Positions 1-64,000 of a stretch of 64,000 bases of DNA are shown here, in pieces. A program made the translations under genes and the position numbers. The stretch lies in the NCBI RefSeq assembly GCF_003386795.1, contig NZ_QTUC01000001.1, positions 62,001 through 126,000 of the forward strand, given 5' to 3'. Every line of letters starts with the position of its first letter. Within the stretch, counting starts at the first letter, position 1. The notes beneath the pieces are model-generated. The model ran no database searches. It worked only from the letters and a program-made list of their open reading frames with translations, and was not told where the DNA came from. Source of the stretch: Thermasporomyces composti. Lineage in GTDB: Bacteria > Actinomycetota > Actinomycetes > Propionibacteriales > Actinopolymorphaceae.

Positions 1-1083
1 CAGCTCGGCGAGGTCGGCTCGGTCACGCAGGCGTCCCAGGTGCGCTTCGGCAGCGCGGACGGCCGTGTGTCGCGCGGTGAGCTCCTCCCGAGCCTGCCGG
101 AGCTGCGCGGTGGCCTCGGCGAGATCACGCTCGGCCTCGCGCAGGGCCTGCTCCGCCTGGCGGGCGGTCGCCGCCGTAGCCGCCGCGGTCTCCTCGCGGT
201 GGGCGGCCTCGCCACGAAGCAGCGTGCGGCGCTCCAACTCACCGCGCGCCGTCACCAGCCGCTCCTCGGCGAGGTCGCGGTTCTGGCTGAGCCTCTCGAC
301 GGACGCGATGAGCTCGGCCGCGGCCTGGCGGCGCCGTTCCAGCTCGTCGACTCGGCGTGACTGCTCCGCCAGTCGGGCGGCCAGGCGGTCGTGGTCCTGG
401 CTGAGCCGCTCGGCGCGGGCGACGTCCTGGTCGACCTCGGTCAGTCTGGCTCTCGCGTCCTGAGCCAGGCGTCGCGCCTCGTCCCGGCGCCGGAGCGCCT
501 CGGCGTAGGCGCCGGTCGGGCGGCCGGTCGGGGTGAAGTAGCGGAGGTACTCCGCTTCCACGGCCTCCACGAGCGGGACGGTCGCGCCGTGGTCACTCTC
601 CCCACCTGCCACCTCGTCGAGCGCGGTGAGCACCGAGGTCACCGTCCCGGCCACCGGGACGGTGAGGGTCTGCTCTTGGCCGACGGCCAGCGCCGCCCAC
701 AGGGTCTCGTCGACGTGTTCGCCGAACAGCCGCCTGGCCTCGTCGTGGGCCTCGCGGCCGGTCCACGTGCGCCCTTCGGGCTCGACCCGAAGCTCGGTGG
801 CCCGCTGCTTGAACCAGCGTTTGCGGTAGTGGAGGCGCAGCTCCCCGACGCTGACGTCGGCTTCGACCTCTGTGCCGACGTCGCTGCCGGCCGGTTGGAC
901 CGCGCGCAGCTTCGTCGCCTTGGAGTCGTCGGGCACCTCGAACAGCAAGCGGAACGCCTCGAGCAGGCTGGACTTGCCGGTCTCGTTGTCCCCGACCACG
1001 ACGGTGACCCCGGTGGGATGGAACGTCAACTCGCGGTCGGTGACCCCGCGGAAGTTGCGCAGTCGGAGCCGATGCAGTCTCAC
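1..1083 (-). CDS. SbcC/YhaN-like repair ATPase, C-terminal part missing
   Basis: The N-terminal 361 codons of an SMC/SbcC-type ATPase that runs off the left edge. It opens with a GTG whose first bases overlap the TGA of the nuclease gene upstream, a four-base overlap implying translational coupling. Residues 31-39 read GDNETGKSS, a Walker A loop of the RecF/SbcC/SMC class, after a short strand-rich start containing LRNFRGV. The far end of the visible part is rich in Arg, Glu, Ala and Leu in a coiled-coil pattern (for example RLRDRADLAEL at the window edge). By family knowledge such proteins pair with an Mre11/SbcD-like nuclease to process DNA ends. The N-terminus recalls YhaN as much as SbcC, so the exact subfamily is open. 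The Walker B/signature half lies outside the window. Confidence 0.85.
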   Translation of the reverse strand, partial: MRLHRLRLRNFRGVTDRELTFHPTGVTVVVGDNETGKSSLLEAFRLLFEVPDDSKATKLRAVQPAGSDVGTEVEADVSVGELRLHYRKRWFKQRATELRVEPEGRTWTGREAHDEARRLFGEHVDETLWAALAVGQEQTLTVPVAGTVTSVLTALDEVAGGESDHGATVPLVEAVEAEYLRYFTPTGRPTGAYAEALRRRDEARRLAQDARARLTEVDQDVARAERLSQDHDRLAARLAEQSRRVDELERRRQAAAELIASVERLSQNRDLAEERLVTARGELERRTLLRGEAAHREETAAATAATARQAEQALREAERDLAEATAQLRQAREELTARHTAVRAAEAHLGRLRDRADLAEL

Positions 1084-2252
1084 GCCGCTCCCCCAGCCAA
1101 CCGGTGCAGCAGCGCCAAGGCGTTGGCGGCTTCAGCGTCGCCGGCGCCCGTGGCGATGCGAAGCTCCTCCAAGGCCGCGCGAGCCGGTCCGGTGACGGGC
1201 AGCTCGTCCAACGCGGCGTCGTCGGGAAACACCCCGACGTCCCAATGCCGGCCCCAGCGCTGGACAGCGGCGAAGACCTCCTCATAGGCGTCGAGGAGGG
1301 TCTCGAGCCTGGTGAGCCCAGCCACCGAGAGCGTGCCGCGGACGCCGAGACGGACGACGGTCCGAGTCTTGTCGGGTTGGTCATCCAACCAGCCGGCGAG
1401 CTGGTCGAGGTCGTCGTCACCGTCGACCTCAACCACGTGGGACAGGAGGCGCCAGGTGCCGACCCGCGTCGGGGTGACGGTGCAGGCCTGTCTCTCGCCA
1501 CCAGCGAGTTCCACGACCAACACCTCGCCCGGGCGCTCCTCCTCCGGACGCGTGGGCTCCGGCGTTCCCGAGTACCAGATCCGCCCGGTGGTGCCCACCT
1601 CGGTGGTGGAGTGGCGGTCCCCGAGCGCGAGGTAGTGCAGCCGACCCTCGTGGATCGCCCGCTCCACGGGGGCGAGGCGGATGAGAGCGGGTTCGTCGAC
1701 GTCGGGCGCGAGGCTGTCCACTTGGCCGTGACCGACGACGACCCGGATCAGCCCGTCAGCGGGCGGGTCGAGGTCGGCGACCGCTGCGAGTGGATCGGTG
1801 AGCGCGCGCCGGGTCCGCCAGGGGAAGCCCACCACCTCCACGCCAGGGGTGGGTCGGCGCGGCTCGCTGTCGGACAGGACGTCGACGTGGCTGGGTAGGT
1901 GGGTGGTGAGGGTCGAGCTGGTCCAGACCGTGCCCGGCTCGAGCGAGTCATGGTTGCCTGGGAGGAGCAGCACGGGGCACGGAACGGCACGGAGCGCCTC
2001 GCAGGTCCGCAGCACGACGTGCCGGTCGACCTGGTTGGCGTCGAAGACGTCCCCCGCTACCACGACGAAGGCAGCGGCCACCTCCCCGGCGAGCGCGCCG
2101 ATGCGCTCGATCGCGTCGATGCGCGCTTGGCCGTAGCGAGCCTGCGCCTCCGGGCCGAGGAAGTGCCGCACCATGCCGAGCTGCCAGTCACTGGAGTGGA
2201 CAAACCGCACGCCGACGGTGTCCGAGGCCCCGGGTCTGCTCGTGATCGCCAT
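1080..2252 (-). CDS. SbcD/YhaO-like DNA repair exonuclease (metallophosphoesterase)
   Basis: A calcineurin-like metallophosphoesterase of the SbcD/Mre11/YhaO group, predicted to be the Mn-dependent nuclease partner of the ATPase it overlaps. The N-terminus carries the family motifs in order: FVHSSDWQLG (a D-x-H motif altered to D-x-Q), VVAGDVFDAN, LLPGNHDS, then VVVGHGQV and the later DRHS stretch. The DWQL reading is common in the YhaO branch. The start is taken at an ATG at 2252. A GTG 14 codons downstream, directly before RFVHSSDW, is equally possible, and the frame is open further upstream. Downstream of the phosphoesterase fold is a C-terminal capping region. It is divergent from the HAD gene at 2318 with only 65 bases between them, so both promoters lie in that gap. 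Confidence 0.88.
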   Translation of the reverse strand: MAITSRPGASDTVGVRFVHSSDWQLGMVRHFLGPEAQARYGQARIDAIERIGALAGEVAAAFVVVAGDVFDANQVDRHVVLRTCEALRAVPCPVLLLPGNHDSLEPGTVWTSSTLTTHLPSHVDVLSDSEPRRPTPGVEVVGFPWRTRRALTDPLAAVADLDPPADGLIRVVVGHGQVDSLAPDVDEPALIRLAPVERAIHEGRLHYLALGDRHSTTEVGTTGRIWYSGTPEPTRPEEERPGEVLVVELAGGERQACTVTPTRVGTWRLLSHVVEVDGDDDLDQLAGWLDDQPDKTRTVVRLGVRGTLSVAGLTRLETLLDAYEEVFAAVQRWGRHWDVGVFPDDAALDELPVTGPARAALEELRIATGAGDAEAANALALLHRLAGGAA

Positions 2253-2317
2253 GATGGGGTGCACGCTAGTCGGAGCGACCGACGAGACGCGTCGTGCCAC
2301 GCCTGTGAGGGGCAGGG

Positions 2318-2824
2318 ATGAGCGATCGGGCCAGGGACACCGCGGTCATCGACATCGATGGCGTGCTCGCGGACGTCCGCCACCGGCTCCACCACCTGCG
2401 CACCCGCCCCAAGGACTGGGACGCCTTCTTCGCCGCGGCCCAGCATGACCCGCCCTTGCCGGAGGGCTTCGCCGTCGTGCGGACGTTGGCAGACCGACAC
2501 CGCGTCGTCTACCTGTCGGGGCGGCCCGAGCGCCTCAGGGGGGTGACCGAGCGGTGGCTACGCCAGCACGGCGCCCCGCCGGGAACGCTCCTCCTGCGCC
2601 GGGACGGCGACCTCAGACCGGCTCGCCGGGTCAAGCTGGAGCGGCTGCGCGAGCTCCAGGCACGTGTCGTGGTCGTGGTCGACGACGATCCCGCGGTGTG
2701 CGCGACGCTGCGCGCTGCCGGCTTCCCCGTCCTGCAGGCCACCTGGGGATTCGGCGAGGAGAACGAGCACGGCGAGGCGGCCAGAACCCTGCACGAGGCG
2801 CAAGAGCGTAACGGTCGGTCATAA
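2318..2824 (+). CDS. HAD-superfamily phosphatase, polynucleotide-kinase 3'-phosphatase-like
   Basis: A 168-residue soluble protein with a compact HAD fold. Motif I is near the N-terminus (VIDIDGVLADVRHR, the two Asp being nucleophile and acid/base), motif II is YLSGRPE near residue 68, and motif III/IV is VVVVDDDPAVC near residue 125. The arrangement DxDG(V)LAD plus SGRP resembles the phosphatase half of T4-type polynucleotide kinases and related stand-alone proteins, so a nucleotide or nucleic-acid 3'-phosphate substrate is a reasonable guess, not a demonstrated one. GAGGGG precedes the ATG by five bases and supports the start. It is divergent from the SbcD-like gene, so a repair role fits the context but remains inference. 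Confidence 0.75.
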   Translation: MSDRARDTAVIDIDGVLADVRHRLHHLRTRPKDWDAFFAAAQHDPPLPEGFAVVRTLADRHRVVYLSGRPERLRGVTERWLRQHGAPPGTLLLRRDGDLRPARRVKLERLRELQARVVVVVDDDPAVCATLRAAGFPVLQATWGFGEENEHGEAARTLHEAQERNGRS

Positions 2825-2898
2825 CGACCTGCACGTCGTCACTGATTGTGTCGGTGCGCCTACTGTGACCAGCGAAATCACCGATGCGCGGGAACCGG

Positions 2899-3800
<902 letters not shown>

Positions 3801-3811
3801 GCGTCCTGCAC

Positions 3812-3848
3812 CGAACGCCCCGCCTGTCCCACCCGGGCGGGGCGTTCG
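3812..3848 (+). terminator. Strong intrinsic-type hairpin after the rpf-like gene
   Basis: A perfect 13-bp stem (CGAACGCCCCGCC pairing with GGCGGGGCGTTCG) with an 11-base loop, 11 bases after the stop codon. There is no T-tract, as is usual in actinobacteria. Confidence 0.8.
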
Positions 3849-3964
3849 CGTGTCCAGCGCGGCGTAGGTCACGGTGTGTGTCGCTCGGGGGTGCCGCGAC
3901 GAGGGCCGTCCGCGGTCACGCGTGATCACCCACCTCGTCGCGCCGGACCGCTAGGCTTCGGCGT

Positions 3965-5469
<1,505 letters not shown>

Positions 5470-5473
<4 letters not shown>

Positions 5474-6867
5474 GCGTGAGCAGCAACCTGACCCTCCAGG
5501 AGATCGTCGAGCGGGCGCTGTCCCGGTCGAAGGCCGACGGATGCGTCGTCATCGCCCAAGAGTCCTCCAGCGCCAACCTGCGCTGGGCCAACAACACGCT
5601 CACCACGAACGGGGTGATGCTGACCCGGTCGTTGACGGTGATCGCCACCGTGGCGGGCCGGTCCGGAGTGTCCTCCGGTGCCATCAGCCGGTCGGTGACC
5701 ACAGCACAGGATGTCGACCGGGTGGTCCGGGACGCCGAGGACGCCGCTCGGGCCAACGAGCCCTCCGAGGACGCGCGTCCGCTCATCACGGGCGAGGCCG
5801 CTCCGGACTGGGACGAGCCGCCGGCGAGCACGTCGATCCACGTCTTCGACTCCTTCGCCCCCGCTCTGGGCGAGGCGTTCGGACGGTCTCGCGACACCGG
5901 GGTGCAGCACTACGGCTACGTCGAACACGACGTGACCACGACCTACCTCGGCTCCTCCACCGGCCTGCGGTTGCGGTACGTGCAGCCGACTGGGTTCGTC
6001 ACCATGACCGGCAAGTCGAAGGACCTGAGCCGCTCCGCCTGGGTCGGCCAGGCGACCCGCGACTTCCGTGACGTCGACCCCGGCGCCCTCACGACCGAGC
6101 TCGAGCGCCGGTTGTCGTGGGCGCGGCGCACCATCGAGCTCCCGGCTGGCCGCTACGAGACCTTGCTGCCACCGACGGCCGTTGCCGACTTGATGATCTA
6201 CGCCTACTGGACGATGTCGGCGCGCGACGCCCACGACGGCCGCACCGTCTTCGCCAAGCCGGGCGGCGGGACACGTGTGGGCGAACGGCTCTCCTCCACC
6301 AGCGTGAGCTTGCGCTCGGACCCGGCTCACGCCGGCCTGGAGTGCGCGCCGTTCGTCGTGGCCCACGCGTCATCCAGCGAGCAGAGTGTCTTCGACAATG
6401 GCCTCGGCCTGGGCGCCGTCGAGTGGATTCGCGACGGTGTCCTGTCGTCCTTGGTGACGACTCGGCACTCCGCGGAGCTCACCGGGTTGCCGGTGACACC
6501 GTTCGTCGACAACCTCATCCTCGAGGTGCCGAACCCGGGTGGCTCGCTCGAGGATCTGGTCGCCCGCACCGACCGTGGCCTGCTGCTCACCTGCTTGTGG
6601 TACATCCGCGAGGTCGACCCGCAGACCCTCCTGCTGACCGGGCTCACCCGTGACGGCGTCTACCTCGTCGAAGGCGGGGAGGTCGTCGGGCAGGTCAACA
6701 ACTTCCGGTTCAACGAGAGCCCGGTCGACCTGCTCGCCCGCTTCACCGAGGCGGGCGTGACCGCGCCGGCCTTCTCCCGCGAGTGGGGTGACTACTTCCC
6801 ACGCACGGCGATGCCGGCGCTGCGGGTGCCTGACTTCAACATGTCCAGCGTGAGCCAGTCGAGCTGA
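5470..6867 (+). CDS. tldE: TldE/PmbA-family protease subunit
   Basis: A 465-residue PmbA/TldE paralogue of the preceding protein. It lacks the HExxxH zinc motif and supplies the other half of the heterodimer, as in characterised TldD/E pairs. The N-terminal region (ADGCVVIAQESSSANLRWANN) and the late VFDNGLGLGAVEWIRDG, LILEVPNPGG and NFRFNESPVDLL stretches fit the family. The GTG start at 5470 overlaps the tldD stop by four bases. The last ~30 bases overlap, on the opposite strand, the unusually long C-terminal tail of the disrupted MarR gene. I infer that tldE has its normal end and that the MarR tail is the extended one. Confidence 0.92.
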
Positions 6868-7464
6868 CCCTGGCGCCCACCCTGACCCTGGCGACCACCG
6901 GCCGCGGCCGACACGCGCCACGCGCCTTGGTTCGCTGTGCCCGTGTGGCCTTGGTTCGCTGTGCCCGTGTGAGCGTCCGCGGGCGACCCACGCGGTCGCG
7001 CGGCTGCACGACCGGGCCGTCGAGCTGTCCCTCGAGCTCGTACGACCGGGCGATGAGGTCGGCCATCGCGGCGCGGAACTCCTCGCGTCGCCTGTCACTC
7101 CAGTCCGCGGTCAGCTCAGCGAAGATCCGCTCCTGCCACGGATGCGCGTGCCGGAGGAGGACCTGGCCTTTCGGCGTGACGGTGACCATGCGGCGACGGC
7201 GATCGGTCGTCGCCGCGGCCATCGTGAGATAGCCGGCCGCGACCGCGTCCTTGATCAGTCTGGACGCGCCGCTTCGGTCGATGCCGAGCTCGTCGGCGAC
7301 GCGTTCAACGTCGCCAGCGCGTTACGTCCGGTCAGCGCGGCCACTGCCTCCGTCACCATGACGAGCCGGCCCCGCGCGGCAACCGACCCGTCGCCGGCGA
7401 CCGCACCTCGCGACCAGTGGCGGACGAACGCGAACAGCAGCTGCCCCGGTCCCGGTGTGCTCAT
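6836..7464 (-). pseudogene. MarR-family regulator split by a frameshift
   Basis: Two reading frames together make one MarR protein. The first, from an ATG at 7464 (MSTPGPGQLLFAFVRHW), runs through the dimerisation helix to about 7315 (TGRNAL). The winged-helix half lies in another frame from about 7312: DVERVADELGIDRSGASRLI, then the wing TTDRRRRMVTVTPKGQ. Between the last codon of the first part and the Asp codon of the second there are two bases, so one base is missing or two are extra. The second frame has a TAA four codons further upstream, so it cannot start independently with the domain intact. After the normal C-terminal helix the frame continues for ~55 low-complexity residues, including an 8-residue duplication, into the end of tldE. 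It could be a sequencing error, a real lesion or programmed slippage. Confidence 0.75.
6924..6971. repeat. Perfect 24-bp tandem duplication
   Basis: Two adjacent identical 24-bp copies beginning GCCTTGGTTCGCTG, at 6924-6947 and 6948-6971. On the minus strand they encode a duplicated eight-residue unit, TRAQRTKA, in the C-terminal tail of the MarR reading frame. The length is a multiple of three, so the frame is kept. Confidence 0.95.
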
Positions 7465-7484
7465 TCGGTCGCGACCAGCTCCCG

Positions 7485-7859
7485 CTAGACCGACGCGAGT
7501 TGCAGCGCGGCCTCGAGGTTGGGCAGTCGCAGCGCAGCGGTCGCCTTCGCGTTCGCGACGCGAAACACCGTCGCCACCCTCGTCGGCGCGTCGCTTCCCG
7601 GCCACGTGGCGTCCTGCTCGACCACCACGAGCCGCTGTCCGATGAGGTGCCGGGTGCGCGGCTGCAGCCGGATGCCCGACCGAGCGACCCAGTCGGCGAA
7701 CTCTTGCGGCGAGATCGACCCCGCGCCCTTCGGGCCGAGGACGACGACCGGGTCACCGACAGCCTCCGCCGCTCGACGGAGGTCACCAGCGTTGACCGCG
7801 GCGTGCCACTCGTCGATGGCCCGTTCCTCTGTCGAATCCACCCGGTCTGTCGAAGCCAC
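7485..7859 (-). CDS. NTF2-like/SnoaL-like small protein
   Basis: About 124 residues with the look of an NTF2/SnoaL cone-fold protein. An N-terminal helix (ERAIDEWHAAVNAGDLRRAAEAVGDPVVVLGPKGAGSI) is followed by strands rich in Arg, Val and Trp (RHLIGQRLVVVEQDATWPG, THRVATVFRVA-like stretch) and an Ala/Leu-rich end. No catalytic residues can be assigned. The start is uncertain: GTG codons at 7859 and 7841 both lie within an 18-bp duplication and neither has a clear ribosome-binding site. It lies 20 bases before the MarR start, with GGGAG in the gap, so the two form an operon. A perfect palindrome sits 9 bases upstream of the GTG at 7859, suggesting autoregulation by the MarR protein. Confidence 0.6.
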   Translation of the reverse strand: MASTDRVDSTEERAIDEWHAAVNAGDLRRAAEAVGDPVVVLGPKGAGSISPQEFADWVARSGIRLQPRTRHLIGQRLVVVEQDATWPGSDAPTRVATVFRVANAKATAALRLPNLEAALQLASV

Positions 7860-7864
7860 CCGGT
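7829..7864. repeat. 18-bp tandem repeat at the start of the NTF2-like gene
   Basis: Two adjacent 18-bp copies (CTGTCGAATCCACCCGGT and CTGTCGAAGCCACCCGGT, one mismatch) at 7829-7846 and 7847-7864. On the minus strand they encode DRVDST and DRVAST and duplicate the candidate GTG start. Confidence 0.9.
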
Positions 7865-7868
7865 CGGT

Positions 7869-7887
7869 TGTATGCGAATCGCATACA
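7869..7887. promoter_or_regulatory. Perfect 9-1-9 palindrome, probable MarR operator
   Basis: TGTATGCGA-A-TCGCATACA is a fully symmetric 19-bp site, AT-rich for this genome. It is placed immediately upstream of the NTF2-like/MarR pair and downstream (on the minus strand) of the DapA-like gene. The size and symmetry are those of MarR-family operators, which usually overlap the core promoter of their own operon. That the neighbouring MarR binds it is inference. Confidence 0.7.
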
Positions 7888-8024
7888 TCAGTTGTCCGCC
7901 AGGCCACCGACCACTCGCGGAGACCTGCTGAAGACACTCGAGCGCCTGGTGCAGGCCGTCGAGAGGGTCGGGGTTTTCGCGGTCGGCGTCCGACCCGGCT
8001 TCCCCGGTGAGCAGCCCCCGACAC

Positions 8025-8804
8025 CTACCGCAGGGCGAGTCGGCACACCGTCGAGGTGCCATACCGTGCCGCGGCGGCATCCTTGAGCGCGCGGAGGCCA
8101 GAAGCCCGCACGGCGATGGCCAGGTCGGCGAGCTCGCGCTGGGCGGTGGCGTCGCCACCGAAGGCCTTGATGCAGGCCTCGGGAGCGACGTTGGCGAAAG
8201 CCAGCAACGCACCCGCGACACCCAACGGCCCGGCGAAGGAGAGCAGCGCACCCGACCCGACGTAGATCGCGCCGTCCCACGTGGACAGCTCGTGGAGCAG
8301 CCGTACCGGATCCGCCGAGGAGTCCTTGAGGCCGCCGATGGGCAGGTCGGGCAAAGTGCCGACGTCGATACCGGGGACGCCGAGCGGCCCCGGGTTGTGG
8401 TACCCGATCACCCGCTCGGGCCCACCCGCGGCGTCCGCCACCGACGCGAACAGCTCACGCTGGTCGACCCCACCGCGTGCCGGGCTGACGAGGACGGCGT
8501 CGGCTCCCGCCGCGCGCGCCGCGGCGGTTCGCCTCGCGGCCGCCCTCGGCCACGCACCGCTGGCGCCGGCGATGACGGTGATCTCCTCGGGCAAGGCGTC
8601 ACGAACGGCCGCGATCAGGTCCGCTCGCTCAGCGTCGTCGAGCGTCTCCGCCTCTCCCGTCGTCCCAGCGACGAGCACCGCCCGGACACCAGCGTCAACG
8701 AGTCGCCGGGCGTGGTCGACGGTCGCCGGGACGTCCACCTCACCCTCAGACGTGAACAGCGTGAGCAAGGCGACACCGACGCCGACGAACGCAGGGCTAG
8801 CCAT
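8025..8804 (-). CDS. DapA/N-acetylneuraminate-lyase-family aldolase
   Basis: A 259-residue class I aldolase of the dihydrodipicolinate synthase/NAL superfamily. The Schiff-base Lys is K160 in GGLKDSS. The conserved Tyr is in VIGYHNPGPLGVP, and AGTTGEAETLDDAER matches the GTTGE phosphate/carboxylate-binding motif. It is shorter than bona fide DapA (~290 residues), and some substrate-specifying Arg positions are not apparent, so the true substrate may be another 2-keto acid aldol adduct rather than aspartate semialdehyde. The ATG at 8804 is preceded by AGGAGAGGT, which is itself duplicated upstream. It is transcribed in the same direction as the NTF2-like/MarR pair but separated from it by ~165 bases containing the palindrome. 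Confidence 0.85.
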   Translation of the reverse strand: MASPAFVGVGVALLTLFTSEGEVDVPATVDHARRLVDAGVRAVLVAGTTGEAETLDDAERADLIAAVRDALPEEITVIAGASGAWPRAAARRTAAARAAGADAVLVSPARGGVDQRELFASVADAAGGPERVIGYHNPGPLGVPGIDVGTLPDLPIGGLKDSSADPVRLLHELSTWDGAIYVGSGALLSFAGPLGVAGALLAFANVAPEACIKAFGGDATAQRELADLAIAVRASGLRALKDAAAARYGTSTVCRLALR

Positions 8805-8860
8805 ACCTCTCCTCAGCCGGACTACCTCTCCTCAGCCGAGCTATGTCCCCTCAGCCGAGC
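8804..8860. repeat. Duplicated ribosome-binding region before the DapA-like gene
   Basis: TACCTCTCCTCAGCCG occurs exactly at 8804-8819 and 8823-8838, and a degenerate third copy (TATGTCCCCTCAGCCG) lies at 8842-8857. On the minus strand each exact copy is CGGCTGAGGAGAGGTA, so the AGGAGAGGT Shine-Dalgarno occurs twice. The downstream copy serves the ATG. Confidence 0.9.
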
Positions 8861-9061
8861 TGTCCCGCTCGACCGGGCTGCTCCGCCACCACGAGGCATT
8901 CTGGCAACGAGTTGTCGCCTTGTCGGCAGCCGTCGTGGCTGATCGACGTCACGCCCGCCGGCCCCTCCGGGCTGGCCGGTGCGCCCGAACGCCTCCGGGG
9001 CGTCCGGGATCGGTACGGCTCACGTCGGTGAGAAGGGCGACGCGTTGTTACGGTTCCTCCC

Positions 9062-10966
9062 ATGGCCGCTGCCGTCGCGCCCGGGCTGATCCGCACCCTC
9101 CTCCAGATCCCTCTCGTCGAGGCGCGGGATGTCGACGACGAGGGTCGGCTGCTGGTCGGCTACGACGTCTCCGGGTCGATGCAGCTCCACGAGGTCGACC
9201 ACGACGGAACCTGGCGGCAGCTCACCGCTCTCGACGGCCCGGCCAGGGGTCGCTACCTGCCCGGGCAACGCGCGGTCGTCGTCGAGCACGACGCCGGGGG
9301 CAACGAACGCACCCAGCTCTCGCTGCTCGACCTGGACGAGACCGGTGCCGCCACCGACGGCGAGGCCAACGACGAGGGCACCGACGAGCTGCCCCTGCGG
9401 CCACTGGTTCACGATCCGCGCTGGATCCACCGGCTCGCTGGCGTGCGGCCCGGAGGGGTTCTCTACCTGACCAATCGGCGCAACGGTGTCGACTTCGACC
9501 TGGTCCACCGCGACGTCGCCACGGGTGAGGAGAGGGTTCTCTACGACGGGGGCGGATACGTCATGGAAGCCCAGGCCTCACCCGACGGCCGATGGGTCGC
9601 TCTGACCCGGCCGAACGCGCCAGCCAACTCCTACCAGCTCGTTCTGGTCGACACGACCGACGGCCAGTGTCGCGCGCTCACAGGCTGGAAGGACGACACG
9701 TTCCTGCGGACACCGTCGTGGCTGCCGGACTCCTCGGGCTTGCTGGTCTCGAGCAACGCCGGCCGTGAGATGACCGCCGTCGTCCACTACGACCTGACCA
9801 GCGACACCTGGAGGGACGTGGTCGTCGACGACGCCCACGACCTGGTGGGCTGGGCCAGCCCCGATGGCGAGCACGTCCTCGTCGCGGTGAACGACGACGG
9901 CGAGGTGGGGCTCGCGATCCACCGCCTCAGCGACGGGCGACTCGTGCGCACTCTCCCCCTTCCCGCCGGCGGCTGCGCCGCTCTGCACCGCCACCCCGAC
10001 CCGGTCTGGTCGCCGTCGGGGCGCTTCGCCGCGTTCACGTTCTCCTCCCCGCTCGAGCCCCCGTACGCGGTCCGCTACGACCAGGCCTCGACCACACTCA
10101 CCGCGGCCCGGGCTCCTGACACGCCGGCCCCACCCACGTGCCTGGTAGCGCCAACCTCCCAACGAGTGCCCACACCGGACGGGGAACGGATCCCGACGTT
10201 CCTGTACCGGCCCGCCGACGGTGGCGACGGCTCGGTCGTCGTCGTCATCCACGGGGGTCCGGAGAGCCAGTCGGTCCGACAGTGGAGCCCGATCGTCGCC
10301 GGTCTCGTGGCCCAAGGACACGCCGTCGTCGTGCCGAACGTGCGCGGCTCGACCGGCTACGGCAAGCGCTGGTACGCCCTGGATGACGGGCGCCGCAGGC
10401 TGGACGCGGTGGCCGACCTCGCCGCCCTGCACGAGTGGCTCCCTGCGGTCGGCCTCGATCCCGGGCGGGCCGCGCTCTACGGTGGCTCGTACGGCGGCTA
10501 CATGGTGCTGGCAGGGCTGGCCTTCCAGCCCGAGCGGTGGGTGGCCGGCGTCGACATCGTCGGGATCGCCTCGCTGGTGACGTTCCTGGAGAACACCTCG
10601 AGCTATCGACGCAGCCACCGCGAGCGCGAGTACGGCTCGCTCGCCCACGACCGCGACTTCCTCCACGAGGCGAGCCCACTCACCAGGGTGGACGCGATCC
10701 GGGCCGCCCTGTTCGTCATCCACGGAGCCAACGACCCGCGCGTGCCGCTGTCGGAGGCGGAGCAGATCGTGGCGGCGCTGCGCGCACGTGGCGTGCCGTG
10801 TGAGTTCCGGGTGTACGACGACGAAGGACACGGCTTGGCCAAGCGCGCGAACCAGCTCGACGCGTACCCAGCGGTCTTGGCGTTCCTCGCCGAGAAGCTG
10901 GCCCCGCCGGTGCGGCGTGAGGCTGAGGACGAGTCCTCGCTAGGTTCACAGGTCGGGTCCGGGTGA
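9062..10966 (+). CDS. S9-family prolyl-oligopeptidase-like serine peptidase
   Basis: A 634-residue cytosolic peptidase. Residues ~20-350 form a beta-propeller of repeated WD-like strands (SPDGRWVALTRP, LPDSSGLLVSSN, SPDGEHVLVAV, SPSGRFAAFTF). Residues ~380-634 form the alpha/beta-hydrolase domain. The catalytic triad is visible: Ser476 in GGSYGGY, Asp558 in GANDPRVP and His590 in DDEGHGLAKR, with the oxyanion-region HGGPESQ at ~395. These enzymes cleave oligopeptides or acyl-peptides. No signal peptide is present. The ATG at 9062 lacks an obvious strong ribosome-binding site, but the length is normal for the family. It is followed after 36 bases by the oxidoreductase gene on the same strand. 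Confidence 0.92.
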   Translation: MAAAVAPGLIRTLLQIPLVEARDVDDEGRLLVGYDVSGSMQLHEVDHDGTWRQLTALDGPARGRYLPGQRAVVVEHDAGGNERTQLSLLDLDETGAATDGEANDEGTDELPLRPLVHDPRWIHRLAGVRPGGVLYLTNRRNGVDFDLVHRDVATGEERVLYDGGGYVMEAQASPDGRWVALTRPNAPANSYQLVLVDTTDGQCRALTGWKDDTFLRTPSWLPDSSGLLVSSNAGREMTAVVHYDLTSDTWRDVVVDDAHDLVGWASPDGEHVLVAVNDDGEVGLAIHRLSDGRLVRTLPLPAGGCAALHRHPDPVWSPSGRFAAFTFSSPLEPPYAVRYDQASTTLTAARAPDTPAPPTCLVAPTSQRVPTPDGERIPTFLYRPADGGDGSVVVVIHGGPESQSVRQWSPIVAGLVAQGHAVVVPNVRGSTGYGKRWYALDDGRRRLDAVADLAALHEWLPAVGLDPGRAALYGGSYGGYMVLAGLAFQPERWVAGVDIVGIASLVTFLENTSSYRRSHREREYGSLAHDRDFLHEASPLTRVDAIRAALFVIHGANDPRVPLSEAEQIVAALRARGVPCEFRVYDDEGHGLAKRANQLDAYPAVLAFLAEKLAPPVRREAEDESSLGSQVGSG

Positions 10967-11002
10967 GTCAGTGGACGAGGCTGGCGGAGAGGATGGACAG
11001 CG

Positions 11003-11899
11003 ATGAGTGAACGTGTCGGCTTCATCGGCCTGGGGATCATGGGTGCCGGGATGGCGGCGAACCTGCTCCGCGCCGGGTTCGACGTCGTCGTCTACAACCG
11101 CACCGCCGCCAAAGCTGAGCCACTCGCCGCCGCGGGTGCGGAGGTGGCTGACTCGCCTCGGGCGGTGGCTGAGCGCTGCGGCGTGGTGTTCACGTGCGTG
11201 AGTGACACCCCTGACGTCGAGCAGGTGCTCTTCGGTGAGGACGGTGTCGCTTCCGGAATGGCCCCAGGAGGACTCGTCGTCGACACGAGCACGGTGAGCC
11301 CGGAGGCCACCCGCCGGTGGGCGGCGCGGCTGGCCGAGCAGTCGATCGGCTTCCTGGACGCCCCGGTCTCCGGCGGCAGCGAGGGCGCCGCCAAGGGCAC
11401 GCTGTCCATCATGGTCGGCGGTGACGAGGCTCACCTCGAGCGCGCCCGGCCGTACCTGGAGGCGATCGGCACGACCATCACCCACATGGGTGGCGTCGGC
11501 TCCGGTCAGACCTGCAAGCTCGTCAACCAGATCCTCGTCGTGGTCTCGATGCTCGGCGTCGCCGAGGCGCTGGTGTTCGCGAAGGCGGGTGGGCTCGACC
11601 TGCGGAAGACGATCGCGGCGGTCGAGGGCGGCGCGGCCGGTTCCTGGATGCTCAGCAACCGAGGGCCGCAAGTGATCCGCGGCGACTGGCGGCCGGGGTT
11701 CACGATCGACCTGCAGCAGAAGGACCTGCGGCTGGTGCTGGAGGAAGCGCACCAGCTGGGGGTGCCCACGATCGCGACGAGCACGATCTCGCACCTGTAC
11801 CGCGTGCTCCAGCGGGAAGGCCTCGGCGGCGAGGGAAACCACGCGCTGATCAAGGCGTTGGAGCGGCTCGCCGGGATCGAGGCCCGCCAGGACGACTGA
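11003..11899 (+). CDS. 3-hydroxyisobutyrate dehydrogenase-family NAD(P) reductase
   Basis: A 298-residue beta-hydroxyacid dehydrogenase (GarR/MmsB/GlyR family). The N-terminal Rossmann motif is GFIGLGIMGAGMAANLLRAG. The conserved substrate-binding signature is DAPVSGGSEGA near residue 120, and the catalytic Lys is K172 in GSGQTCKLVNQ. Known family reactions are reversible oxidation of 3-hydroxyisobutyrate or reduction of tartronate semialdehyde. The sequence does not decide between them. GGAGAGGATGG precedes the ATG. It ends 6 bases before the stop of the convergent gcvP gene, with no room for a terminator hairpin. Confidence 0.9.
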   Translation: MSERVGFIGLGIMGAGMAANLLRAGFDVVVYNRTAAKAEPLAAAGAEVADSPRAVAERCGVVFTCVSDTPDVEQVLFGEDGVASGMAPGGLVVDTSTVSPEATRRWAARLAEQSIGFLDAPVSGGSEGAAKGTLSIMVGGDEAHLERARPYLEAIGTTITHMGGVGSGQTCKLVNQILVVVSMLGVAEALVFAKAGGLDLRKTIAAVEGGAAGSWMLSNRGPQVIRGDWRPGFTIDLQQKDLRLVLEEAHQLGVPTIATSTISHLYRVLQREGLGGEGNHALIKALERLAGIEARQDD

Positions 11900-11905
11900 G
11901 GCGCG

Positions 11906-14806
11906 CTAGTCGGCGAACGCGTCAGGAGGAGGGCAGACGCACACCAGGTTGCGGTCGCCGTACGCCTGGTCGATGCGCCGGACCGGTGGCCAGTACTTGC
12001 GCCGCCGCAGCGTCGCCACCGGGTAGACCGCCTCCTCACGCGCGTAGGGGTGGGTCCACTCCTCGGTCAGCATCTCGGCGGTGTGGGGAGCGTTGCGCAG
12101 CGGGTTGTCGTCCGCCGGCCACTCCCCTCGCGCCACCCGATCGATCTCCGCGCGGATGGCGATCATCGCGTCGCAGAAGCGGTCGAGCTCCGCGAGGTCT
12201 TCGGACTCGGTCGGCTCGACCATGAGCGTCCCGGCGACCGGGAAGCTCATGGTCGGGGCGTGGAAGCCGTAGTCGATGAGCCGCTTGGCCACGTCGTCGA
12301 CCGTGATGGAGGTTCCCTTGGTGGCGGGACGGGGGTCGACGATGCACTCGTGGGCGACCAGCCCGTTCCGGCCGGTGTAGAGGATGCGGTAGTGCGGCGC
12401 CAGCCTCGTCGCGACGTAGTTGGCGGCGAGGATGGCCGACTCCGTGGCCAGCCGGAGCCCCGACCCACCCATCATCCGCACGTAGACCCACGTGATCGGC
12501 AGGATGCCGGCCGAGCCGAACGGGGCCGCGGCCACCGGTCCCACTCCGGTGGCCGGGCCGGCCTCCGGCACCAGCGGGTGGTTCGGCAGGTACGGGGCGA
12601 GATGCTCGCGAACCGCGATCGGACCGACGCCGGGTCCTCCCCCACCGTGGGGGATGCAGAACGTCTTGTGCAGGTTGAGGTGGGAGACGTCGCCCCCGAA
12701 CTCCCCGATCCGGGCGAGGCCGAGGAGCGCGTTGAGATTGGCGCCGTCGACGTAGACCTGCCCGCCGGCGTCGTGCACGACATCGCAGAGCTCCCGGATG
12801 TCTTCTTCGAAGACGCCGTGGGTGGAGGGGTAGGTGACCATGATCGCGGCGAGTCGGTCACGGTGCTCCTCGACCTTGGCGCGCAGGTCGTCCAGGTCGA
12901 CGGTGCCGTCGTCGCGGGCAGCCACCACGACGACTCGCATCCCCGCCATCACCGCTGACGCCGCGTTCGTGCCGTGGGCCGAGGAGGGAATCAGGCAGAC
13001 GTCTCGCTGGGCCTGCCCACGCGCTCGGTGGTAGGCGCGGATCGCCAGAAGCCCGGCCAGCTCACCCTGAGAGCCAGCGTTCGGCTGGAGCGACACCGCG
13101 GCGTACCCGGTCAGCTCGGCGAGCCACGCCTGCAGCTGCGCGAACAGCTCGAGGTAGCCGCGGGCATCCTCGACAGGAGCGAACGGGTGGATGCCGGCGA
13201 ACTCCGGCCAACTGATCGGCTCCATCGCCGCCGCGGGGTTGAGCTTCATCGTGCAGGACCCGAGAGGGATCATCCCCCGGTCGAGGGCGTAGTCGTCGTC
13301 CGCCAGCCCGCGCAGGTAGCGCAGCATCGCGGTCTCGGAGTGGTACCGGTGGAAGACCGGGTGGGTGAGGTACGGCGTGGTCCGTCGCAGCGTTTCGGGG
13401 ATGCCGCTCGACACCCGCACGGTGTCGACGTCGAGGACCGGCACACCGAACGCCTCCCACACCGCGGTGATGTGCTCGGCGGTCGTCACCTCGTCGCAGG
13501 CGACCCCCACATGGTCGGCGTCACGCAGCCGGAGGTTGATCCCCCGATCCCGGGCGGCGGCGACGACCTCGGCCGCCCGCCCGGGAACCCGGGCGAGCAC
13601 CGTGTCGAAGAAGTGGCGATGCACCACCTCGACGCCACCACGGCGCAGGCCTTCCGCGAGCACCGTCGCGCACCGGTGGACGCGGTCGGCGATCGCGCGG
13701 AGACCGTCCGGACCGTGGTAGACGGCGTACATGCCCGCCATGACGGCGAGGAGAGCCTGCGCGGTGCAGATGTTGCTCGTGGCCCGCTCCCGCCGGATGT
13801 GTTGCTCGCGGGTCTGGAGCGCGAGCCGGTACGCCGGCCGGCCCGCAGCGTCGCGGGAGACACCGACGAGCCGCCCGGGGAGAGAGCGCTCCAACCCGCG
13901 GCGGACGGCGATGTAGCCGGCGTGCGGCCCGCCGTACATGAGCGGGACCCCGAACCGTTGGGCGCTGCCGACGGCGACGTCCGCGCCCATCTCCCCTGGG
14001 GGCCGCAGCAGGGTGAGCGCGAGCAGGTCGGCGGCGACGACCACCTGAGCGCCACGGTCGTGCGCCGCGGCGATGGTGTCGGCGTGATCGATGACCGCCC
14101 CGTCGACACCGGGGTACTGGAGCAGGACTCCGAAGAACTCCCCGTCCGGCAGCCCGTCGGTGACGTCGGCGACCTCGACGTCGATGCCGAGCGCCGCTGC
14201 CCGCGTCCGCACGACCGCGATGGTCTGGGGGAGGCAGTCTGCGGCGACGACGAACCGGTTGCTCGTCGTCGTTCGGTTGGTTCGCCGCACGAGCGTCATC
14301 GCTTCGGCGGCAGCCGTCGCCTCGTCGAGGAGCGAAGCCCCGGCGACCGGGAGAGCGGTCAGGTCGGCGACCATCGTCTGGAAGTTGACGAGCGCCTCGA
14401 GCCTGCCCTGACTGATCTCCGGCTGGTACGGCGTGTACGCGGTGTACCAGCCCGGGTTCTCCAGGACGTTGCGGCGGATGACCGGCGGCGTGATCGTGTC
14501 GGCGTAGCCCAGGCCGATCATCTGGGTCATGGGTCGGTTCTTCGCGGCGATCGCCCGCAGCTCCGCTACGGCCTGCGACTCGGTCGCGGGCGCGGGTAGG
14601 TTGAGCGGCCGCTGGGTGCGGATGGAGGCCGGGATCGCCGCGTCGACCAGCTCTTGGAGAGAGCCGAAGCCGCAGGCGGCGAGCATCTTCGCCCGGTCCT
14701 CCGGCGATGGGCCGATGTGCCGGTCGGCGAAGCGAGCCGCAGGCGACGGCTGGGACAGCGACGCTGATTCCGAAGGGGCGGAGCTGAAGCGGGTCGTGGC
14801 GTTCAT
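11906..14806 (-). CDS. gcvP: Glycine dehydrogenase (decarboxylating), P-protein
   Basis: A 966-residue single-chain P-protein of the glycine cleavage system. It decarboxylates glycine with PLP and passes the methylamine to the lipoyl arm of GcvH. The PLP Lys is K714 in [19 protein letters not shown], with the glycine-rich loop directly after it. The N-terminal half ([17 protein letters not shown] ... [16 protein letters not shown]) and the mid-region ([17 protein letters not shown]) are diagnostic. The ATG at 14806 is chosen because it follows GGGGAG and starts before the family's usual N-terminus. The open frame extends further back only through the riboswitch. The riboswitch upstream makes glycine the inducer. 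GcvH is ~3.4 kb away in the same direction. GcvT is not in the window. Confidence 0.97.
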
Positions 14807-14877
14807 CGGGAACTCCCCGGTCGAAGCCGTCAAGGCGCCGTCAGGTTCGGTCCCCTCTCTGTCACGCCGCCGTGGCG

Positions 14878-14990
14878 GCGCTCCAGAGTCGCCTCGCCCG
14901 CGCGGTCCTGGAGCCTGAGAGGTTCCGGGGTGTTGCCCCTTCGGCGCTTCGCGTCGGTCTCGCCCGGGACGCGAAGACTCTCCCACGCGG
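14878..14990 (-). promoter_or_regulatory. Glycine riboswitch, single aptamer, before gcvP
   Basis: Read on the minus strand, the leader shows the gcvT-motif signature in order: GCGTGGGAGAGTC, GCGCCGAAGGGGCAACACC, GGAACCTCTCAGGCTCCAGG, ACCGCG, and GCGACTCTGGAG. This is one aptamer. A second full copy is not visible in the remaining ~70 bases before the ATG, which hold only a short GC-rich hairpin (CGCCGCC-ACGGCGGCG-type). By known biology glycine binding switches the system on. Confidence 0.93.
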
Positions 14991-15112
14991 GGTTATCAGC
15001 CAATACCACGCTACCAGTGATGCGGCTCCCCTTGGCCGCCCGTGGCTCGTGACACGCTCGGATCGCCCTCGGTCCGACTCCTGGCCGACGTGTCGAGTTG
15101 AGCGGCCGCCGC

Positions 15113-15757
15113 TCAGCCGGTGAGCCGAGCCCGGGCACGCCGCCGCAGCGCCAGCTCGTCGCGCACGGTGGGTGGCGTGGTCTGCACGCCATCGGGACGC
15201 TCGGCCGGCAGCTTCGCGAGGGTGCCCTCGACCTCCCGAGACACCCGCCCCAGCGCGATGCCGAACACCCCTTGGCCGCCTTGCAGGAGGTCGATGACCT
15301 CGTCGGGCGAGGTGCACTCGTACACGCTCGCGCCGTCGCTCATGAGGGTGATCTCGGCGAGGTCACGGGTACCGCGCTCGCGGAGATGGACAACAGCGGT
15401 ACGGATCTGCTGGAGCGAGATGCCTGCGTCCAGAAGCCGCTTGATGACCTTCAGCAGGAGGATGTCGCGGAACGAGTAGAGCCGGTGGCTCCCCGACCCA
15501 GAAGCCGGCCGGATCGTCGGCTCCACCAGTCCAGTACGCGCCCAGTAGTCCAGCTGACGGTAGGTGATGCCAGCGGCTGCACACGCTGTGGGACCGCGGT
15601 AGCCGAGTGTCTCGCTGGGCGGAGACTCCTCCGCCTTCTCGGTGATCCCGACCAGCAGACCCTGCTCGCCAGCCGAACGTCGTGCTTGCGCCCGTCTGGG
15701 ATCTTCACCCGCGGCGGCGCCCTGAGCGCCGCCCGCTTGGTCACCCGTGCTTGCCAC
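15113..15757 (-). CDS. MerR-family regulator (Rv1830-like)
   Basis: A 214-residue MerR-type transcription factor. The winged helix lies at residues ~50-115 (GYRGPTACAAAGITYRQLDYWARTGLV, then HRLYSFRDILLLKVIKRLLDAG). A helical region and a C-terminal domain follow, with no Cys cluster for metal sensing. The first ~45 residues (Gly/Ala/Gln/Arg-rich) look disordered, and a later start is possible. It occupies the conserved slot between gcvP and the bifunctional nuclease gene seen in mycobacteria and streptomycetes. The upstream region carries a promoter-like pair and an ACCTC-N5-GAGGT inverted repeat, so autoregulation or control by FtsR is plausible. Confidence 0.85.
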   Translation of the reverse strand: MASTGDQAGGAQGAAAGEDPRRAQARRSAGEQGLLVGITEKAEESPPSETLGYRGPTACAAAGITYRQLDYWARTGLVEPTIRPASGSGSHRLYSFRDILLLKVIKRLLDAGISLQQIRTAVVHLRERGTRDLAEITLMSDGASVYECTSPDEVIDLLQGGQGVFGIALGRVSREVEGTLAKLPAERPDGVQTTPPTVRDELALRRRARARLTG

Positions 15758-15904
15758 GGCCGCCTCCTACGCTTTGGTGTCGCCGTAGCCGCGACACCCT
15801 CGTCGGGTCCGCCCAGGGCCCCCAACCTGAGCGACAACCGCTGGACATACGGCGGAGCCGCATGTGACACCAAGGTGGAACGACATCGAGAAGGTTCCGT
15901 CGTC

Positions 15905-15975
15905 ACGGTAAGCCGCCGCACTGATACGGTCAACGCGCTCGGCCGGCGTGTCGCGGGCAAACCTCTACTTGAGGT
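15905..15975 (-). promoter_or_regulatory. Promoter and inverted repeat in the 317-base gap before the MerR gene
   Basis: The gap between the MerR start (15757) and the nuclease stop (16075) holds no gene I can support. On the minus strand TTGACC (15928-15933) and TACCGT (15905-15910) are spaced 17 bases, a good promoter match, about 150 bases from the start codon. An inverted repeat ACCTC-TACTT-GAGGT lies at 15961-15975, just upstream of the -35. That position suits an activator or MerR-type site. Confidence 0.45.
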
Positions 15976-16074
15976 CGAGACTGGCGGACTTGGGGAGAAC
16001 GGCCCGCAGCCCCGGAGGCCCCACGCCCACGCTCGGGTAGGCGGGGAGGTCCCCACGGCCTGACCGTGACGGCG

Positions 16075-16548
16075 TCAGCCTCCTGGCGTGTCGAAGTCCT
16101 CCGGGGTCACCTGGTCGAGGAACTCCCGGAACTTCTGGACCTCCGCCTCCTGCTCGTCGGGGATGGCGACGCCTGCCTCCGCGAGGACCTCCTCCGCGCA
16201 GAGGATGCGGACCCCCATGCGGAGGGCCAACGCGATCGAGTCGGACGGCCGGGCACTCACCTCGACACCATTGGCGAACGCGAGGATGCCGAAGAAGACG
16301 CCGTCCCGCAGATCGGTGATACGGACCTCGGTGAGTCGCTGTCCGGTCGCGATGAGCACGTCTCGGAAGAGGTCGTGGGTCAGCGGCCGGGCGGGAACGA
16401 TGCCCTGCTGCGCATGGGCGATAGCACTCGCTTCAGCCGGACCCACCCAGATCGGGAGAAACCGGTCGCCGTCGACCTCCCGGAGCAGGACGATCGGCTG
16501 GTTCGACGACATGTCGACCCGCACACCAACGACGTCGAGCTCGCGCAC
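16075..16548 (-). CDS. Bifunctional nuclease family protein (DUF151)
   Basis: A 157-residue DUF151 protein with the family core intact: ELDVVGVRVDMSSNQPIVLLREVDGDRFLPIWVGPAEASAIAHAQQG (split here across residues ~3-50), then RPLTHDLF and DSIALALRMGVRI. Plant members have DNase/RNase activity. The bacterial role is not settled. The GTG at 16548 reproduces the family's standard N-terminus (RELDVVGVRV), although the frame is open 16 codons further back. Its place between two MerR genes is conserved in actinobacteria, and it is likely co-transcribed with ftsR and garA (67 bases after ftsR). Confidence 0.9.
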   Translation of the reverse strand: MRELDVVGVRVDMSSNQPIVLLREVDGDRFLPIWVGPAEASAIAHAQQGIVPARPLTHDLFRDVLIATGQRLTEVRITDLRDGVFFGILAFANGVEVSARPSDSIALALRMGVRILCAEEVLAEAGVAIPDEQEAEVQKFREFLDQVTPEDFDTPGG

Positions 16549-16615
16549 CCATCCACAGTACCCCGATGCCGGCCAGTCCCGTCGAGTGACGCTCATGGCA
16601 AGCCGCGGACGGCCA

Positions 16616-17356
16616 TCACGTGTCGAGGTCGGCCTTCATCAGCAACGCGTGGAGCCGCACAGACAGGGCCGCGAGCTCCCGCACGCGCTCCTGGACCCGC
16701 GCCCGCGAGTCCGGACCGTGCTGACGGGTGAGGGGAGCCATCAGCTGCTCGATGAGCCCGACCTGACGGTCGGCCGCGGTACGGAAGATGCGAAGGTGAC
16801 GCGGCTCCAGACCGAAAGCGGCGAGCTCCCCGGCCGTTCGAGCGATCTGCAGCGCGTCCTCGTCGTAGTGGTCCCGGCCGTACCGGGGACGGATGAGGCC
16901 GTAGGACTCCAGCTGCTCGAAGGTCTCCGGCTTGATGTCCGCCGCCTCGATGAGCTCCTGACGGGTGAACCGACGCTCCGCTCTCGTCCGGCGGAACGCG
17001 TCAGGGTGGGTGTACTCCTCACCACCTCGGAGCACCCGCGGGGGCGGGGCGGTCGGCAGCCGTCCTCCAGGTAGAGGCGGTGGCTCCTGGCCGCGGTCGA
17101 GTGCGTCCAAGTGCTCCTTGATCACCCGCAGCGGCAGGTAGTGGTCGCGTTGGGCGGTCAGGACGAACCGCAGACGTTCGATGTCAGCGTGGGTGAACTT
17201 GCGGTAGCCCGACGGCGCACGACGCGGCTCGACGAGCCCCTCGGCCTCGAGGAAGCGGATCTTCGAGATGGTGACGTCGGGAAACTCGGGGCGCAGTTGG
17301 GCGAGTACCTCGCCGATGGAGAAGTCACCAGACCGCGCGGACGCCGCACTACTCAC
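16616..17356 (-). CDS. ftsR: MerR-family cell-division regulator FtsR
   Basis: A 246-residue MerR-type regulator. The N-terminal winged helix reads FSIGEVLAQLRPEFPDVTISKIRFLEAEGLV then PRRAPSGYRKFTHADIERLRFVL. A second, MerR-like C-terminal region (FTRQELIEAADIKPETFEQLESYGLIRPRYGRDHYDEDAL) follows. The double-module layout and the position before garA match Rv1828/FtsR, which in Corynebacterium activates ftsZ. The ligand is unknown. It lies 53 bases after garA on the same strand, indicating a shared transcript. The ATG gives a full-length protein. Confidence 0.9.
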   Translation of the reverse strand: MSSAASARSGDFSIGEVLAQLRPEFPDVTISKIRFLEAEGLVEPRRAPSGYRKFTHADIERLRFVLTAQRDHYLPLRVIKEHLDALDRGQEPPPLPGGRLPTAPPPRVLRGGEEYTHPDAFRRTRAERRFTRQELIEAADIKPETFEQLESYGLIRPRYGRDHYDEDALQIARTAGELAAFGLEPRHLRIFRTAADRQVGLIEQLMAPLTRQHGPDSRARVQERVRELAALSVRLHALLMKADLDT

Positions 17357-17408
17357 CGCAGACGCCCTCGTCCGATTGGCGTTCCACCCCTTCCACGCGA
17401 AGCGTCAC

Positions 17409-17972
17409 TCACCCTGTGTCCCCCTCCGGACGTCCGTCGCGGCCGGCGCCGGCCCGCTCGGCCGAACCAGTCACGCCGAACCCGCGCTGGCTGGCGAAGT
17501 AGACGAGACGGAACTTGCCGATCTGCACCTCGTCGCCGCTGACGAGCAGGACCTCGTCGATGCGGTCACGGTTGACGTAGGTGCCGTTGAGGCTGCCCAC
17601 GTCACGCACGACGAAACCCTGCGGACCGCGATGAAACTCTGCGTGTCGCCGCGAGACGGTCACATCGTCCAAGAAGATGTCACTGTCCGGGTGCCGGCCC
17701 ACTGTCACCACGTCGGAGTCGAGCAGGAACCGGCTTCCCGCGCTGGGCCCGCGCTGGACGATCAGGAGCGCGCAGCCTTGTGGCAGCGCGTCGACCGCTG
17801 CCTGCTCCTGAAAACGCAGCTCCGGCTCGGTGCGATCGACGTCGGAGTCGAGCCTCAGCGAGATCGTCGCCGTCTGCTCCACGGCACGCTCTCCAGTGAG
17901 GGCTCGCCCGCACTGCGAGCAGAACCGGCTACCTTCGGCGTTCTCATGCCCACACTGGGTGCAGAACGGCAT
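17409..17972 (-). CDS. garA: FHA-domain metabolic switch GarA/OdhI homologue with zinc ribbon
   Basis: A 187-residue protein with an N-terminal zinc ribbon (Cys4, Cys7, Cys18, Cys21: FCTQCGHE ... FCSQCGRAL) and a C-terminal FHA domain (VTVGRHPDSDIFLDDVTVSRRHAEF, then DVGSLNGTYVN). In mycobacteria and corynebacteria GarA/OdhI binds and inhibits 2-oxoglutarate dehydrogenase and NAD-glutamate dehydrogenase and stimulates glutamate synthase. Kinase phosphorylation of an N-terminal ETTS/ETTA motif switches it off. Here the corresponding stretch reads VEQTATISL, so Thr34 or Thr36 is a candidate phosphosite but the ETT doublet is absent. The ATG at 17972 is chosen because it starts the zinc ribbon. 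Its client glutamate synthase is encoded at 55.6-61.6 kb. Confidence 0.88.
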   Translation of the reverse strand: MPFCTQCGHENAEGSRFCSQCGRALTGERAVEQTATISLRLDSDVDRTEPELRFQEQAAVDALPQGCALLIVQRGPSAGSRFLLDSDVVTVGRHPDSDIFLDDVTVSRRHAEFHRGPQGFVVRDVGSLNGTYVNRDRIDEVLLVSGDEVQIGKFRLVYFASQRGFGVTGSAERAGAGRDGRPEGDTG

Positions 17973-18155
17973 CGGTGACCCTCCCGTGGCAGAACGGCGC
18001 TGAACGCGCGGACACTTCCCCCGCACACACCCTAACCGTTACGCGCAGTGTGCCGTCGACGGTGGTGCCGGACGAAATCGGCCAGGACCGGGCCACGTCC
18101 AGCGCACGCAGCGACGCCGCGGGGTCAGCCACGCTCCTGGCCTGGTGACCTCACC

Positions 18156-18176
18156 CCACCGAGCCTCACTCGGCGG
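18156..18176 (-). terminator. Hairpin after gcvH
   Basis: On the minus strand CCGCCGAG-TGAGG-CTCGGTGG forms an 8-bp stem (one G-U pair) with a 5-base loop, 7 bases past the gcvH stop. The ~180 bases between it and garA (to 17973) otherwise show no gene. Confidence 0.5.
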
Positions 18177-18182
18177 TTCGGT

Positions 18183-18575
18183 CTAACCCTGCTGCTCGAC
18201 GTGGGCGCGATAGCTCTCCGCGTCCATCAGGCTCTCCAGCTCACCGCGATCGGCGGGGCGGATCTCGAGCATCCAGCCCTCACCGTAGGGGTCGCTGTTG
18301 ACCAGCTCGGGGTGGTCGTCGAGTGCCTCGTTCCGGGCGACGACCGTGCCCGTGACCGGGGCGTACACGTCGCTCACACTCTTGGTGGACTCGACCTCGC
18401 CGCAGGCCTCGCCCCGTCGCACCTCGGCACCGACCTCCGGCAGGTTGACGTAGACGATGTCGCCCAACGCCTCCTGCGCGAAGTCCGTGATGCCGACGCG
18501 AACGCTCCCCTCGCTGCTGCCGGGGTCACGGACCCACTCATGCTCGCTGGTGTAGGTGAGGTCGTCGGGAACCAC
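18183..18575 (-). CDS. gcvH: Glycine cleavage system H protein
   Basis: A 130-residue lipoyl carrier protein. The lipoylation site is K65 in GEVESTKSVSDVYAPVTG. The N-terminal YTSEHEWVR and the GITDFAQEALGDIVYVNLPEVG stretch are diagnostic. It shuttles the aminomethyl group between the P, T and L proteins. The GTG start gives the family's normal length. It is separated from gcvP by the MerR/nuclease/FtsR/GarA genes, the standard mycobacterial arrangement. It lies 23 bases after the DUF881 gene upstream, so it is probably transcribed from the DUF881 operon rather than with the riboswitch-controlled gcvP. Confidence 0.97.
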   Translation of the reverse strand: MVPDDLTYTSEHEWVRDPGSSEGSVRVGITDFAQEALGDIVYVNLPEVGAEVRRGEACGEVESTKSVSDVYAPVTGTVVARNEALDDHPELVNSDPYGEGWMLEIRPADRGELESLMDAESYRAHVEQQG

Positions 18576-18598
18576 CTGCGTCTCCTGGCTTCTGCGGG

Positions 18599-19393
18599 TT
18601 ACTTGCCTTCGTCGGAGGTGCTCTCCGGAGCCGGCCGAGCGTAACGAGGCGCCGCGGGCTCGTGCAAGGAGGTGACCTGGAGGTTGTCGCGTTCCAGCAC
18701 GCTGACCAGGCCACCCTTCTGGTTCACCTCGTCGACGACGCCACCGGGGATCCGCATCGCGGTGGCCAGCGTGCGGGTGTCGCCGATCGCGTCGATGCTG
18801 TACGGCGGTCTGATGTGGACGCCGTCGACGATGATGCCGACGCCGCCCTGCGGGTCGAGCACGTAGCTCCCGGCCACGATCCGAACCCGGTCGTTGATCT
18901 CGATCGCCTCCGCGCCGGCGTCACGCAGCTCCTGAATGGTGTTGATGATGAGCGAGGCGGAGACCGCGGACTGGGTGTCAGAGATGGTCACCCGAATGCC
19001 CGGCCCTTCCGCAGGCAGCGTCCCGGCGAGGATGCCGAGGGTCTCCGCCCGCGCCTTCGCCTGCTCGACCGCTGTGCGCGTGCGGTCGGCACCCGAGATG
19101 AGCTCCGCGCGGGCCCGTTCGAGTTCGCTGATCTCCGCCTCCAAGCGACGGGTGCGCTGCTGGAGGCCGTCCAGCATCTGGATGAGCTGCGGCCGGTTCG
19201 CGGAGGCGAACTCGTCGTCGGTCCGCAAGGACTGCACCTGGACGGTCGCGGCGAAGCCGAGGATGGCCAGGAGGGCGGCGGCAGCGATCTGAGAGCGTGA
19301 GACGTAAGGCCGGAACGCCTGGGACAGCCGTCGCCAGGCGGGATTCTGCGGTCGAGGCCGCGCGGAGCTCGGAGTAGGCTTCGGGTCACTCAT
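18599..19393 (-). CDS. DUF881 membrane-anchored protein (second copy)
   Basis: A 264-residue DUF881 protein: a short basic cytoplasmic N-terminus, one membrane segment at ~36-52 (IAAAALLAILGFAATVQV), a coiled coil at ~60-110, then the extracytoplasmic DUF881 domain (GPGIRVTISDTQ, INTIQELRDAGAEAIEINDRVRIV, IRPPYSIDAIGDTRTL). The function is not established. The family occurs in pairs flanking the small basic protein gene in actinobacteria (Rv1825 in M. tuberculosis) and in sporulation contexts in Firmicutes. The C-terminal Pro/Ala-rich tail is probably disordered. It is 9 bases after sbp. Confidence 0.9.
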   Translation of the reverse strand: MSDPKPTPSSARPRPQNPAWRRLSQAFRPYVSRSQIAAAALLAILGFAATVQVQSLRTDDEFASANRPQLIQMLDGLQQRTRRLEAEISELERARAELISGADRTRTAVEQAKARAETLGILAGTLPAEGPGIRVTISDTQSAVSASLIINTIQELRDAGAEAIEINDRVRIVAGSYVLDPQGGVGIIVDGVHIRPPYSIDAIGDTRTLATAMRIPGGVVDEVNQKGGLVSVLERDNLQVTSLHEPAAPRYARPAPESTSDEGK

Positions 19394-19402
19394 CGGTCCG
19401 CG

Positions 19403-19735
19403 TCAGGCCTTGAACAGTCGTCGCCGGATCGCCGCCATGTTGGAGAAGATTCGGATTCCGAGGACGACGACCACTCCTGTCGACAGCTGCGCGCCGACAC
19501 CGAGCTGGTCCCCGAGGTAGACGATGAGGGCCGCCACCACGACGTTGCCGATGAAGGAGACGACGAAGACCCGATCGTCGAAGATGCCGTCGACCAGCGC
19601 ACGCAAGCCGCCGAAGACCGCGTCGAGCGCGGCGACCACCGCGATCGGGAGGTACGGCTGGAGCCATAACGGCACCGAGGGCTGGAGAAGCAGCCCGACG
19701 ATGATTCCGACCAGGAGGCCGATCGTCGCGATCAC
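19403..19735 (-). CDS. sbp: Small basic protein Sbp (DUF1290)
   Basis: A 110-residue integral membrane protein with three or four hydrophobic segments (IATIGLLVGIIVGLLL, YLPIAVVAALDAVFGGLRA, VFVVSFIGNVVVAALIVYL, LSTGVVVVLGIRIF) and a basic end (RRRLFKA). It is the DUF1290/Sbp family, found next to ftsZ or DUF881 genes in Gram-positives. Its role is unknown. Its ATG overlaps the stop of the upstream DUF881 gene by four bases, so it is translationally coupled. Confidence 0.92.
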   Translation of the reverse strand: MIATIGLLVGIIVGLLLQPSVPLWLQPYLPIAVVAALDAVFGGLRALVDGIFDDRVFVVSFIGNVVVAALIVYLGDQLGVGAQLSTGVVVVLGIRIFSNMAAIRRRLFKA

Positions 19736-20700
19736 TGGGTGCCTTCCGTCCGCGCGTACCGAAGCTTGGTTCCTGAGTCAGGCGGCAGCGTGAGCTTGTC
19801 GACCGCCTCCGTCTCCAGACGTATATGGTGCACCGCGTGGAGGTTGCGCAGCCACTCGCCACCCGGGCTTTCGGCGAAGCGCGCCTCCAATGTCTTGGGG
19901 TCTCCGATCGCCTCCACCACGTAAGGGCGGGCGAGCGGGCGATAGTCCACGGTGATTGATCGGTCCGCGCCGCGGATCGCGGTCACCGAGGTGAGCCGCT
20001 CACCGTTGATCGCGATCGCCTCCGCGCCGGCCCACCAGAGGCCGTTGACAACCTGCTGGAGGTCGATGTCGAGGATGCGTCCGTCGGCGGCGGACGGGTC
20101 CGCCACGTCGTCGACGGGAGCGTCGTCGATCGTGATGCGCAGCCCTGGGCCCTCCACCCGGCTGGTACCGGCGTACAGGTCGAGGGTCGCCAGCCGGTCG
20201 CTCAAGTTCTGACCACTCTCGGTGCTGGCCAGCACCTCGTTCTGGAGGGCGGTGACCTCCTCCCGCAGTGCGTTCGCCCGCTCCCGCAGACTGTCGTTGA
20301 GCGCGGCCTCGGCCTTGATCCGCTCCAGCAGCTCCGCCTTCTCCTTCGCCACCGCGGGCGCGGCCTGCCGGGTCTGTGTCGCGGCGACGGTCAGGAGCAA
20401 GCCGAGCAACGCCAGGACCACGAGAGTGCCGCTCAGGCCGCGTCGGCTGCGTCCCTGGTTGGCACCCTTGCGGGCGGCAGCGGCGACGTAGCCGTCGTCG
20501 AGAGCGTGGGTGACCAGCTCTCGCATCAGGGACATGGAGTCGTCGCGGCGGAGCTCACCGACCGCCCCGGGCCACATGCCTGGCCGGACGACGGTCGAGC
20601 GCTGTCGCTGCGCCCCCGACGCCTCGCCCGACGGGCCCGACGCCTCGCCCGTCAGGCGTGGTGTGGGCGACTCCCCCTTCCCCTCGGCCATAGGGACCAT
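19732..20700 (-). CDS. DUF881 membrane-anchored protein (first copy)
   Basis: A 322-residue relative of the DUF881 protein at 18,599. It has a longer N-terminal cytoplasmic part with a 16-base repeated ASGPSGEASG motif, a membrane segment at ~90-110 (GTLVVLALLGLLLTVAATQ), a coiled coil (~118-165) and the DUF881 domain (GPGLRITIDDAPVDD, VVNGLWWAGAEAIAINGERL, YVVEAIGDPKTL). The start is uncertain. ATG codons at 20700 and three codons later, and another before SLMRELVTHALDDGY (residue ~55), are all possible, and none has a strong ribosome-binding site. It begins an operon with sbp, the second DUF881 gene and gcvH. Function unknown. Confidence 0.85.
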   Translation of the reverse strand: MVPMAEGKGESPTPRLTGEASGPSGEASGAQRQRSTVVRPGMWPGAVGELRRDDSMSLMRELVTHALDDGYVAAAARKGANQGRSRRGLSGTLVVLALLGLLLTVAATQTRQAAPAVAKEKAELLERIKAEAALNDSLRERANALREEVTALQNEVLASTESGQNLSDRLATLDLYAGTSRVEGPGLRITIDDAPVDDVADPSAADGRILDIDLQQVVNGLWWAGAEAIAINGERLTSVTAIRGADRSITVDYRPLARPYVVEAIGDPKTLEARFAESPGGEWLRNLHAVHHIRLETEAVDKLTLPPDSGTKLRYARTEGTQ

Positions 20701-20772
20701 CGTGTCATGTCGTCGGGCACGCGGTACCTCCGCGTCGCCAGGTGACGCGCCGCCTCTCGTCGGTGTCGGGTC

Positions 20773-23271
20773 TCACTGCCCAGCGCGGGTGACCAGGTCG
20801 GCCCATTGGTGCGCCAAGGCGGTCGCGCGCTCGGTCGTGGGGCCCTCGGCCCACACGCGTGTCACCGCCTCGGCTGGATCGGGCAGCACCAGAGTCCACG
20901 AGCCGTCGTTTTCCACCACTCGAACGCCGTCGGTGGTGTCGACGAAGCGGCCGTCGGCAGCCTCGAGAGCGGCCCGCATCACGGCGCCCTTGCTGGCCCA
21001 CGGCGTCGGTACCGCGAGCTGGACCAGGTGCGCGCGCGGGATCCGAGCGTTGATCTCGGACAAAGGCAGCCGGGTTCGCGCCACCAGGCCGACCAGCCGG
21101 ACGAAGGCGGCGAAGCCGTCGACGGCGTGGGAGAACTCGGGGACGACGAACCCACCCCGCCCGTCCCCAGCGAGCAGCAGCCCGTCGTGGGCGGCAGCGG
21201 TGGCGAGGGCGTCGGGGGCTGTACTGGTCCAGAAGACGTCGACACCGTGGAACCGTGCCACGCGCTCGGCGACCCGGGTGGTCGTCACGGGGACGGCGAC
21301 GTGCCCGCCGGCCGCCTCCGCCGCGACCAGGTCGACGAAGATCAACAGCGCGCGCTCGTCGGAGATGAGCGTGCCGGTCTCGTCGACCAGGGAGATCCGC
21401 TCACCCATGGGATCGAAGCGCACGCCGAGCGCCGCGCGGGAGGAGGCCACCAGCTCGGCGAGGTTGGCCATGGCGGTGCTGCGCTGCTCAAGCGTCTCGG
21501 TGGGACTGCGCTCATCGAGGCCGGCGTTGACCAGGTACGCGTCGATCTCGAGCCGCCCGAGCAGGTTGGGTAGCAGGAGCCCAGCCGTCCCGCGTCCGGC
21601 GTCGACGACGACCTTGAGGTGCGCGTCGGCCAAGCCCGAGGTGTCGAGGCTGTCGAGGAGGTCGCGGACGTAGCTCTCGGCGATCCGTGAGGGGAAGCCG
21701 AGGTCGCCGATCTCGCCGGGGAACGCGCGCCGGAACTCCTGTCGACCCAGCACCCGCTCCACCTTGCGTTGAGCGGCCAGCGACAGGTCGGCGCCACGCT
21801 CGTCGAGGAAGACCAGGTCGACCGAGTCGGGGCGGTTCGGTGTGGTCCGGATGAGCAAACCACCGTCGACGTTGCCGCGCGCCGCCTCCCACCGAGCGAC
21901 CGGACTCGGTGCTGCCTCCAGGTCGTACACATCGAGTGCGCTGGAGGTGAACGCCGCGATCGCGGCGCGTTTGAGTGCCCGAGCGGATCGGGAGGTGTCC
22001 CGAGCCGTGAGCACGGTCGCTCCCTTGCGCAGGGTCGTGGCGTAGGCACAGGCCAGTCGGACAACCAGCTCGGGGGTGATCTCGACGTTGACGATGCCGC
22101 TCACCCCGCGTGGGCCGAACAGCGCCCGGCGGCCCTGAGACTCCCAGATGACGCTCTGGTTGACGACTGCGCCCGCCTCGATGGTCTTGCTCGGATACAC
22201 CTTGATCTCGGGGTGGAGGACCGCCTCCTCCTCGATCACGCAGTCGTCGCCGACGACGGCCCCGTCATCGATGCGTGCGCCGCGCATGACGTCTGTGTTC
22301 TTGCCGACCACGCAGCCGCGCAGGTTGGCGTGCGGGCCGATGTAGGCGTTGTCGTGGACGACGGCCCGGTGCAGGAACGCCCCGCTGCGCACCACGACGT
22401 TGTCGCCGACGACGGTGTGATCGCGGAGCTCCGCCCCGCCCTCGACCTTGGCGTACGCGCCCACGTAGAGCGGGCCTTTGAGCACGGCGTCGGGGTCGAC
22501 CTCGGCTCCCTCGTTGACCCACACGCCTCGGGCGACCTCGAAGCCGTCGATGTCGATGTGGACCTTCCCGGCCAGGGCGTCGTGGTTGGCCTTGAGGTAG
22601 CTACGGTGGGTGCCGACGTCCTCCCAGTAGCCGTCCGCGACGTAGCCGAAGAGCGGGGCGCCAGCCTCCAACAGCCGCGGGAAGACGTCGCTGGACCAGT
22701 CGACGTTCTCCGCCTCGCCGACGGCGGCCAGGATCTCCGGCTCCATGACGTAGATGCCGGTGTTGACCGTGTCGGAGAAGACCTGGCCCCAGGTCGGCTT
22801 CTCGAGGAAACGCTCGATGCGGCCGTCCTCCCGCAGGATCGTGATGCCGAACTCCAGCGGGTCCGGTACGCGCGTCAGGCACACGGTCGCGAGCGCCTGG
22901 GAGCGTCGATGATGGTCGATGAGGGCGGTGAGGTCGATGTCGGTGAGCGCGTCGCCGGAGATGACCAGGAAGGTGTCGTCTGACAGCGCCGCCGCGGCGT
23001 TCTTCACGCTCCCCGCCGTGCCGAGGGGCTTCTCCTCGGTCGCGTAGGTGATCTCCATGCCGAGGTCCTCACCGTCGCCGAAGTACGACCGCACCATCGA
23101 CCCGAGGAAGTGGACGGTGACGACGGTCTGGGTGAGGTGGTGACGGCGCAGCAGCCGCAGGACGTGCTCCATGATCGGCCGGTTGACCACCGGAAGGAGT
23201 GGCTTGGGCATGCTCGTGGTCATCGGACGCAGGCGGGTGCCCTCACCGCCAGCCATCACGACGGCTTTCAT
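20773..23271 (-). CDS. NDP-sugar pyrophosphorylase fused to a degenerate phosphohexomutase
   Basis: An 832-residue fusion. Residues 1-~235 are a nucleotidyltransferase ([56 protein letters not shown]) of the mannose-1-phosphate guanylyltransferase type. Residues ~250-370 are left-handed beta-helix repeats. From ~375 the fold is that of an alpha-phosphohexomutase ([15 protein letters not shown]), but its catalytic loops are altered. The phosphoserine loop TASHNP reads RTTPNRP at 475-481. The metal loop DGDxDR reads DPMGER at 620-625. The sugar loop GExSGH reads GDGRGG, and the C-terminal SGTEP loop is not recognisable. So the mutase half is probably inactive or regulatory. The ATG at 23271 matches the start of the first domain. 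Confidence 0.88.
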
Positions 23272-23318
23272 GCCCCCTCCTTCGCGGTCCTCTGCCGACC
23301 AGCTGATCGGCTGTGGTG

Positions 23319-23942
23319 TCAGGTACGCAGCCGGTCCCCCTCGACGGTCGGTGGCGTCGGCGTCCCGCGTCGGAGGAGCTCGCGCGCCTGTGCGAGGTAG
23401 AGGATCCCCGCCCACCAGTACAGACCCACGCCCCAGATGGCGAACGCCCAGCCCGCCACCTTGGCGGCCAGGGGAAAGCCTCCCTCGCCGTGGCCGAGGA
23501 AGAGCAGGGGGAACGCGTAGAGCAGGCAGAACGTCGCCGCCTTCCCGAGGAAGTGCACCGGCAGGGGGCCGTACCCGTGGCGCCGGAGCACGAGGATCTG
23601 AATGCCGAGGACCACCTCACGCGAGACGATGAGGAGGACCAGCCACACCGGGACGATGCCCCGCAGGAGCAGCCCGGCGAGGACGGCCAGGATGTAGAGG
23701 CGGTCGGCGAGCGGGTCGAGCAGCTTGCCCAGCGTGCTGACCTGCCCCAGACGGCGAGCGAGCTGGCCGTCGAACCAGTCGGTCAGACCCGACACGGCAA
23801 GGACCACGACCGCCCACCCGTCAGCTCGCGGACCGAGCACGAGCCACAAAAACAACGGAACGCCAGCGAGCCGGACGAAACTCAACACGTTGGGCAGCGT
23901 GAAGATTCGCTCGCCAGAGTACGTTTCGACCCGCCCCGCCAC
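23319..23942 (-). CDS. CDP-alcohol phosphatidyltransferase (PgsA-like)
   Basis: A 207-residue integral membrane enzyme joining a CDP-diacylglycerol phosphatidyl group to an alcohol. The full signature D-x2-DG-x2-AR-x8-G-x3-D-x3-D is present as [20 protein letters not shown] followed by LDPLADR. Five or six hydrophobic segments follow. Whether the acceptor is glycerol-3-phosphate, inositol phosphate or another alcohol cannot be read from the sequence. The corresponding mycobacterial gene is annotated pgsA2. The GTG at 23942 is chosen because AGGGGG lies six bases before it and the residues that follow ([20 protein letters not shown]) match family N-termini. It ends 48 bases before the pyrophosphorylase start. 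Confidence 0.9.
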
Positions 23943-24016
23943 CTGCTTCCCCCTCCGCAGCACCACGATGGGCCTGCCGGAAACCCTAGTACCTGGCCGC
24001 CGGCCTGGCCTCCCGG

Positions 24017-26194
24017 TCACGGCGCACCGGCGGCCGGGCCGTCGTGGCCGGATGAATCTCGCGTTTCGTCGGACGGCGACCTGGTGACGAGTTCGCCGAG
24101 ACGTGCCCGCCACTTCTCGTCACCACCCACGGTCACCAACCGCTGCGTCGCTCGCGTGAGGGCGACGTAAAGGGTTCGGGTACCGACGGGGCTCTCACGG
24201 GCGATCGCCTCCGGCTCGACGACGACGGCGGCGTCGAACTCCAGACCCTTGCTCGCCCGGGCGGTCGTCACGACCACGCGATCATCGGCGGCGAGGCCGT
24301 CCAACCACGACGTGGCCTCGGCTTGCCGCGCTGTGGGCAGGATCACCCCGACAGTTCCCTCCACCTCCTCCAGCATGCGCGCGACCGCGTCGCGCAGCGT
24401 GTCGGCGAGCGGCTCGCCATCCAGGTGGGTGGGGTGGACTCCGGTGGTTCGGACCGCTCGGGGAAGGGGCGCGTCAGAGTCCACCGCCCGGATCACGTCG
24501 GCAGCGAGCGCGAAGATCTCGGCGGAGTTGCGGTAGTTGGTGGTCAGCTGGTACTCGCGGCGCGGACGGTCGCCGAGGGCCGCGTCGCGGGCGCGGGCGG
24601 CCTCCGCGGGGTCCGGCCACGCGCTCTGCGCCGGGTCGCCCACGATCGTCCAGCTCGCGTAGCGGCCCCGTCGTCCGAGCATCCTCCACTGCATGGGAGA
24701 CAGGTCCTGCGCCTCGTCGACCAGGACGTGGGCATAACCATCCGCCTCCCGCGCCGGGGCGGCGTCAGCGTTGACGTCGCCGATGCGCACGTCGTCGGTG
24801 TCGTCCGGGTCCTGTGGTCGAGGAGGCTCGGGTGGCTCACCGAGCAGCCAGGCGAGCTCGTCCAGGAGGGGAACGTCCTCCACCGACCACTCGTCCGTGG
24901 TGGACCACGAGCGGGCGAGCGCATCGATCTCGTCTGGCCGGAGCACACCGTCGGCCGCGCGAGCCAGCCGGTCCGGATCAGCGAGCCAGGCCAGCACCTC
25001 CTCCGGGCGCAGGACTGGCCACCAGGCCTGGACGAAGCTCCAGAACGCGTCCCGGGAGGTGACGTCAGCGATGAAGTCCTCCCGTGGAACACCGGCTTCC
25101 TCCCCGACCTTGCGCCACAGGGCGGCGACCAACGCGCGCGCCGCGTCGGTTCGCGCGCGGTTGTACCGGTTGCGCCGCACCACCGCTCGACGGGCGGCGG
25201 CGAGCTCGTCGGCGTCCAGCCGTAGTTGACGTCCGGCACCGTACAGGCGCAGCTCGCGAGGGACGCCCGGCGCCGCCTCGCGCACGGCCCGCGAGAGCAC
25301 CCGCCGCATGCGCAAGGAACCCTTGACAACAGCGACGTCGTAGGGGTCGGACCGGGTGGCCACGATGCCGTCGACGATCTCACCGACGGAGCGCAAGGTG
25401 GCGTCGTGCTCGCCGAGCGACGGCAGGACCCGTTCGATGTAGGTCATGAACACCGGCGATGGGCCGACGACAAGGACACCACCGCCCTGCAGACGTCGGC
25501 GCTCGGTGTAGAGGAGGTAGGCGGCTCGGTGCAGCGCGACGACGGTCTTGCCCGTCCCGGGCCCTCCGCTGATGATCGTCACTCCCGAGGAGGGAGCACG
25601 GATGATCGTGTCCTGCTCCCGCTGGATAGTGGCCACGATGTCCCGCATGCGCCGGCCACGGGCCGCGGTGAGCGCGGCGATCAACGCTCCGTCACCGACC
25701 ACGTGCATGTGAGGCGGCGCGGCCTGAGGGTCGAGCAGATCGTCCTCGATGCCGACCACTCGCTGACCGTGGCAGCGCAAGACGCGGCGGCGCACGACGC
25801 CCATCGGCTCCACCGCCGTCGCCTGGTAGAAGGTCGCCGCCGCCGGAGCCCGCCAGTCGATCACGAGCGGCTCGTGTTCGGCGTCTCGGACTCCGATCCG
25901 CCCCACGTAGCGCACCTCGCCGTCCCGCTGGTCGAGTCGCCCGAAGACGAGCCCTTCCCGCTGGGCCTCCAGCACGGCCAACCGTCGGACGGCGTGATCG
26001 ACGAGCGCATCTCGCTCGAACAGGCTGCGGTAGTCGTCCTCCTTGATCTCCCCGGTGTAGTCCAACAAGCCCCGCGCGTGTCCGTCGCGACGGACCTCCG
26101 CTACCCGCTCCACCATCTCGTCCAGACGCGTGTAGACGCGGTCCACGTACTCCTGCTCGCGACGGATCTCCTGCTCGATTGTGGTGGGCTCCAC
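24017..26194 (-). CDS. helD: HelD-type UvrD-like helicase, RNA polymerase-associated
   Basis: A 725-residue superfamily 1 helicase-like ATPase. An N-terminal coiled coil (EQEIRREQEYVDRVYTRLDEMVERV) precedes LVIDWRAPAAATFYQAT, a hallmark of HelD. Walker A is GGPGTGKT at ~210-217. Walker B is VLVDEAQDLSPMQWRML, later motifs include VGDPAQSAW and TTNYRNS, and the C-terminal motif is VVTTARASKGLEFDAAV plus YVALTRATQRLV. Actinobacterial HelD removes RNA polymerase from DNA, and some members give rifampicin tolerance. A GTG at 26194 follows AGGGGGA. The frame is open to a TTG 14 codons upstream. It is divergent from the small membrane protein at 26353. Confidence 0.9.
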   Translation of the reverse strand: MEPTTIEQEIRREQEYVDRVYTRLDEMVERVAEVRRDGHARGLLDYTGEIKEDDYRSLFERDALVDHAVRRLAVLEAQREGLVFGRLDQRDGEVRYVGRIGVRDAEHEPLVIDWRAPAAATFYQATAVEPMGVVRRRVLRCHGQRVVGIEDDLLDPQAAPPHMHVVGDGALIAALTAARGRRMRDIVATIQREQDTIIRAPSSGVTIISGGPGTGKTVVALHRAAYLLYTERRRLQGGGVLVVGPSPVFMTYIERVLPSLGEHDATLRSVGEIVDGIVATRSDPYDVAVVKGSLRMRRVLSRAVREAAPGVPRELRLYGAGRQLRLDADELAAARRAVVRRNRYNRARTDAARALVAALWRKVGEEAGVPREDFIADVTSRDAFWSFVQAWWPVLRPEEVLAWLADPDRLARAADGVLRPDEIDALARSWSTTDEWSVEDVPLLDELAWLLGEPPEPPRPQDPDDTDDVRIGDVNADAAPAREADGYAHVLVDEAQDLSPMQWRMLGRRGRYASWTIVGDPAQSAWPDPAEAARARDAALGDRPRREYQLTTNYRNSAEIFALAADVIRAVDSDAPLPRAVRTTGVHPTHLDGEPLADTLRDAVARMLEEVEGTVGVILPTARQAEATSWLDGLAADDRVVVTTARASKGLEFDAAVVVEPEAIARESPVGTRTLYVALTRATQRLVTVGGDEKWRARLGELVTRSPSDETRDSSGHDGPAAGAP

Positions 26195-26352
26195 GGATCC
26201 CCCTGTCGCATGACCGGCCTTGGGCGCGGTCGACAATCAGGCAATCGGGAAAGTCTAGTCCGCGGTGGCGGACACCGAGGACGCCCAGATCTGCGAGATT
26301 GGAAGCGACCTACGGGTGCCGTCGTGGGCTCAAGCGTGCGAGGATCGGTCCT

Positions 26353-26736
26353 GTGATCGCCATCGCCGTACGCGTCATCATCAACGCGCTCGCCTTGTGG
26401 GCGGCCACGCTGGTGCCGGGGATCGAGCTCGGTGCCGGCACCACCACCCAACGGATCGGCACCTTGCTCGCGGTCGCCGTGATCTTCGGGATCGTCAACG
26501 CCGTCCTCAAGCCGATCATCAAGGTGATCGGCTGCGGCCTGTACATCCTGACGCTGGGGCTGATCTCCCTCGTCGTCAACGCGCTGCTGTTCCTGCTCGT
26601 GGGATGGCTCGCCAACCAGCTCGGGCTCGCGTTCACCGTCGACGGGTTCTGGGCTGGCTTCTGGGGTGCGCTCGTCGTCGCGATCGTGAGCTTCGTGTTG
26701 AGCCTGGTCGTTCCGGACAAGTACGACAAGCGCTGA
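26353..26736 (+). CDS. Four-helix membrane protein of the phage-holin-4_2-like family
   Basis: A 127-residue membrane protein with four hydrophobic segments (IAVRVIINALALWAATLV, IGTLLAVAVIFGIVNAVL, GLYILTLGLISLVVNALLFLLV, AGFWGALVVAIVSFVLSLVV) and a basic C-terminus. It matches the widespread family called phage holin 4_2/YvlD-like, usually a chromosomal housekeeping membrane protein of unknown role and not evidence for a prophage here. The GTG at 26353 starts directly before the first helix. It sits in the short divergent gap from helD. Confidence 0.85.
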   Translation: MIAIAVRVIINALALWAATLVPGIELGAGTTTQRIGTLLAVAVIFGIVNAVLKPIIKVIGCGLYILTLGLISLVVNALLFLLVGWLANQLGLAFTVDGFWAGFWGALVVAIVSFVLSLVVPDKYDKR

Positions 26737-26771
26737 CGCGCGGAAGCAACGCTCTCCGTGGCCTCGTGCGG

Positions 26772-26801
26772 GGCCTTGTGAGGGACGGCCTTGTGAGGGA
26801 C
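26772..26801. repeat. Perfect 15-bp tandem duplication
   Basis: GGCCTTGTGAGGGAC is repeated exactly at 26772-26786 and 26787-26801 in the non-coding gap after the membrane protein gene. The rest of the gap (26737-26905) shows no gene. Confidence 0.9.
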
Positions 26802-26905
26802 ACAGCGTCGGTCGCCGCGACCCGGCGCCACGTCGTCACGCACCGCCACGACTGACCGGCTGTCACCGCCCACCCGAGCCATCGAGACGCCAATCGCACT
26901 AACAT

Positions 26906-26921
26906 TCGAACATAGGTTCGA
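26906..26921. promoter_or_regulatory. Perfect LexA (SOS) box
   Basis: TCGAAC-ATAG-GTTCGA is an exact 6-4-6 inverted repeat identical to the Gram-positive/mycobacterial LexA consensus TCGAAC-N4-GTTCGA. It lies 41 bases before the GTG of the small gene at 26963, where it would overlap the promoter. The context is right for SOS repression of that gene. Confidence 0.85.
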
Positions 26922-26962
26922 CCTGTTCCCCTGCCCTAAGACCGACCAGGAGGACAGGCAAC

Positions 26963-27313
26963 GTGATCGATCGTTTCGCAGTGCGCAAGAGCTCGCAGGG
27001 CTTCGGAGTATGGGACGCCGCCGTCAACGGCTGGCACAGCCGCCAGGACCTGTCCGAGGCCGAAGCGACCGCGTTGGCGCGTTCGATGAACGCGGGCCAC
27101 ACCCCACGCGAGGCGCGGACCGGGTCTCGAAGAGTCTCCCCAGCCAAGCCTGTCCTGGTGCTCGTCGACGGTCGCTGGTGGCCGGGACGACTCGACTGGT
27201 GGGTTCGCGAGACCGACGGATGGTACGGCCGAGTCACGCTCGACGACACCGGGGCCAGAAGCTGGTACCCCGCCGCAACACTGCGCCCGGCCAACCCTGC
27301 GCGCTCGTCGTGA
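26963..27313 (+). CDS. Uncharacterised 116-residue protein, probably SOS-regulated
   Basis: I do not recognise a named family with a function. The first ~45 residues (MIDRFAVRKSSQGFGVWDAA, then WHSRQDLSEAEATALARSMNAG) resemble an N-terminal module seen in small actinobacterial hypothetical proteins: a short beta-hairpin with a helix. Residues ~62-110 are Trp-rich and strand-like (VLVLVDGRWWPGRLDWWVRE, GWYGRVTLDD, WYPAATLRP), as expected for an SH3/Tudor-like barrel. A basic linker joins the parts. There is no signal peptide or membrane segment. CAGGAGGA lies eight bases before the GTG. The perfect LexA box just upstream implies induction by DNA damage. It is convergent with the inositol-phosphatase-like gene, with 31 bases between stops. 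Confidence 0.8.
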   Translation: MIDRFAVRKSSQGFGVWDAAVNGWHSRQDLSEAEATALARSMNAGHTPREARTGSRRVSPAKPVLVLVDGRWWPGRLDWWVRETDGWYGRVTLDDTGARSWYPAATLRPANPARSS

Positions 27314-27344
27314 CGCGCGCACGTCGTGAGACGCCAGGTGGCGC

Positions 27345-28145
27345 TCAATCCTCCTCGGGCCCAGACCCGGGAGGCAAGGTCCATGCCCTCCACAAGACGT
27401 CACTGACACCTGGCGCGGAAACCAAGATGCCGCCGGAGTGCGGGAACCATGCCGGCTTGCCGTCCTCTCCCAGCACCACCGCGCCAGCACGCGAGGCGAT
27501 GAGCATGGCCGCGAGCACATCGATCGGACTGAACTCACCGATCACCCCGCCAACCGCTCGGCCAGCGCCGACACTGACCAGAGACAGCGCCGACGAGCCC
27601 ATGATCCGCACAGTGCAGTGCATGTCGGCCAGCCGCCGCAGCATCGTCGGCATGCCCGGCCAAGGTCGGTGCGCCGCCCACTCGCTCACCACGATCTCGC
27701 CGGAGAGACTGGTCGCGTCTCGGCACTTGATCGGGACTCCGTTCCGCAACGCCGGCCCGTCCCGAACGGCGCTGAACACCTCGCCGTGGAAGGGGTCGGC
27801 CACGACGCCGAGAACCGGGCCGTCCGCGTCCGCCAGGGCCAAGCTGAACGAGCACCACGGCAACCCGCTGGCGTAGTTCGTCGTGCCGTCCACGGGATCG
27901 ACGTACCACGTCAGCCCGTCGGTACTGGGGCGACCGCCGTACTCCTCTCCCACGACGGGGTAAGGGAAGCGCTCGGTGAGCACCTGGCGTACCCGGCGCT
28001 CGATCTCCCGGTCGGTCTCCGTCACCAGGTCCGCCGCGTGGGCCTTGGAGGTCACAGCCAGCGGCCGAGCGCCAGTGATCCGCCAGCTCGCCCACTCGGC
28101 GAGCTCCAACGCCGTCGCGAGCTCGTCTGGGAAGTCCCGCATCAC
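27345..28145 (-). CDS. Inositol monophosphatase-family phosphatase
   Basis: A 266-residue Mg-dependent phosphatase of the IMPase/CysQ/FBPase fold. Metal motifs are GEEYGG (~residue 67), [12 protein letters not shown] (~82-93) and a C-terminal [17 protein letters not shown] in place of the usual WDxAAG, with the metal-binding Asp retained. In actinobacteria relatives act on inositol phosphates, fructose-1,6-bisphosphate, histidinol phosphate or PAP. The sequence alone does not choose. A GTG start at 28145 overlaps the uvrB stop, and an ATG is the very next codon. The close coupling to uvrB suggests co-transcription without proving a repair role. Confidence 0.88.
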
Positions 28146-30253
28146 ACCACGCCAGCCTCACGCATACCGCGCAGCTCCCGCTTCAGCTCCGCGATCTCGT
28201 CACGCAGCCGCGCCGCGAGCTCGAACTGCAGTTGCTCGGCGGCGGCGTTCATCTGGTCGTTCAACTCTTGGATCAAGTCGGCGAGCTCGCTGGCCGGCAG
28301 AGCCGCGAGATCCTTCGCGTGCCTGCCCACCTCGGCCCGGCGGCTGGCCAACTCTGGGACCGGCGCCTTGCCACGGGTGCGCTGCCGACCGGCGCCACCG
28401 AGGAGCTTCTGGGTGTCGGCGTCCTCCCGGGCCAGCATGTCCGTGATGTCGGCGATCCGTTTGCGCAGCGGGGTCGGGTCGATGCCCTTCTCCTTGTTGT
28501 AGGCGATCTGCTTGGCACGCCGCCGGTTGGTCTCGTCGATGGCGCTGCGCATCGACGGGGTGATCGAGTCGGCGTACATGATCACCTGACCGGAAACGTG
28601 ACGGGCCGCCCGGCCGATGGTCTGGATGAGGCTCGTACCGGACCGCAGGAAGCCTTCCTTGTCAGCGTCGAGGATTGCCACGAGCGAGACCTCCGGAAGG
28701 TCGAGACCCTCGCGGAGGAGGTTGATGCCGACCAGGACGTCGAACTCGCCCAGGCGCAGCTCGCGCAGCAGCTCGACCCGACGCAGCGTGTCGACCTCGC
28801 TGTGCAAGTAACGGACCCGGATGCCCTGCTCGAGCAGGTAGTCGGTGAGGTCCTCGGCCATCTTCTTGGTCAGCGTGGTGACCAGGACCCGCTCGTTGCG
28901 GGCCTCCCGCATCCGGATCTCGTGGATGAGGTCGTCGATCTGCCCCTTGGTGGGCTTGACGATGACCTCGGGGTCGACCAGACCGGTGGGCCGGATGATC
29001 TGTTCCACCACACCGTTGGCCTTCGACAGCTCATAGGGGCCCGGCGTCGCGGAGAGGTAGATGGTCTGGCCGATGCGTTCCAGGAACTCCTCCCACCGCA
29101 GTGGACGGTTGTCCATCGCCGAGGGCAGCCGGAACCCATGCTCGACGAGCGTGCGCTTGCGGGACATGTCGCCTTCGTACATGCCGCCGATCTGCGGCAC
29201 GGTCACGTGCGACTCGTCGATGACCAGGAGGAAGTCCTCGGGGAAGTAGTCGAGCAGACAGTTCGGGGGCGAGCCGGGCGGACGACCGTCGATGTGCCTC
29301 GAGTAGTTCTCGATGCCGGCGCAGGTGCCGATCTGGCGCATCATCTCGATGTCGTACGTGGTGCGCATCCGCAGTCGCTGTTCCTCCAGGAGCTTGCCCT
29401 GTCGCCGAAGCTCGGCGAGGCGCTCCTCCAGCTCCTGCTCGATGCCGCGGATGGCGCGTTCCATGCGCTCGGGACCGGCGACGTAGTGGGACGCCGGGAA
29501 AATGTACAGCTCCTCGTCCTCGGTGACGATCTCGCCGGTCACAGGATGCAGCGTCGACAGACGCTCGATCTCGTCGCCGAAGAACTCGATGCGAACCGCC
29601 ATCTCCTCGTACATCGGGAAGACTTCGAGGGTGTCCCCGCGGACCCGGAAGGTGCCGCGGGTTCCGGCGGCGTCGTTGCGCGCGTACTGCATCTCGACCA
29701 GGCGGCGCAACAGCTGATCGCGGTCGAGCTCCTCACCGACGCGTACCCGCACCATGCGGTCGACGTACTCCTGAGGTGTGCCCAGACCGTAGATGCTCGA
29801 GACGGTGGCCACCACGATCGTGTCGCGCCGGGTCAGGAGCGAGTTGGTCGCGGAGTGCCGCAGGCGCTCGACCTCCTCGTTGATCGAGGCGTCCTTCTCG
29901 ATGTACGTGTCGGTCTGCGGGACGTACGCCTCGGGCTGGTAGTAGTCGTAGTAGGAGACGAAGTACTCAACCGCGTTGTGCGGGAAGAACTGCCTCAGCT
30001 CGTTGGCGAACTGCGCCGCCAGCGTCTTGTTCGGCTCCAACACGAGCGTCGGCCGCTGGAGCCGCTCGACCACCCAGGCGATCGTCGCGGTCTTACCGGT
30101 ACCCGTCGCGCCCAGGAGGACGACGTCCTTCTCCCCCGCCTCGATCCGGCGGACGATCTCCTCGATCGCTTGAGGCTGGTCACCCGAGGGCTCGAACTCG
30201 GAGACGACCTTGAACGGCGCCACCTTGCGGACGATGTCTGTGACCGGACGCAT
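28142..30253 (-). CDS. uvrB: Excinuclease ABC subunit B
   Basis: A 703-residue UvrB, the damage-verification helicase of nucleotide excision repair. Walker A is GATGTGKT at 48-55. The Tyr-rich beta-hairpin that clamps the damaged strand is present ([17 protein letters not shown]), followed by the helicase motifs ([24 protein letters not shown]). The C-terminal UVR motif for UvrC contact is [20 protein letters not shown], with [15 protein letters not shown] after it. The ATG at 30253 matches the standard N-terminus. I see no LexA box in the 35 bases between it and coaE, so any SOS control would have to act from further upstream. Confidence 0.98.
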
Positions 30254-30288
30254 GAGACCACCGTAGCCGGGACCGCTGACAACCCCAC

Positions 30289-30894
30289 TCAGGTCGCCCG
30301 GCGGCGCAACTCCTCCCAAACCCGGTGAACCTTCCCGTCCAGATCGGCGAGATCTCCCGAATTGTCGATGACGATGGTGGCGGCCCGCAGGCGTTCCTGC
30401 CGCGACGCCTGGGCCGCGATCCGCGATCGTGCCTCGTCGCGAGTCATCCCACGCATCCGCACGAGGCGGTCGACCTGGATCTCCTCCGGGACGTCCACCA
30501 CGATCACCACGTCGAAGCGTTCGGCCTGACCCGTCTCCACCAGGAGGGGGATGTCGTGGACCACCACTGCCGAGGAGTCGGCCGCCACGGCCGCCGCCTC
30601 CAGTGCCGCGGCGCGGGCGCGCACCCGCGGGTGCACGATGGCTTCCAACCTGCGGCGGGAGTCGGGATCGGCGAAGACGATCCGCGCCAGCGCCGCGCGA
30701 TCCAACGCGCCATCGCTGGTCAGCACGTCCTCACCGAACTCCTTCACCACCTCCGCGAGGCCCTCGGTGCCCGGAGCCACGACCTCGCGGGCCAAGAGGT
30801 CGGCGTCGATGACGACCGCTCCGTGCGCGGCGAGGCGCCTGGCGACCTCGCTCTTGCCTGAGCCGATCCCGCCCGTCAACCCCACTCGCAGCAC
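30289..30894 (-). CDS. coaE: Dephospho-CoA kinase
   Basis: A 201-residue P-loop kinase that performs the last step of coenzyme A synthesis, phosphorylating the 3' position of dephospho-CoA. The P-loop GGIGSGKS is at 8-15, then DADLLAREV at ~31, and the lid-region [16 protein letters not shown] and [11 protein letters not shown] fit the family. It lacks the extra UPF0157 domain found in mycobacterial CoaE. The gap to the uvrB start is 35 bases and the gene order rpsA-coaE-uvrB is conserved in actinobacteria, though an extra gene and a divergent one are inserted here. Confidence 0.96.
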
Positions 30895-30998
30895 GCCCGG
30901 ACCCTACCGTGACGCTCGGCGCCACACCACCGTCACGACACGCGAGAAAGACACGATCGTGACGCGCCGTCGCGCGTCTCACCAGCCTGCCGCCTCGC

Positions 30999-31568
30999 TC
31001 AGCCGTGTGCGACCACCTGAGCCATCGCCCGCCGCGCCCGCTCCAGACTCGTGGCGAGCGGCTCGTCGAACCGCTCAGGGTTGAACGGAGCCCTGGTCGA
31101 GACGTACAAGCCGGATCCCACCCGCTCCATGTGCGCGCCGGTGTAGGCCTGGACGATGCTGGTGTTGAGCCGCGTGAGGTCGAACCAGGCATCGAGGAAC
31201 AGGTCTGGCTCCGGCGTCACGAGCAGGTCCTTCGGCGACAGGAACGGCGCCTCCAAGACGATCGAGGCGTACAGCGGGCGCAGTGTCACCGCGAGCGCCA
31301 GGAGGAGCTCCCGAAGCCGGTCCCCCAACCCGAAGGCGAGCTTCTCGTCCGTGTAGGGACGTTCGAAGACCGAGCCGTCGACCACGACCTCGATCGGGTC
31401 CGCGTCGAGCAACGCCAAGGACGTCATCGGCGAGCAACGGCGGACGACCGGGTCCTGCAAGCCGCCCAACCGGTCGACGACCTCGCGTACCTCGGCCACG
31501 AGCGCGTCGTCCCGGCGCCCCGGAACGAACAGGCCCACGCCTGCGGGTTGCCATCCGAGCTCGTGCAC
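30999..31568 (-). CDS. Uncharacterised 189-residue protein
   Basis: I do not recognise this protein. It is soluble, acidic to neutral and mixed alpha/beta, with no signal peptide or membrane segment. Distinct features are a GRRDDALVAEVREVVDRLGG helix near the N-terminus, ADPIEVVVDGSVFERPYTDEKLAF, SPKDLLVTPEPDLFLDAWFDLTR, and a C-terminal helical stretch (LATSLERARRAMAQVVA). The codon usage is typical of the neighbourhood, so it is likely a real gene. It begins with GTG and lies 104 bases upstream of coaE on the same strand, a possible operon member. Confidence 0.7.
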   Translation of the reverse strand: MHELGWQPAGVGLFVPGRRDDALVAEVREVVDRLGGLQDPVVRRCSPMTSLALLDADPIEVVVDGSVFERPYTDEKLAFGLGDRLRELLLALAVTLRPLYASIVLEAPFLSPKDLLVTPEPDLFLDAWFDLTRLNTSIVQAYTGAHMERVGSGLYVSTRAPFNPERFDEPLATSLERARRAMAQVVAHG

Positions 31569-31888
31569 GTCTCCAGTGTCACCGACCTGACGAGCATCGG
31601 ACAGGGCGCTGCCAAAGACGCCGACGCGCTTTGCGGGGTATGCGCTCGTTCGCGTCAGACGCGCCAGGCCGGCTATGGGCGCAGGACGTGGTTGACGAAC
31701 CGTTGCAGGGCTGGCCCGGCTTGCCCCCGTCTGCGGACATCCACGGCTTTCACGCGCGACCTTCGCCGACCCCGTCCTGCTCGGACCCGACGGCCCGCCT
31801 CCTCGTCCGCACCCTCACCAAAGCCGGGACGAACCCCGTCGTTGGCGAATCCAGGGCTAGCTACGGCATCGTGCCGTATAACGGAGGC
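31569..31888. other. 320-base gap with a possible leaderless promoter
   Basis: This divergent gap separates the orphan at 30,999-31,568 from the membrane protein at 31889. I see no gene in it. TATAAC at 31877-31882 lies seven bases before the GTG at 31889, so transcription could begin at the start codon itself (leaderless mRNA). No convincing -35 is visible. Confidence 0.35.
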
Positions 31889-32242
31889 GTGCCGAAGCTT
31901 CCCCGCGACGAGGCCGAGGCGCTCTTGCGCGTCCGCAGCCAGCTGGGCGACGACTTCGAACCGGCGCTCGTCGACTCCTTTGTCGACCGCATCGACGAGG
32001 CCATCGAGACCAGGGTCGCCCAGCACCTGCGGCGCGCCCTCGAGCAGGAGCGGCGCCGCCGTCACCAGCGGCGGAGCAGAGACGACCATGCTCTGGCGCT
32101 GGCGATCGTCTCCCTGGGCGTCGCGATCCCGCTCACCGCGATCGCCTCGGAGTCCGCTGGCTTCGTGGGTGTCCTCGTCGCCTGGCTGGGCATCGTGTTG
32201 GTCAACGTGGTCTACGGCCTGGGGTGGTCCACCAACGACTGA
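31889..32242 (+). CDS. Small protein with two C-terminal membrane segments
   Basis: A 117-residue protein. Residues 1-~65 are charged and helical (LPRDEAEALLRVRSQLGDDF, FVDRIDEAIETRVAQHLRR, then a run of Arg/Gln). The last third has two membrane segments (HALALAIVSLGVAIPLTAIA and FVGVLVAWLGIVLVNVVYGL). The layout resembles small actinobacterial integral membrane proteins with a helical cytoplasmic head. Function unknown. The GTG at 31889 has GGAGG only one base upstream, too close for normal use. A TATAAC seven bases before suggests a leaderless start. A GTG six codons upstream is the alternative. Confidence 0.7.
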   Translation: MPKLPRDEAEALLRVRSQLGDDFEPALVDSFVDRIDEAIETRVAQHLRRALEQERRRRHQRRSRDDHALALAIVSLGVAIPLTAIASESAGFVGVLVAWLGIVLVNVVYGLGWSTND

Positions 32243-32264
32243 CCCCGACGGTCGGGAGGACGAC

Positions 32265-32300
32265 GATGAGGCCCCGCCCGGGTCCGGGCGGGGCCTCATC
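32265..32300. terminator. Bidirectional terminator hairpin
   Basis: A perfect 15-bp stem (GATGAGGCCCCGCCC pairing with GGGCGGGGCCTCATC) with a 6-base loop lies between the convergent membrane protein gene (+) and rpsA (-). It can serve both. Confidence 0.85.
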
Positions 32301-32328
32301 CATGCGGACTCGTCGAGTCCGACACATC

Positions 32329-33819
32329 TCAGCTCTGGCCGGTCAGCTTCTCCCGCAGGGCCGCCAGCGCCTCGTCGGACGCCAGGGTTCCCTCGGCCGG
32401 CTGGGACTGCTCCTCCGAGGCGTACGAGGAGGAGTCCGAGCCCTCGCCGCTGGCGGCGTACTCGGCCGCGGCGGCCGCCTCGATCTGCCGCTTGTGCGCC
32501 TCCCAGCGGGCGTGGGCCTCCGCGTAGGCCCGCTCCCACTCGTCGCGCTGCTGCTCGTAGCCCGGCAGCCACTCGCCCGTCTCGGGGTCGAAGCCCTCCG
32601 GGTACTTGTAGTTGCCGTGCTCGTCGTACTCGGCGGCCATGCCGTAGAGCGTGGGGTCGAAGTGCTCGACGATCGCCTCGCCGCCCTCGTTGGCCTGCTT
32701 GAGCGACAGCGAGATACGACGGCGCTCGAGGTCGATGTCGATGATCTTGACCATGACCTCGTTGCCGACCTGGACCACCTGCTCGGGGATCTCGACGTGG
32801 CGCTCGGCCAGCTCCGAGATGTGCACGAGGCCTTCGATGCCGTCTTCGACCCGGACGAACGCACCGAACGGCACCAGCTTGGTGACCTTGCCCGGCACGA
32901 TCTGACCAATCTGGTGCATCCGGGCGAACTGCTGCCACGGGTCTTCCTGGGTCGACTTCAGCGACAGGGAGACCCGCTCGCGGTCGAGGTCGACATCGAG
33001 GACCTCGACGGTCACCTCCTGGCCCACCTCGACGACCTCGCTCGGGTGGTCGATGTGCTTCCAGGACAGCTCCGAGACGTGCACCAGGCCATCGACACCG
33101 CCGAGATCGACGAACGCGCCGAAGTTGACGATGCTGGACACCACACCCTTGCGGATCTGGCCCTTCTGCAGCTGGTGCAGGAAGTTCTGCCGGACCTCGG
33201 ACTGGGTCTGTTCCAGCCAAGCGCGCCGAGACAGGACCACGTTGTTGCGGTTCTTGTCCAGCTCGATGATCTTGGCCTCAAGCTCCCGACCGACATAGGG
33301 CTGCAGATCGCGAACCCGACGCATCTCGACCAGGGAGGCGGGCAGGAAGCCGCGGAGGCCGATGTCGAGGATGAGGCCGCCCTTGACGACCTCGATGACG
33401 GTGCCCGTGACGACGCCGTCCTCCTCCTTGATCCGCTCGATCGTGCCCCAGGCCCGCTCGTACTGAGCGCGCTTCTTGGACAGGATCAGCCGGCCTTCCT
33501 TGTCCTCCTTCTGCAGGACCAGCGCCTCCACTCGGTCGCCGACCTGCACGACCTCGCTGGGGTCGACGTCATGCTTGATCGACAGCTCGCGAGCGGGGAT
33601 CACGCCCTCGGTCTTGTAGCCGATGTCGAGCAGGACCTCGTCCCGGTCGACTTTGACGACGGTGCCCTCGACGATGTCACCGTCATTGAAGTACTTGATC
33701 GTCTCGTCGATCGCGGCGAGAAAGGCCTCCTCCGAACCCACGTCGTTCACCGCGACCTGCGGCGTGTCCTGCTGGGCCGGTGCTGCGTCGTTCAGCGGGG
33801 CCTCAATACTGCTCGTCAT
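32329..33819 (-). CDS. rpsA: 30S ribosomal protein S1
   Basis: A 496-residue S1 protein with four S1 RNA-binding repeats (starting near residues 40, 125, 210 and 295). Examples are GDIVEGTVVKVDRDEVLLDIGYK, GTVIEVVKGGLILDIGLRGFLPASL, GVVSSIVNFGAFVDLGGVDGLVHVSEL and GKVTKLVPFGAFVRVEDGIEGLVHISEL, each cited here in part. The C-terminus is an acidic, Ser/Gln/Ala-rich tail, normal for actinobacteria. S1 helps the 30S subunit bind structured mRNA leaders. The ATG at 33819 has only a weak GGAG 12 bases upstream. It is flanked by the strong terminator downstream and the long leader upstream. Confidence 0.96.
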   Translation of the reverse strand: MTSSIEAPLNDAAPAQQDTPQVAVNDVGSEEAFLAAIDETIKYFNDGDIVEGTVVKVDRDEVLLDIGYKTEGVIPARELSIKHDVDPSEVVQVGDRVEALVLQKEDKEGRLILSKKRAQYERAWGTIERIKEEDGVVTGTVIEVVKGGLILDIGLRGFLPASLVEMRRVRDLQPYVGRELEAKIIELDKNRNNVVLSRRAWLEQTQSEVRQNFLHQLQKGQIRKGVVSSIVNFGAFVDLGGVDGLVHVSELSWKHIDHPSEVVEVGQEVTVEVLDVDLDRERVSLSLKSTQEDPWQQFARMHQIGQIVPGKVTKLVPFGAFVRVEDGIEGLVHISELAERHVEIPEQVVQVGNEVMVKIIDIDLERRRISLSLKQANEGGEAIVEHFDPTLYGMAAEYDEHGNYKYPEGFDPETGEWLPGYEQQRDEWERAYAEAHARWEAHKRQIEAAAAAEYAASGEGSDSSSYASEEQSQPAEGTLASDEALAALREKLTGQS

Positions 33820-34175
33820 CTGGATGGTGGCTCCGATATATGGCGTAATCGTCGTGTCGATGCGCGCGTGGACCCTGGATCGTACTGCCGAGGGAACCGG
33901 GCGCCGCGTGGAGCCGGAACCGGGGGATTTCGACAGATCAGAGCGCGAGCCTGCTCCGTCCGAGGTCGCGCAGGCCCACAGCGCTCAGGTCAGGATACGG
34001 GCACGCCGCGATCAGGGTCAACGCGACCCCCGCGCGTCGCGACCGCCGTGACTGCCCGCGGCGTCCTCGCCGCGTCCCGACATCGTCCACTGGTGGCATC
34101 CACTGGTGGCGCACACACCGAGCACGCCCGCGAGGGGCGCGACGCCCTAAGGTTCCAGCTTGTCCGGCTCCGGTG
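33820..34175. other. 356-base gap upstream of rpsA
   Basis: No gene is supported here. The leader and promoter of rpsA must lie in the right-hand part, and an AT-rich stretch (CCATATATCGG on the minus strand, about 33,833-33,843) is a possible -10 region. A 13-bp direct repeat (TCCACTGGTGGCA, with a near copy) lies at about 34,086-34,111. Confidence 0.5.
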
Positions 34176-35138
34176 TCAGGGCCATGTCGGCCGTCCTGCG
34201 GCAAGATTACGGCATCGCGCCGTGGCCTGGAGGAGTCGGATCGCCGCGGTCGCGGCGGCGTCGCTGCGCATGGCGGCGTCGAGGAGCGCTGGGAGGTCGG
34301 CGGCCCGGGCGAGCTCGACGAGCGCGCCCAGGTCGTCGGCTTTGTCCGGATTCGTCGCGATACCTGGGACACGCCACGCGTAGGCGCGAAGGACGGCTTC
34401 GGCGAAGGTCGCGTCGGACTCGAAGCGCAGCAAGGCACCGAGGTCCGTGTGGGGAGTGCCAGCGTGCGCGAGCTCCCAGTCGAGGACGCCGGTCACCTCA
34501 CCGGTCGTGGGGTCGACGAGAAGGTTGCTCGGGTCGAAGTCACCGTGGACCAAGCAGATCCGAGGTTCCCCGCCGCGGTCGAGGATGTCTTCGGCGGAAC
34601 GGGCGACCTCCACCAGCCCGGTGAGGTCCTCCTCGGACAGGGCCGCGAGTGCCCCGCGCGTCCGCCGGTCCTCCACCAGGTCGACGAGGGACGCGGACCT
34701 CGCCCGTGCCTCGATCCTGAGCTCGGCGCCGACGAACTCACCGGCGCGCAGGAAGGGAATGCCGGCGAGCTGGGCGAGAACCCTGCCGACGCTGCCGCCG
34801 GCTCGCGCCCGAAGGTCGGCGTCCGCCTCGGGAAGCCACTGGTCCAGACGAACACCGGGCAGTCGTTCGAGCAGGAGGAACGCCGGCGCCTCCGGTGTCC
34901 CCCTCACCCGCTGCTCCAACACCCGTGGCACGGGAAGCAGGCCGCGTACCAAGGCGAGCAAGGCCGCGTCGACCGCCGCCCGAGCGGGATCACGGGCGTA
35001 CAGGCGAAGGACCGCCTCTTCGCCGGCGACTCCCACGAGGAACACCTCACCGCTGTCGCCGTCGAGCGGACGTACGTCAGCGCCCAGGAGCGCCCGGGCC
35101 GCGTGGACGAGGCCTGCGGCGGAGCTCGGTCCCTCCAC
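34176..35138 (-). CDS. Aminoglycoside-phosphotransferase-fold small-molecule kinase
   Basis: A 320-residue APH/ChoK-fold kinase. The catalytic loop is LVHGDFDPSNLLVD with the H-G-D-F-x-x-x-N signature, and the metal-binding Asp is in GVLDWELAHAG. The N-lobe has the expected Lys/Leu-rich strand and FLLLERLPGVRLDQWL hinge. Such proteins phosphorylate diverse small molecules. Nothing points to an antibiotic. A GTG at 35138 starts one base after the aminopeptidase stop, so it is translationally coupled to that gene. It precedes the rpsA leader, 356 bases downstream. Confidence 0.85.
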   Translation of the reverse strand: MEGPSSAAGLVHAARALLGADVRPLDGDSGEVFLVGVAGEEAVLRLYARDPARAAVDAALLALVRGLLPVPRVLEQRVRGTPEAPAFLLLERLPGVRLDQWLPEADADLRARAGGSVGRVLAQLAGIPFLRAGEFVGAELRIEARARSASLVDLVEDRRTRGALAALSEEDLTGLVEVARSAEDILDRGGEPRICLVHGDFDPSNLLVDPTTGEVTGVLDWELAHAGTPHTDLGALLRFESDATFAEAVLRAYAWRVPGIATNPDKADDLGALVELARAADLPALLDAAMRSDAAATAAIRLLQATARCRNLAAGRPTWP

Positions 35139-35139
35139 G

Positions 35140-36444
35140 TCAGTCGGCGGGTGCGAGGAAGGCCGCGAGAGCGGCGACGTACATGCCGGGATCCGCCGCA
35201 CCACACAGCTCACGAGCGGAGTGCATCGCGAGCTGGGGCGCGCCGACGTCGACCGTCGTGACCCCGATGCCGGCCGCCGTGATCGGACCCACGGTTGAGC
35301 CGCACGGCAGGTCCGCCCGGTTGACGAACCGCTGCATCGGCACCCCGGCCTGCTCACACGCCCGGGCGAACGCGGCCGCGCCCCGCGCGTCGGTCGCGTA
35401 GCGGAGGTTGACGTTGACCTTGAGCACTGGCCCGCCGTTCACCTGGATCAGGTGAGCGGGCTCGTGGCGGTCGGGGTAGTTCGGATGGGTCGCGTGCGCC
35501 ATGTCACCGGACGCGCAGATCGAGCCCGCCAAGGCCCGAAGCAGGTCCTCCCGGTCACCGCCGGCCGCGAGGACGACCCGCTCGAGGACCCTCGGCAGGA
35601 GGGTGGACGCCGCGCCGCGTTCGGACACGCTGCCCACTTCCTCGTGGTCGAAGAGGACCAGCAACGGCACGACGCCCTCGGTCGGAGACTCCACGGCGCT
35701 CAGGAGCGCTTGCAGGCCGGCGTAGGTCGTCCCGAGGTTGTCCAGACGAGGCGCGCTCACCAGGTCGCCGTCGCGGCCGATCCGCCGACTCGGCGCGACG
35801 TCGTGTGTCATGAGCTCCCAGCTCACGATGTCCTCCGCCGCGACCTCGAGCTCGTCGGCCAGGAAAGCGGTGAAGTCGGCCGGCGAGGTGCCCACACCCC
35901 AGACCGGGTGCAGGTGCTGCTGCGGGTTGAGTCGGACGCCGGTCTCGCGAATCTCCCTGTCCAGGTGGATGGCCAGCTGGGGCACGCGCAGGATGGGACG
36001 GTCGACCTTGAGCAACCGCTCCTCGACACCCTTGGCTGCCCGGACGCTCACTCGACCGGACAGCCCCAAGTCCCGATCCAGCCAGGAGTTGAGCAGCGCC
36101 CCGCCGTACGGCTCGGCGGCCAGCAGCTGCCAGCCCGCCTGGGCTCGGTCGGGGTAGGGCTTGATGCGGAGGTTCGGGCTGTCGGTGTGAGCGCCGACGA
36201 TCCGGAACGGCGTACCCGGGCCGCGCGCGGCCTCGGTGCTCCACGCGACCAGGGAGCCGGACTGCCGGACGTAGTAGCGCCCCGCCTCGCGGGGCCAGCG
36301 TTCGGTCTCCTCCAGCTCCTGGAAACCGGCCGCCTCGAGCCGGGCCGCCGCCTCGGCGCACGCGTGAAAGGGCGACGGTGCGGCGTCGATGAACGCGCAC
36401 ATCTGGTCGGCGTGGAAGAACGCGTCAGAAGCTGCGGCCGTCAT
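35140..36444 (-). CDS. apeB: M18-family aspartyl aminopeptidase
   Basis: A 434-residue M18 metallo-aminopeptidase. The zinc ligands are visible in [16 protein letters not shown] (His/Asp near residue 80), [17 protein letters not shown] (Glu pair) and [15 protein letters not shown], with the C-terminal [14 protein letters not shown] and [18 protein letters not shown]. These large dodecameric enzymes remove N-terminal Asp/Glu and related residues. The ATG at 36444 is chosen. Another ATG three codons earlier is close to it, and the open frame upstream is not protein-like. It is divergent from the methyltransferase at 36584. The kinase gene follows after one base. Confidence 0.93.
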
Positions 36445-36583
36445 GCGGAGCATCCTAGGCCGCGCCGCCGAGCTGATCGCTGCCGCTGGGCTGACCCGAC
36501 GCTGCCGCTGAGGCAGCGGACCCAACGCCATACGCCCGGCGGCCCTCTCCGGGCGGTGGTCCGGCCCAGGTGAGACTGGATCC

Positions 36584-37453
36584 GTGCCAGACGTCCGATC
36601 CCACACCCATGCGGACCGACCGTCCGCCGGCACTCCGTGCGCCGACGACTCCGCCGCGGGCTCGCCTCAGCACCTCGCGAGGGATCCCGCGGTGACCACC
36701 CGAGCCAACCGCGGCTGGTGGGACGCCAACGCCGACGACTACCAGCGCGAGCACGGTGACTTCCTCCGCGACGTCGGCTTCGTGTGGTGCCCGGAAGGAC
36801 TCGACGAGGCCGAAGCCCGGTTGCTCGGTGACGTCCGCGGCGCGAGGGTACTGGAGGTCGGCTGTGGCGCCGCCCAATGCGCCCGATGGCTCCGAACCCA
36901 GGGCGCCTTGGCCGTCGGCGTCGACCTGTCCTTCCGTCAGCTGCAACACGCGCGCCGGCTGGACGACGCCACCGGGCAGATCGTGCCGGCCGTGTGCGCC
37001 GACGCGGCGGCTCTGCCGTTCGCCACAGGCTGTTTCGATGTGGCGTGCTCGGCGTTCGGCGCACTCCCCTTCGTCGCCGACGCGGGCGCGGTGCTGCGGG
37101 AGGTGGCCCGCGTCCTGCGCCCGGGCGGGCGGTGGGTGTTCAGCGTCAGCCATCCCATCCGCTGGGCGTTTCCGGACGACCCCGGCCCGCGAGGACTCGT
37201 GGCTCGGCACTCCTACTTCGACCGGACGCCGTACGTCGAGACCGATCCCAGCGGCCAGGTCTCCTATGTCGAGCACCACCGAACGCTCGGCGACTGGGTC
37301 GACCTGCTGGTGGAAGCGGGCTTCCGCCTGCGACGACTCGTGGAGCCGGAGTGGCCGGACGGACACCGCCGGACGTGGGGAGGCTGGAGTCCGCTGCGGG
37401 GCAGCCGTCTTCCCGGCACCGTGATCTTCTGCTGCGTCCGGGAGAGCGGCTGA
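36584..37453 (+). CDS. Class I SAM-dependent methyltransferase
   Basis: A 289-residue methyltransferase. The Rossmann motif I is [19 protein letters not shown] (~residue 90), then [13 protein letters not shown], and [29 protein letters not shown] contains motifs II-III. The region [19 protein letters not shown] is typical of a small-molecule or lipid methyltransferase group near polA in actinobacteria. The substrate is unknown. The GTG at 36584 gives a ~36-residue disordered N-terminus. A GTG at 36692 with GAGGGA eight bases upstream, just before [13 protein letters not shown], is an equally good start. It is convergent with polA. Confidence 0.85.
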
Positions 37454-37526
37454 CCTCGGCCGTCGCCGCGCCACCCGCGACCTCGAGCCGTGCGTCGACC
37501 TCGTGGCTCGCGCCGGTCCCGAGACC

Positions 37527-40238
37527 TCAGTGGCCCGCCTCGTGCCAGGTTCGACCTTGGCCGATCGAGACGTCGAGCGGCACGGTCAGCTGCGCGGCAC
37601 CGCCCATCTCCCGGCGCAGGATCTCCGCCACCTGGTCACGCTCACCGGGCGCGACCTCGACCACGAGCTCGTCGTGCACCTGCAGGAGCATGCGCGACCG
37701 TAGCCCCGACTCCCGCAGCGCCCGGTCGACACCGAGCATGGCGACCTTGATGATGTCGGCGGCCGAGCCTTGGATCGGGGCGTTCAGCGCCATCCGCTCC
37801 GCCATCTCCCGACGTTGCCGGTTGTCGCTGGTGAGGTCAGGCAGGTAGCGGCGGCGCCCCAGAATGGTCTGGGTGTAGCCGGTCTTGCGAGCCTCCTCGA
37901 CGACCCCGCGCAGGTAGTCGCGCACGCCGCCGAAGCGCTCGAAGTACTCATCCATCAGCGCCCGCGCCTCACTGGCCTCGATGCGCAGCTGCTGCGACAG
38001 GCCGTACGCCGACAGGCCGTAGGCCAGGCCGTAGTTCATCGCCTTGATCTTGGCTCGCATGTCGGGGGTGACCTGCTCGGCCGGCACGCCGAAGACGCGC
38101 GACGCCGTGGCGGCGTGGAAGTCCATGCCCGAGTGGAAGGCCTCGATCAGACCCTCGTCGCCGGACAGGTGCGCCATGATCCGCATCTCGATCTGGCTGT
38201 AGTCAGCGGTGAGGAGGCAGTCGTAACCCTCGCCCACGACGAAGGCCTCGCGGATGCGTCGACCCTCCTCGGTGCGGATCGGAATGTTCTGCAGGTTGGG
38301 GTCGGTCGACGAAAGTCGTCCGGTCGCCGCGATCGTCTGGTTGAACGTCGTGTGAATCCGCCCGTCGTCCGCGACGGTCTTGAGCAGGCCCTCGACCGTC
38401 GAGCGCAGCTTCGCCGCGTCGCGGTGAGCCAGCAGGTGCGCCAGGAACGGGTGCCCGGTCTGGGCGTAGAGCTGCTGCAGCGCCTCCGCGTCCGTGGTGT
38501 AGCCGGTCTTGGTCCGCTTGGTCTTGGGCATGCCGAGCTTGTCAAAGAGGACGACCTGCAGCTGCTTGGGCGAGCCCAGGTTGATCTCCTCGCCGATGAC
38601 GCGGTAGGCGTCGTCGGCGGCCTGCTTGACCTTGCCCGCGAAGTGGGCCTCGAGCTCGGACAGGTAGTCGACGTCGACACAGATGCCGGCGCGCTCCATC
38701 CGCGCGAGCACCTCGACCAGGGGAAGCTCGACCTCTCGCAGCAGCCGATCGCAGTCTCGGTCGGCGAGCTCGGCGTCCAGGGTCGCGGCGAGGTCGATGA
38801 TCGCCCGGGCCGCGACCATGGACCGGTGGGCGACGCCACCTTCCTCGTCGACGCCGTCGAGGGTGAGCTGGCCGTTGTCCGGCTCGTCCGAGCGGAGCTC
38901 CCGCTGGAGCCACCGCAGGGTCAGGTCGGACAGTTCGTAGGAGCGTTGGTCGGGTCGGACGAGGTAGGCCGACAGGGCGGTGTCGCTGGTCACGCCGCGC
39001 AGCGTCCAGCCGCGTGCGGCCATCGCCAGCATGGGCCCCTTGGAGTCGTGCATGGCCTTCTCGTAGCGCTCATCGGCGAGCCAGTCGGCCAACGCGCGCT
39101 CGTCGTCGGGCGTCAGCTCTGTCGGGTCGATCCACGCGGCGGCGTCGTCGGGCGCGGCGAGAGCCACACCGTAGACGTCCCCGGTGCCTCGGCCCCAGCT
39201 GCCCTCGACCGCGACACCGATCCGAGCGTCGCCCTTGGCGTGCTGTTCCAGCCAGCCACCGACCTCGCCGGGCGAGAGCTTCCTGCCGTCGATCTGGAAG
39301 CCGTGCTCCGCCTCCGGTTCGGGCGCCTGCAAGGTGGAGAACAGCCGGTCCCGGAGAACGCGGAACTCCAAGGCGTCGAAGACCTGGTGGACCGCGTCGC
39401 GATCCCACGGCTGGAGAGCCAGGTCGTCGGGTCGGACGGGCAGAGGCACGTCGCGGACGAGCTGGTTGATCTGGCGGTTCTGCAGGACCTGGCCGAGGTG
39501 GGCGCGCAACGACTCCCCCGCCTTACCCTTGACCTCGTCGACTCGCGCCACGAGATCGTCGAGTGAGCCGAACTGGTTGAGCCACTTGGCCGCGGTCTTC
39601 GGTCCGACGCCCGGGACGCCCGGAAGGTTGTCGCTGGTCTCCCCCACCAGCGCGGCGAGATCGGGATAGCGCTCGGGCGGGATGGCGTAGCGACGCTGCA
39701 CCTCCTCCGGCGTGACTCGGGTCACCTCCGAGACACCCCGGGTGGGGTAGATCACGGTCAGCCGATCGGACACCAGCTGGAAGGTGTCGCGGTCGCCGGA
39801 GCACACCAGCACGTCGAAACCCTGCTCCACCGCCTGGTCGCCGAGCGTGGCGATGATGTCGTCGGCCTCGTACCCCTCCACCTGCAGGTAGGGAATCCGC
39901 AGCGCTTGGAGGACCTCCTTGATCAAGGACAGCTGGCTGCGAAACTCCTCCGGCGTCGAGGTGCGGTTCGCCTTGTACTCGGCGTAGGCCTCCGCCCGGA
40001 ACGTCTGCCGCCCGGCGTCGAACGCGACCGCGATGTGGGTCGGCTGCTCATCCCGGATCATGTTGATGAGCATCGACGTGAAGCCGTACACGGCGTTGGT
40101 CGTCTGCCCCGTCGCGGTCGAGAAGTTCTCCGCTGGTAAGGCGAACCATGCCCGATACGCCAGGGAATGGCCGTCAAGGAGCAGAAGGCGAGGGGTCTCG
40201 TCCAACCGTCGGTTGCGGGATGCGTCGTTGGCGACCAC
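37527..40238 (-). CDS. polA: DNA polymerase I
   Basis: A 903-residue family A polymerase. Residues ~15-310 are the 5'-3' exonuclease (LLLLDGHSLAYRAWFAL, EADDIIATL, GDRDTFQLV, GVGPKTAAKWL). The middle 3'-5' exonuclease-like domain lacks the DxE active residues, as in other actinobacterial Pol I, so no proofreading is expected. The polymerase motifs are A (ADYSQIEMRIMAH), B (RAKIKAMNYGLAYG) and C (LQVHDELVVE). It fills gaps after excision repair and removes Okazaki primers. The start codon is GTG or ATG at 40238, with the normal N-terminus following ~15 residues later. It is divergent from the thioesterase across a 142-base gap. Confidence 0.97.
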   Translation of the reverse strand: MVANDASRNRRLDETPRLLLLDGHSLAYRAWFALPAENFSTATGQTTNAVYGFTSMLINMIRDEQPTHIAVAFDAGRQTFRAEAYAEYKANRTSTPEEFRSQLSLIKEVLQALRIPYLQVEGYEADDIIATLGDQAVEQGFDVLVCSGDRDTFQLVSDRLTVIYPTRGVSEVTRVTPEEVQRRYAIPPERYPDLAALVGETSDNLPGVPGVGPKTAAKWLNQFGSLDDLVARVDEVKGKAGESLRAHLGQVLQNRQINQLVRDVPLPVRPDDLALQPWDRDAVHQVFDALEFRVLRDRLFSTLQAPEPEAEHGFQIDGRKLSPGEVGGWLEQHAKGDARIGVAVEGSWGRGTGDVYGVALAAPDDAAAWIDPTELTPDDERALADWLADERYEKAMHDSKGPMLAMAARGWTLRGVTSDTALSAYLVRPDQRSYELSDLTLRWLQRELRSDEPDNGQLTLDGVDEEGGVAHRSMVAARAIIDLAATLDAELADRDCDRLLREVELPLVEVLARMERAGICVDVDYLSELEAHFAGKVKQAADDAYRVIGEEINLGSPKQLQVVLFDKLGMPKTKRTKTGYTTDAEALQQLYAQTGHPFLAHLLAHRDAAKLRSTVEGLLKTVADDGRIHTTFNQTIAATGRLSSTDPNLQNIPIRTEEGRRIREAFVVGEGYDCLLTADYSQIEMRIMAHLSGDEGLIEAFHSGMDFHAATASRVFGVPAEQVTPDMRAKIKAMNYGLAYGLSAYGLSQQLRIEASEARALMDEYFERFGGVRDYLRGVVEEARKTGYTQTILGRRRYLPDLTSDNRQRREMAERMALNAPIQGSAADIIKVAMLGVDRALRESGLRSRMLLQVHDELVVEVAPGERDQVAEILRREMGGAAQLTVPLDVSIGQGRTWHEAGH

Positions 40239-40380
40239 GTAGCGACTCTAGCCGCCGGCTCCGACAGCCCGAGCGGTCCGCCCCGACCTCCGTGTCGCGT
40301 GGTGCTGGGCCGTGGAGCTCGGCCGTGGGGGTCCCGCCCGGGCTTAGGCTCGGGGCCGACCGTGTGGAAGGAGAGCCCCG

Positions 40381-40836
40381 ATGTCTGGTCCCCGGCAGAC
40401 CTCGGCTGACGGCGCCTGCGACCCCGCCGCCCTGCCCCACGCCGCGATCCATGACCGGCTCGGCATCCGGATCGTGAGCGCGAGTCCGCGACGCTGCGTC
40501 GGCACCATGCCGGTCGAGGGCAACACCCAGCCGGCCGGGCTCCTGCACGGCGGCGCCTCGTGCGTCCTGGCCGAGAGCCTCGGCTCGATCGCCGCGACGT
40601 TGTACGCCGCGCCGGATCGCGTCGCGCTCGGCGTCGACCTCAACGCCACCCACCACCGCCCGGTCTCGTCGGGGACCGTGACCGGGGTGGCGACCCCGGT
40701 CCATCTCGGCCGGACGACGGCGACGTACGAGATCGCGATCAGCGACGAGGAAGGCCGGCGGGTCTGCACCGCCCGGCTCACCTGCTACCTCCGGCCGGCT
40801 GAGGGTGCCCGGCGTGAGGACAGCGGCGTACGGTGA
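40381..40836 (+). CDS. Hotdog-fold acyl-CoA thioesterase (PaaI-like)
   Basis: A 151-residue hotdog thioesterase. The signature [20 protein letters not shown] contains the conserved Gly/His and the Glu expected to act as catalytic base, followed by [15 protein letters not shown], which lines the channel. It hydrolyses an acyl- or aryl-CoA thioester, and a menaquinone-pathway (DHNA-CoA) role is common for relatives. The substrate cannot be told. GGAGAG lies six bases before the ATG. Its last 59 bases overlap the 3' end of the convergent ileS gene. A position beside polA is conserved in actinobacteria. Confidence 0.9.
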
Positions 40837-43800
40837 CCCGCACGCTGAGACCGTCGTCGACCTCGAGAGCGACCGTGCCGACACCCTGGCGTTCCTCGAC
40901 GTCATCCGCGACGACCGGGGAGCTCGCCGGGTGTGTCTCCCCCGGGGCGCTCCCGTGGTCGAGGGCGGCCGATGCCGACCCCGGCTCGACCCTGGTCCGC
41001 AGGGCCAGCGTCTCGGCGGCGACGAGGTCGAGGTGCGCGTCGACGGCATCCCGCACCTCGGCGTGGGGTGACGCCACGACCAGCTCGATGCGGTCGGAGA
41101 CCTCGAGGCCAGCCTCGCGGCGCGCCTGCTGCACCGCTCGGATCACGTCGCGTGCGACACCCTCGCGAGCCAGCTCGGGCGTCACGGTCGTGTCGAGGGC
41201 GACCACGCCACCCTCGCCCACGAACCCCGTGGAGGAGGGCAGCGACGCGGACGAGTCCGCGTCGGTGGGCACCAGGCGCAGCTCGTACTCCCCCTCCCGG
41301 AGTCGCACCCCGCCCGCGACGACACCCTCGCCGGACACCGACCAGTCGCCGTCCTTGACGGCGCGGATGACCCGCTGGACGTCCCTCCCCAGCCGAGGAC
41401 CGAGGACACGTGGCACAACGGACAGGACCCAGCGGCCGTGGGAGGTGAGGTCCTGGGTGAGAACCACCTCCTTGACGTTCACCTCGTCGCGGATGAGGTC
41501 AACCAGCGGGGCGAGCCTCGGGGCGTCCGGCGCCGCCACCGTCAGACGACCCAACGGCAGGCGCACCCGTAACCCCTTGGCCTTGCGCAGCCCGAGCGCC
41601 GCCGAGCAGACGTCGCGAGCCGTGTCCATCGCCGCCACCAGTGCCTCGTCGCCGGGCAGGCAGTCCGGCCGCGGCCAGTCGGTCAGGTGTACCGAGCGGC
41701 CTCCGGTCAACCCACGCCAGATCTCCTCGGTCACCATCGGGAGCAGAGGCGCCGCAAGACGTGTCAGAACCTCGAGCACCGTGTAGAGGGTGTCGAAGGC
41801 GTCCTGATCACCGGCCCAGAACCGAGCACGTGAGCGTCGGACGTACCAGTTCGTCAGCACGTCCAGGAACGAGCGCACCGTCGCGTAGGCCCCGGGGATG
41901 TCGTAGCCGTCCAGCGCCTTCGTGGTCGCCACGACCGTGTCGCGGAGCTTGGCGAGCGCGTACCGGTCCAGGACGTGCGGTGAGTCCGTCCGCCACCGCG
42001 CGGTCGTCGACTCGGCGTTGGCGTAGAGGGTGAAGAAGTAGTAGGCGTTCCAGAGCGGGTGGAGCCCCTGCCGGACCGCGTCCCGGATGATGGTCTCGGC
42101 GACCGCTCCCTCGCCACCTCGCATGAGCGGCGACGAGAGCAGAGCCCACCGCATCGCGTCCGCGCCGTAGCGGTCGAACATCTCCAGTGGGTCGGGGTAG
42201 TTGCGCAGGCTCTTGCTCATCTTGCGGCCGTCCTGGCCCAGCACGATGCCGTGCGAGACGCAGGTACGGAACGACGGCCGGTCGAACAGCGCGGTCGCCA
42301 GCACGTGAAGGGTGTAGAACCACCCGCGGGTCTGCCCGATGTACTCGACGATGAAGTCGCCCGGATAGTGGTGCTCGAACCACTCGGCGTTCTCCACCGG
42401 GTAGTGCACCTGGGCGAAGGGCATCGACCCGGAGTCGAACCACACGTCGAGGACGTCGGGCACTCGGCGCATGGTGGACCGGCCGGTCGGGTCGTCGGGG
42501 TTCGGCCGAGTCAACCGGTCGATGTACGGCCGGTGCAGGTCGGTCAGCCGGACACCGAAGTCGCGTTCCAGCTCGTCGAGCGACCCGTAGACGTCGACCC
42601 GCGGATACGCCGGATCGTCCGACTTCCACACCGGGATCGGGGTACCCCAGAAGCGGTTCCGGCTGATCGACCAGTCGCGGGCGTTGGCCAGCCAGTTGCC
42701 GAACGCGCCGTCTCTGACGTGGGCGGGCACCCAGGTGATCTGCTGGTTGAGCGCCACCATCCGGTCGCGGAGCTTCGTCACCTCCACGAACCAGCTCGAC
42801 ACCGCCTTGTAGATCAGAGGTGTCTCACACCGCCAGCAGTGCGGATAGCTGTGGGTGTGGCTGTCGTGCCGGAGCACCACGCCGCGCCGCTTGAGATCGC
42901 TGATGATCGGCTGGTTCGCCTCGAAGACTTGAAGTCCCTCGTAGGCGGAGACGACCGAGGTGAACCGGGCGTGAGCGTCGACGGTGACGACGGTGGGGAT
43001 CTCAGCGAGGTCGCAGACCGCTTGGTCCTCCTCACCGAAGGCCGGCGCCAGGTGGACCGCGCCGGTGCCCTCCTCGACGGAGACGAAGTCGGCAGCCAGG
43101 ACCCGGAACGCGTTCGGTGTGTCGCTGAGGAAGTCGAAGAGGGGCGTGTAACGCCGTCCCACGAGCTGCTGGCCGAGCAGGGTGCCGACCCGCTTGGCGT
43201 CGCCGAGCTCCCGCTCGTAGGCCGCCAGCCGCGCGGCGGCCAGGATGTAGCGGACGCCCTCCTTGTCGACCACGGCGTACTCGACCGACGGGTTCACCGC
43301 CACCGCCAGGTTGGACGGCAGCGTCCAGGGCGTGGTGGTCCACACCAGCAGCAGCTCGCCGGACTCCAGCTCGACGGCGACGGTCAACGCCGGGTCCCGC
43401 CGGTCGCGGTAGACCTCCTCCATCCGAGTCTCCGCGTTGGACAACGGCGTCTCGCAGCGCCAGCAGTACGGCAGGACCCGGAAACCCTCATAGACCAGGC
43501 CCTTCTCGTAGAGGCGCTTGAACGCCCACATGACGCTCTCCATGTAGGAGAGGTCGAGGGTCTTGTAGGCGCCGGAGAAGTCCACCCAGCGAGCCTGGCG
43601 CGTGACGTAGTGCTCCCACTCGGCGGTGTAGCGCAGGACCGATCGACGGCAGGCCTCGTTGAACCGCTCCACTCCCAGCGTCTCGATCTCGCGCTTGGTG
43701 GTGATGCCGAGCTCGCGCTCCGCCTCCACCTCGGCGGGCAGACCGTGGCAGTCCCAGCCGAAGCGGCGCTCGACCCGGCGGCCCCGCATGGTCTGGTAGC

Positions 43801-44065
43801 GCGGCACGACGTCCTTGACGAAGCCGGTGAGCAGGTGGCCGTAGTGCGGCAGCCCGTTGGCGAACGGCGGACCGTCGTAGAAGACGAACTCATTGGCCCC
43901 GTCGGGTCCTGAGTCGCGCTGGTCGATGCTGGCTTGGAAGGTGTTGTCAGTTTCCCAGTAGGCGAGGACTTCCTGCTCGAGCGCGGGAAAGGAGGGCGTC
44001 GGAGACAGCTCGAAGCCGGTGGCCCCATCGCCGGGCGCGCCTTGGCGGTGCCGCGGGTAGCTCAT
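40778..44065 (-). CDS. ileS: Isoleucyl-tRNA synthetase, eukaryote-like (IleS2) length class
   Basis: A 1095-residue class I aminoacyl-tRNA synthetase. The HIGH motif is HYGH at 74-77 ([13 protein letters not shown]), followed by GWDCHGLP. The CP1 editing domain contains [11 protein letters not shown]. The KMSKS loop is KMSKS at 615-619 ([13 protein letters not shown]). The C-terminus has a long insertion-rich region and lacks the four-Cys zinc finger of E. coli-type IleS. The size and motifs place it with the type 2/eukaryote-like enzymes, some of which resist mupirocin. The last ~20 residues overlap the convergent thioesterase gene. A T-box leader with Ile specifier precedes it. Confidence 0.96.
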
Positions 44066-44094
44066 CGTCGATCGTCCTCGTTTCGTGTGATCTC

Positions 44095-44285
44095 GTCACG
44101 CGAGGACGAGCGAACCGCTCACGGGGAGCGCCCACCCGCGGTACCACCTCGCTTGGCCCGCACGCACATCGCTGCGCGGACCCACTCATTCCGCCGGCTG
44201 TGACGGGCCGGACCCGTCCGGGTCTACTGAGGATCACCAGGGGAGGCTGTGATCCCGTTCTTCCGGAGGCTCACCGGTGATGGCC
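44095..44285 (-). promoter_or_regulatory. T-box riboswitch for ileS with ATC specifier
   Basis: On the minus strand the leader contains the T-box core AGGTGGTACCGCG (44137-44149), which pairs with the 3' end of uncharged tRNA. Upstream is a specifier-loop candidate GGGATCACAG, with the Ile codon ATC at 44251-44253. Between them are GC-rich stems. The short distance between specifier and T-box suggests the ultrashort-Stem I, translation-controlling type known from actinobacterial ileS genes. Confidence 0.9.
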
Positions 44286-44478
44286 GGGTCGATGCCTGTA
44301 GCGCAAGGGTAGCGAATCGCTCGACGCCGGCCACTCCTCGCCGGGCTGCGCACGCCATTCGTCGCCGTGGCGAACTCAGCTCGGCCCCGCGTGAACCCCA
44401 CAGCGTGCGTCGCGGCGTGGGCCTTCACCGGCCGTGCCTGCCGAAGAATGATCCACGGTGATCGGCTAGTCTCCGGGC

Positions 44479-45222
44479 GTGTTTCCTGGGTTCGGAACCG
44501 TCCTCAACGTGATCACCGTCCTCGTGGGCACCGGGATCGGTGTCGCGGTGGGGCACCGCCTCCCCCAGCGGACTCGCGACGTCGTGACCGACGCGCTCGG
44601 CCTGGTGACCTTGCTCATCGCGGCGTCACTGGTGCTCGACGTCCGTGACCCAGCGTTGACCGCGGCGGTCGGTTCGAGCGCTCCGGTCCTCCTGGTGCTC
44701 GGGGCGCTCGTCGTCGGCGGTGTCATCGGATCGCTGTCCAGGATCGAGGACCGGCTGGCCGGCCTGGCCGCCTGGCTGCAAGGCCGCCTCGCCTGGTCCG
44801 GCTCCGCGGAGCGTCGTCGGTTCGTCGATGGATTCGTCACCTCCTCGCTGGTCTTCTGCGTCGGTCCCCTTGCGGTCCTCGGATCGATCTCCGACGGGCT
44901 GGGGAAGGGCTCCGAGCAGCTCGCGCTCAAGGCGGTGCTCGACGGCTTCGCGTCGATCGCTTTCGCCGCGTCGTTCGGCTGGGGGGTGGCGGTGGCCGCC
45001 GGGACCGTGTTCGTCGTCCAGGGCGGTCTCACCCTTCTCGGCGCCGTCCTCGGGGAGTTCCTCGCCGATGCCCAGGTGGTGGCGCTCAGCGCCACCGGTG
45101 GCTTGTTGCTCGCCGGGGTGGGTATCCGCCTCCTGCGACTCAAGCAGCTCCCCGTGGGGGACATGCTGCCCGCGCTCGTCGTCGCCCCCCTGCTTACCGC
45201 GCTCGTGGCGGGCTTGCGCTGA
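44479..45222 (+). CDS. DUF554 integral membrane protein
   Basis: A 247-residue membrane protein of the DUF554 (YdfK/YqgA) family. It has seven or so hydrophobic segments (GTVLNVITVLVGTGIGVAVG, VTLLIAASLVLDV, LLVLGALVVGGVIGSL, FVTSSLVFCVGPLAVLGSI, SIAFAASFGWGVAVAAG, LLLAGVGIRLLRL, LVVAPLLTALVAGL) and a conserved FCVGPLAVLGSI-type stretch. Its function is not known. Transport is the usual guess. The GTG at 44479 begins directly before the first helix. The gap back to the T-box (44286-44478) is divergent from ileS and should hold both promoters, but I see no clear pair. Its last 29 bases overlap the convergent GNAT-fusion gene. Confidence 0.88.
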   Translation: MFPGFGTVLNVITVLVGTGIGVAVGHRLPQRTRDVVTDALGLVTLLIAASLVLDVRDPALTAAVGSSAPVLLVLGALVVGGVIGSLSRIEDRLAGLAAWLQGRLAWSGSAERRRFVDGFVTSSLVFCVGPLAVLGSISDGLGKGSEQLALKAVLDGFASIAFAASFGWGVAVAAGTVFVVQGGLTLLGAVLGEFLADAQVVALSATGGLLLAGVGIRLLRLKQLPVGDMLPALVVAPLLTALVAGLR

Positions 45223-47065
45223 TCCGCAGTGTGTCCGTGTCGATCGCAGAACCGTCAGCCCGGATCGCGGTGACGACCACGTCCTCCCTCGGCGCGTCGC
45301 TCACGGTGAGCCGGCGCAGCACGGGCGGTTCGAGCGTGAGAGGGGTAGCGCCTCCGGTCACCTCCCGAATGCTCAGCTTCTCCACGCCGGGTCGGGCGAC
45401 GACCGCCACAGCGACGAGTCGCGACCCCGGCCTCGTGCAGCCGAGCGCCACCACCGATCGCCGGTCGAGGTCACGGTAGGGGCGGGTCGCGACGCAGCCG
45501 ACGCGAGAGCCCTCCCAGGCCACGAGCCCCACCTGCGTCTGGCGAGCGGTGCGCACCTCCACGACGGCCAAGCGACCAAGGCTGTCAGCCGAGGCGGCCA
45601 AGAGCGCCGCCTGATGGCGAGCGTTCGCCGTCGCGAGGACCGCCTGGGCGTCCTCGTACACCGCGAGGTCGACCGCGCCGAGCGGTCCCCACGTCGGATC
45701 GGCCAGGGCGGTCTCGGGTTCTCGGGTCACGAGGTGGGAGGGGTGGGCGACGACCGTGGTGACCGTCTCCGAGCCTCCTGACGCCGGCCGGGCCAACACC
45801 AGGACGCTGCCGGACGGCGCTCGGCTGTCCAGGTGCAGCCACGTCTCGGTGAGCCCGGCCCCCTCCAGCTGCAGGTGCTCCCACCCGGAATCGTCGTAGA
45901 CGTTCCGAGTGTCGTGGACGCGTCGCCACACTCGAAGCCCGTCCGGATGGTCCGGGCCCAGCTGGGATGCCGACGACGTGTCGCGGCTCAACGGGGCGGC
46001 ATCGGCTCGATCGGTGAGGGTGGGCGACGAGGTGGCGTCCGGCTCCCGGTCCGCGGGCGGGACCAGGAGTCGCAGCAAAGCTGCGCCCCGACCGGGTCGC
46101 AGCATCGGGATGTCGACGTTGCCGTCGTAGTTGACGACGAGCACCGACGGCAGGGTCTTCCCGAACCTCTCCTGCCTGTCGACCCGGAGCACCGCGGGTT
46201 GCTCGTGTTCGGCGACCTGCGCGACGTAGCCCTGCCCGTCATCGCCGACGGCCTGCAAGAGCGCGACCCGTCCGGCTCCGATCGTGCCTGCCCAGAGCGG
46301 GTGGACTTTGCCCAACCGGCCTGGACCCGCTCGTTCGGCCTGTTGCCGCCACACCCGCTCGGCCTGGTCGAGGAACTCTCGGTCCCCGATGAGGTCACCG
46401 CGCGGACGCCAGGGCAGCAGCCGAGGGTCGTCGGGGACCCGCGGTCGGTCCAGGTACGACAGGAGAGGGCCCACGGCCGTGGGCACCGCGATCAGAGCGA
46501 TGAGCACCAGGACGACGACCAGACCGAGGCGGCGGCGGCCGGGAGGTCGCCACTCCCCTCGCCGTGCGACGTAGCTGCGGCTCTCCCCGAGCGATGGATC
46601 CGCAGACACGGCTAGGCCAGCGGGCTTCATCCCCGCCTTCTCCATGACGCGCGCCGAGGCCGGGTTGGCCACGTAGTACTGCGCTCGGATCGTGCGCGCG
46701 CCGAGCTTGGTGAACCCGTACTCGAGGACGGCGACCAGGGCCTCGGTCATGTAGCCCTTGCCCCAGTGCGAGCGCTTCAGCGCGTAGCCCACCACCATCT
46801 CGCCGGCGATCAGGTCCGGTGAGTGCGCGATGCCGATCCAGCCGATCACCTCGCCGGTCTCGCGCAGGACGATGGCCGCGTCGTGCGCCACGCGCGGCTG
46901 CCGCTCGGCGTACCGGAGGACGGCGTCGAACCACGCGTCAGGGTCGGTGCCAAGCGGCTGGTCGAGGTAGCGCATGACCTCCGGATCGGTGCGCCATCCG
47001 CGGACCGCCTCCCGGTCCGTCTCGACGAAGTCGCGGATGAGCAGGCGCTTGGTCTGGCACCGCAT
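45194..47065 (-). CDS. GNAT acetyltransferase fused to a membrane segment and a large extracytoplasmic domain
   Basis: A 623-residue protein of unusual build. Residues 1-~170 are a complete RimJ/RimL-type GNAT domain: LLIRDFVETDREAVRGW, VIGWIGIAH, then the acetyl-CoA loop WGKGYMTEALVAVLEYGF and VMEKAGM. The domain ends at SYVARRGEW. A basic stop-transfer stretch (RPPGRRR) and one hydrophobic segment (LGLVVVLVLIALIAVPTAVG, ~180-199) follow. The remaining ~420 residues, strand-rich and without Cys, lie outside the cell if the segment is a membrane anchor. The open frame has no stop between the parts, and I see no independent start for the second part that would preserve its membrane segment. 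The C-terminal domain is unknown to me. Acetyl-CoA confines the GNAT half to the cytoplasm. It lies ~135 bases after livF on the same strand. Confidence 0.82.
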   Translation of the reverse strand: MRCQTKRLLIRDFVETDREAVRGWRTDPEVMRYLDQPLGTDPDAWFDAVLRYAERQPRVAHDAAIVLRETGEVIGWIGIAHSPDLIAGEMVVGYALKRSHWGKGYMTEALVAVLEYGFTKLGARTIRAQYYVANPASARVMEKAGMKPAGLAVSADPSLGESRSYVARRGEWRPPGRRRLGLVVVLVLIALIAVPTAVGPLLSYLDRPRVPDDPRLLPWRPRGDLIGDREFLDQAERVWRQQAERAGPGRLGKVHPLWAGTIGAGRVALLQAVGDDGQGYVAQVAEHEQPAVLRVDRQERFGKTLPSVLVVNYDGNVDIPMLRPGRGAALLRLLVPPADREPDATSSPTLTDRADAAPLSRDTSSASQLGPDHPDGLRVWRRVHDTRNVYDDSGWEHLQLEGAGLTETWLHLDSRAPSGSVLVLARPASGGSETVTTVVAHPSHLVTREPETALADPTWGPLGAVDLAVYEDAQAVLATANARHQAALLAASADSLGRLAVVEVRTARQTQVGLVAWEGSRVGCVATRPYRDLDRRSVVALGCTRPGSRLVAVAVVARPGVEKLSIREVTGGATPLTLEPPVLRRLTVSDAPREDVVVTAIRADGSAIDTDTLRISASPPRAR

Positions 47066-47199
47066 GCCACCCAGTGTCGCGGCTCGCGACCAGGCTGAGC
47101 GCGAGCTTCGCCGCGTCGCGCGGCGAAAGCAGCCAAAGCGTGACCTACGCCCGATCCATACGTGACCCGGCCGCCGCGACCGTGCGCTGCGCCGGCGGT

Positions 47200-47909
<710 letters not shown>

Positions 47910-47913
<4 letters not shown>

Positions 47914-48797
47914 GACTCCTCACCCCCCAACGGCGCCTCCTCCGTCGGCTGTGCGGCCTTGTCCGCCGCCGGAGAGTCCTCCTCCGCCGAGGCCTCGCTG
48001 CCGCCGATGTAGGCCTCCACCACCCTGGGGTCGGTCTGCACCTGCGTCGGCGTGCCCTCCGACAGGACCCTTCCTCGTACCAAGCACACCACCCGATCAC
48101 AGACACCGAAGATGAAGCGCATGTCGTGCTCGATGACGACCACCGCCAGACCTCGCTCACGGATACGGAAGATGAGGTCGGTGGCCTCTCGGGTCTCCTG
48201 GGGGTTCATCCCGGCTGTCGGCTCATCGAGCAGCAGCAGCGACGGGTCGGTGGCCAACGCCCGAGCGATCTCCAGACGCCGCTGGTCACCGTAGGGAAGG
48301 TTGCGGGCGAGGTGGTCGGCGGCGCGGCGCAACCCCACGAAGTCGAGCAGCTCATAGGCCCGCTCACGGGTCTCGCGCTCCTCGCGGTGGAAGCGCGGGC
48401 CGCGCAGGATCGCCGAGATGGCGCCGCTCTTGGTCCGGCAGTAACGACCGACCATGACGTTTTCCAGGGCGGTCATGTTGTTGAAGAGCCGGATGTTCTG
48501 GAAGGTCCGGGCCACACCCGCCCGCGTCACGGCCTGAGGCTTCGGCGGCAGCCGCCGGCCGCGGAACAGCACCTGGCCTGACGTGGGCCGGTACATCCCG
48601 GTGAGGCAGTTGAAGAACGTCGTCTTCCCAGCGCCGTTGGGGCCGATGAGTCCGACGATCTCCTGCTCACGCACACCGAAGTCGACGTTGTCGACCGCGG
48701 TGAGGCCACCGAAGCGCATGGTCACACCACGCGCCTGCAGCAGCCACTCACCGGTCGAGGTCGACGTGGGTGGGCTCGTCGAGGTCGTCTCCGTCAT
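47910..48797 (-). CDS. livG: Branched-chain amino acid ABC transporter ATPase LivG
   Basis: A 295-residue ATP-binding subunit. Walker A is GPNGAGKT at 52-59 and GVARTFQNIRLFNNMTALENVMVGR is the LivG-specific Q-loop stretch. The signature region is LPYGDQRRLEIARALATDP, a YGDQR variant of LSGGQ usual for LivG, and Walker B is LLLLDEPTAGMNPQE. It has a Thr/Ser-rich N-terminus and an acidic C-terminal tail (~35 residues) not needed for the fold. The ATG at 48797 overlaps the livM stop by four bases. Its own stop overlaps livF. Confidence 0.95.
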
Positions 48798-50491
48798 CGC
48801 GCGCCTACCTTCACCACCTCGGCGTCCACCTGTGCGGCGAGCTCGGTGTCCTCCTCGTGGAACTCCAGCTGACGTCGGCGGCTGGCGATCAATCCCTCGG
48901 GACGGAACCTCATCATCACCACCAACAGCAGGCCGAAGAACAGCAGCCGGTAGTCCGAGAAGAAGCGAAGCTTCTCCGGCAGCAGCTTCAGGATCGTCGC
49001 GCCCAACAGCACTCCGCCGATCGTTCCCATGCCGCCGAGGACGACCGCGGAGACCAGGAACGCCGACTCGAGGAAGACGAACTGGTCGGGCGAGGCGGCC
49101 ACGTCGAGGTGGGCCTTGACCGTGCCGGCGAAGCCGGCGAGGGCGGCACCTCCGGCGAAGGCGAGGAGCTTGAGCGCGAAGGTGTTGATGCCCATCGCCT
49201 CGGCGGCACGCTCGTCCTCCCGGATGGCGATCCAACCGCGTCCGATCCGGGAGTTGTTGAGCCGCGCGAAGACCAGGATCACCACCGCGATGACGAGCAG
49301 GAGGAGGAAGTAGTAGTTGGCGAACCGGGTGAGCGTGACACCGAAGACGACGTGTGGTTCACCGAAGTCGAACCCGAACAGCACCAGGTCCGGGATTCCC
49401 GGAATCCCGTTGGGCCCGTTGGTGATCTTCGGCCCGTTGGTGCCGTCGAGGTTGTTCATCCCGATCCGGAAGATCTCCCCGAACGCCAACGTCACGATCG
49501 CGAGGTAGTCGCCGCTGACCCGAAGGGTGGGGCTGCCGATGATGACTCCCGCGATGGCCGCCACCACCGAACCGATGATCACCACCACGATGAAGGGCGG
49601 CGTCCAGTCGATGGTGGAGAACGCCGAGGCTGACAGGAGCGCACCCACGTAGGCTCCGGCGCCCAGGAAGGCGATGTAACCCAGGTCCAAGAGCCCGGCC
49701 AGGCCAACAACGATATTGAGGCCCAAGGCCGTCGCCGCAAAGATCAGTATTTGCGCCGCGATCGACATGTTGGCGTCGCTGCCGTCCTGGGTGAGCGGGA
49801 AGACGAACGCGGTGATGAACGCGGACAGCAGCATGACCCGACGCCGCCGCACGGCGATCTCGCTCACCCACTCGACGACACCGGCCCGCTGTCCGACGAC
49901 CACGATTCCTGCGACGGTGAGCAGGAAGAGGAAGAAGATCCAGGGGTCGCTGGTTCCCAGGGCGTAGGCGGTGGCCCACAATGCCGCCCCAAACGTCGCC
50001 GCGAGGACCAGCACGTCCGCCCAACCCGGCATCCGCCAACTCAACGTCGGAACTTCGGAGGCGGGTAGGGCACGAGCCCCGAGGTGCGCGACGACCGCGC
50101 CGACGCCGCTCACCCAGCCGCCTGGATCGACGTTGAGGAAGCCGCCGAGCTCGATCGCGATCGCGACCAGCGTGAGCCAGACGACAAGTGCGGCGAAGAG
50201 CGTGGCGGCGCGGACCGGCCCCGCGCCTCCCCGCAGGACTCGTCCCAGCCGACGGGCGAGCGGTCCACGCTCCGCGACGAGGAAGGCGAGCGCGAGGAGC
50301 GCGAAGGCGAGCGTGTAGACCTGGGGGCCCGCCGGCCAGAAGGCGATGGTGAGGTCCCCGAGGATGTCGGGGTCGTACGTCCACGGGAGTTGCGTCCCCA
50401 GCAGGGTCAGCAGACTGCCGGCGATCGCGACCGGCCAGGCCCACGCCGGCCGGATGCCTGCGGCTCCCACGAGACGCTGTGCGGCGTTCAT
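48794..50491 (-). CDS. livM: Branched-chain amino acid ABC transporter permease LivM, N-terminally extended
   Basis: A 565-residue permease. The LivM core starts near residue 260 (LGLNIVVGLAGLLDLGYIAFLGAGAYVGAL) and has the EAA-like coupling loop around GRGWIAIREDERAAEAMGINTF, then GMGTIGGVLLGA. The first ~250 residues are an extra membrane region with about six hydrophobic segments (VAIAGSLLTLLGTQL, VYTLAFALLALAFLVAE, TLFAALVVWLTLVAIAI, VLVLAATFGAALWATAY and others), so the protein is well over the ~330-420 residues of most LivM. Extended forms occur in actinobacteria. What the extension does is not known. The ATG at 50491 overlaps livH, and its stop overlaps livG. Confidence 0.93.
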   Translation of the reverse strand: MNAAQRLVGAAGIRPAWAWPVAIAGSLLTLLGTQLPWTYDPDILGDLTIAFWPAGPQVYTLAFALLALAFLVAERGPLARRLGRVLRGGAGPVRAATLFAALVVWLTLVAIAIELGGFLNVDPGGWVSGVGAVVAHLGARALPASEVPTLSWRMPGWADVLVLAATFGAALWATAYALGTSDPWIFFLFLLTVAGIVVVGQRAGVVEWVSEIAVRRRRVMLLSAFITAFVFPLTQDGSDANMSIAAQILIFAATALGLNIVVGLAGLLDLGYIAFLGAGAYVGALLSASAFSTIDWTPPFIVVVIIGSVVAAIAGVIIGSPTLRVSGDYLAIVTLAFGEIFRIGMNNLDGTNGPKITNGPNGIPGIPDLVLFGFDFGEPHVVFGVTLTRFANYYFLLLLVIAVVILVFARLNNSRIGRGWIAIREDERAAEAMGINTFALKLLAFAGGAALAGFAGTVKAHLDVAASPDQFVFLESAFLVSAVVLGGMGTIGGVLLGATILKLLPEKLRFFSDYRLLFFGLLLVVMMRFRPEGLIASRRRQLEFHEEDTELAAQVDAEVVKVGAR

Positions 50492-51450
50492 GCGCGGTCC
50501 ACCACCCTTGCGCCGAGGATGCCCTGCGGCCGGAAGACCAGCACCAGGATGAGCACGACGAAGGCCCAGACATCCTTCCACGCGGATCCGCCGAACTGGC
50601 CGGGCACGTACTGGATCGCCATGGCCTCAGCCACACCGAGCACCAAGCCACCGACGACCGCACCGTTGATGTTGCCGATGCCGCCGAGGACAGCAGCGGT
50701 GAAGGCCTTGAGTCCGGCGAGGAAACCCATCCGGAAATCGATGTTGGTGTAACGGAGGCCGTGGGCGATGCCAGCGATGGCGGCGAGCGCGGCGCCCACC
50801 GCGAACGCGGTGACGATGATGCGGTCGACGTTGATACCCATCAACCGCGCGGTGTCCGGATCTTGCGAGGTGGCCTGCATCGCCCGTCCCGTCCGCGTGC
50901 GGTTGACGAAGAACCACAACGCCACAGTGCAGACGATGAGCGAGACGATGGTGAACGCCGCGGCGCGTTGGACCGTGATCTGCCCGATGACCGAGTCCGG
51001 TCCGCCGATCCGAATGGCCGGCCCGGTGAGGACGTCGATCTGCGGGAAGGGAATCGCCTTCTTCGCGTCAGGGAAGCCCGGGATCTTGCCGAAGAAGAGG
51101 CGAACCGCTTCCTGCAGGAAGATCGAGACACCGATGGCGGTGATCAGCGGGGCCAACCGTGGTGCCCTGCGAAGTGGCCGGTACGCGAAGCGTTCCATCA
51201 GGACGGCGGTGCCCACGGAGGCGGCCATCGCGGCCACCACCATGAACGGCAACACCCAGAGCGCGGTCGTGTCCGAGAAGAACGCCGTCCACACGGCCAG
51301 CGCCCCGAACGCCCCGACCATGAAGATCTCGCCGTGGGCGAAGTTGATGAGCTGGATGATGCCGTAGACCACCGTGTATCCGACGGCGATCAGCGCGTAG
51401 AGCGCTCCTAGGGACAGACCATTGATGAGCTGCTGGAGGAACTGGTCCAC
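50488..51450 (-). CDS. livH: Branched-chain amino acid ABC transporter permease LivH
   Basis: A 320-residue permease with about eight membrane segments. The N-terminus reads QFLQQLINGLSLGALYALIAV, then YGIIQLINFAHGEIFMVGAF, the family hallmark. The coupling loop is AMQATSQDPDTARLMGINVDRII, and GGIGNINGAVVGGLVLG follows. It pairs with LivM to form the channel. It is separated from livK by ~100 bases holding a strong hairpin, and its stop overlaps the livM start, so livHMGF is one tightly coupled unit. Confidence 0.95.
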   Translation of the reverse strand: MDQFLQQLINGLSLGALYALIAVGYTVVYGIIQLINFAHGEIFMVGAFGALAVWTAFFSDTTALWVLPFMVVAAMAASVGTAVLMERFAYRPLRRAPRLAPLITAIGVSIFLQEAVRLFFGKIPGFPDAKKAIPFPQIDVLTGPAIRIGGPDSVIGQITVQRAAAFTIVSLIVCTVALWFFVNRTRTGRAMQATSQDPDTARLMGINVDRIIVTAFAVGAALAAIAGIAHGLRYTNIDFRMGFLAGLKAFTAAVLGGIGNINGAVVGGLVLGVAEAMAIQYVPGQFGGSAWKDVWAFVVLILVLVFRPQGILGARVVDRA

Positions 51451-51509
51451 GCCTTACCCCTCGAGGTGACGCCTACCCGGGTCTCGGGCAGCGCATCCTT
51501 CCAGACAGC

Positions 51510-51542
51510 GGTTGGGGGCGGGAAAGGTGCCCGCCCCCAACC
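51510..51542 (-). terminator. Hairpin between livK and livHMGF
   Basis: GGTTGGGGGCGGG pairs with CCCGCCCCCAACC, a perfect 13-bp stem with a 7-base loop, just after the livK stop. It probably gives partial termination or protects the livK mRNA end, keeping the binding protein in excess over the membrane complex. Confidence 0.8.
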
Positions 51543-51548
51543 CGTCGA

Positions 51549-52784
51549 CTACTTGAACTCCTCGGTGAACGCCGGCTCCCAGGCGTCGCCTTCGACGCGG
51601 TAGACCGTGAGGACCTTGGTCGTGGTGTCACCGAACTCGTCGAAGGCCACTCGGCCGGTGACACCGTCGAAGCTCACGTCGTTCATCGCCTCGATGGCCG
51701 CGGCCCGAGCGGACTTGGCGTCGGAAGCGTCCTTCAAAGCGACCTGCAGAGCCTTGATGACCGCCTGGGCGGCGTCGTAGGCGTAGGCGCCGTAGGCCTC
51801 GTAGGACGTCTCGTAGCCGGCCGCCTCGTAGTCCTTGATGAACTGCTGGGCGGTCTCGAGCTCCTCGGTGGGAGCGCCCACGGAGGTCGCCAGGTCGCCC
51901 TGGGCCGCCTCACCAGCGAGGTTGATGTACTCGGAGGAGTACATGCCGTCGCCGCCCATGAGCGGGATGTTGAGTCCGGCGGCCTTCATCTGCTGGCTGA
52001 GCGGACCGGACTGCGGGTACTCGCCGCCGTAGTAGAGCAGCTCCGGCTGGGCTGGCTTGATCTTCGAGATCACCGCGCTGAAGTCGCTGTCGTCGGGGTT
52101 GATGGTCTGCGCGGACACGACCTCTCCGCCCAGCCGCTTGAACTCCTCGGTGAACGCCTCGGCCAGGCCCTGCCCGTAGGTCTTCTTGTCGTGCACGGTC
52201 GCGACCTTGCGGATCCCGAGCTCGTTGTAGACGTACCGTGCGGCGAACGGGCCCTGGATCGAGTCGGTCGTGCAGACCCGGAAGTAGTTGTCGTACTGCC
52301 GCTGCGGGTTGTTCTCGAAGTCCGCGCCCTTGGTCAGGGTGTCGTTGGTGTTGGCCGGGGAGATCTGGAGGATGCCGGCCGAGTGGAGCACCGGCTGCAC
52401 GCTTTGGGCGACGCTGGAGTTGAGCGTGCCGATCACCGCGACGACCTCATCGTCGGACGCGAGCTTCGTCGCGGCGTTCTTGCCGACGTCCGGGCTCGCC
52501 TGGTCATCCTCGGCGGCCAGCTCGAGCTTCCAGCCGGGGATGAGGTTCTGCTCATTGGCTTGCTTGATGGCCAGGTCGACCGAGTTTCTGATACCAAGCC
52601 CGAGAGCGCTAAGGCCACCAGACAGCGGCGCGATCACCCCGATCTTGGCGGTCTTCGTGGACTGCTGGGTGCCGTCACCCCCGCTACCTCCGCCGCGCTC
52701 GTCGCCACGAGTACCGCAGGCGGTGAAGATGAGAGACGCGGCGGTGAGCGCCACACCCAGTCGCACGATGGCGCGTCGACGCAC
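51549..52784 (-). CDS. livK: Branched-chain amino acid-binding lipoprotein LivK
   Basis: A 411-residue type I periplasmic-binding-protein-fold lipoprotein. The signal is short and ends in the lipobox FTAC with the lipidated Cys at 23, and a Gly/Ser/Asp-rich linker follows. The fold begins AKIGVIAPLSGGLSALGLGIRNSV, and includes KLASDDEVVAVIGTLNSSVAQSV, YVYNELGIRKVATVHDKKTYGQGLA and LYYGGEYPQSGPL. It delivers branched-chain (or related) amino acids to LivHM. The GTG at 52784 is chosen for the AGGAGGA just upstream and because it starts directly before the signal. It leads the operon. Confidence 0.95.
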   Translation of the reverse strand: MRRRAIVRLGVALTAASLIFTACGTRGDERGGGSGGDGTQQSTKTAKIGVIAPLSGGLSALGLGIRNSVDLAIKQANEQNLIPGWKLELAAEDDQASPDVGKNAATKLASDDEVVAVIGTLNSSVAQSVQPVLHSAGILQISPANTNDTLTKGADFENNPQRQYDNYFRVCTTDSIQGPFAARYVYNELGIRKVATVHDKKTYGQGLAEAFTEEFKRLGGEVVSAQTINPDDSDFSAVISKIKPAQPELLYYGGEYPQSGPLSQQMKAAGLNIPLMGGDGMYSSEYINLAGEAAQGDLATSVGAPTEELETAQQFIKDYEAAGYETSYEAYGAYAYDAAQAVIKALQVALKDASDAKSARAAAIEAMNDVSFDGVTGRVAFDEFGDTTTKVLTVYRVEGDAWEPAFTEEFK

Positions 52785-52938
52785 GATTCCTCCTGTCAAC
52801 TGTGCCGTTCCCGCGCACACGTCGGGTCCCGCAGGAAGCGGGGTGTCGGAAGACTAGCCGTCAGGAGCCCGTCGTCGGAACAGAGCAGCCGAGGCTCTTA
52901 TCTTCTCGTAACGTGGCTGTCCGATTCGCCAGATCCGC

Positions 52939-53574
52939 CTATGACGACGGCCGATCGGACGCCGAGGACTCATTACTCTGCGTCGCCGACGCCTTACTCT
53001 CGTCAATCACCAGCTGGGCGACACGCCGCATGGTGACTCGCTTGTCCATGGCGGTCTTCTGGATCCAGCGGAAGGCGTCCGGCTCGCTGAGGCCGAACTG
53101 CTGCTGGAGCAGCCCTTTGGCCCGTTCGACCAGCTTGCGGGTCTCGAGGCGCTCGGTCAGGTCGGCGACTTCCTTCTCCAGCTGCTGCCGCTCGGCGAAC
53201 CTCGACATCGCGATCTCGATCGTCGGCACCAGATCGGCCTTGGTGAACGGCTTGACCAGGTATGCCATCGCGCCGGCGGCGCTCGCCCGGTTGACCAGGT
53301 CGCGCTGGCTGAACGCGGTGAGGATGATCACCGGGCAGATGCCCTCGTCGCCGATCTGCTCGGCGACCGTGATGCCGTCCAGCTTGGGCATCTTGACGTC
53401 GAGGATCGCCAGGTCGGGTCGGAGGTCACGGACGAGCGCCAAGGCGGTCTCGCCATCGGCGGCCTGGCCGACGACCTCGTAGCCCTCCTCCGCCAGCATC
53501 TCGGCGAGGTCGAGCCGGATGAGAGCCTCATCCTCTGCCAGGACGACACGACGTGGCTGAGCCTCGGTGGTCAC
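52939..53574 (-). CDS. pdtaR: ANTAR-domain response regulator PdtaR
   Basis: A 211-residue two-component regulator. The receiver domain (residues ~8-125) has the acidic pair in VVLAEDEALIR, the phospho-acceptor D59 in AILDVKMPKLDG, and Lys in YLVKPFTKADL. A coiled coil leads to the C-terminal ANTAR RNA-binding domain (RKLVERAKGLLQQQFGLSEPDAFRWIQKTAMDKRV). In mycobacteria its partner kinase PdtaS is encoded elsewhere, and PdtaR binds tandem RNA hexaloops to prevent termination. No such hairpin pair was evident in the leaders I read here. It has an acidic Ser-rich tail. The gap upstream holds the tRNA gene in divergent orientation. Confidence 0.94.
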   Translation of the reverse strand: MTTEAQPRRVVLAEDEALIRLDLAEMLAEEGYEVVGQAADGETALALVRDLRPDLAILDVKMPKLDGITVAEQIGDEGICPVIILTAFSQRDLVNRASAAGAMAYLVKPFTKADLVPTIEIAMSRFAERQQLEKEVADLTERLETRKLVERAKGLLQQQFGLSEPDAFRWIQKTAMDKRVTMRRVAQLVIDESKASATQSNESSASDRPSS

Positions 53575-53673
53575 TAGGCACCTCCTGCCGGCCGTTTCGC
53601 GACACGAGCGCGGTCAGCGTACCCGCCACGGCCAACATCGCGATGCCAACCGCTACCGGTAAAGTGTGTGCGG

Positions 53674-53747
53674 GCCCCGGTACGCCAACCGGTAGAGCGG
53701 GCGGTCTCAAAAACCGTACAGTGTGGGTTCGAATCCCACCCGGGGCA
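53674..53747 (+). tRNA. tRNA with anticodon CAA and a short variable loop (tRNA-Leu-like)
   Basis: A well-formed 74-base cloverleaf. The acceptor GCCCCGG pairs with CCGGGGC and the discriminator is A. There is T8/A9, a three-pair D stem, GG at 18-19 and A21. The anticodon stem GCGGT/ACCGT carries loop CTCAAAA. The variable loop is five bases, the T stem GTGGG/CCCAC has loop TTCGAAT, and CCA is not encoded. The anticodon reads CAA, which decodes leucine UUG. Bacterial tRNA-Leu normally has a long variable arm, which this lacks. Confidence 0.85.
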
Positions 53748-53962
53748 CGCGGCTTCCCCCTCGACGGCTCCGGTGCCGACGGTCGTGGCATCGATGATCA
53801 CGTCGGTCATCACGGTACCGGTGATCATGGTGTCGGCTCTCCTCACCGCCGGTCGGCCGCCGTTTTCGGCCGAGCTGTTCACCGTCTCCGCCTCACCCAC
53901 CGCGGCGGTTTGGCCCCATTCGCCCGTTCCGTCAGCACCTGGCCACCCGCGAGCGGTGTGCT
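53748..53962. other. Non-coding stretch between the tRNA and the pyk terminator
   Basis: I see no gene here. A plus-strand open frame across it begins inside the tRNA and is not protein-like. No integrase or direct repeat of the tRNA 3' end is present, so there is no sign that the tRNA is an occupied attachment site. Confidence 0.6.
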
Positions 53963-53988
53963 GGGCGGCCCGGCCGGGTGGGCCGCCC
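53963..53988 (-). terminator. Hairpin after pyk
   Basis: GGGCGGCCC pairs with GGGCCGCCC, a 9-bp perfect stem with an 8-base loop, ~55 bases past the pyk stop on the minus strand. Confidence 0.65.
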
Positions 53989-54043
53989 CCGAATGACTCG
54001 GACGTCGAGACACGCCCCGTCGGACCCGACGCCGACGGACCGT

Positions 54044-55486
54044 CTAGGACTGGTAGCCGGCCACCGACTCCGAGACCGCGTCACCGATGCGGTGCACGCG
54101 CAGCGCGTTCGTCGAGCCCGGAACCCCTGGAGGACTCCCCGCCACGATGACAACGGTGTCACCGCGACGGCACCGGCCCAACGCCAGCAGCGCCCGGTCG
54201 ACCTGTTTGACCATCTCGTCGGTGTGCGACACCGTCGGGACGAGGAACGTCTCCACACCCCAGGTGAGTGCCAGCTGGTTACGCGTCGACTCCTCCGGGG
54301 TGAAGGCCAGCAGCGGCACCCGGGAACGGTGTCGGGCGACCCGCCGAGCACTGTCGCCGGACTGGGTGAAGGCGACGAGGTACTTCGCACCCAGCCGCTC
54401 CGCCACCTCGGTCGCCGCCTTGGCGATCACGCCGCCCTTCGTGCGTGGCTCCCAGTTGATCGGCGCCACGCGCTCCAGGCCGTGCTCCTCGGTGGTCTCG
54501 ATGATGCGGGCCATGGTGCGGACCGCCTCCACCGGATACATGCCGACGCTGGTCTCGCCCGAGAGCATCACCGCGTCAGTGCCGTCCAGGACCGCGTTGG
54601 CCACGTCCGACGCTTCGGCTCGGGTCGGCCTGGGCGCGTTGACCATCGACTCCAGCATCTGAGTGGCCACGATGACCGGCTTGGCGTTCGTGCGAGCCAG
54701 CTCGACGATCCGCTTCTGGACGAGAGGAACCTCCTCCAGCGGCATCTCCACGCCGAGATCGCCCCGCGCGACCATGAACCCGTCGAAGGCGTCGATGATC
54801 TCGGGCAGGTTCTGGACGGCCTGCGGCTTCTCGATCTTGGCGATGACGGGAATCCGCACCCGCTCCTCGTCCATGATGCGCAGGACGTCGTCGATGTCGC
54901 TGGCGCTGCGAACGAACGACAACGCCACCATGTCGGCGCGCAGGTTCAACGCCCAGCGCAGGTCGTCGACGTCCTTCTCGGACAAGGCGGGGACGGACAA
55001 CGCCACACCCGGCAGGTTGAGGCCCTTGTGGTCGGACACCCGTCCTCCCACGACGACCCGTGTGACGACGTCGGTATCGGTGACCTCCTCGACGTCGAGG
55101 ACCAGCCGACCGTCGTCGACGAGAATCCGGTCGCCCGGACGCACGTCCCGCGGCAGCCCTTCGTACGTCGTGAAGGACCGAGTGGCGTCGCCGTCCACCT
55201 CCTTGGTGGAGATGACGAAGCGATCACCGTAGACCAAGTTCGCCGACCCCTCGGCGAACTTTCCGAGGCGAATCTTTGGTCCCTGCAAGTCGACGAGGAT
55301 TCCGACTCCGCGTCCGGCCTCTTCGGCCGCCTCGCGGATCATCTGGAAAACCCGCTCATGCTCAGCATGGGTCCCGTGGCTGAGATTGAGCCGGGCGACG
55401 TCGAGCCCGGCCTCCACAAGCTCACGAACCCGCTCGGGAGTCGCGGTGGCGGGACCGAAAGTACAGACAATCTTGGCACGGCGCAC
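54044..55486 (-). CDS. pyk: Pyruvate kinase
   Basis: A 480-residue glycolytic enzyme transferring phosphate from phosphoenolpyruvate to ADP. The N-terminus is RAKIVCTFGPAT, then LNLSHG, the active-site stretch RIPVIAKIEKPQAV with the catalytic Lys, GFMVARGDLGVEMP for metal and PEP, and IVATQMLESM. The B domain lies between ~70 and 170. The C-terminal domain is normal length, with no extra PEP-synthase domain. A GTG start at 55486 gives the usual bacterial N-terminus. It is followed upstream by gltD in the same direction with 83 bases between. Confidence 0.97.
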   Translation of the reverse strand: MRRAKIVCTFGPATATPERVRELVEAGLDVARLNLSHGTHAEHERVFQMIREAAEEAGRGVGILVDLQGPKIRLGKFAEGSANLVYGDRFVISTKEVDGDATRSFTTYEGLPRDVRPGDRILVDDGRLVLDVEEVTDTDVVTRVVVGGRVSDHKGLNLPGVALSVPALSEKDVDDLRWALNLRADMVALSFVRSASDIDDVLRIMDEERVRIPVIAKIEKPQAVQNLPEIIDAFDGFMVARGDLGVEMPLEEVPLVQKRIVELARTNAKPVIVATQMLESMVNAPRPTRAEASDVANAVLDGTDAVMLSGETSVGMYPVEAVRTMARIIETTEEHGLERVAPINWEPRTKGGVIAKAATEVAERLGAKYLVAFTQSGDSARRVARHRSRVPLLAFTPEESTRNQLALTWGVETFLVPTVSHTDEMVKQVDRALLALGRCRRGDTVVIVAGSPPGVPGSTNALRVHRIGDAVSESVAGYQS

Positions 55487-55569
55487 GCCATGAGCCTATG
55501 CCCGCCAGTGGCGCTCGTGGTCCTCAGGTCGGGGCACGTCGCGCTCCGTCCTGAGGACCACTCGCCGCG

Positions 55570-57084
55570 TCACACTGCCAGCGGCCGGTCGGTAGGCCTG
55601 ATGGGCGCAGGCAACGCCGACTCCTCACCGCGCAGCCAGGCGTCCACCGCAGCCGCGCACGACCGTCCCTCCGCGATGGCCCACACGATGAGCGACTGGC
55701 CACGTCCGGCGTCTCCGGCCACGAACACCCCGTCGACCGTCGTCGCGAACGACGAGTCCCGGCGAACGTTGCCGCGCTCGTCCAGCTCGACTCCCAGCTG
55801 CTCCAGCAGCGGCCCGCGCTCGGGGCCGACGAAGCCCATCGCCAGCAGCACCAAATCGGCGGGAATCTCCTCCTCGGTGCCTGGCACGGGCTGGAAGCGT
55901 CCGTCCTCGAACCGAACCTGCACCAGCCGCAGCGCCCGGACTCGACCCTGGTCGTCGCCCAGGAACTCGGTGGTGGACACGGCGTAGCGTCGCTCCCCGC
56001 CTTCTTCGTGGGCGCTGGAGACACGGAAGACCATCGGGTACGTCGGCCAGGGCTGGTGCGGTGGTCGTTCGTCGCTCGGACGAGGCATGATCTCCAGCTG
56101 GACCACGCTCGTCGCGCCCTGGCGCAGCGCCGTTCCGAGACAGTCGGCGCCGGTGTCGCCACCGCCGATGATGACGACGTGCTTGCCTTCCGCGGTGATC
56201 TGGCCCGGCACCTCCTCCCCCAGCGCGGCACGGTTGGCCTGCGGCAGGTACTCCATCGCCTGGTGGATGCCCGCCAGGTCCCGGCCCGGTATGGCCAGGT
56301 CGCGCGGGGTCGTGGAGCCGATCGCCAAGACGACCGCGTCGTAGCGCTCCCGCAGTTCCTGTCCGGTCACGTCGACGCCGACGTTGACCCCAGGCCGGAA
56401 GATCGTGCCCTCCCGAGCCATCTGGTCCAGGCGACGGTCCAGGAACCGCTTCTCCATCTTGAACTCGGGAATGCCGTAACGGAGCAAGCCGCCGATCCGG
56501 TCGGCACGCTCGTACACCGCCACGGTGTGTCCCGCTCGGGTGAGCTGCTGCGCGGCGGCGAGACCAGCCGGTCCCGAGCCGACGACGGCGACCCGCCGGC
56601 CCGTGAGCCACTCGGGCGGCCGTGGCTGGACCCAGCCCTCGTCCCACGCCCGGTCGATGATGGAGACCTCGACATTCTTGATCGTCACCGCTCCGCCAGA
56701 TGTCGCCTCGTCGATGGCGAGCACACAGGCGGTCTCGCAGGGCGCGGGGCACAGTCGACCGGTGAACTCCGGGAAGTTGTTGGTCGCGTGCAGGCGCTCG
56801 ATGGCGCCCCGCCACTCGCCCCGCCACACCAGATCGTTCCACTCGGGGATGAGGTTCCCGAGCGGACATCCGTTGTGACAGAACGGGATGCCACAGTCCA
56901 TGCAGCGGCCGGCCTGCTTGGTGATGATCGGCAGGAGCACGCGCCCAAGCCCACCTCGACCGTCGCCTCCGGCGTCGCCCTCGCCGGTGGGGTAGACCTC
57001 ACGCCAGTCGCGCAGCCGCTCCGGGACCGGGCGGCGTTGCGCGACCTCGCGCGGGGTGGTCAAGAAGCCCTTGGGATCAGCCAT
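55570..57084 (-). CDS. gltD: Glutamate synthase small subunit
   Basis: A 504-residue iron-sulfur flavoprotein that takes electrons from NAD(P)H and passes them to GltB. N-terminal cysteines for two 4Fe-4S clusters are seen in [17 protein letters not shown] and [13 protein letters not shown]. The FAD-binding site is [17 protein letters not shown], and the NAD(P)H-binding site is [14 protein letters not shown]. The C-terminal [21 protein letters not shown] closes the FAD domain. The start overlaps the gltB stop, so the subunits are coupled. The overlap is eight bases. GarA, encoded at 17.4 kb, stimulates this complex in mycobacteria. Confidence 0.97.
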
Positions 57085-60000
57085 GCGCGGCCTCCATGAT
57101 CGCCTCGTTCACGTCGCGCCCTTCCGCCAAGGCCCGAGCTCGCGCCTCCAAGACCCGCTTGTAGTCCAGCGGCATCACCTTCGTGAACCGCTCCGACGCC
57201 GTCGGCCAGGTCGCCAGCAGTGCCGCGGCGACCGGCGAGCCGGTCTCCTCGGCGTGCGTGGCGAGGAGGTTGCGGAGGACCTCCTTGTCGTCTTCATCGA
57301 GCGGTTCGAGCATGACCATCTCGGTGTTGACCCGCTCCTCTCGCAGGTCGAGGACGTAGGCGATCCCACCGGACATGCCGGCGGCGAAGTTGCGCCCGGT
57401 GGGACCAAGGACGACCACCACGCCACCGGTCATGTACTCGCAGCCGTGGTCTCCCACGCCTTCGACCACGGCGGTGGCGCCGGAGTTGCGGACGCAGAAG
57501 CGCTCACCGACCTTGCCGCGGATGTACAGCTCGCCGCTCGTGGCGCCGTAGGCGATGACGTTGCCGGCGATGATGTTCTCCTCCGCGGCGAAGGTCGCCG
57601 CCTGGTCAGGCCGGACGATGATGCGCCCGCCCGACAAACCCTTGGCGAGGTAGTCGTTGGCGTCGCCCTCCAAGCGCAAGGTGATGCCGCGCGGTACGAA
57701 CGCGCCGAACGACTGGCCCGCCGAGCCCACGAAGGTCAGGTCGATGGTGTTGTCCGGCAGCCCCGCGCCGCCATAGCGCTTGGTCACCTCGTGACCGAGC
57801 ATCGTGCCGACGGTTCGGTTGACGTTCCGGATCGGCAAGGTGGCTCGTACTGGACCCTCCCCGTTGAGAGCGTCCTGAGCCAGCTCGATGAGCTGGTTGT
57901 CGAGCGCCTTCTCCAGGCCGTGGTCCTGGCTGGTGACGCAGCGCAGCGGCGTTCCCTCGGGCAGCTTGGGCATCTGCAGGATCGGACTGAGGTCGAGGCC
58001 GGACGCCTTCCAGTGGTCGACAGCCCGTCGCACATCCAGCATCTCGGCGTGCCCGATCGCCTCATCGAGGGAGCGGAAGCCCAGTTGCGCGAGGTACTCA
58101 CGCACCTCCTGGGCGATGAACTCGAAGAACGTGATGACGAACTCCGGCTTGCCGCGGAACCTCTTGCGGAGCTCCGGGTTCTGCGTCGCCACACCCACCG
58201 GGCAGGTGTCAAGGTGGCAGACCCGCATCATCACGCATCCGGAGACCACCAACGGCGCGGTCGCGAAGCCGTACTCTTCCGCACCCAACAGCGCGGCGAT
58301 GACCACGTCCCGGCCGGTCTTGAGCTGGCCGTCGACCTGCACGACGATCCGGTCCCGTAGGCCGTTGAGCAGCAGGGTCTGCTGTGTCTCCGCCAGGCCC
58401 AGCTCCCACGGCGCGCCCGCGTGCTTGATCGAGGTGAGCGGAGCCGCGCCCGTACCGCCGTCGTGACCGGAGATCAGGACCACGTCGGCGTGCGCCTTGG
58501 ACACCCCTGCGGCAACGGTGCCGACGCCCACCTCGGCGACGAGCTTGACGTGCACCCGAGCGGCCGGGTTGGCGTTCTTCAGGTCGTGGATCAGCTGGGC
58601 CAGGTCCTCGATGGAGTAGATGTCGTGGTGCGGCGGTGGGGAGATCAGTCCCACGCCCGGTGTGGAGTGACGGGTCTTGGCGATCCAGGGATAGACCTTG
58701 TGCCCGGGCAGCTGGCCACCCTCACCCGGCTTGGCGCCCTGCGCCATCTTGATCTGCAGATCGGTGGCGTGGGTGAGGTACTCGGCCGTCACTCCGAAGC
58801 GTCCACTGGCGACCTGCTTGATCGCGCTGCGGCGCTCCGGGTCGTACAGCCGCTCGGGGTCTTCCCCGCCCTCGCCGGTGTTCGACCGCGCGCCCAGCCG
58901 ATTCATCGCGATCGCCAGCGTCTCGTGCGCCTCGGCGGAGATGGAGCCGTACGACATCGCGCCTGTCGAGAACCGCTTGACGATGCTCTCGACGGGCTCG
59001 ACCTCCTCGATCGGGACAGGTGGGCGCACGCCATAGCGGAACGAGAACAGACCCCGAAGCGTCATCAGGCGCTTCGCCTGCTCGTCGACTCGGGCCGTGT
59101 ACTTGCGGAAGATGTCGTAGCGCTGGGTACGCGTGGAGTGCTGGAGACGGAACACCGTCTCCGGGTCGAACAGGTGCTCCTCGCCTTCCCGACGCCACTG
59201 GTACTCGCCACCGACGGACAACCGGCGATGGGCCGGGGCGATGCCGTCACGTGGGTAGGCGGTCACGTGGCGACGCCGCACCTCTTCGGCGATGCCATCG
59301 AGGCCGATCCCACCCAGCCGGGACACCGTCCCGGTGAAGTAGCGGTCGACCACCTCCTGGGACAGCCCGATCGCCTCGAAGATCTGCGCCCCGGTGTAGG
59401 AGGCGACCGTCGAGACGCCCATCTTGCTCATCACCTTGAGGACCCCCTTGCCGAGCGCCTTGACCAGGTTGCGCACCGCCTTCTCGGGGGTCACGCCCTT
59501 GACGAAGACGCCCTCCCGGGCCAGGTCCTCCACGGTCTCCATCGCCAAGTAGGGGTTGACGGCAGCGGCGCCGTAGCCGATCAAGGTGGCGACGTGGTGT
59601 ACTTCGCGGACGTCGCCGGCCTCGACGATGAGACCCACCTTCGACCGGCTCTTCTCGCGGATGAGGTGGTGGTGCACGGCGCCGGTCAACAGCAGCGACG
59701 GGATGGGCGCCAGCTCGGCGTTGGAGTGTCGGTCGGACAGCACGATGATGCGCGCGCCGTTGGCGATCGCCTCCGAGACCTCCGCGCAGATCTCTTCCAG
59801 CCGACGCTCCAACTCCCGGCCGCCGCCGTCGACGCGGTACAGGCCGCGTACGACGTGGGTGGCGTACCCGGGGTAGTCACCGTCACGGTTGATGTGGACG
59901 ATCTTGGCCAGCTCGTCCTTGTCGAGGACGGGGAAGGGCAGCACGATCTGTCGGCAGGACGCGGGCCCCGGCTCGAGCAGGTTCCCCTCCGGTCCGATCG

Positions 60001-61624
60001 TCCCAGCCAGGGACGTGACCAGCTCCTCGCGGATCGCGTCCAGCGGTGGGTTGGTCACCTGCGCGAAGAGCTGAGTGAAGTAGTCGAACAGCAGCCTGGG
60101 TCGCTCCGACAGCGGGGCGACCGGGGTGTCGGTCCCCATCGAGCCGATGGGCTCCGCGCCGGTCATCGCCATCGGCGCGAGGATGAGGCGCAGCTCCTCC
60201 TCGGTGTATCCGAACGTCTGCTGCCGGCGAACCACCGACGCGTGGGTGTGGACGACGTGCTCTCGGGGGGCGAGATTCTCCAGCCTGATGAGCCCGGCGT
60301 GCAGCCACTCCTGATATGGGTGCTCGTCGGCCAGTCGCTGCTTGATCTCCTCGTCCTCGATGATGCGGTGCTCGGCCACGTCGACCAGGAACATCCGGCC
60401 GGGCTCGAGGCGCCCCTTGCGGACCACGGACTTGGGGTCGATGTCGAGAACGCCCACCTCGGAGGCGAGGACGACCAGCCCGTCGTCGGTCACCCAGTAG
60501 CGGCTCGGACGGAGGCCGTTGCGGTCGAGCACGGCTCCCACCTGGGTGCCATCGGTGAAGACCACGCACGCCGGGCCGTCCCACGGCTCCATCAAGCAGG
60601 CGTGGAACTCATAGAACGCCCGGCGCTTGGGATCCATCTCCGTGTGGTTCTCCCACGCCTCGGGAATCATCATGAGCACCGCGTGCGGCAGGGACCGTCC
60701 GCCCAGGTGGAGCAGCTCGAGGACCTCGTCGAACCGCGCTGAGTCGCTCGCCCCCGGCGTGCAGATGGGGAACAACCGCGCCACGTCGGAGGCGTCCGCA
60801 CCGGGCCGAGCGAGCAGCTCGCTGGCGAGCAAGGCCTCCCGTGCCCGCATCCAGTTCTCGTTGCCCATGACGGTATTGATCTCGCCGTTGTGGGCCACGA
60901 ACCGGTACGGATGCGCGAGCGGCCAGGACGGAAACGTGTTGGTGGAGAACCGCGAGTGCACGACCGCGATCGCGGTCTGGATACGTCGATCGGACAGGTC
61001 AGGGAAGAAGGGCTCCAGCTGCTCGGCGGTGAGCATGCCCTTGTAGACCAGCGTCCGAGACGACAACGAGGGGAAGTACGCGGGTGTGTCGTGCTCGACT
61101 CTCTTGCGCAGCGCGAACGCTCGACGCTCGAGCACCATCTGCGGCAGCGGCCTGCCGTCGGCGCTGCCCACGAAGAGCTGGCGGAAGCGTGGCATCGCCG
61201 CACGTGAGGTCGCGCCGAGCAGATCAGGCACGACCGGAACGTCACGCCAGCCCAAGACGGCGAGCCCTTCCTCGGCCGCGATCTCCTCGATGCGACGGAC
61301 GATGGCGGCCTCCACCTCGCCCTGGAGGTCCTCCCGAGGGAGGAAGACCATGCCGGCCGCGTACTCCCCACGCGGTGGCAGCGGGAAGTCGCACACCGCT
61401 CGGAAGAACGCGTCAGGCACTTGGAGCAGGATGCCCGCGCCGTCGCCGGAGTCGGGTTCGCTTCCCGAGGCGCCGCGATGGTTGAGATTGCGTAGCGCCG
61501 TCAGAGCCTGCTTGACGATCTCGTGACTCGGCTCACCGCTCAGGGTCGCGACGAAGGCAACACCGCAGGAATCGTGCTCGAAGCGAGGGTCGTAGAGGCC
61601 TGGCCGCTGGGATGCTCGTCCCAT
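57077..61624 (-). CDS. gltB: Glutamate synthase large subunit
   Basis: A 1515-residue enzyme making two glutamates from glutamine and 2-oxoglutarate. The N-terminal glutaminase domain begins after a short propeptide with Cys20 in HDSCGVAF, the catalytic nucleophile once the propeptide is cut. The central and FMN-binding synthase domains follow ([38 protein letters not shown]). The 3Fe-4S cysteines are in [15 protein letters not shown]. The C-terminal beta-helix is GGRIIVRPD to [21 protein letters not shown]. Full length, no breaks. The leader (61,625-61,862) shows no riboswitch I recognise. TTAACC and TACGCT on the minus strand near 61,700 are a weak promoter guess. Confidence 0.97.
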
Positions 61625-61862
61625 AGAACTCCCGTCGTCGCAACTCGTGTGTGTCTGGATCGCACGAGGGACGACGCTGGCCCCGGCCCCAGTAGCGTAA
61701 CGGATAGGTTAAGCCCGGCGTTGGGCCTGCCGACCAGGATCGCACGACCAACGGCGGATGTCATCTCCACGTCCGACGCGTGGCGGTCAGGTTTCGGGCG
61801 TCCGCCCCCAACGGGGACGTTCACGGCGGATCGCCGGCCGACGGACTGACGTGGTGGCCTCG

Positions 61863-62942
61863 CTAGTCCTCCGGTGCCCGAGTGGCCTGCCTCGCGTTCG
61901 TGGGGTCCTGGCGACGTTCGTGCGTCCCCGACTCCGCTGACGACCCGGTAGGCACCTCGTCGTCGCCGCTACCGCCGGCCCGCTCGGTCGGGTCGCGATG
62001 GCGCCCCTCGCTCGCGGACGCCGTTGCCAGCCCGGTCTGCTCGGTCTGTTCAGGTTGACCAGCTTGGTCAGGCCGCTGGTCGGTTCGCTCAGCCCGCTCG
62101 GTCCGCTCCGTCTCCTCGGTCGGCTCGGTGACCACCTCGCGACCCGGACGAAGGCGAGCCGACACGACGATGTAGACGACAGCGGCGAGGAAGACGACGA
62201 TCGACGTCCAGACGTTCAGACGCAACCCAGCGATGTGGTTGACGGGGTCGATGCGGAGGTACTCGATCCAGCCTCGGCCCGCCGTGTACCCCGCGACGTA
62301 CAAGGCGAACGCCCGTCCGTGACCGAGCCGGAACCGTCGATCGGCCCAGATGACCAAGCCAGCGACCCCGACGTTCCACAGGAACTCGTACAGGAAAGTG
62401 GGGTGGAAGGCCTCGTACTGCTCGTACCCGTCCGGACGGTGCTCGGGATCGATCCGCAGACCCCAGGGCAGGGACGTGGGCGCCCCGAACAACTCCTGGT
62501 TGAACCAGTTCCCCCACCGACCGATGGCCTGGGCGAGCACGACGCCGGGCGCGGCCGCGTCCGCCATCGCCGGCAGCGGGATCCCCCGGCGCCGGCACGC
62601 GATCCAGGCGCCGACCGCGCCGAGCGCGACACCGCCCCAGATGCCCAGGCCTCCCTCCCAGACCGCGAAGACCCGCCAGGGGTCCCGACCCGGGCCGAAG
62701 TAGAGCTGGTAGTCGGTGATGACGTGGTAGAGGCGGGCGCCCACGAGGCCGAACGGCACCGCCCAGACGGCGATGTCGGCGACGGTCCCGGGGTTGCCTC
62801 CACGCGCGACCCAGCGACGGTTGCTGAGCCACACGGCGACGACGACCCCGGCGATGATGCACAGGGCGTACGCGCGGATCGGCACCGGCCCGAGATGCCA
62901 GACACCCTCCGACGGACTGGGGATCAACGCGTGAATCAACAT
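61863..62942 (-). CDS. lgt: Prolipoprotein diacylglyceryl transferase
   Basis: A 359-residue membrane enzyme that adds diacylglycerol to the lipobox Cys of lipoproteins such as LivK here. It has seven membrane segments. The conserved motifs are LVGARLYHVITD, AIGRWGNWFNQELFG, GAPTSLPWGLRI, HPTFLYEFLWN and RGWIEYLRIDP. Residues ~270-359 are a long hydrophilic tail (many Thr, Glu, Gln, Arg; TEETERTERAERTDQ), probably disordered and in the cytoplasm. Tails of this kind are common in actinobacterial Lgt. The ATG at 62942 gives a normal N-terminus. It lies 104 bases after the DsbA-like gene. Confidence 0.95.
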   Translation of the reverse strand: MLIHALIPSPSEGVWHLGPVPIRAYALCIIAGVVVAVWLSNRRWVARGGNPGTVADIAVWAVPFGLVGARLYHVITDYQLYFGPGRDPWRVFAVWEGGLGIWGGVALGAVGAWIACRRRGIPLPAMADAAAPGVVLAQAIGRWGNWFNQELFGAPTSLPWGLRIDPEHRPDGYEQYEAFHPTFLYEFLWNVGVAGLVIWADRRFRLGHGRAFALYVAGYTAGRGWIEYLRIDPVNHIAGLRLNVWTSIVVFLAAVVYIVVSARLRPGREVVTEPTEETERTERAERTDQRPDQAGQPEQTEQTGLATASASEGRHRDPTERAGGSGDDEVPTGSSAESGTHERRQDPTNARQATRAPED

Positions 62943-63046
62943 GCGCGGAGTGCTCCTCGGAAGCGGAGTGCTCCTGAACAGGAGTCCCGGACGGGGCCTG
63001 GCCGGGAGAGGCGACCTACCCGAGGGGGCGACTTACCGGAGGGACC

Positions 63047-63820
63047 CTACTCGCGTCCCGACCGCTTGGCGAGCGCGTCGTCGATGACCAGCCGAAGACC
63101 CGGGGCGGTCATGTCCTGCGGCTGCAGTGGCTCCCCACCGTTGACGAAGACGGTCGGCGTCCCCGTCACACCTCGGTCAGTGGCGGTCTGGTCGATCGAG
63201 CGGACCCACTCCTCGAACTTGCCCCGACGCACACACGAGCGGAAGGACCCGTCGGACAGTCCGACAGAGCTACCCAGCTCCGTCAGCAGGTCCACCGTCC
63301 AGTCCTGACGGAAGTTGGTGTAGAGCGCGTCGTGCAGCTCCGGTCCCTTCCCGGCGTCGGCAGCGCAGGCGAACGCGTTGGCCGCGAGCTCCGTCGGCCG
63401 CCCGAACGACGACAGCGTCACCGGGTAGTAGACGACCCGCACCTTGCCACTGTCGACCTGCTCCTTGAGGTAGTCCGAGACGGCGGCCTCGAAGTCGCGG
63501 CAGTGGGGGCAGAGGAAGTCCTCGAAGACTTCCACGGTGACCGGGGCGTTCTCCTTGCCGATTGCGATCCCGTTGCCCATACCGACGGGCTTCGCGCGTT
63601 CCTGGACGTTGCGGGTGTACCCGTGCGCCACACCCGCCGGGACGTCGGAGCCAGAGTCGACCTTGGACCGCTGCCACTGAACGACGCCGGCGATCGCGAC
63701 CACGACCACGACGACCACCAGAGCGATGAGCAGGCGCAGCCTGTTCTCGCGGCGCCGCGCCTCGGCGGCCTGCCGTGCGCGCTCGGCGCGCAAGGCCTCA
63801 CGGGCGGACTTCTTGCTCAT
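63047..63820 (-). CDS. Membrane-anchored DsbA-like thioredoxin-fold protein
   Basis: A 257-residue disulfide oxidoreductase. A very basic cytoplasmic N-terminus (residues 1-29) precedes one membrane segment (LLIALVVVVVVVAIAGVV, 30-47). The DsbA domain outside the cell has the active site CPHC at 104-107 (FEDFLCPHCRDF) and the cis-Pro loop GTPTVFVNG near the C-terminus. The active-site pair fits oxidation or isomerisation of disulfides in exported proteins. The ATG overlaps the TGA of the DoxX-like gene by four bases. This gene in front of lgt and gltB is a conserved actinobacterial order. Confidence 0.9.
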   Translation of the reverse strand: MSKKSAREALRAERARQAAEARRRENRLRLLIALVVVVVVVAIAGVVQWQRSKVDSGSDVPAGVAHGYTRNVQERAKPVGMGNGIAIGKENAPVTVEVFEDFLCPHCRDFEAAVSDYLKEQVDSGKVRVVYYPVTLSSFGRPTELAANAFACAADAGKGPELHDALYTNFRQDWTVDLLTELGSSVGLSDGSFRSCVRRGKFEEWVRSIDQTATDRGVTGTPTVFVNGGEPLQPQDMTAPGLRLVIDDALAKRSGRE

Positions 63821-64000
63821 TCCTCTCCCCGATCAAGGTCCTCGCCGCTGGAGGAGGGCCGTGACATCGCCGAGCTGAGCGCGAACCGGCCGGGGCCGAC
63901 CACGGCCAGCCACCCGGCGGCCACCATCAGGCCGATGTCGCGAAGAATCTCCTCCAGGTATCGCGTTTCGCCCGGCTCGACCGGACCTCCACCACCGAAG
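63817..64000 (-). CDS. DoxX/MauE-like membrane protein, C-terminal end only
   Basis: The last 61 residues of a gene that starts beyond the right edge. They contain RYLEEILRDIGLMVAAGWLA, then VVGPGRFALSS, the GPGRFSLD-type ending of DoxX-family membrane proteins, and a polar tail. DoxX/MauE relatives work with thiol-disulfide enzymes, which fits translational coupling to the DsbA-like gene (ATGA overlap). The remainder is not visible, so the family assignment is tentative. Confidence 0.65.
   Translation of the reverse strand, partial: FGGGGPVEPGETRYLEEILRDIGLMVAAGWLAVVGPGRFALSSAMSRPSSSGEDLDRGEE

Follow-up and report, generated by a model that had tools for sequence, protein, structure and literature searches.

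A perfect LexA-type palindrome ahead of a small gene in Thermasporomyces composti raises two linked questions: whether LexA controls this gene, and what its product, which resembles no named family, contributes to the SOS response. The window referred to throughout is the whole stretch analysed, 64,000 nucleotides in length.

Architecture of the boxed locus

The palindrome at 26906-26921 (+), TCGAACATAGGTTCGA, carries two arms that fit TCGAAC-N4-GTTCGA exactly, separated by an ATAG centre and located 41 bases from the start codon. It matches the Streptomyces venezuelae LexA motif tCGAAC-N4-GNNCGa given in passages of PMC9380542, and departs from the stricter form of mycobacteria, CGAACRNNYGTTCG, at a single position in the centre, where it has G in place of Y. 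The elements of the locus are as follows.

26900..26905, + strand: possible -10-like hexamer TAACAT, immediately 5' of the box (weak, conjectural)
26906..26921, no strand assigned: LexA operator (SOS box) TCGAAC-ATAG-GTTCGA, perfect 6+4+6 palindrome arms (from the sequence; kept in all Actinopolymorphaceae orthologues)
26948..26953, + strand: ribosome-binding site AGGAGG, 9 bases 5' of GTG (from the sequence)
26963..27313, + strand: SOS-boxed two-domain protein of 116 aa, GTG at 26963, stop codon at 27311-27313 (open reading frame, homologues, dN/dS)
26963..27100, + strand: predicted N-terminal beta-beta-alpha module, residues 1-46, motif RFxVR..G.GVWDxAVNGW (AlphaFold2, short paralogue, hhalign)
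27128..27292, + strand: predicted C-terminal Trp-rich five-stranded Tudor/SH3-like barrel, residues 56-110 (AlphaFold2, Foldseek, VIA-align)

A sigma-70 consensus scan of the locus found no promoter. The 116-aa reading frame is taken to be a real gene because the starts of its homologues align with the GTG and because dN/dS for pairs of Actinopolymorphaceae orthologues lies at 0.04-0.22; the corresponding range in Kribbella is 0.08-0.38, and the protein is under purifying selection. A sequence-only reading of this DNA had proposed a perfect LexA box followed at this spacing by a gene with a good ribosome-binding site and a 116-residue product, and arms, AGGAGG, GTG and reading frame are all borne out.

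Conservation of the operator

The perfect palindrome occurs at 8 sites in the 4.37 Mb host genome, against 1 for a reversed control pattern; a search allowing two mismatches is uninformative in the GC-rich window (19 matches, 18.6 expected). Further boxes in the same genome (G000) accompany lexA (two boxes), recA, dinB and ruvC, whose names were assigned by eye from the translated sequences, and an imuA'-imuB-dnaE2 operon, in which imuB and dnaE2 are confirmed by Pfam and imuA' is assigned by position. Since these are canonical SOS genes, the organism has an ordinary actinobacterial LexA system, and the operator type is that of the LexA regulons of S. venezuelae and mycobacteria. The 116-aa family differs from those regulons in lacking a Pfam or NCBIfam model and in being absent from the S. 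venezuelae LexA targets in passages of PMC9380542.

The box follows the gene across the Actinopolymorphaceae and Kribbellaceae. With at most two of 12 mismatches it lies within 100 bp upstream at 51 of 54 homologous loci, and with at most one at 45 of 54; control windows give 7/324 and 0/324, respectively. Majority identity across five loci, with near-identical ones excluded, reaches 98% in the box arms versus 55% in the flanks. An orthologue of 59-81% identity is present in each of the seven other Actinopolymorphaceae genomes, and in every one the box stands about 50 bp ahead of it; both arms are perfect in six, and the last base differs in the seventh (G007). The Kribbella box, mostly TAGAACN4GTTCGA, holds a fixed position at -35/-36 even where paralogues and orthologues share no more than 40-45% identity, and this variant is a normal operator in the genus, because dnaE2 itself bears it in one Kribbella genome (G053, locus L161). 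In A. alba, a decayed copy interrupted by an internal stop (L013/L025) has lost both start region and box and is a natural negative control. One locus that lacks the box, L104, has a transposase gene just upstream.

Related homologues lacking the box had been named in advance as evidence against LexA control, and the count over the 54 loci favours that claim instead. Judged by these comparisons, the box is not a chance occurrence, and control of the 116-aa gene by LexA, for which the comparative support is strong, is highly probable. It is very probable that the gene belongs to the bacterial SOS response, as a member that is new and has no name.

Family distribution and a short boxed paralogue

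Full-length homologues of 40-50% identity are present in many of the sampled genomes of a group (f3/g5) that we take to be Kribbella from its DnaE2-linked gene content, with up to five copies per genome. About 250-400 genomes of the class were searched with a profile, with a short protein as query and with two motif patterns, and nothing convincing emerged outside the two families; the profile search scored only 11 candidates per genome, a depth at which very distant members could escape. This class sample probably contains no Kribbella, because no Kribbella copy surfaced in it. Motif-pattern matches in G540, G451, G549 and G318 are unrelated proteins with no box at the expected place and were set aside. 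Among the genomes sampled, the 116-aa family was thus found only in two families of non-pathogenic soil bacteria, Actinopolymorphaceae and Kribbellaceae, and collections of phage, plasmid and viral sequences hold no homologue.

All eight Actinopolymorphaceae genomes also contain a reading frame of 47-50 aa, which begins 31-37 bases after a perfect TCGAAC-N4-GTTCGA box. A two-domain profile aligned by hhalign with a profile built from the short proteins only gives E 3.4e-10, and a plain search with the short protein as query recovers the gene of the window (E 1.5e-4); the 47-50 aa protein is thus the N-terminal module alone. In the host genome this mini-protein has 47 aa and is encoded at G000:C1:376273-376413 (-) (L063), near a methionine aminopeptidase-like reading frame; a gene of this size is easily overlooked by gene callers.

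Gene neighbourhoods

In Kribbella, the translesion polymerase gene dnaE2 lies divergent and within about 4 kb of the boxed gene at 24 of 48 copies. Nine copies, among them the diverged paralogues L108 and L112, stand head-to-head with dnaE2, their starts separated by 99-137 bp, an arrangement in which one operator could serve two promoters. This linkage partly reflects shared ancestry. In G053, dnaE2 and the boxed gene, about 4 kb apart, each have their own TAGAACN4GTTCGA operator, and the association there is therefore not merely that of one shared operator. An IF-1 (infA)-like gene (PF01176) precedes the boxed gene by ~300 bp at ten Kribbella loci, L078, L084, L087, L090, L091, L094, L096, L099, L100 and L103, and relatives of it occur in 13 loci.

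The nine shared intergenic regions invite the reading that the box is real while the product is a passenger with no SOS role, the operator being kept for neighbours such as dnaE2. We consider this highly unlikely: the box persists, at a constant distance from the gene, at loci lacking a nearby dnaE2, including all those of Actinopolymorphaceae, the protein itself is under purifying selection, and a second paralogue has a box of its own.

The Actinopolymorphaceae block consists of a HelD/HelR-like helicase gene, a holin-like gene, the boxed gene, IMPase, uvrB and coaE, with G007 arranged differently. The helicase gene of the window (24017-26236, -) encodes a HelD/HelR-like RNA polymerase-recycling helicase, scoring 440 bits against NCBIfam HelR, under the cut-off of 1100; it is divergent from the phage-holin-like gene upstream of the boxed gene, a synteny kept at four of six sister loci.

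A diverged Kribbella group resides in islands together with a Prim-Pol (PF09250), an ATP-dependent DNA ligase (PF01068) and a C5 methyltransferase. Its loci are L106, L107, L109, L110, L113 and L115, of which L106, L107, L110 and L113 resemble integrative-element islands with Prim-Pol, mostly accompanied by the ligase or the methyltransferase; at L106, L109, L110 and L115 an unannotated reading frame of 79-81 aa without a Pfam match follows directly downstream. These islands with their downstream frame, further copies that adjoin integrase- or recombinase-like genes (assigned by eye) and the copy number of up to five are consistent with a family spread on integrative elements, in which the LexA-induced protein would aid excision, replication or transfer following damage and the chromosomal copies would be domesticated. 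We regard this reading as unlikely, since the window copy belongs to a syntenic chromosomal block at five of six sister loci examined and the phage, plasmid and viral collections lack the family.

Sequence features and predicted fold

Pfam, NCBIfam, PHROG and PADLOC contain no family matching the 116-aa protein, in agreement with the initial impression that it has no recognised function. The sole PDB sequence match, 5ako, is weak (E 0.61) and was taken as chance. An AlphaFold2 model built from four sequences (pLDDT 81.5) places a beta-beta-alpha module before a five-stranded barrel, whose strands span residues 56-109 with pLDDT mostly 85-91. Modelled alone, the N-terminal module reaches pLDDT 87; its fold matches are weak (Z <=3.8, including the HicB N-terminus and an integrase arm-binding domain) and were not used. 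Within an 11-sequence alignment, residues W17, D18, N22, W24, W80, W87 and W101 are invariant.

Foldseek and VIA-align comparisons pair the predicted barrel with Tudor and chromo-barrel domains at Z 7-8, the best match (Z 8.0) superposing 50 residues at an rmsd of 1.4. The predicted five-stranded barrel is a trait shared with the Tudor/SH3-like barrels of PHF1/PHF19, TDRD3 and the integrase C-terminal domain, but identity to the best Tudor matches is only about 14-16%, no Foldseek hit falls below E 0.01, and Pfam detects no Tudor domain. For so small and common a fold, such a match is best read, at the level of the model, as one of architecture and not of function. A hairpin/helix N-terminal part, an SH3/Tudor-like C-terminal part and a small soluble product had all been suggested beforehand; the model agrees with this division, and comparison and model together give good support to a two-domain soluble architecture. 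Small proteins sharing only the Trp-rich C-terminal barrel, with no LexA box, occur at L014 (G003) and L062 (G326, a distant class member), the latter on the same contig as a tyrosine-recombinase-like reading frame.

The barrel could belong to a nucleic-acid or nucleoid binder that contacts DNA non-specifically or at damaged structures. Its fold matches include the retroviral integrase SH3-like barrel (Z 7.6, 26% identity, 51 residues) and a PWWP domain bound to ssDNA, and the window protein has a pI of 10.7. Fold likeness alone shows no function, however, and the net charge is not conserved, ranging from +5 in the window protein to -7, with -6 to -7 in several Kribbella homologues. Variable charge combined with fixed residues suggests dedicated contact surfaces and not DNA binding in general, and we hold a nucleic-acid or nucleoid binder to be quite improbable.

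A further candidate role is that of an SOS checkpoint protein, which would bind a cell-division or replication factor and delay the cell cycle as SulA, YneA, SidA and SosA do. Small SOS-induced proteins often act in this way in other bacteria, SosA (PMC6851548) among them. The present family resembles these inhibitors in being small and under LexA-type control, and it occupies its own, tightly LexA-boxed transcription unit. It differs from them in showing no membrane segment (no long hydrophobic stretch is seen on inspection of the sequence by eye), in the absence of division genes from its recurrent neighbours and in being multi-copy; up to five copies per Kribbella genome would be odd for a division inhibitor. 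SosA, YneA and SidA each have a membrane segment. We hold a checkpoint role to be improbable.

A candidate role in damage-tolerant DNA synthesis

Three roles had been proposed from the sequence: checkpoint, repair accessory factor and nucleoid binder. The second fits best, given the dnaE2, Prim-Pol and ligase neighbours, while the nucleoid binder sits poorly with charges from +5 to -7. We tentatively favour, as a reading with not quite an even chance of being right, an SOS-induced two-domain adaptor that makes protein contacts with the machinery of damage-tolerance DNA synthesis; its partners, the direction of its effect and any role in mutagenesis are matters we infer.

In the undamaged cell, LexA bound to the box would repress transcription, a step with strong comparative support. 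RecA filaments would then trigger LexA self-cleavage, and the protein would be made alongside DinB, RecA, RuvC and ImuA'-ImuB-DnaE2, as expected from established SOS biology and the boxes found. Once made, it would work through protein-protein contacts, with the N-terminal module (RF.VR...GVWD.AVNGW) binding one partner and the Trp-rich Tudor-like barrel a second, possibly a peptide or a nucleic-acid end. Together the two domains would either assist or curb damage-tolerance DNA synthesis, with the DnaE2 mutasome as the likeliest target. The 47-50 aa paralogue of the Actinopolymorphaceae, binding the first partner without a barrel, could serve as co-subunit or competitor.

Against this reading, the Actinopolymorphaceae gene does not adjoin dnaE2 but stands between the phage-holin-like gene and the IMPase-uvrB block, and the Kribbella linkage owes something to common descent. 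Nor is the protein a core part of the mutasome, because dnaE2 is far more widespread than the 116-aa family. A precedent is offered by SRAP and ImuB-C proteins, which were proposed as SOS components on the strength of similar gene neighbourhoods involving ImuA/ImuB/DnaE2, Ku and ATP ligase (PMC3765255). The family shares with the ImuA'-ImuB-DnaE2 mutasome and standalone ImuB-C proteins its LexA control, small size, Trp content, dnaE2 linkage and, in the islands, an ATP-dependent ligase, and it may likewise act as an accessory adaptor; its domain plan, in contrast, is different and its distribution narrow. Kinship with ImuB-C was considered and rejected at the sequence level, at which hhalign against the ImuB C-terminus of G000 gives E 0.73 and a probability of 0.1%.

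A bolder proposal, which we hold to be rather unlikely, is that the family forms a new class of accessory subunit in the SOS translesion synthesis of Actinomycetota: a Tudor-like adaptor, paired with a separate short form of its binding module under the same switch, would tune the DnaE2 mutasome and would additionally have moved onto integrative elements along with Prim-Pol and ligase.

Taken at the level of comparative sequence analysis, the loci appear to define a real, well-conserved LexA-controlled gene family, and the SOS response of soil actinomycetes would thereby gain an unnamed protein family together with its 47-50 aa mini-protein counterpart. The comparative evidence is solid enough to warrant a knockout, and the linkage with dnaE2 raises the question of whether error-prone repair in this phylum employs accessory factors beyond ImuA' and ImuB. 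SOS mutagenesis of this kind underlies the evolution of drug resistance in actinobacteria.

Other palindromes in the host genome

The lexA locus (L004, G000:C1 460105-463120) carries its two perfect boxes 67 bp apart, with an nrdR-like gene on the opposite side. Perfect LexA palindromes to which no SOS gene can readily be assigned are located at G000:C1:222194, 641800 and 3567506; the first lies between methyltransferase and FAD oxidoreductase genes, and the second ~0.9 kb from a xerC-like gene.
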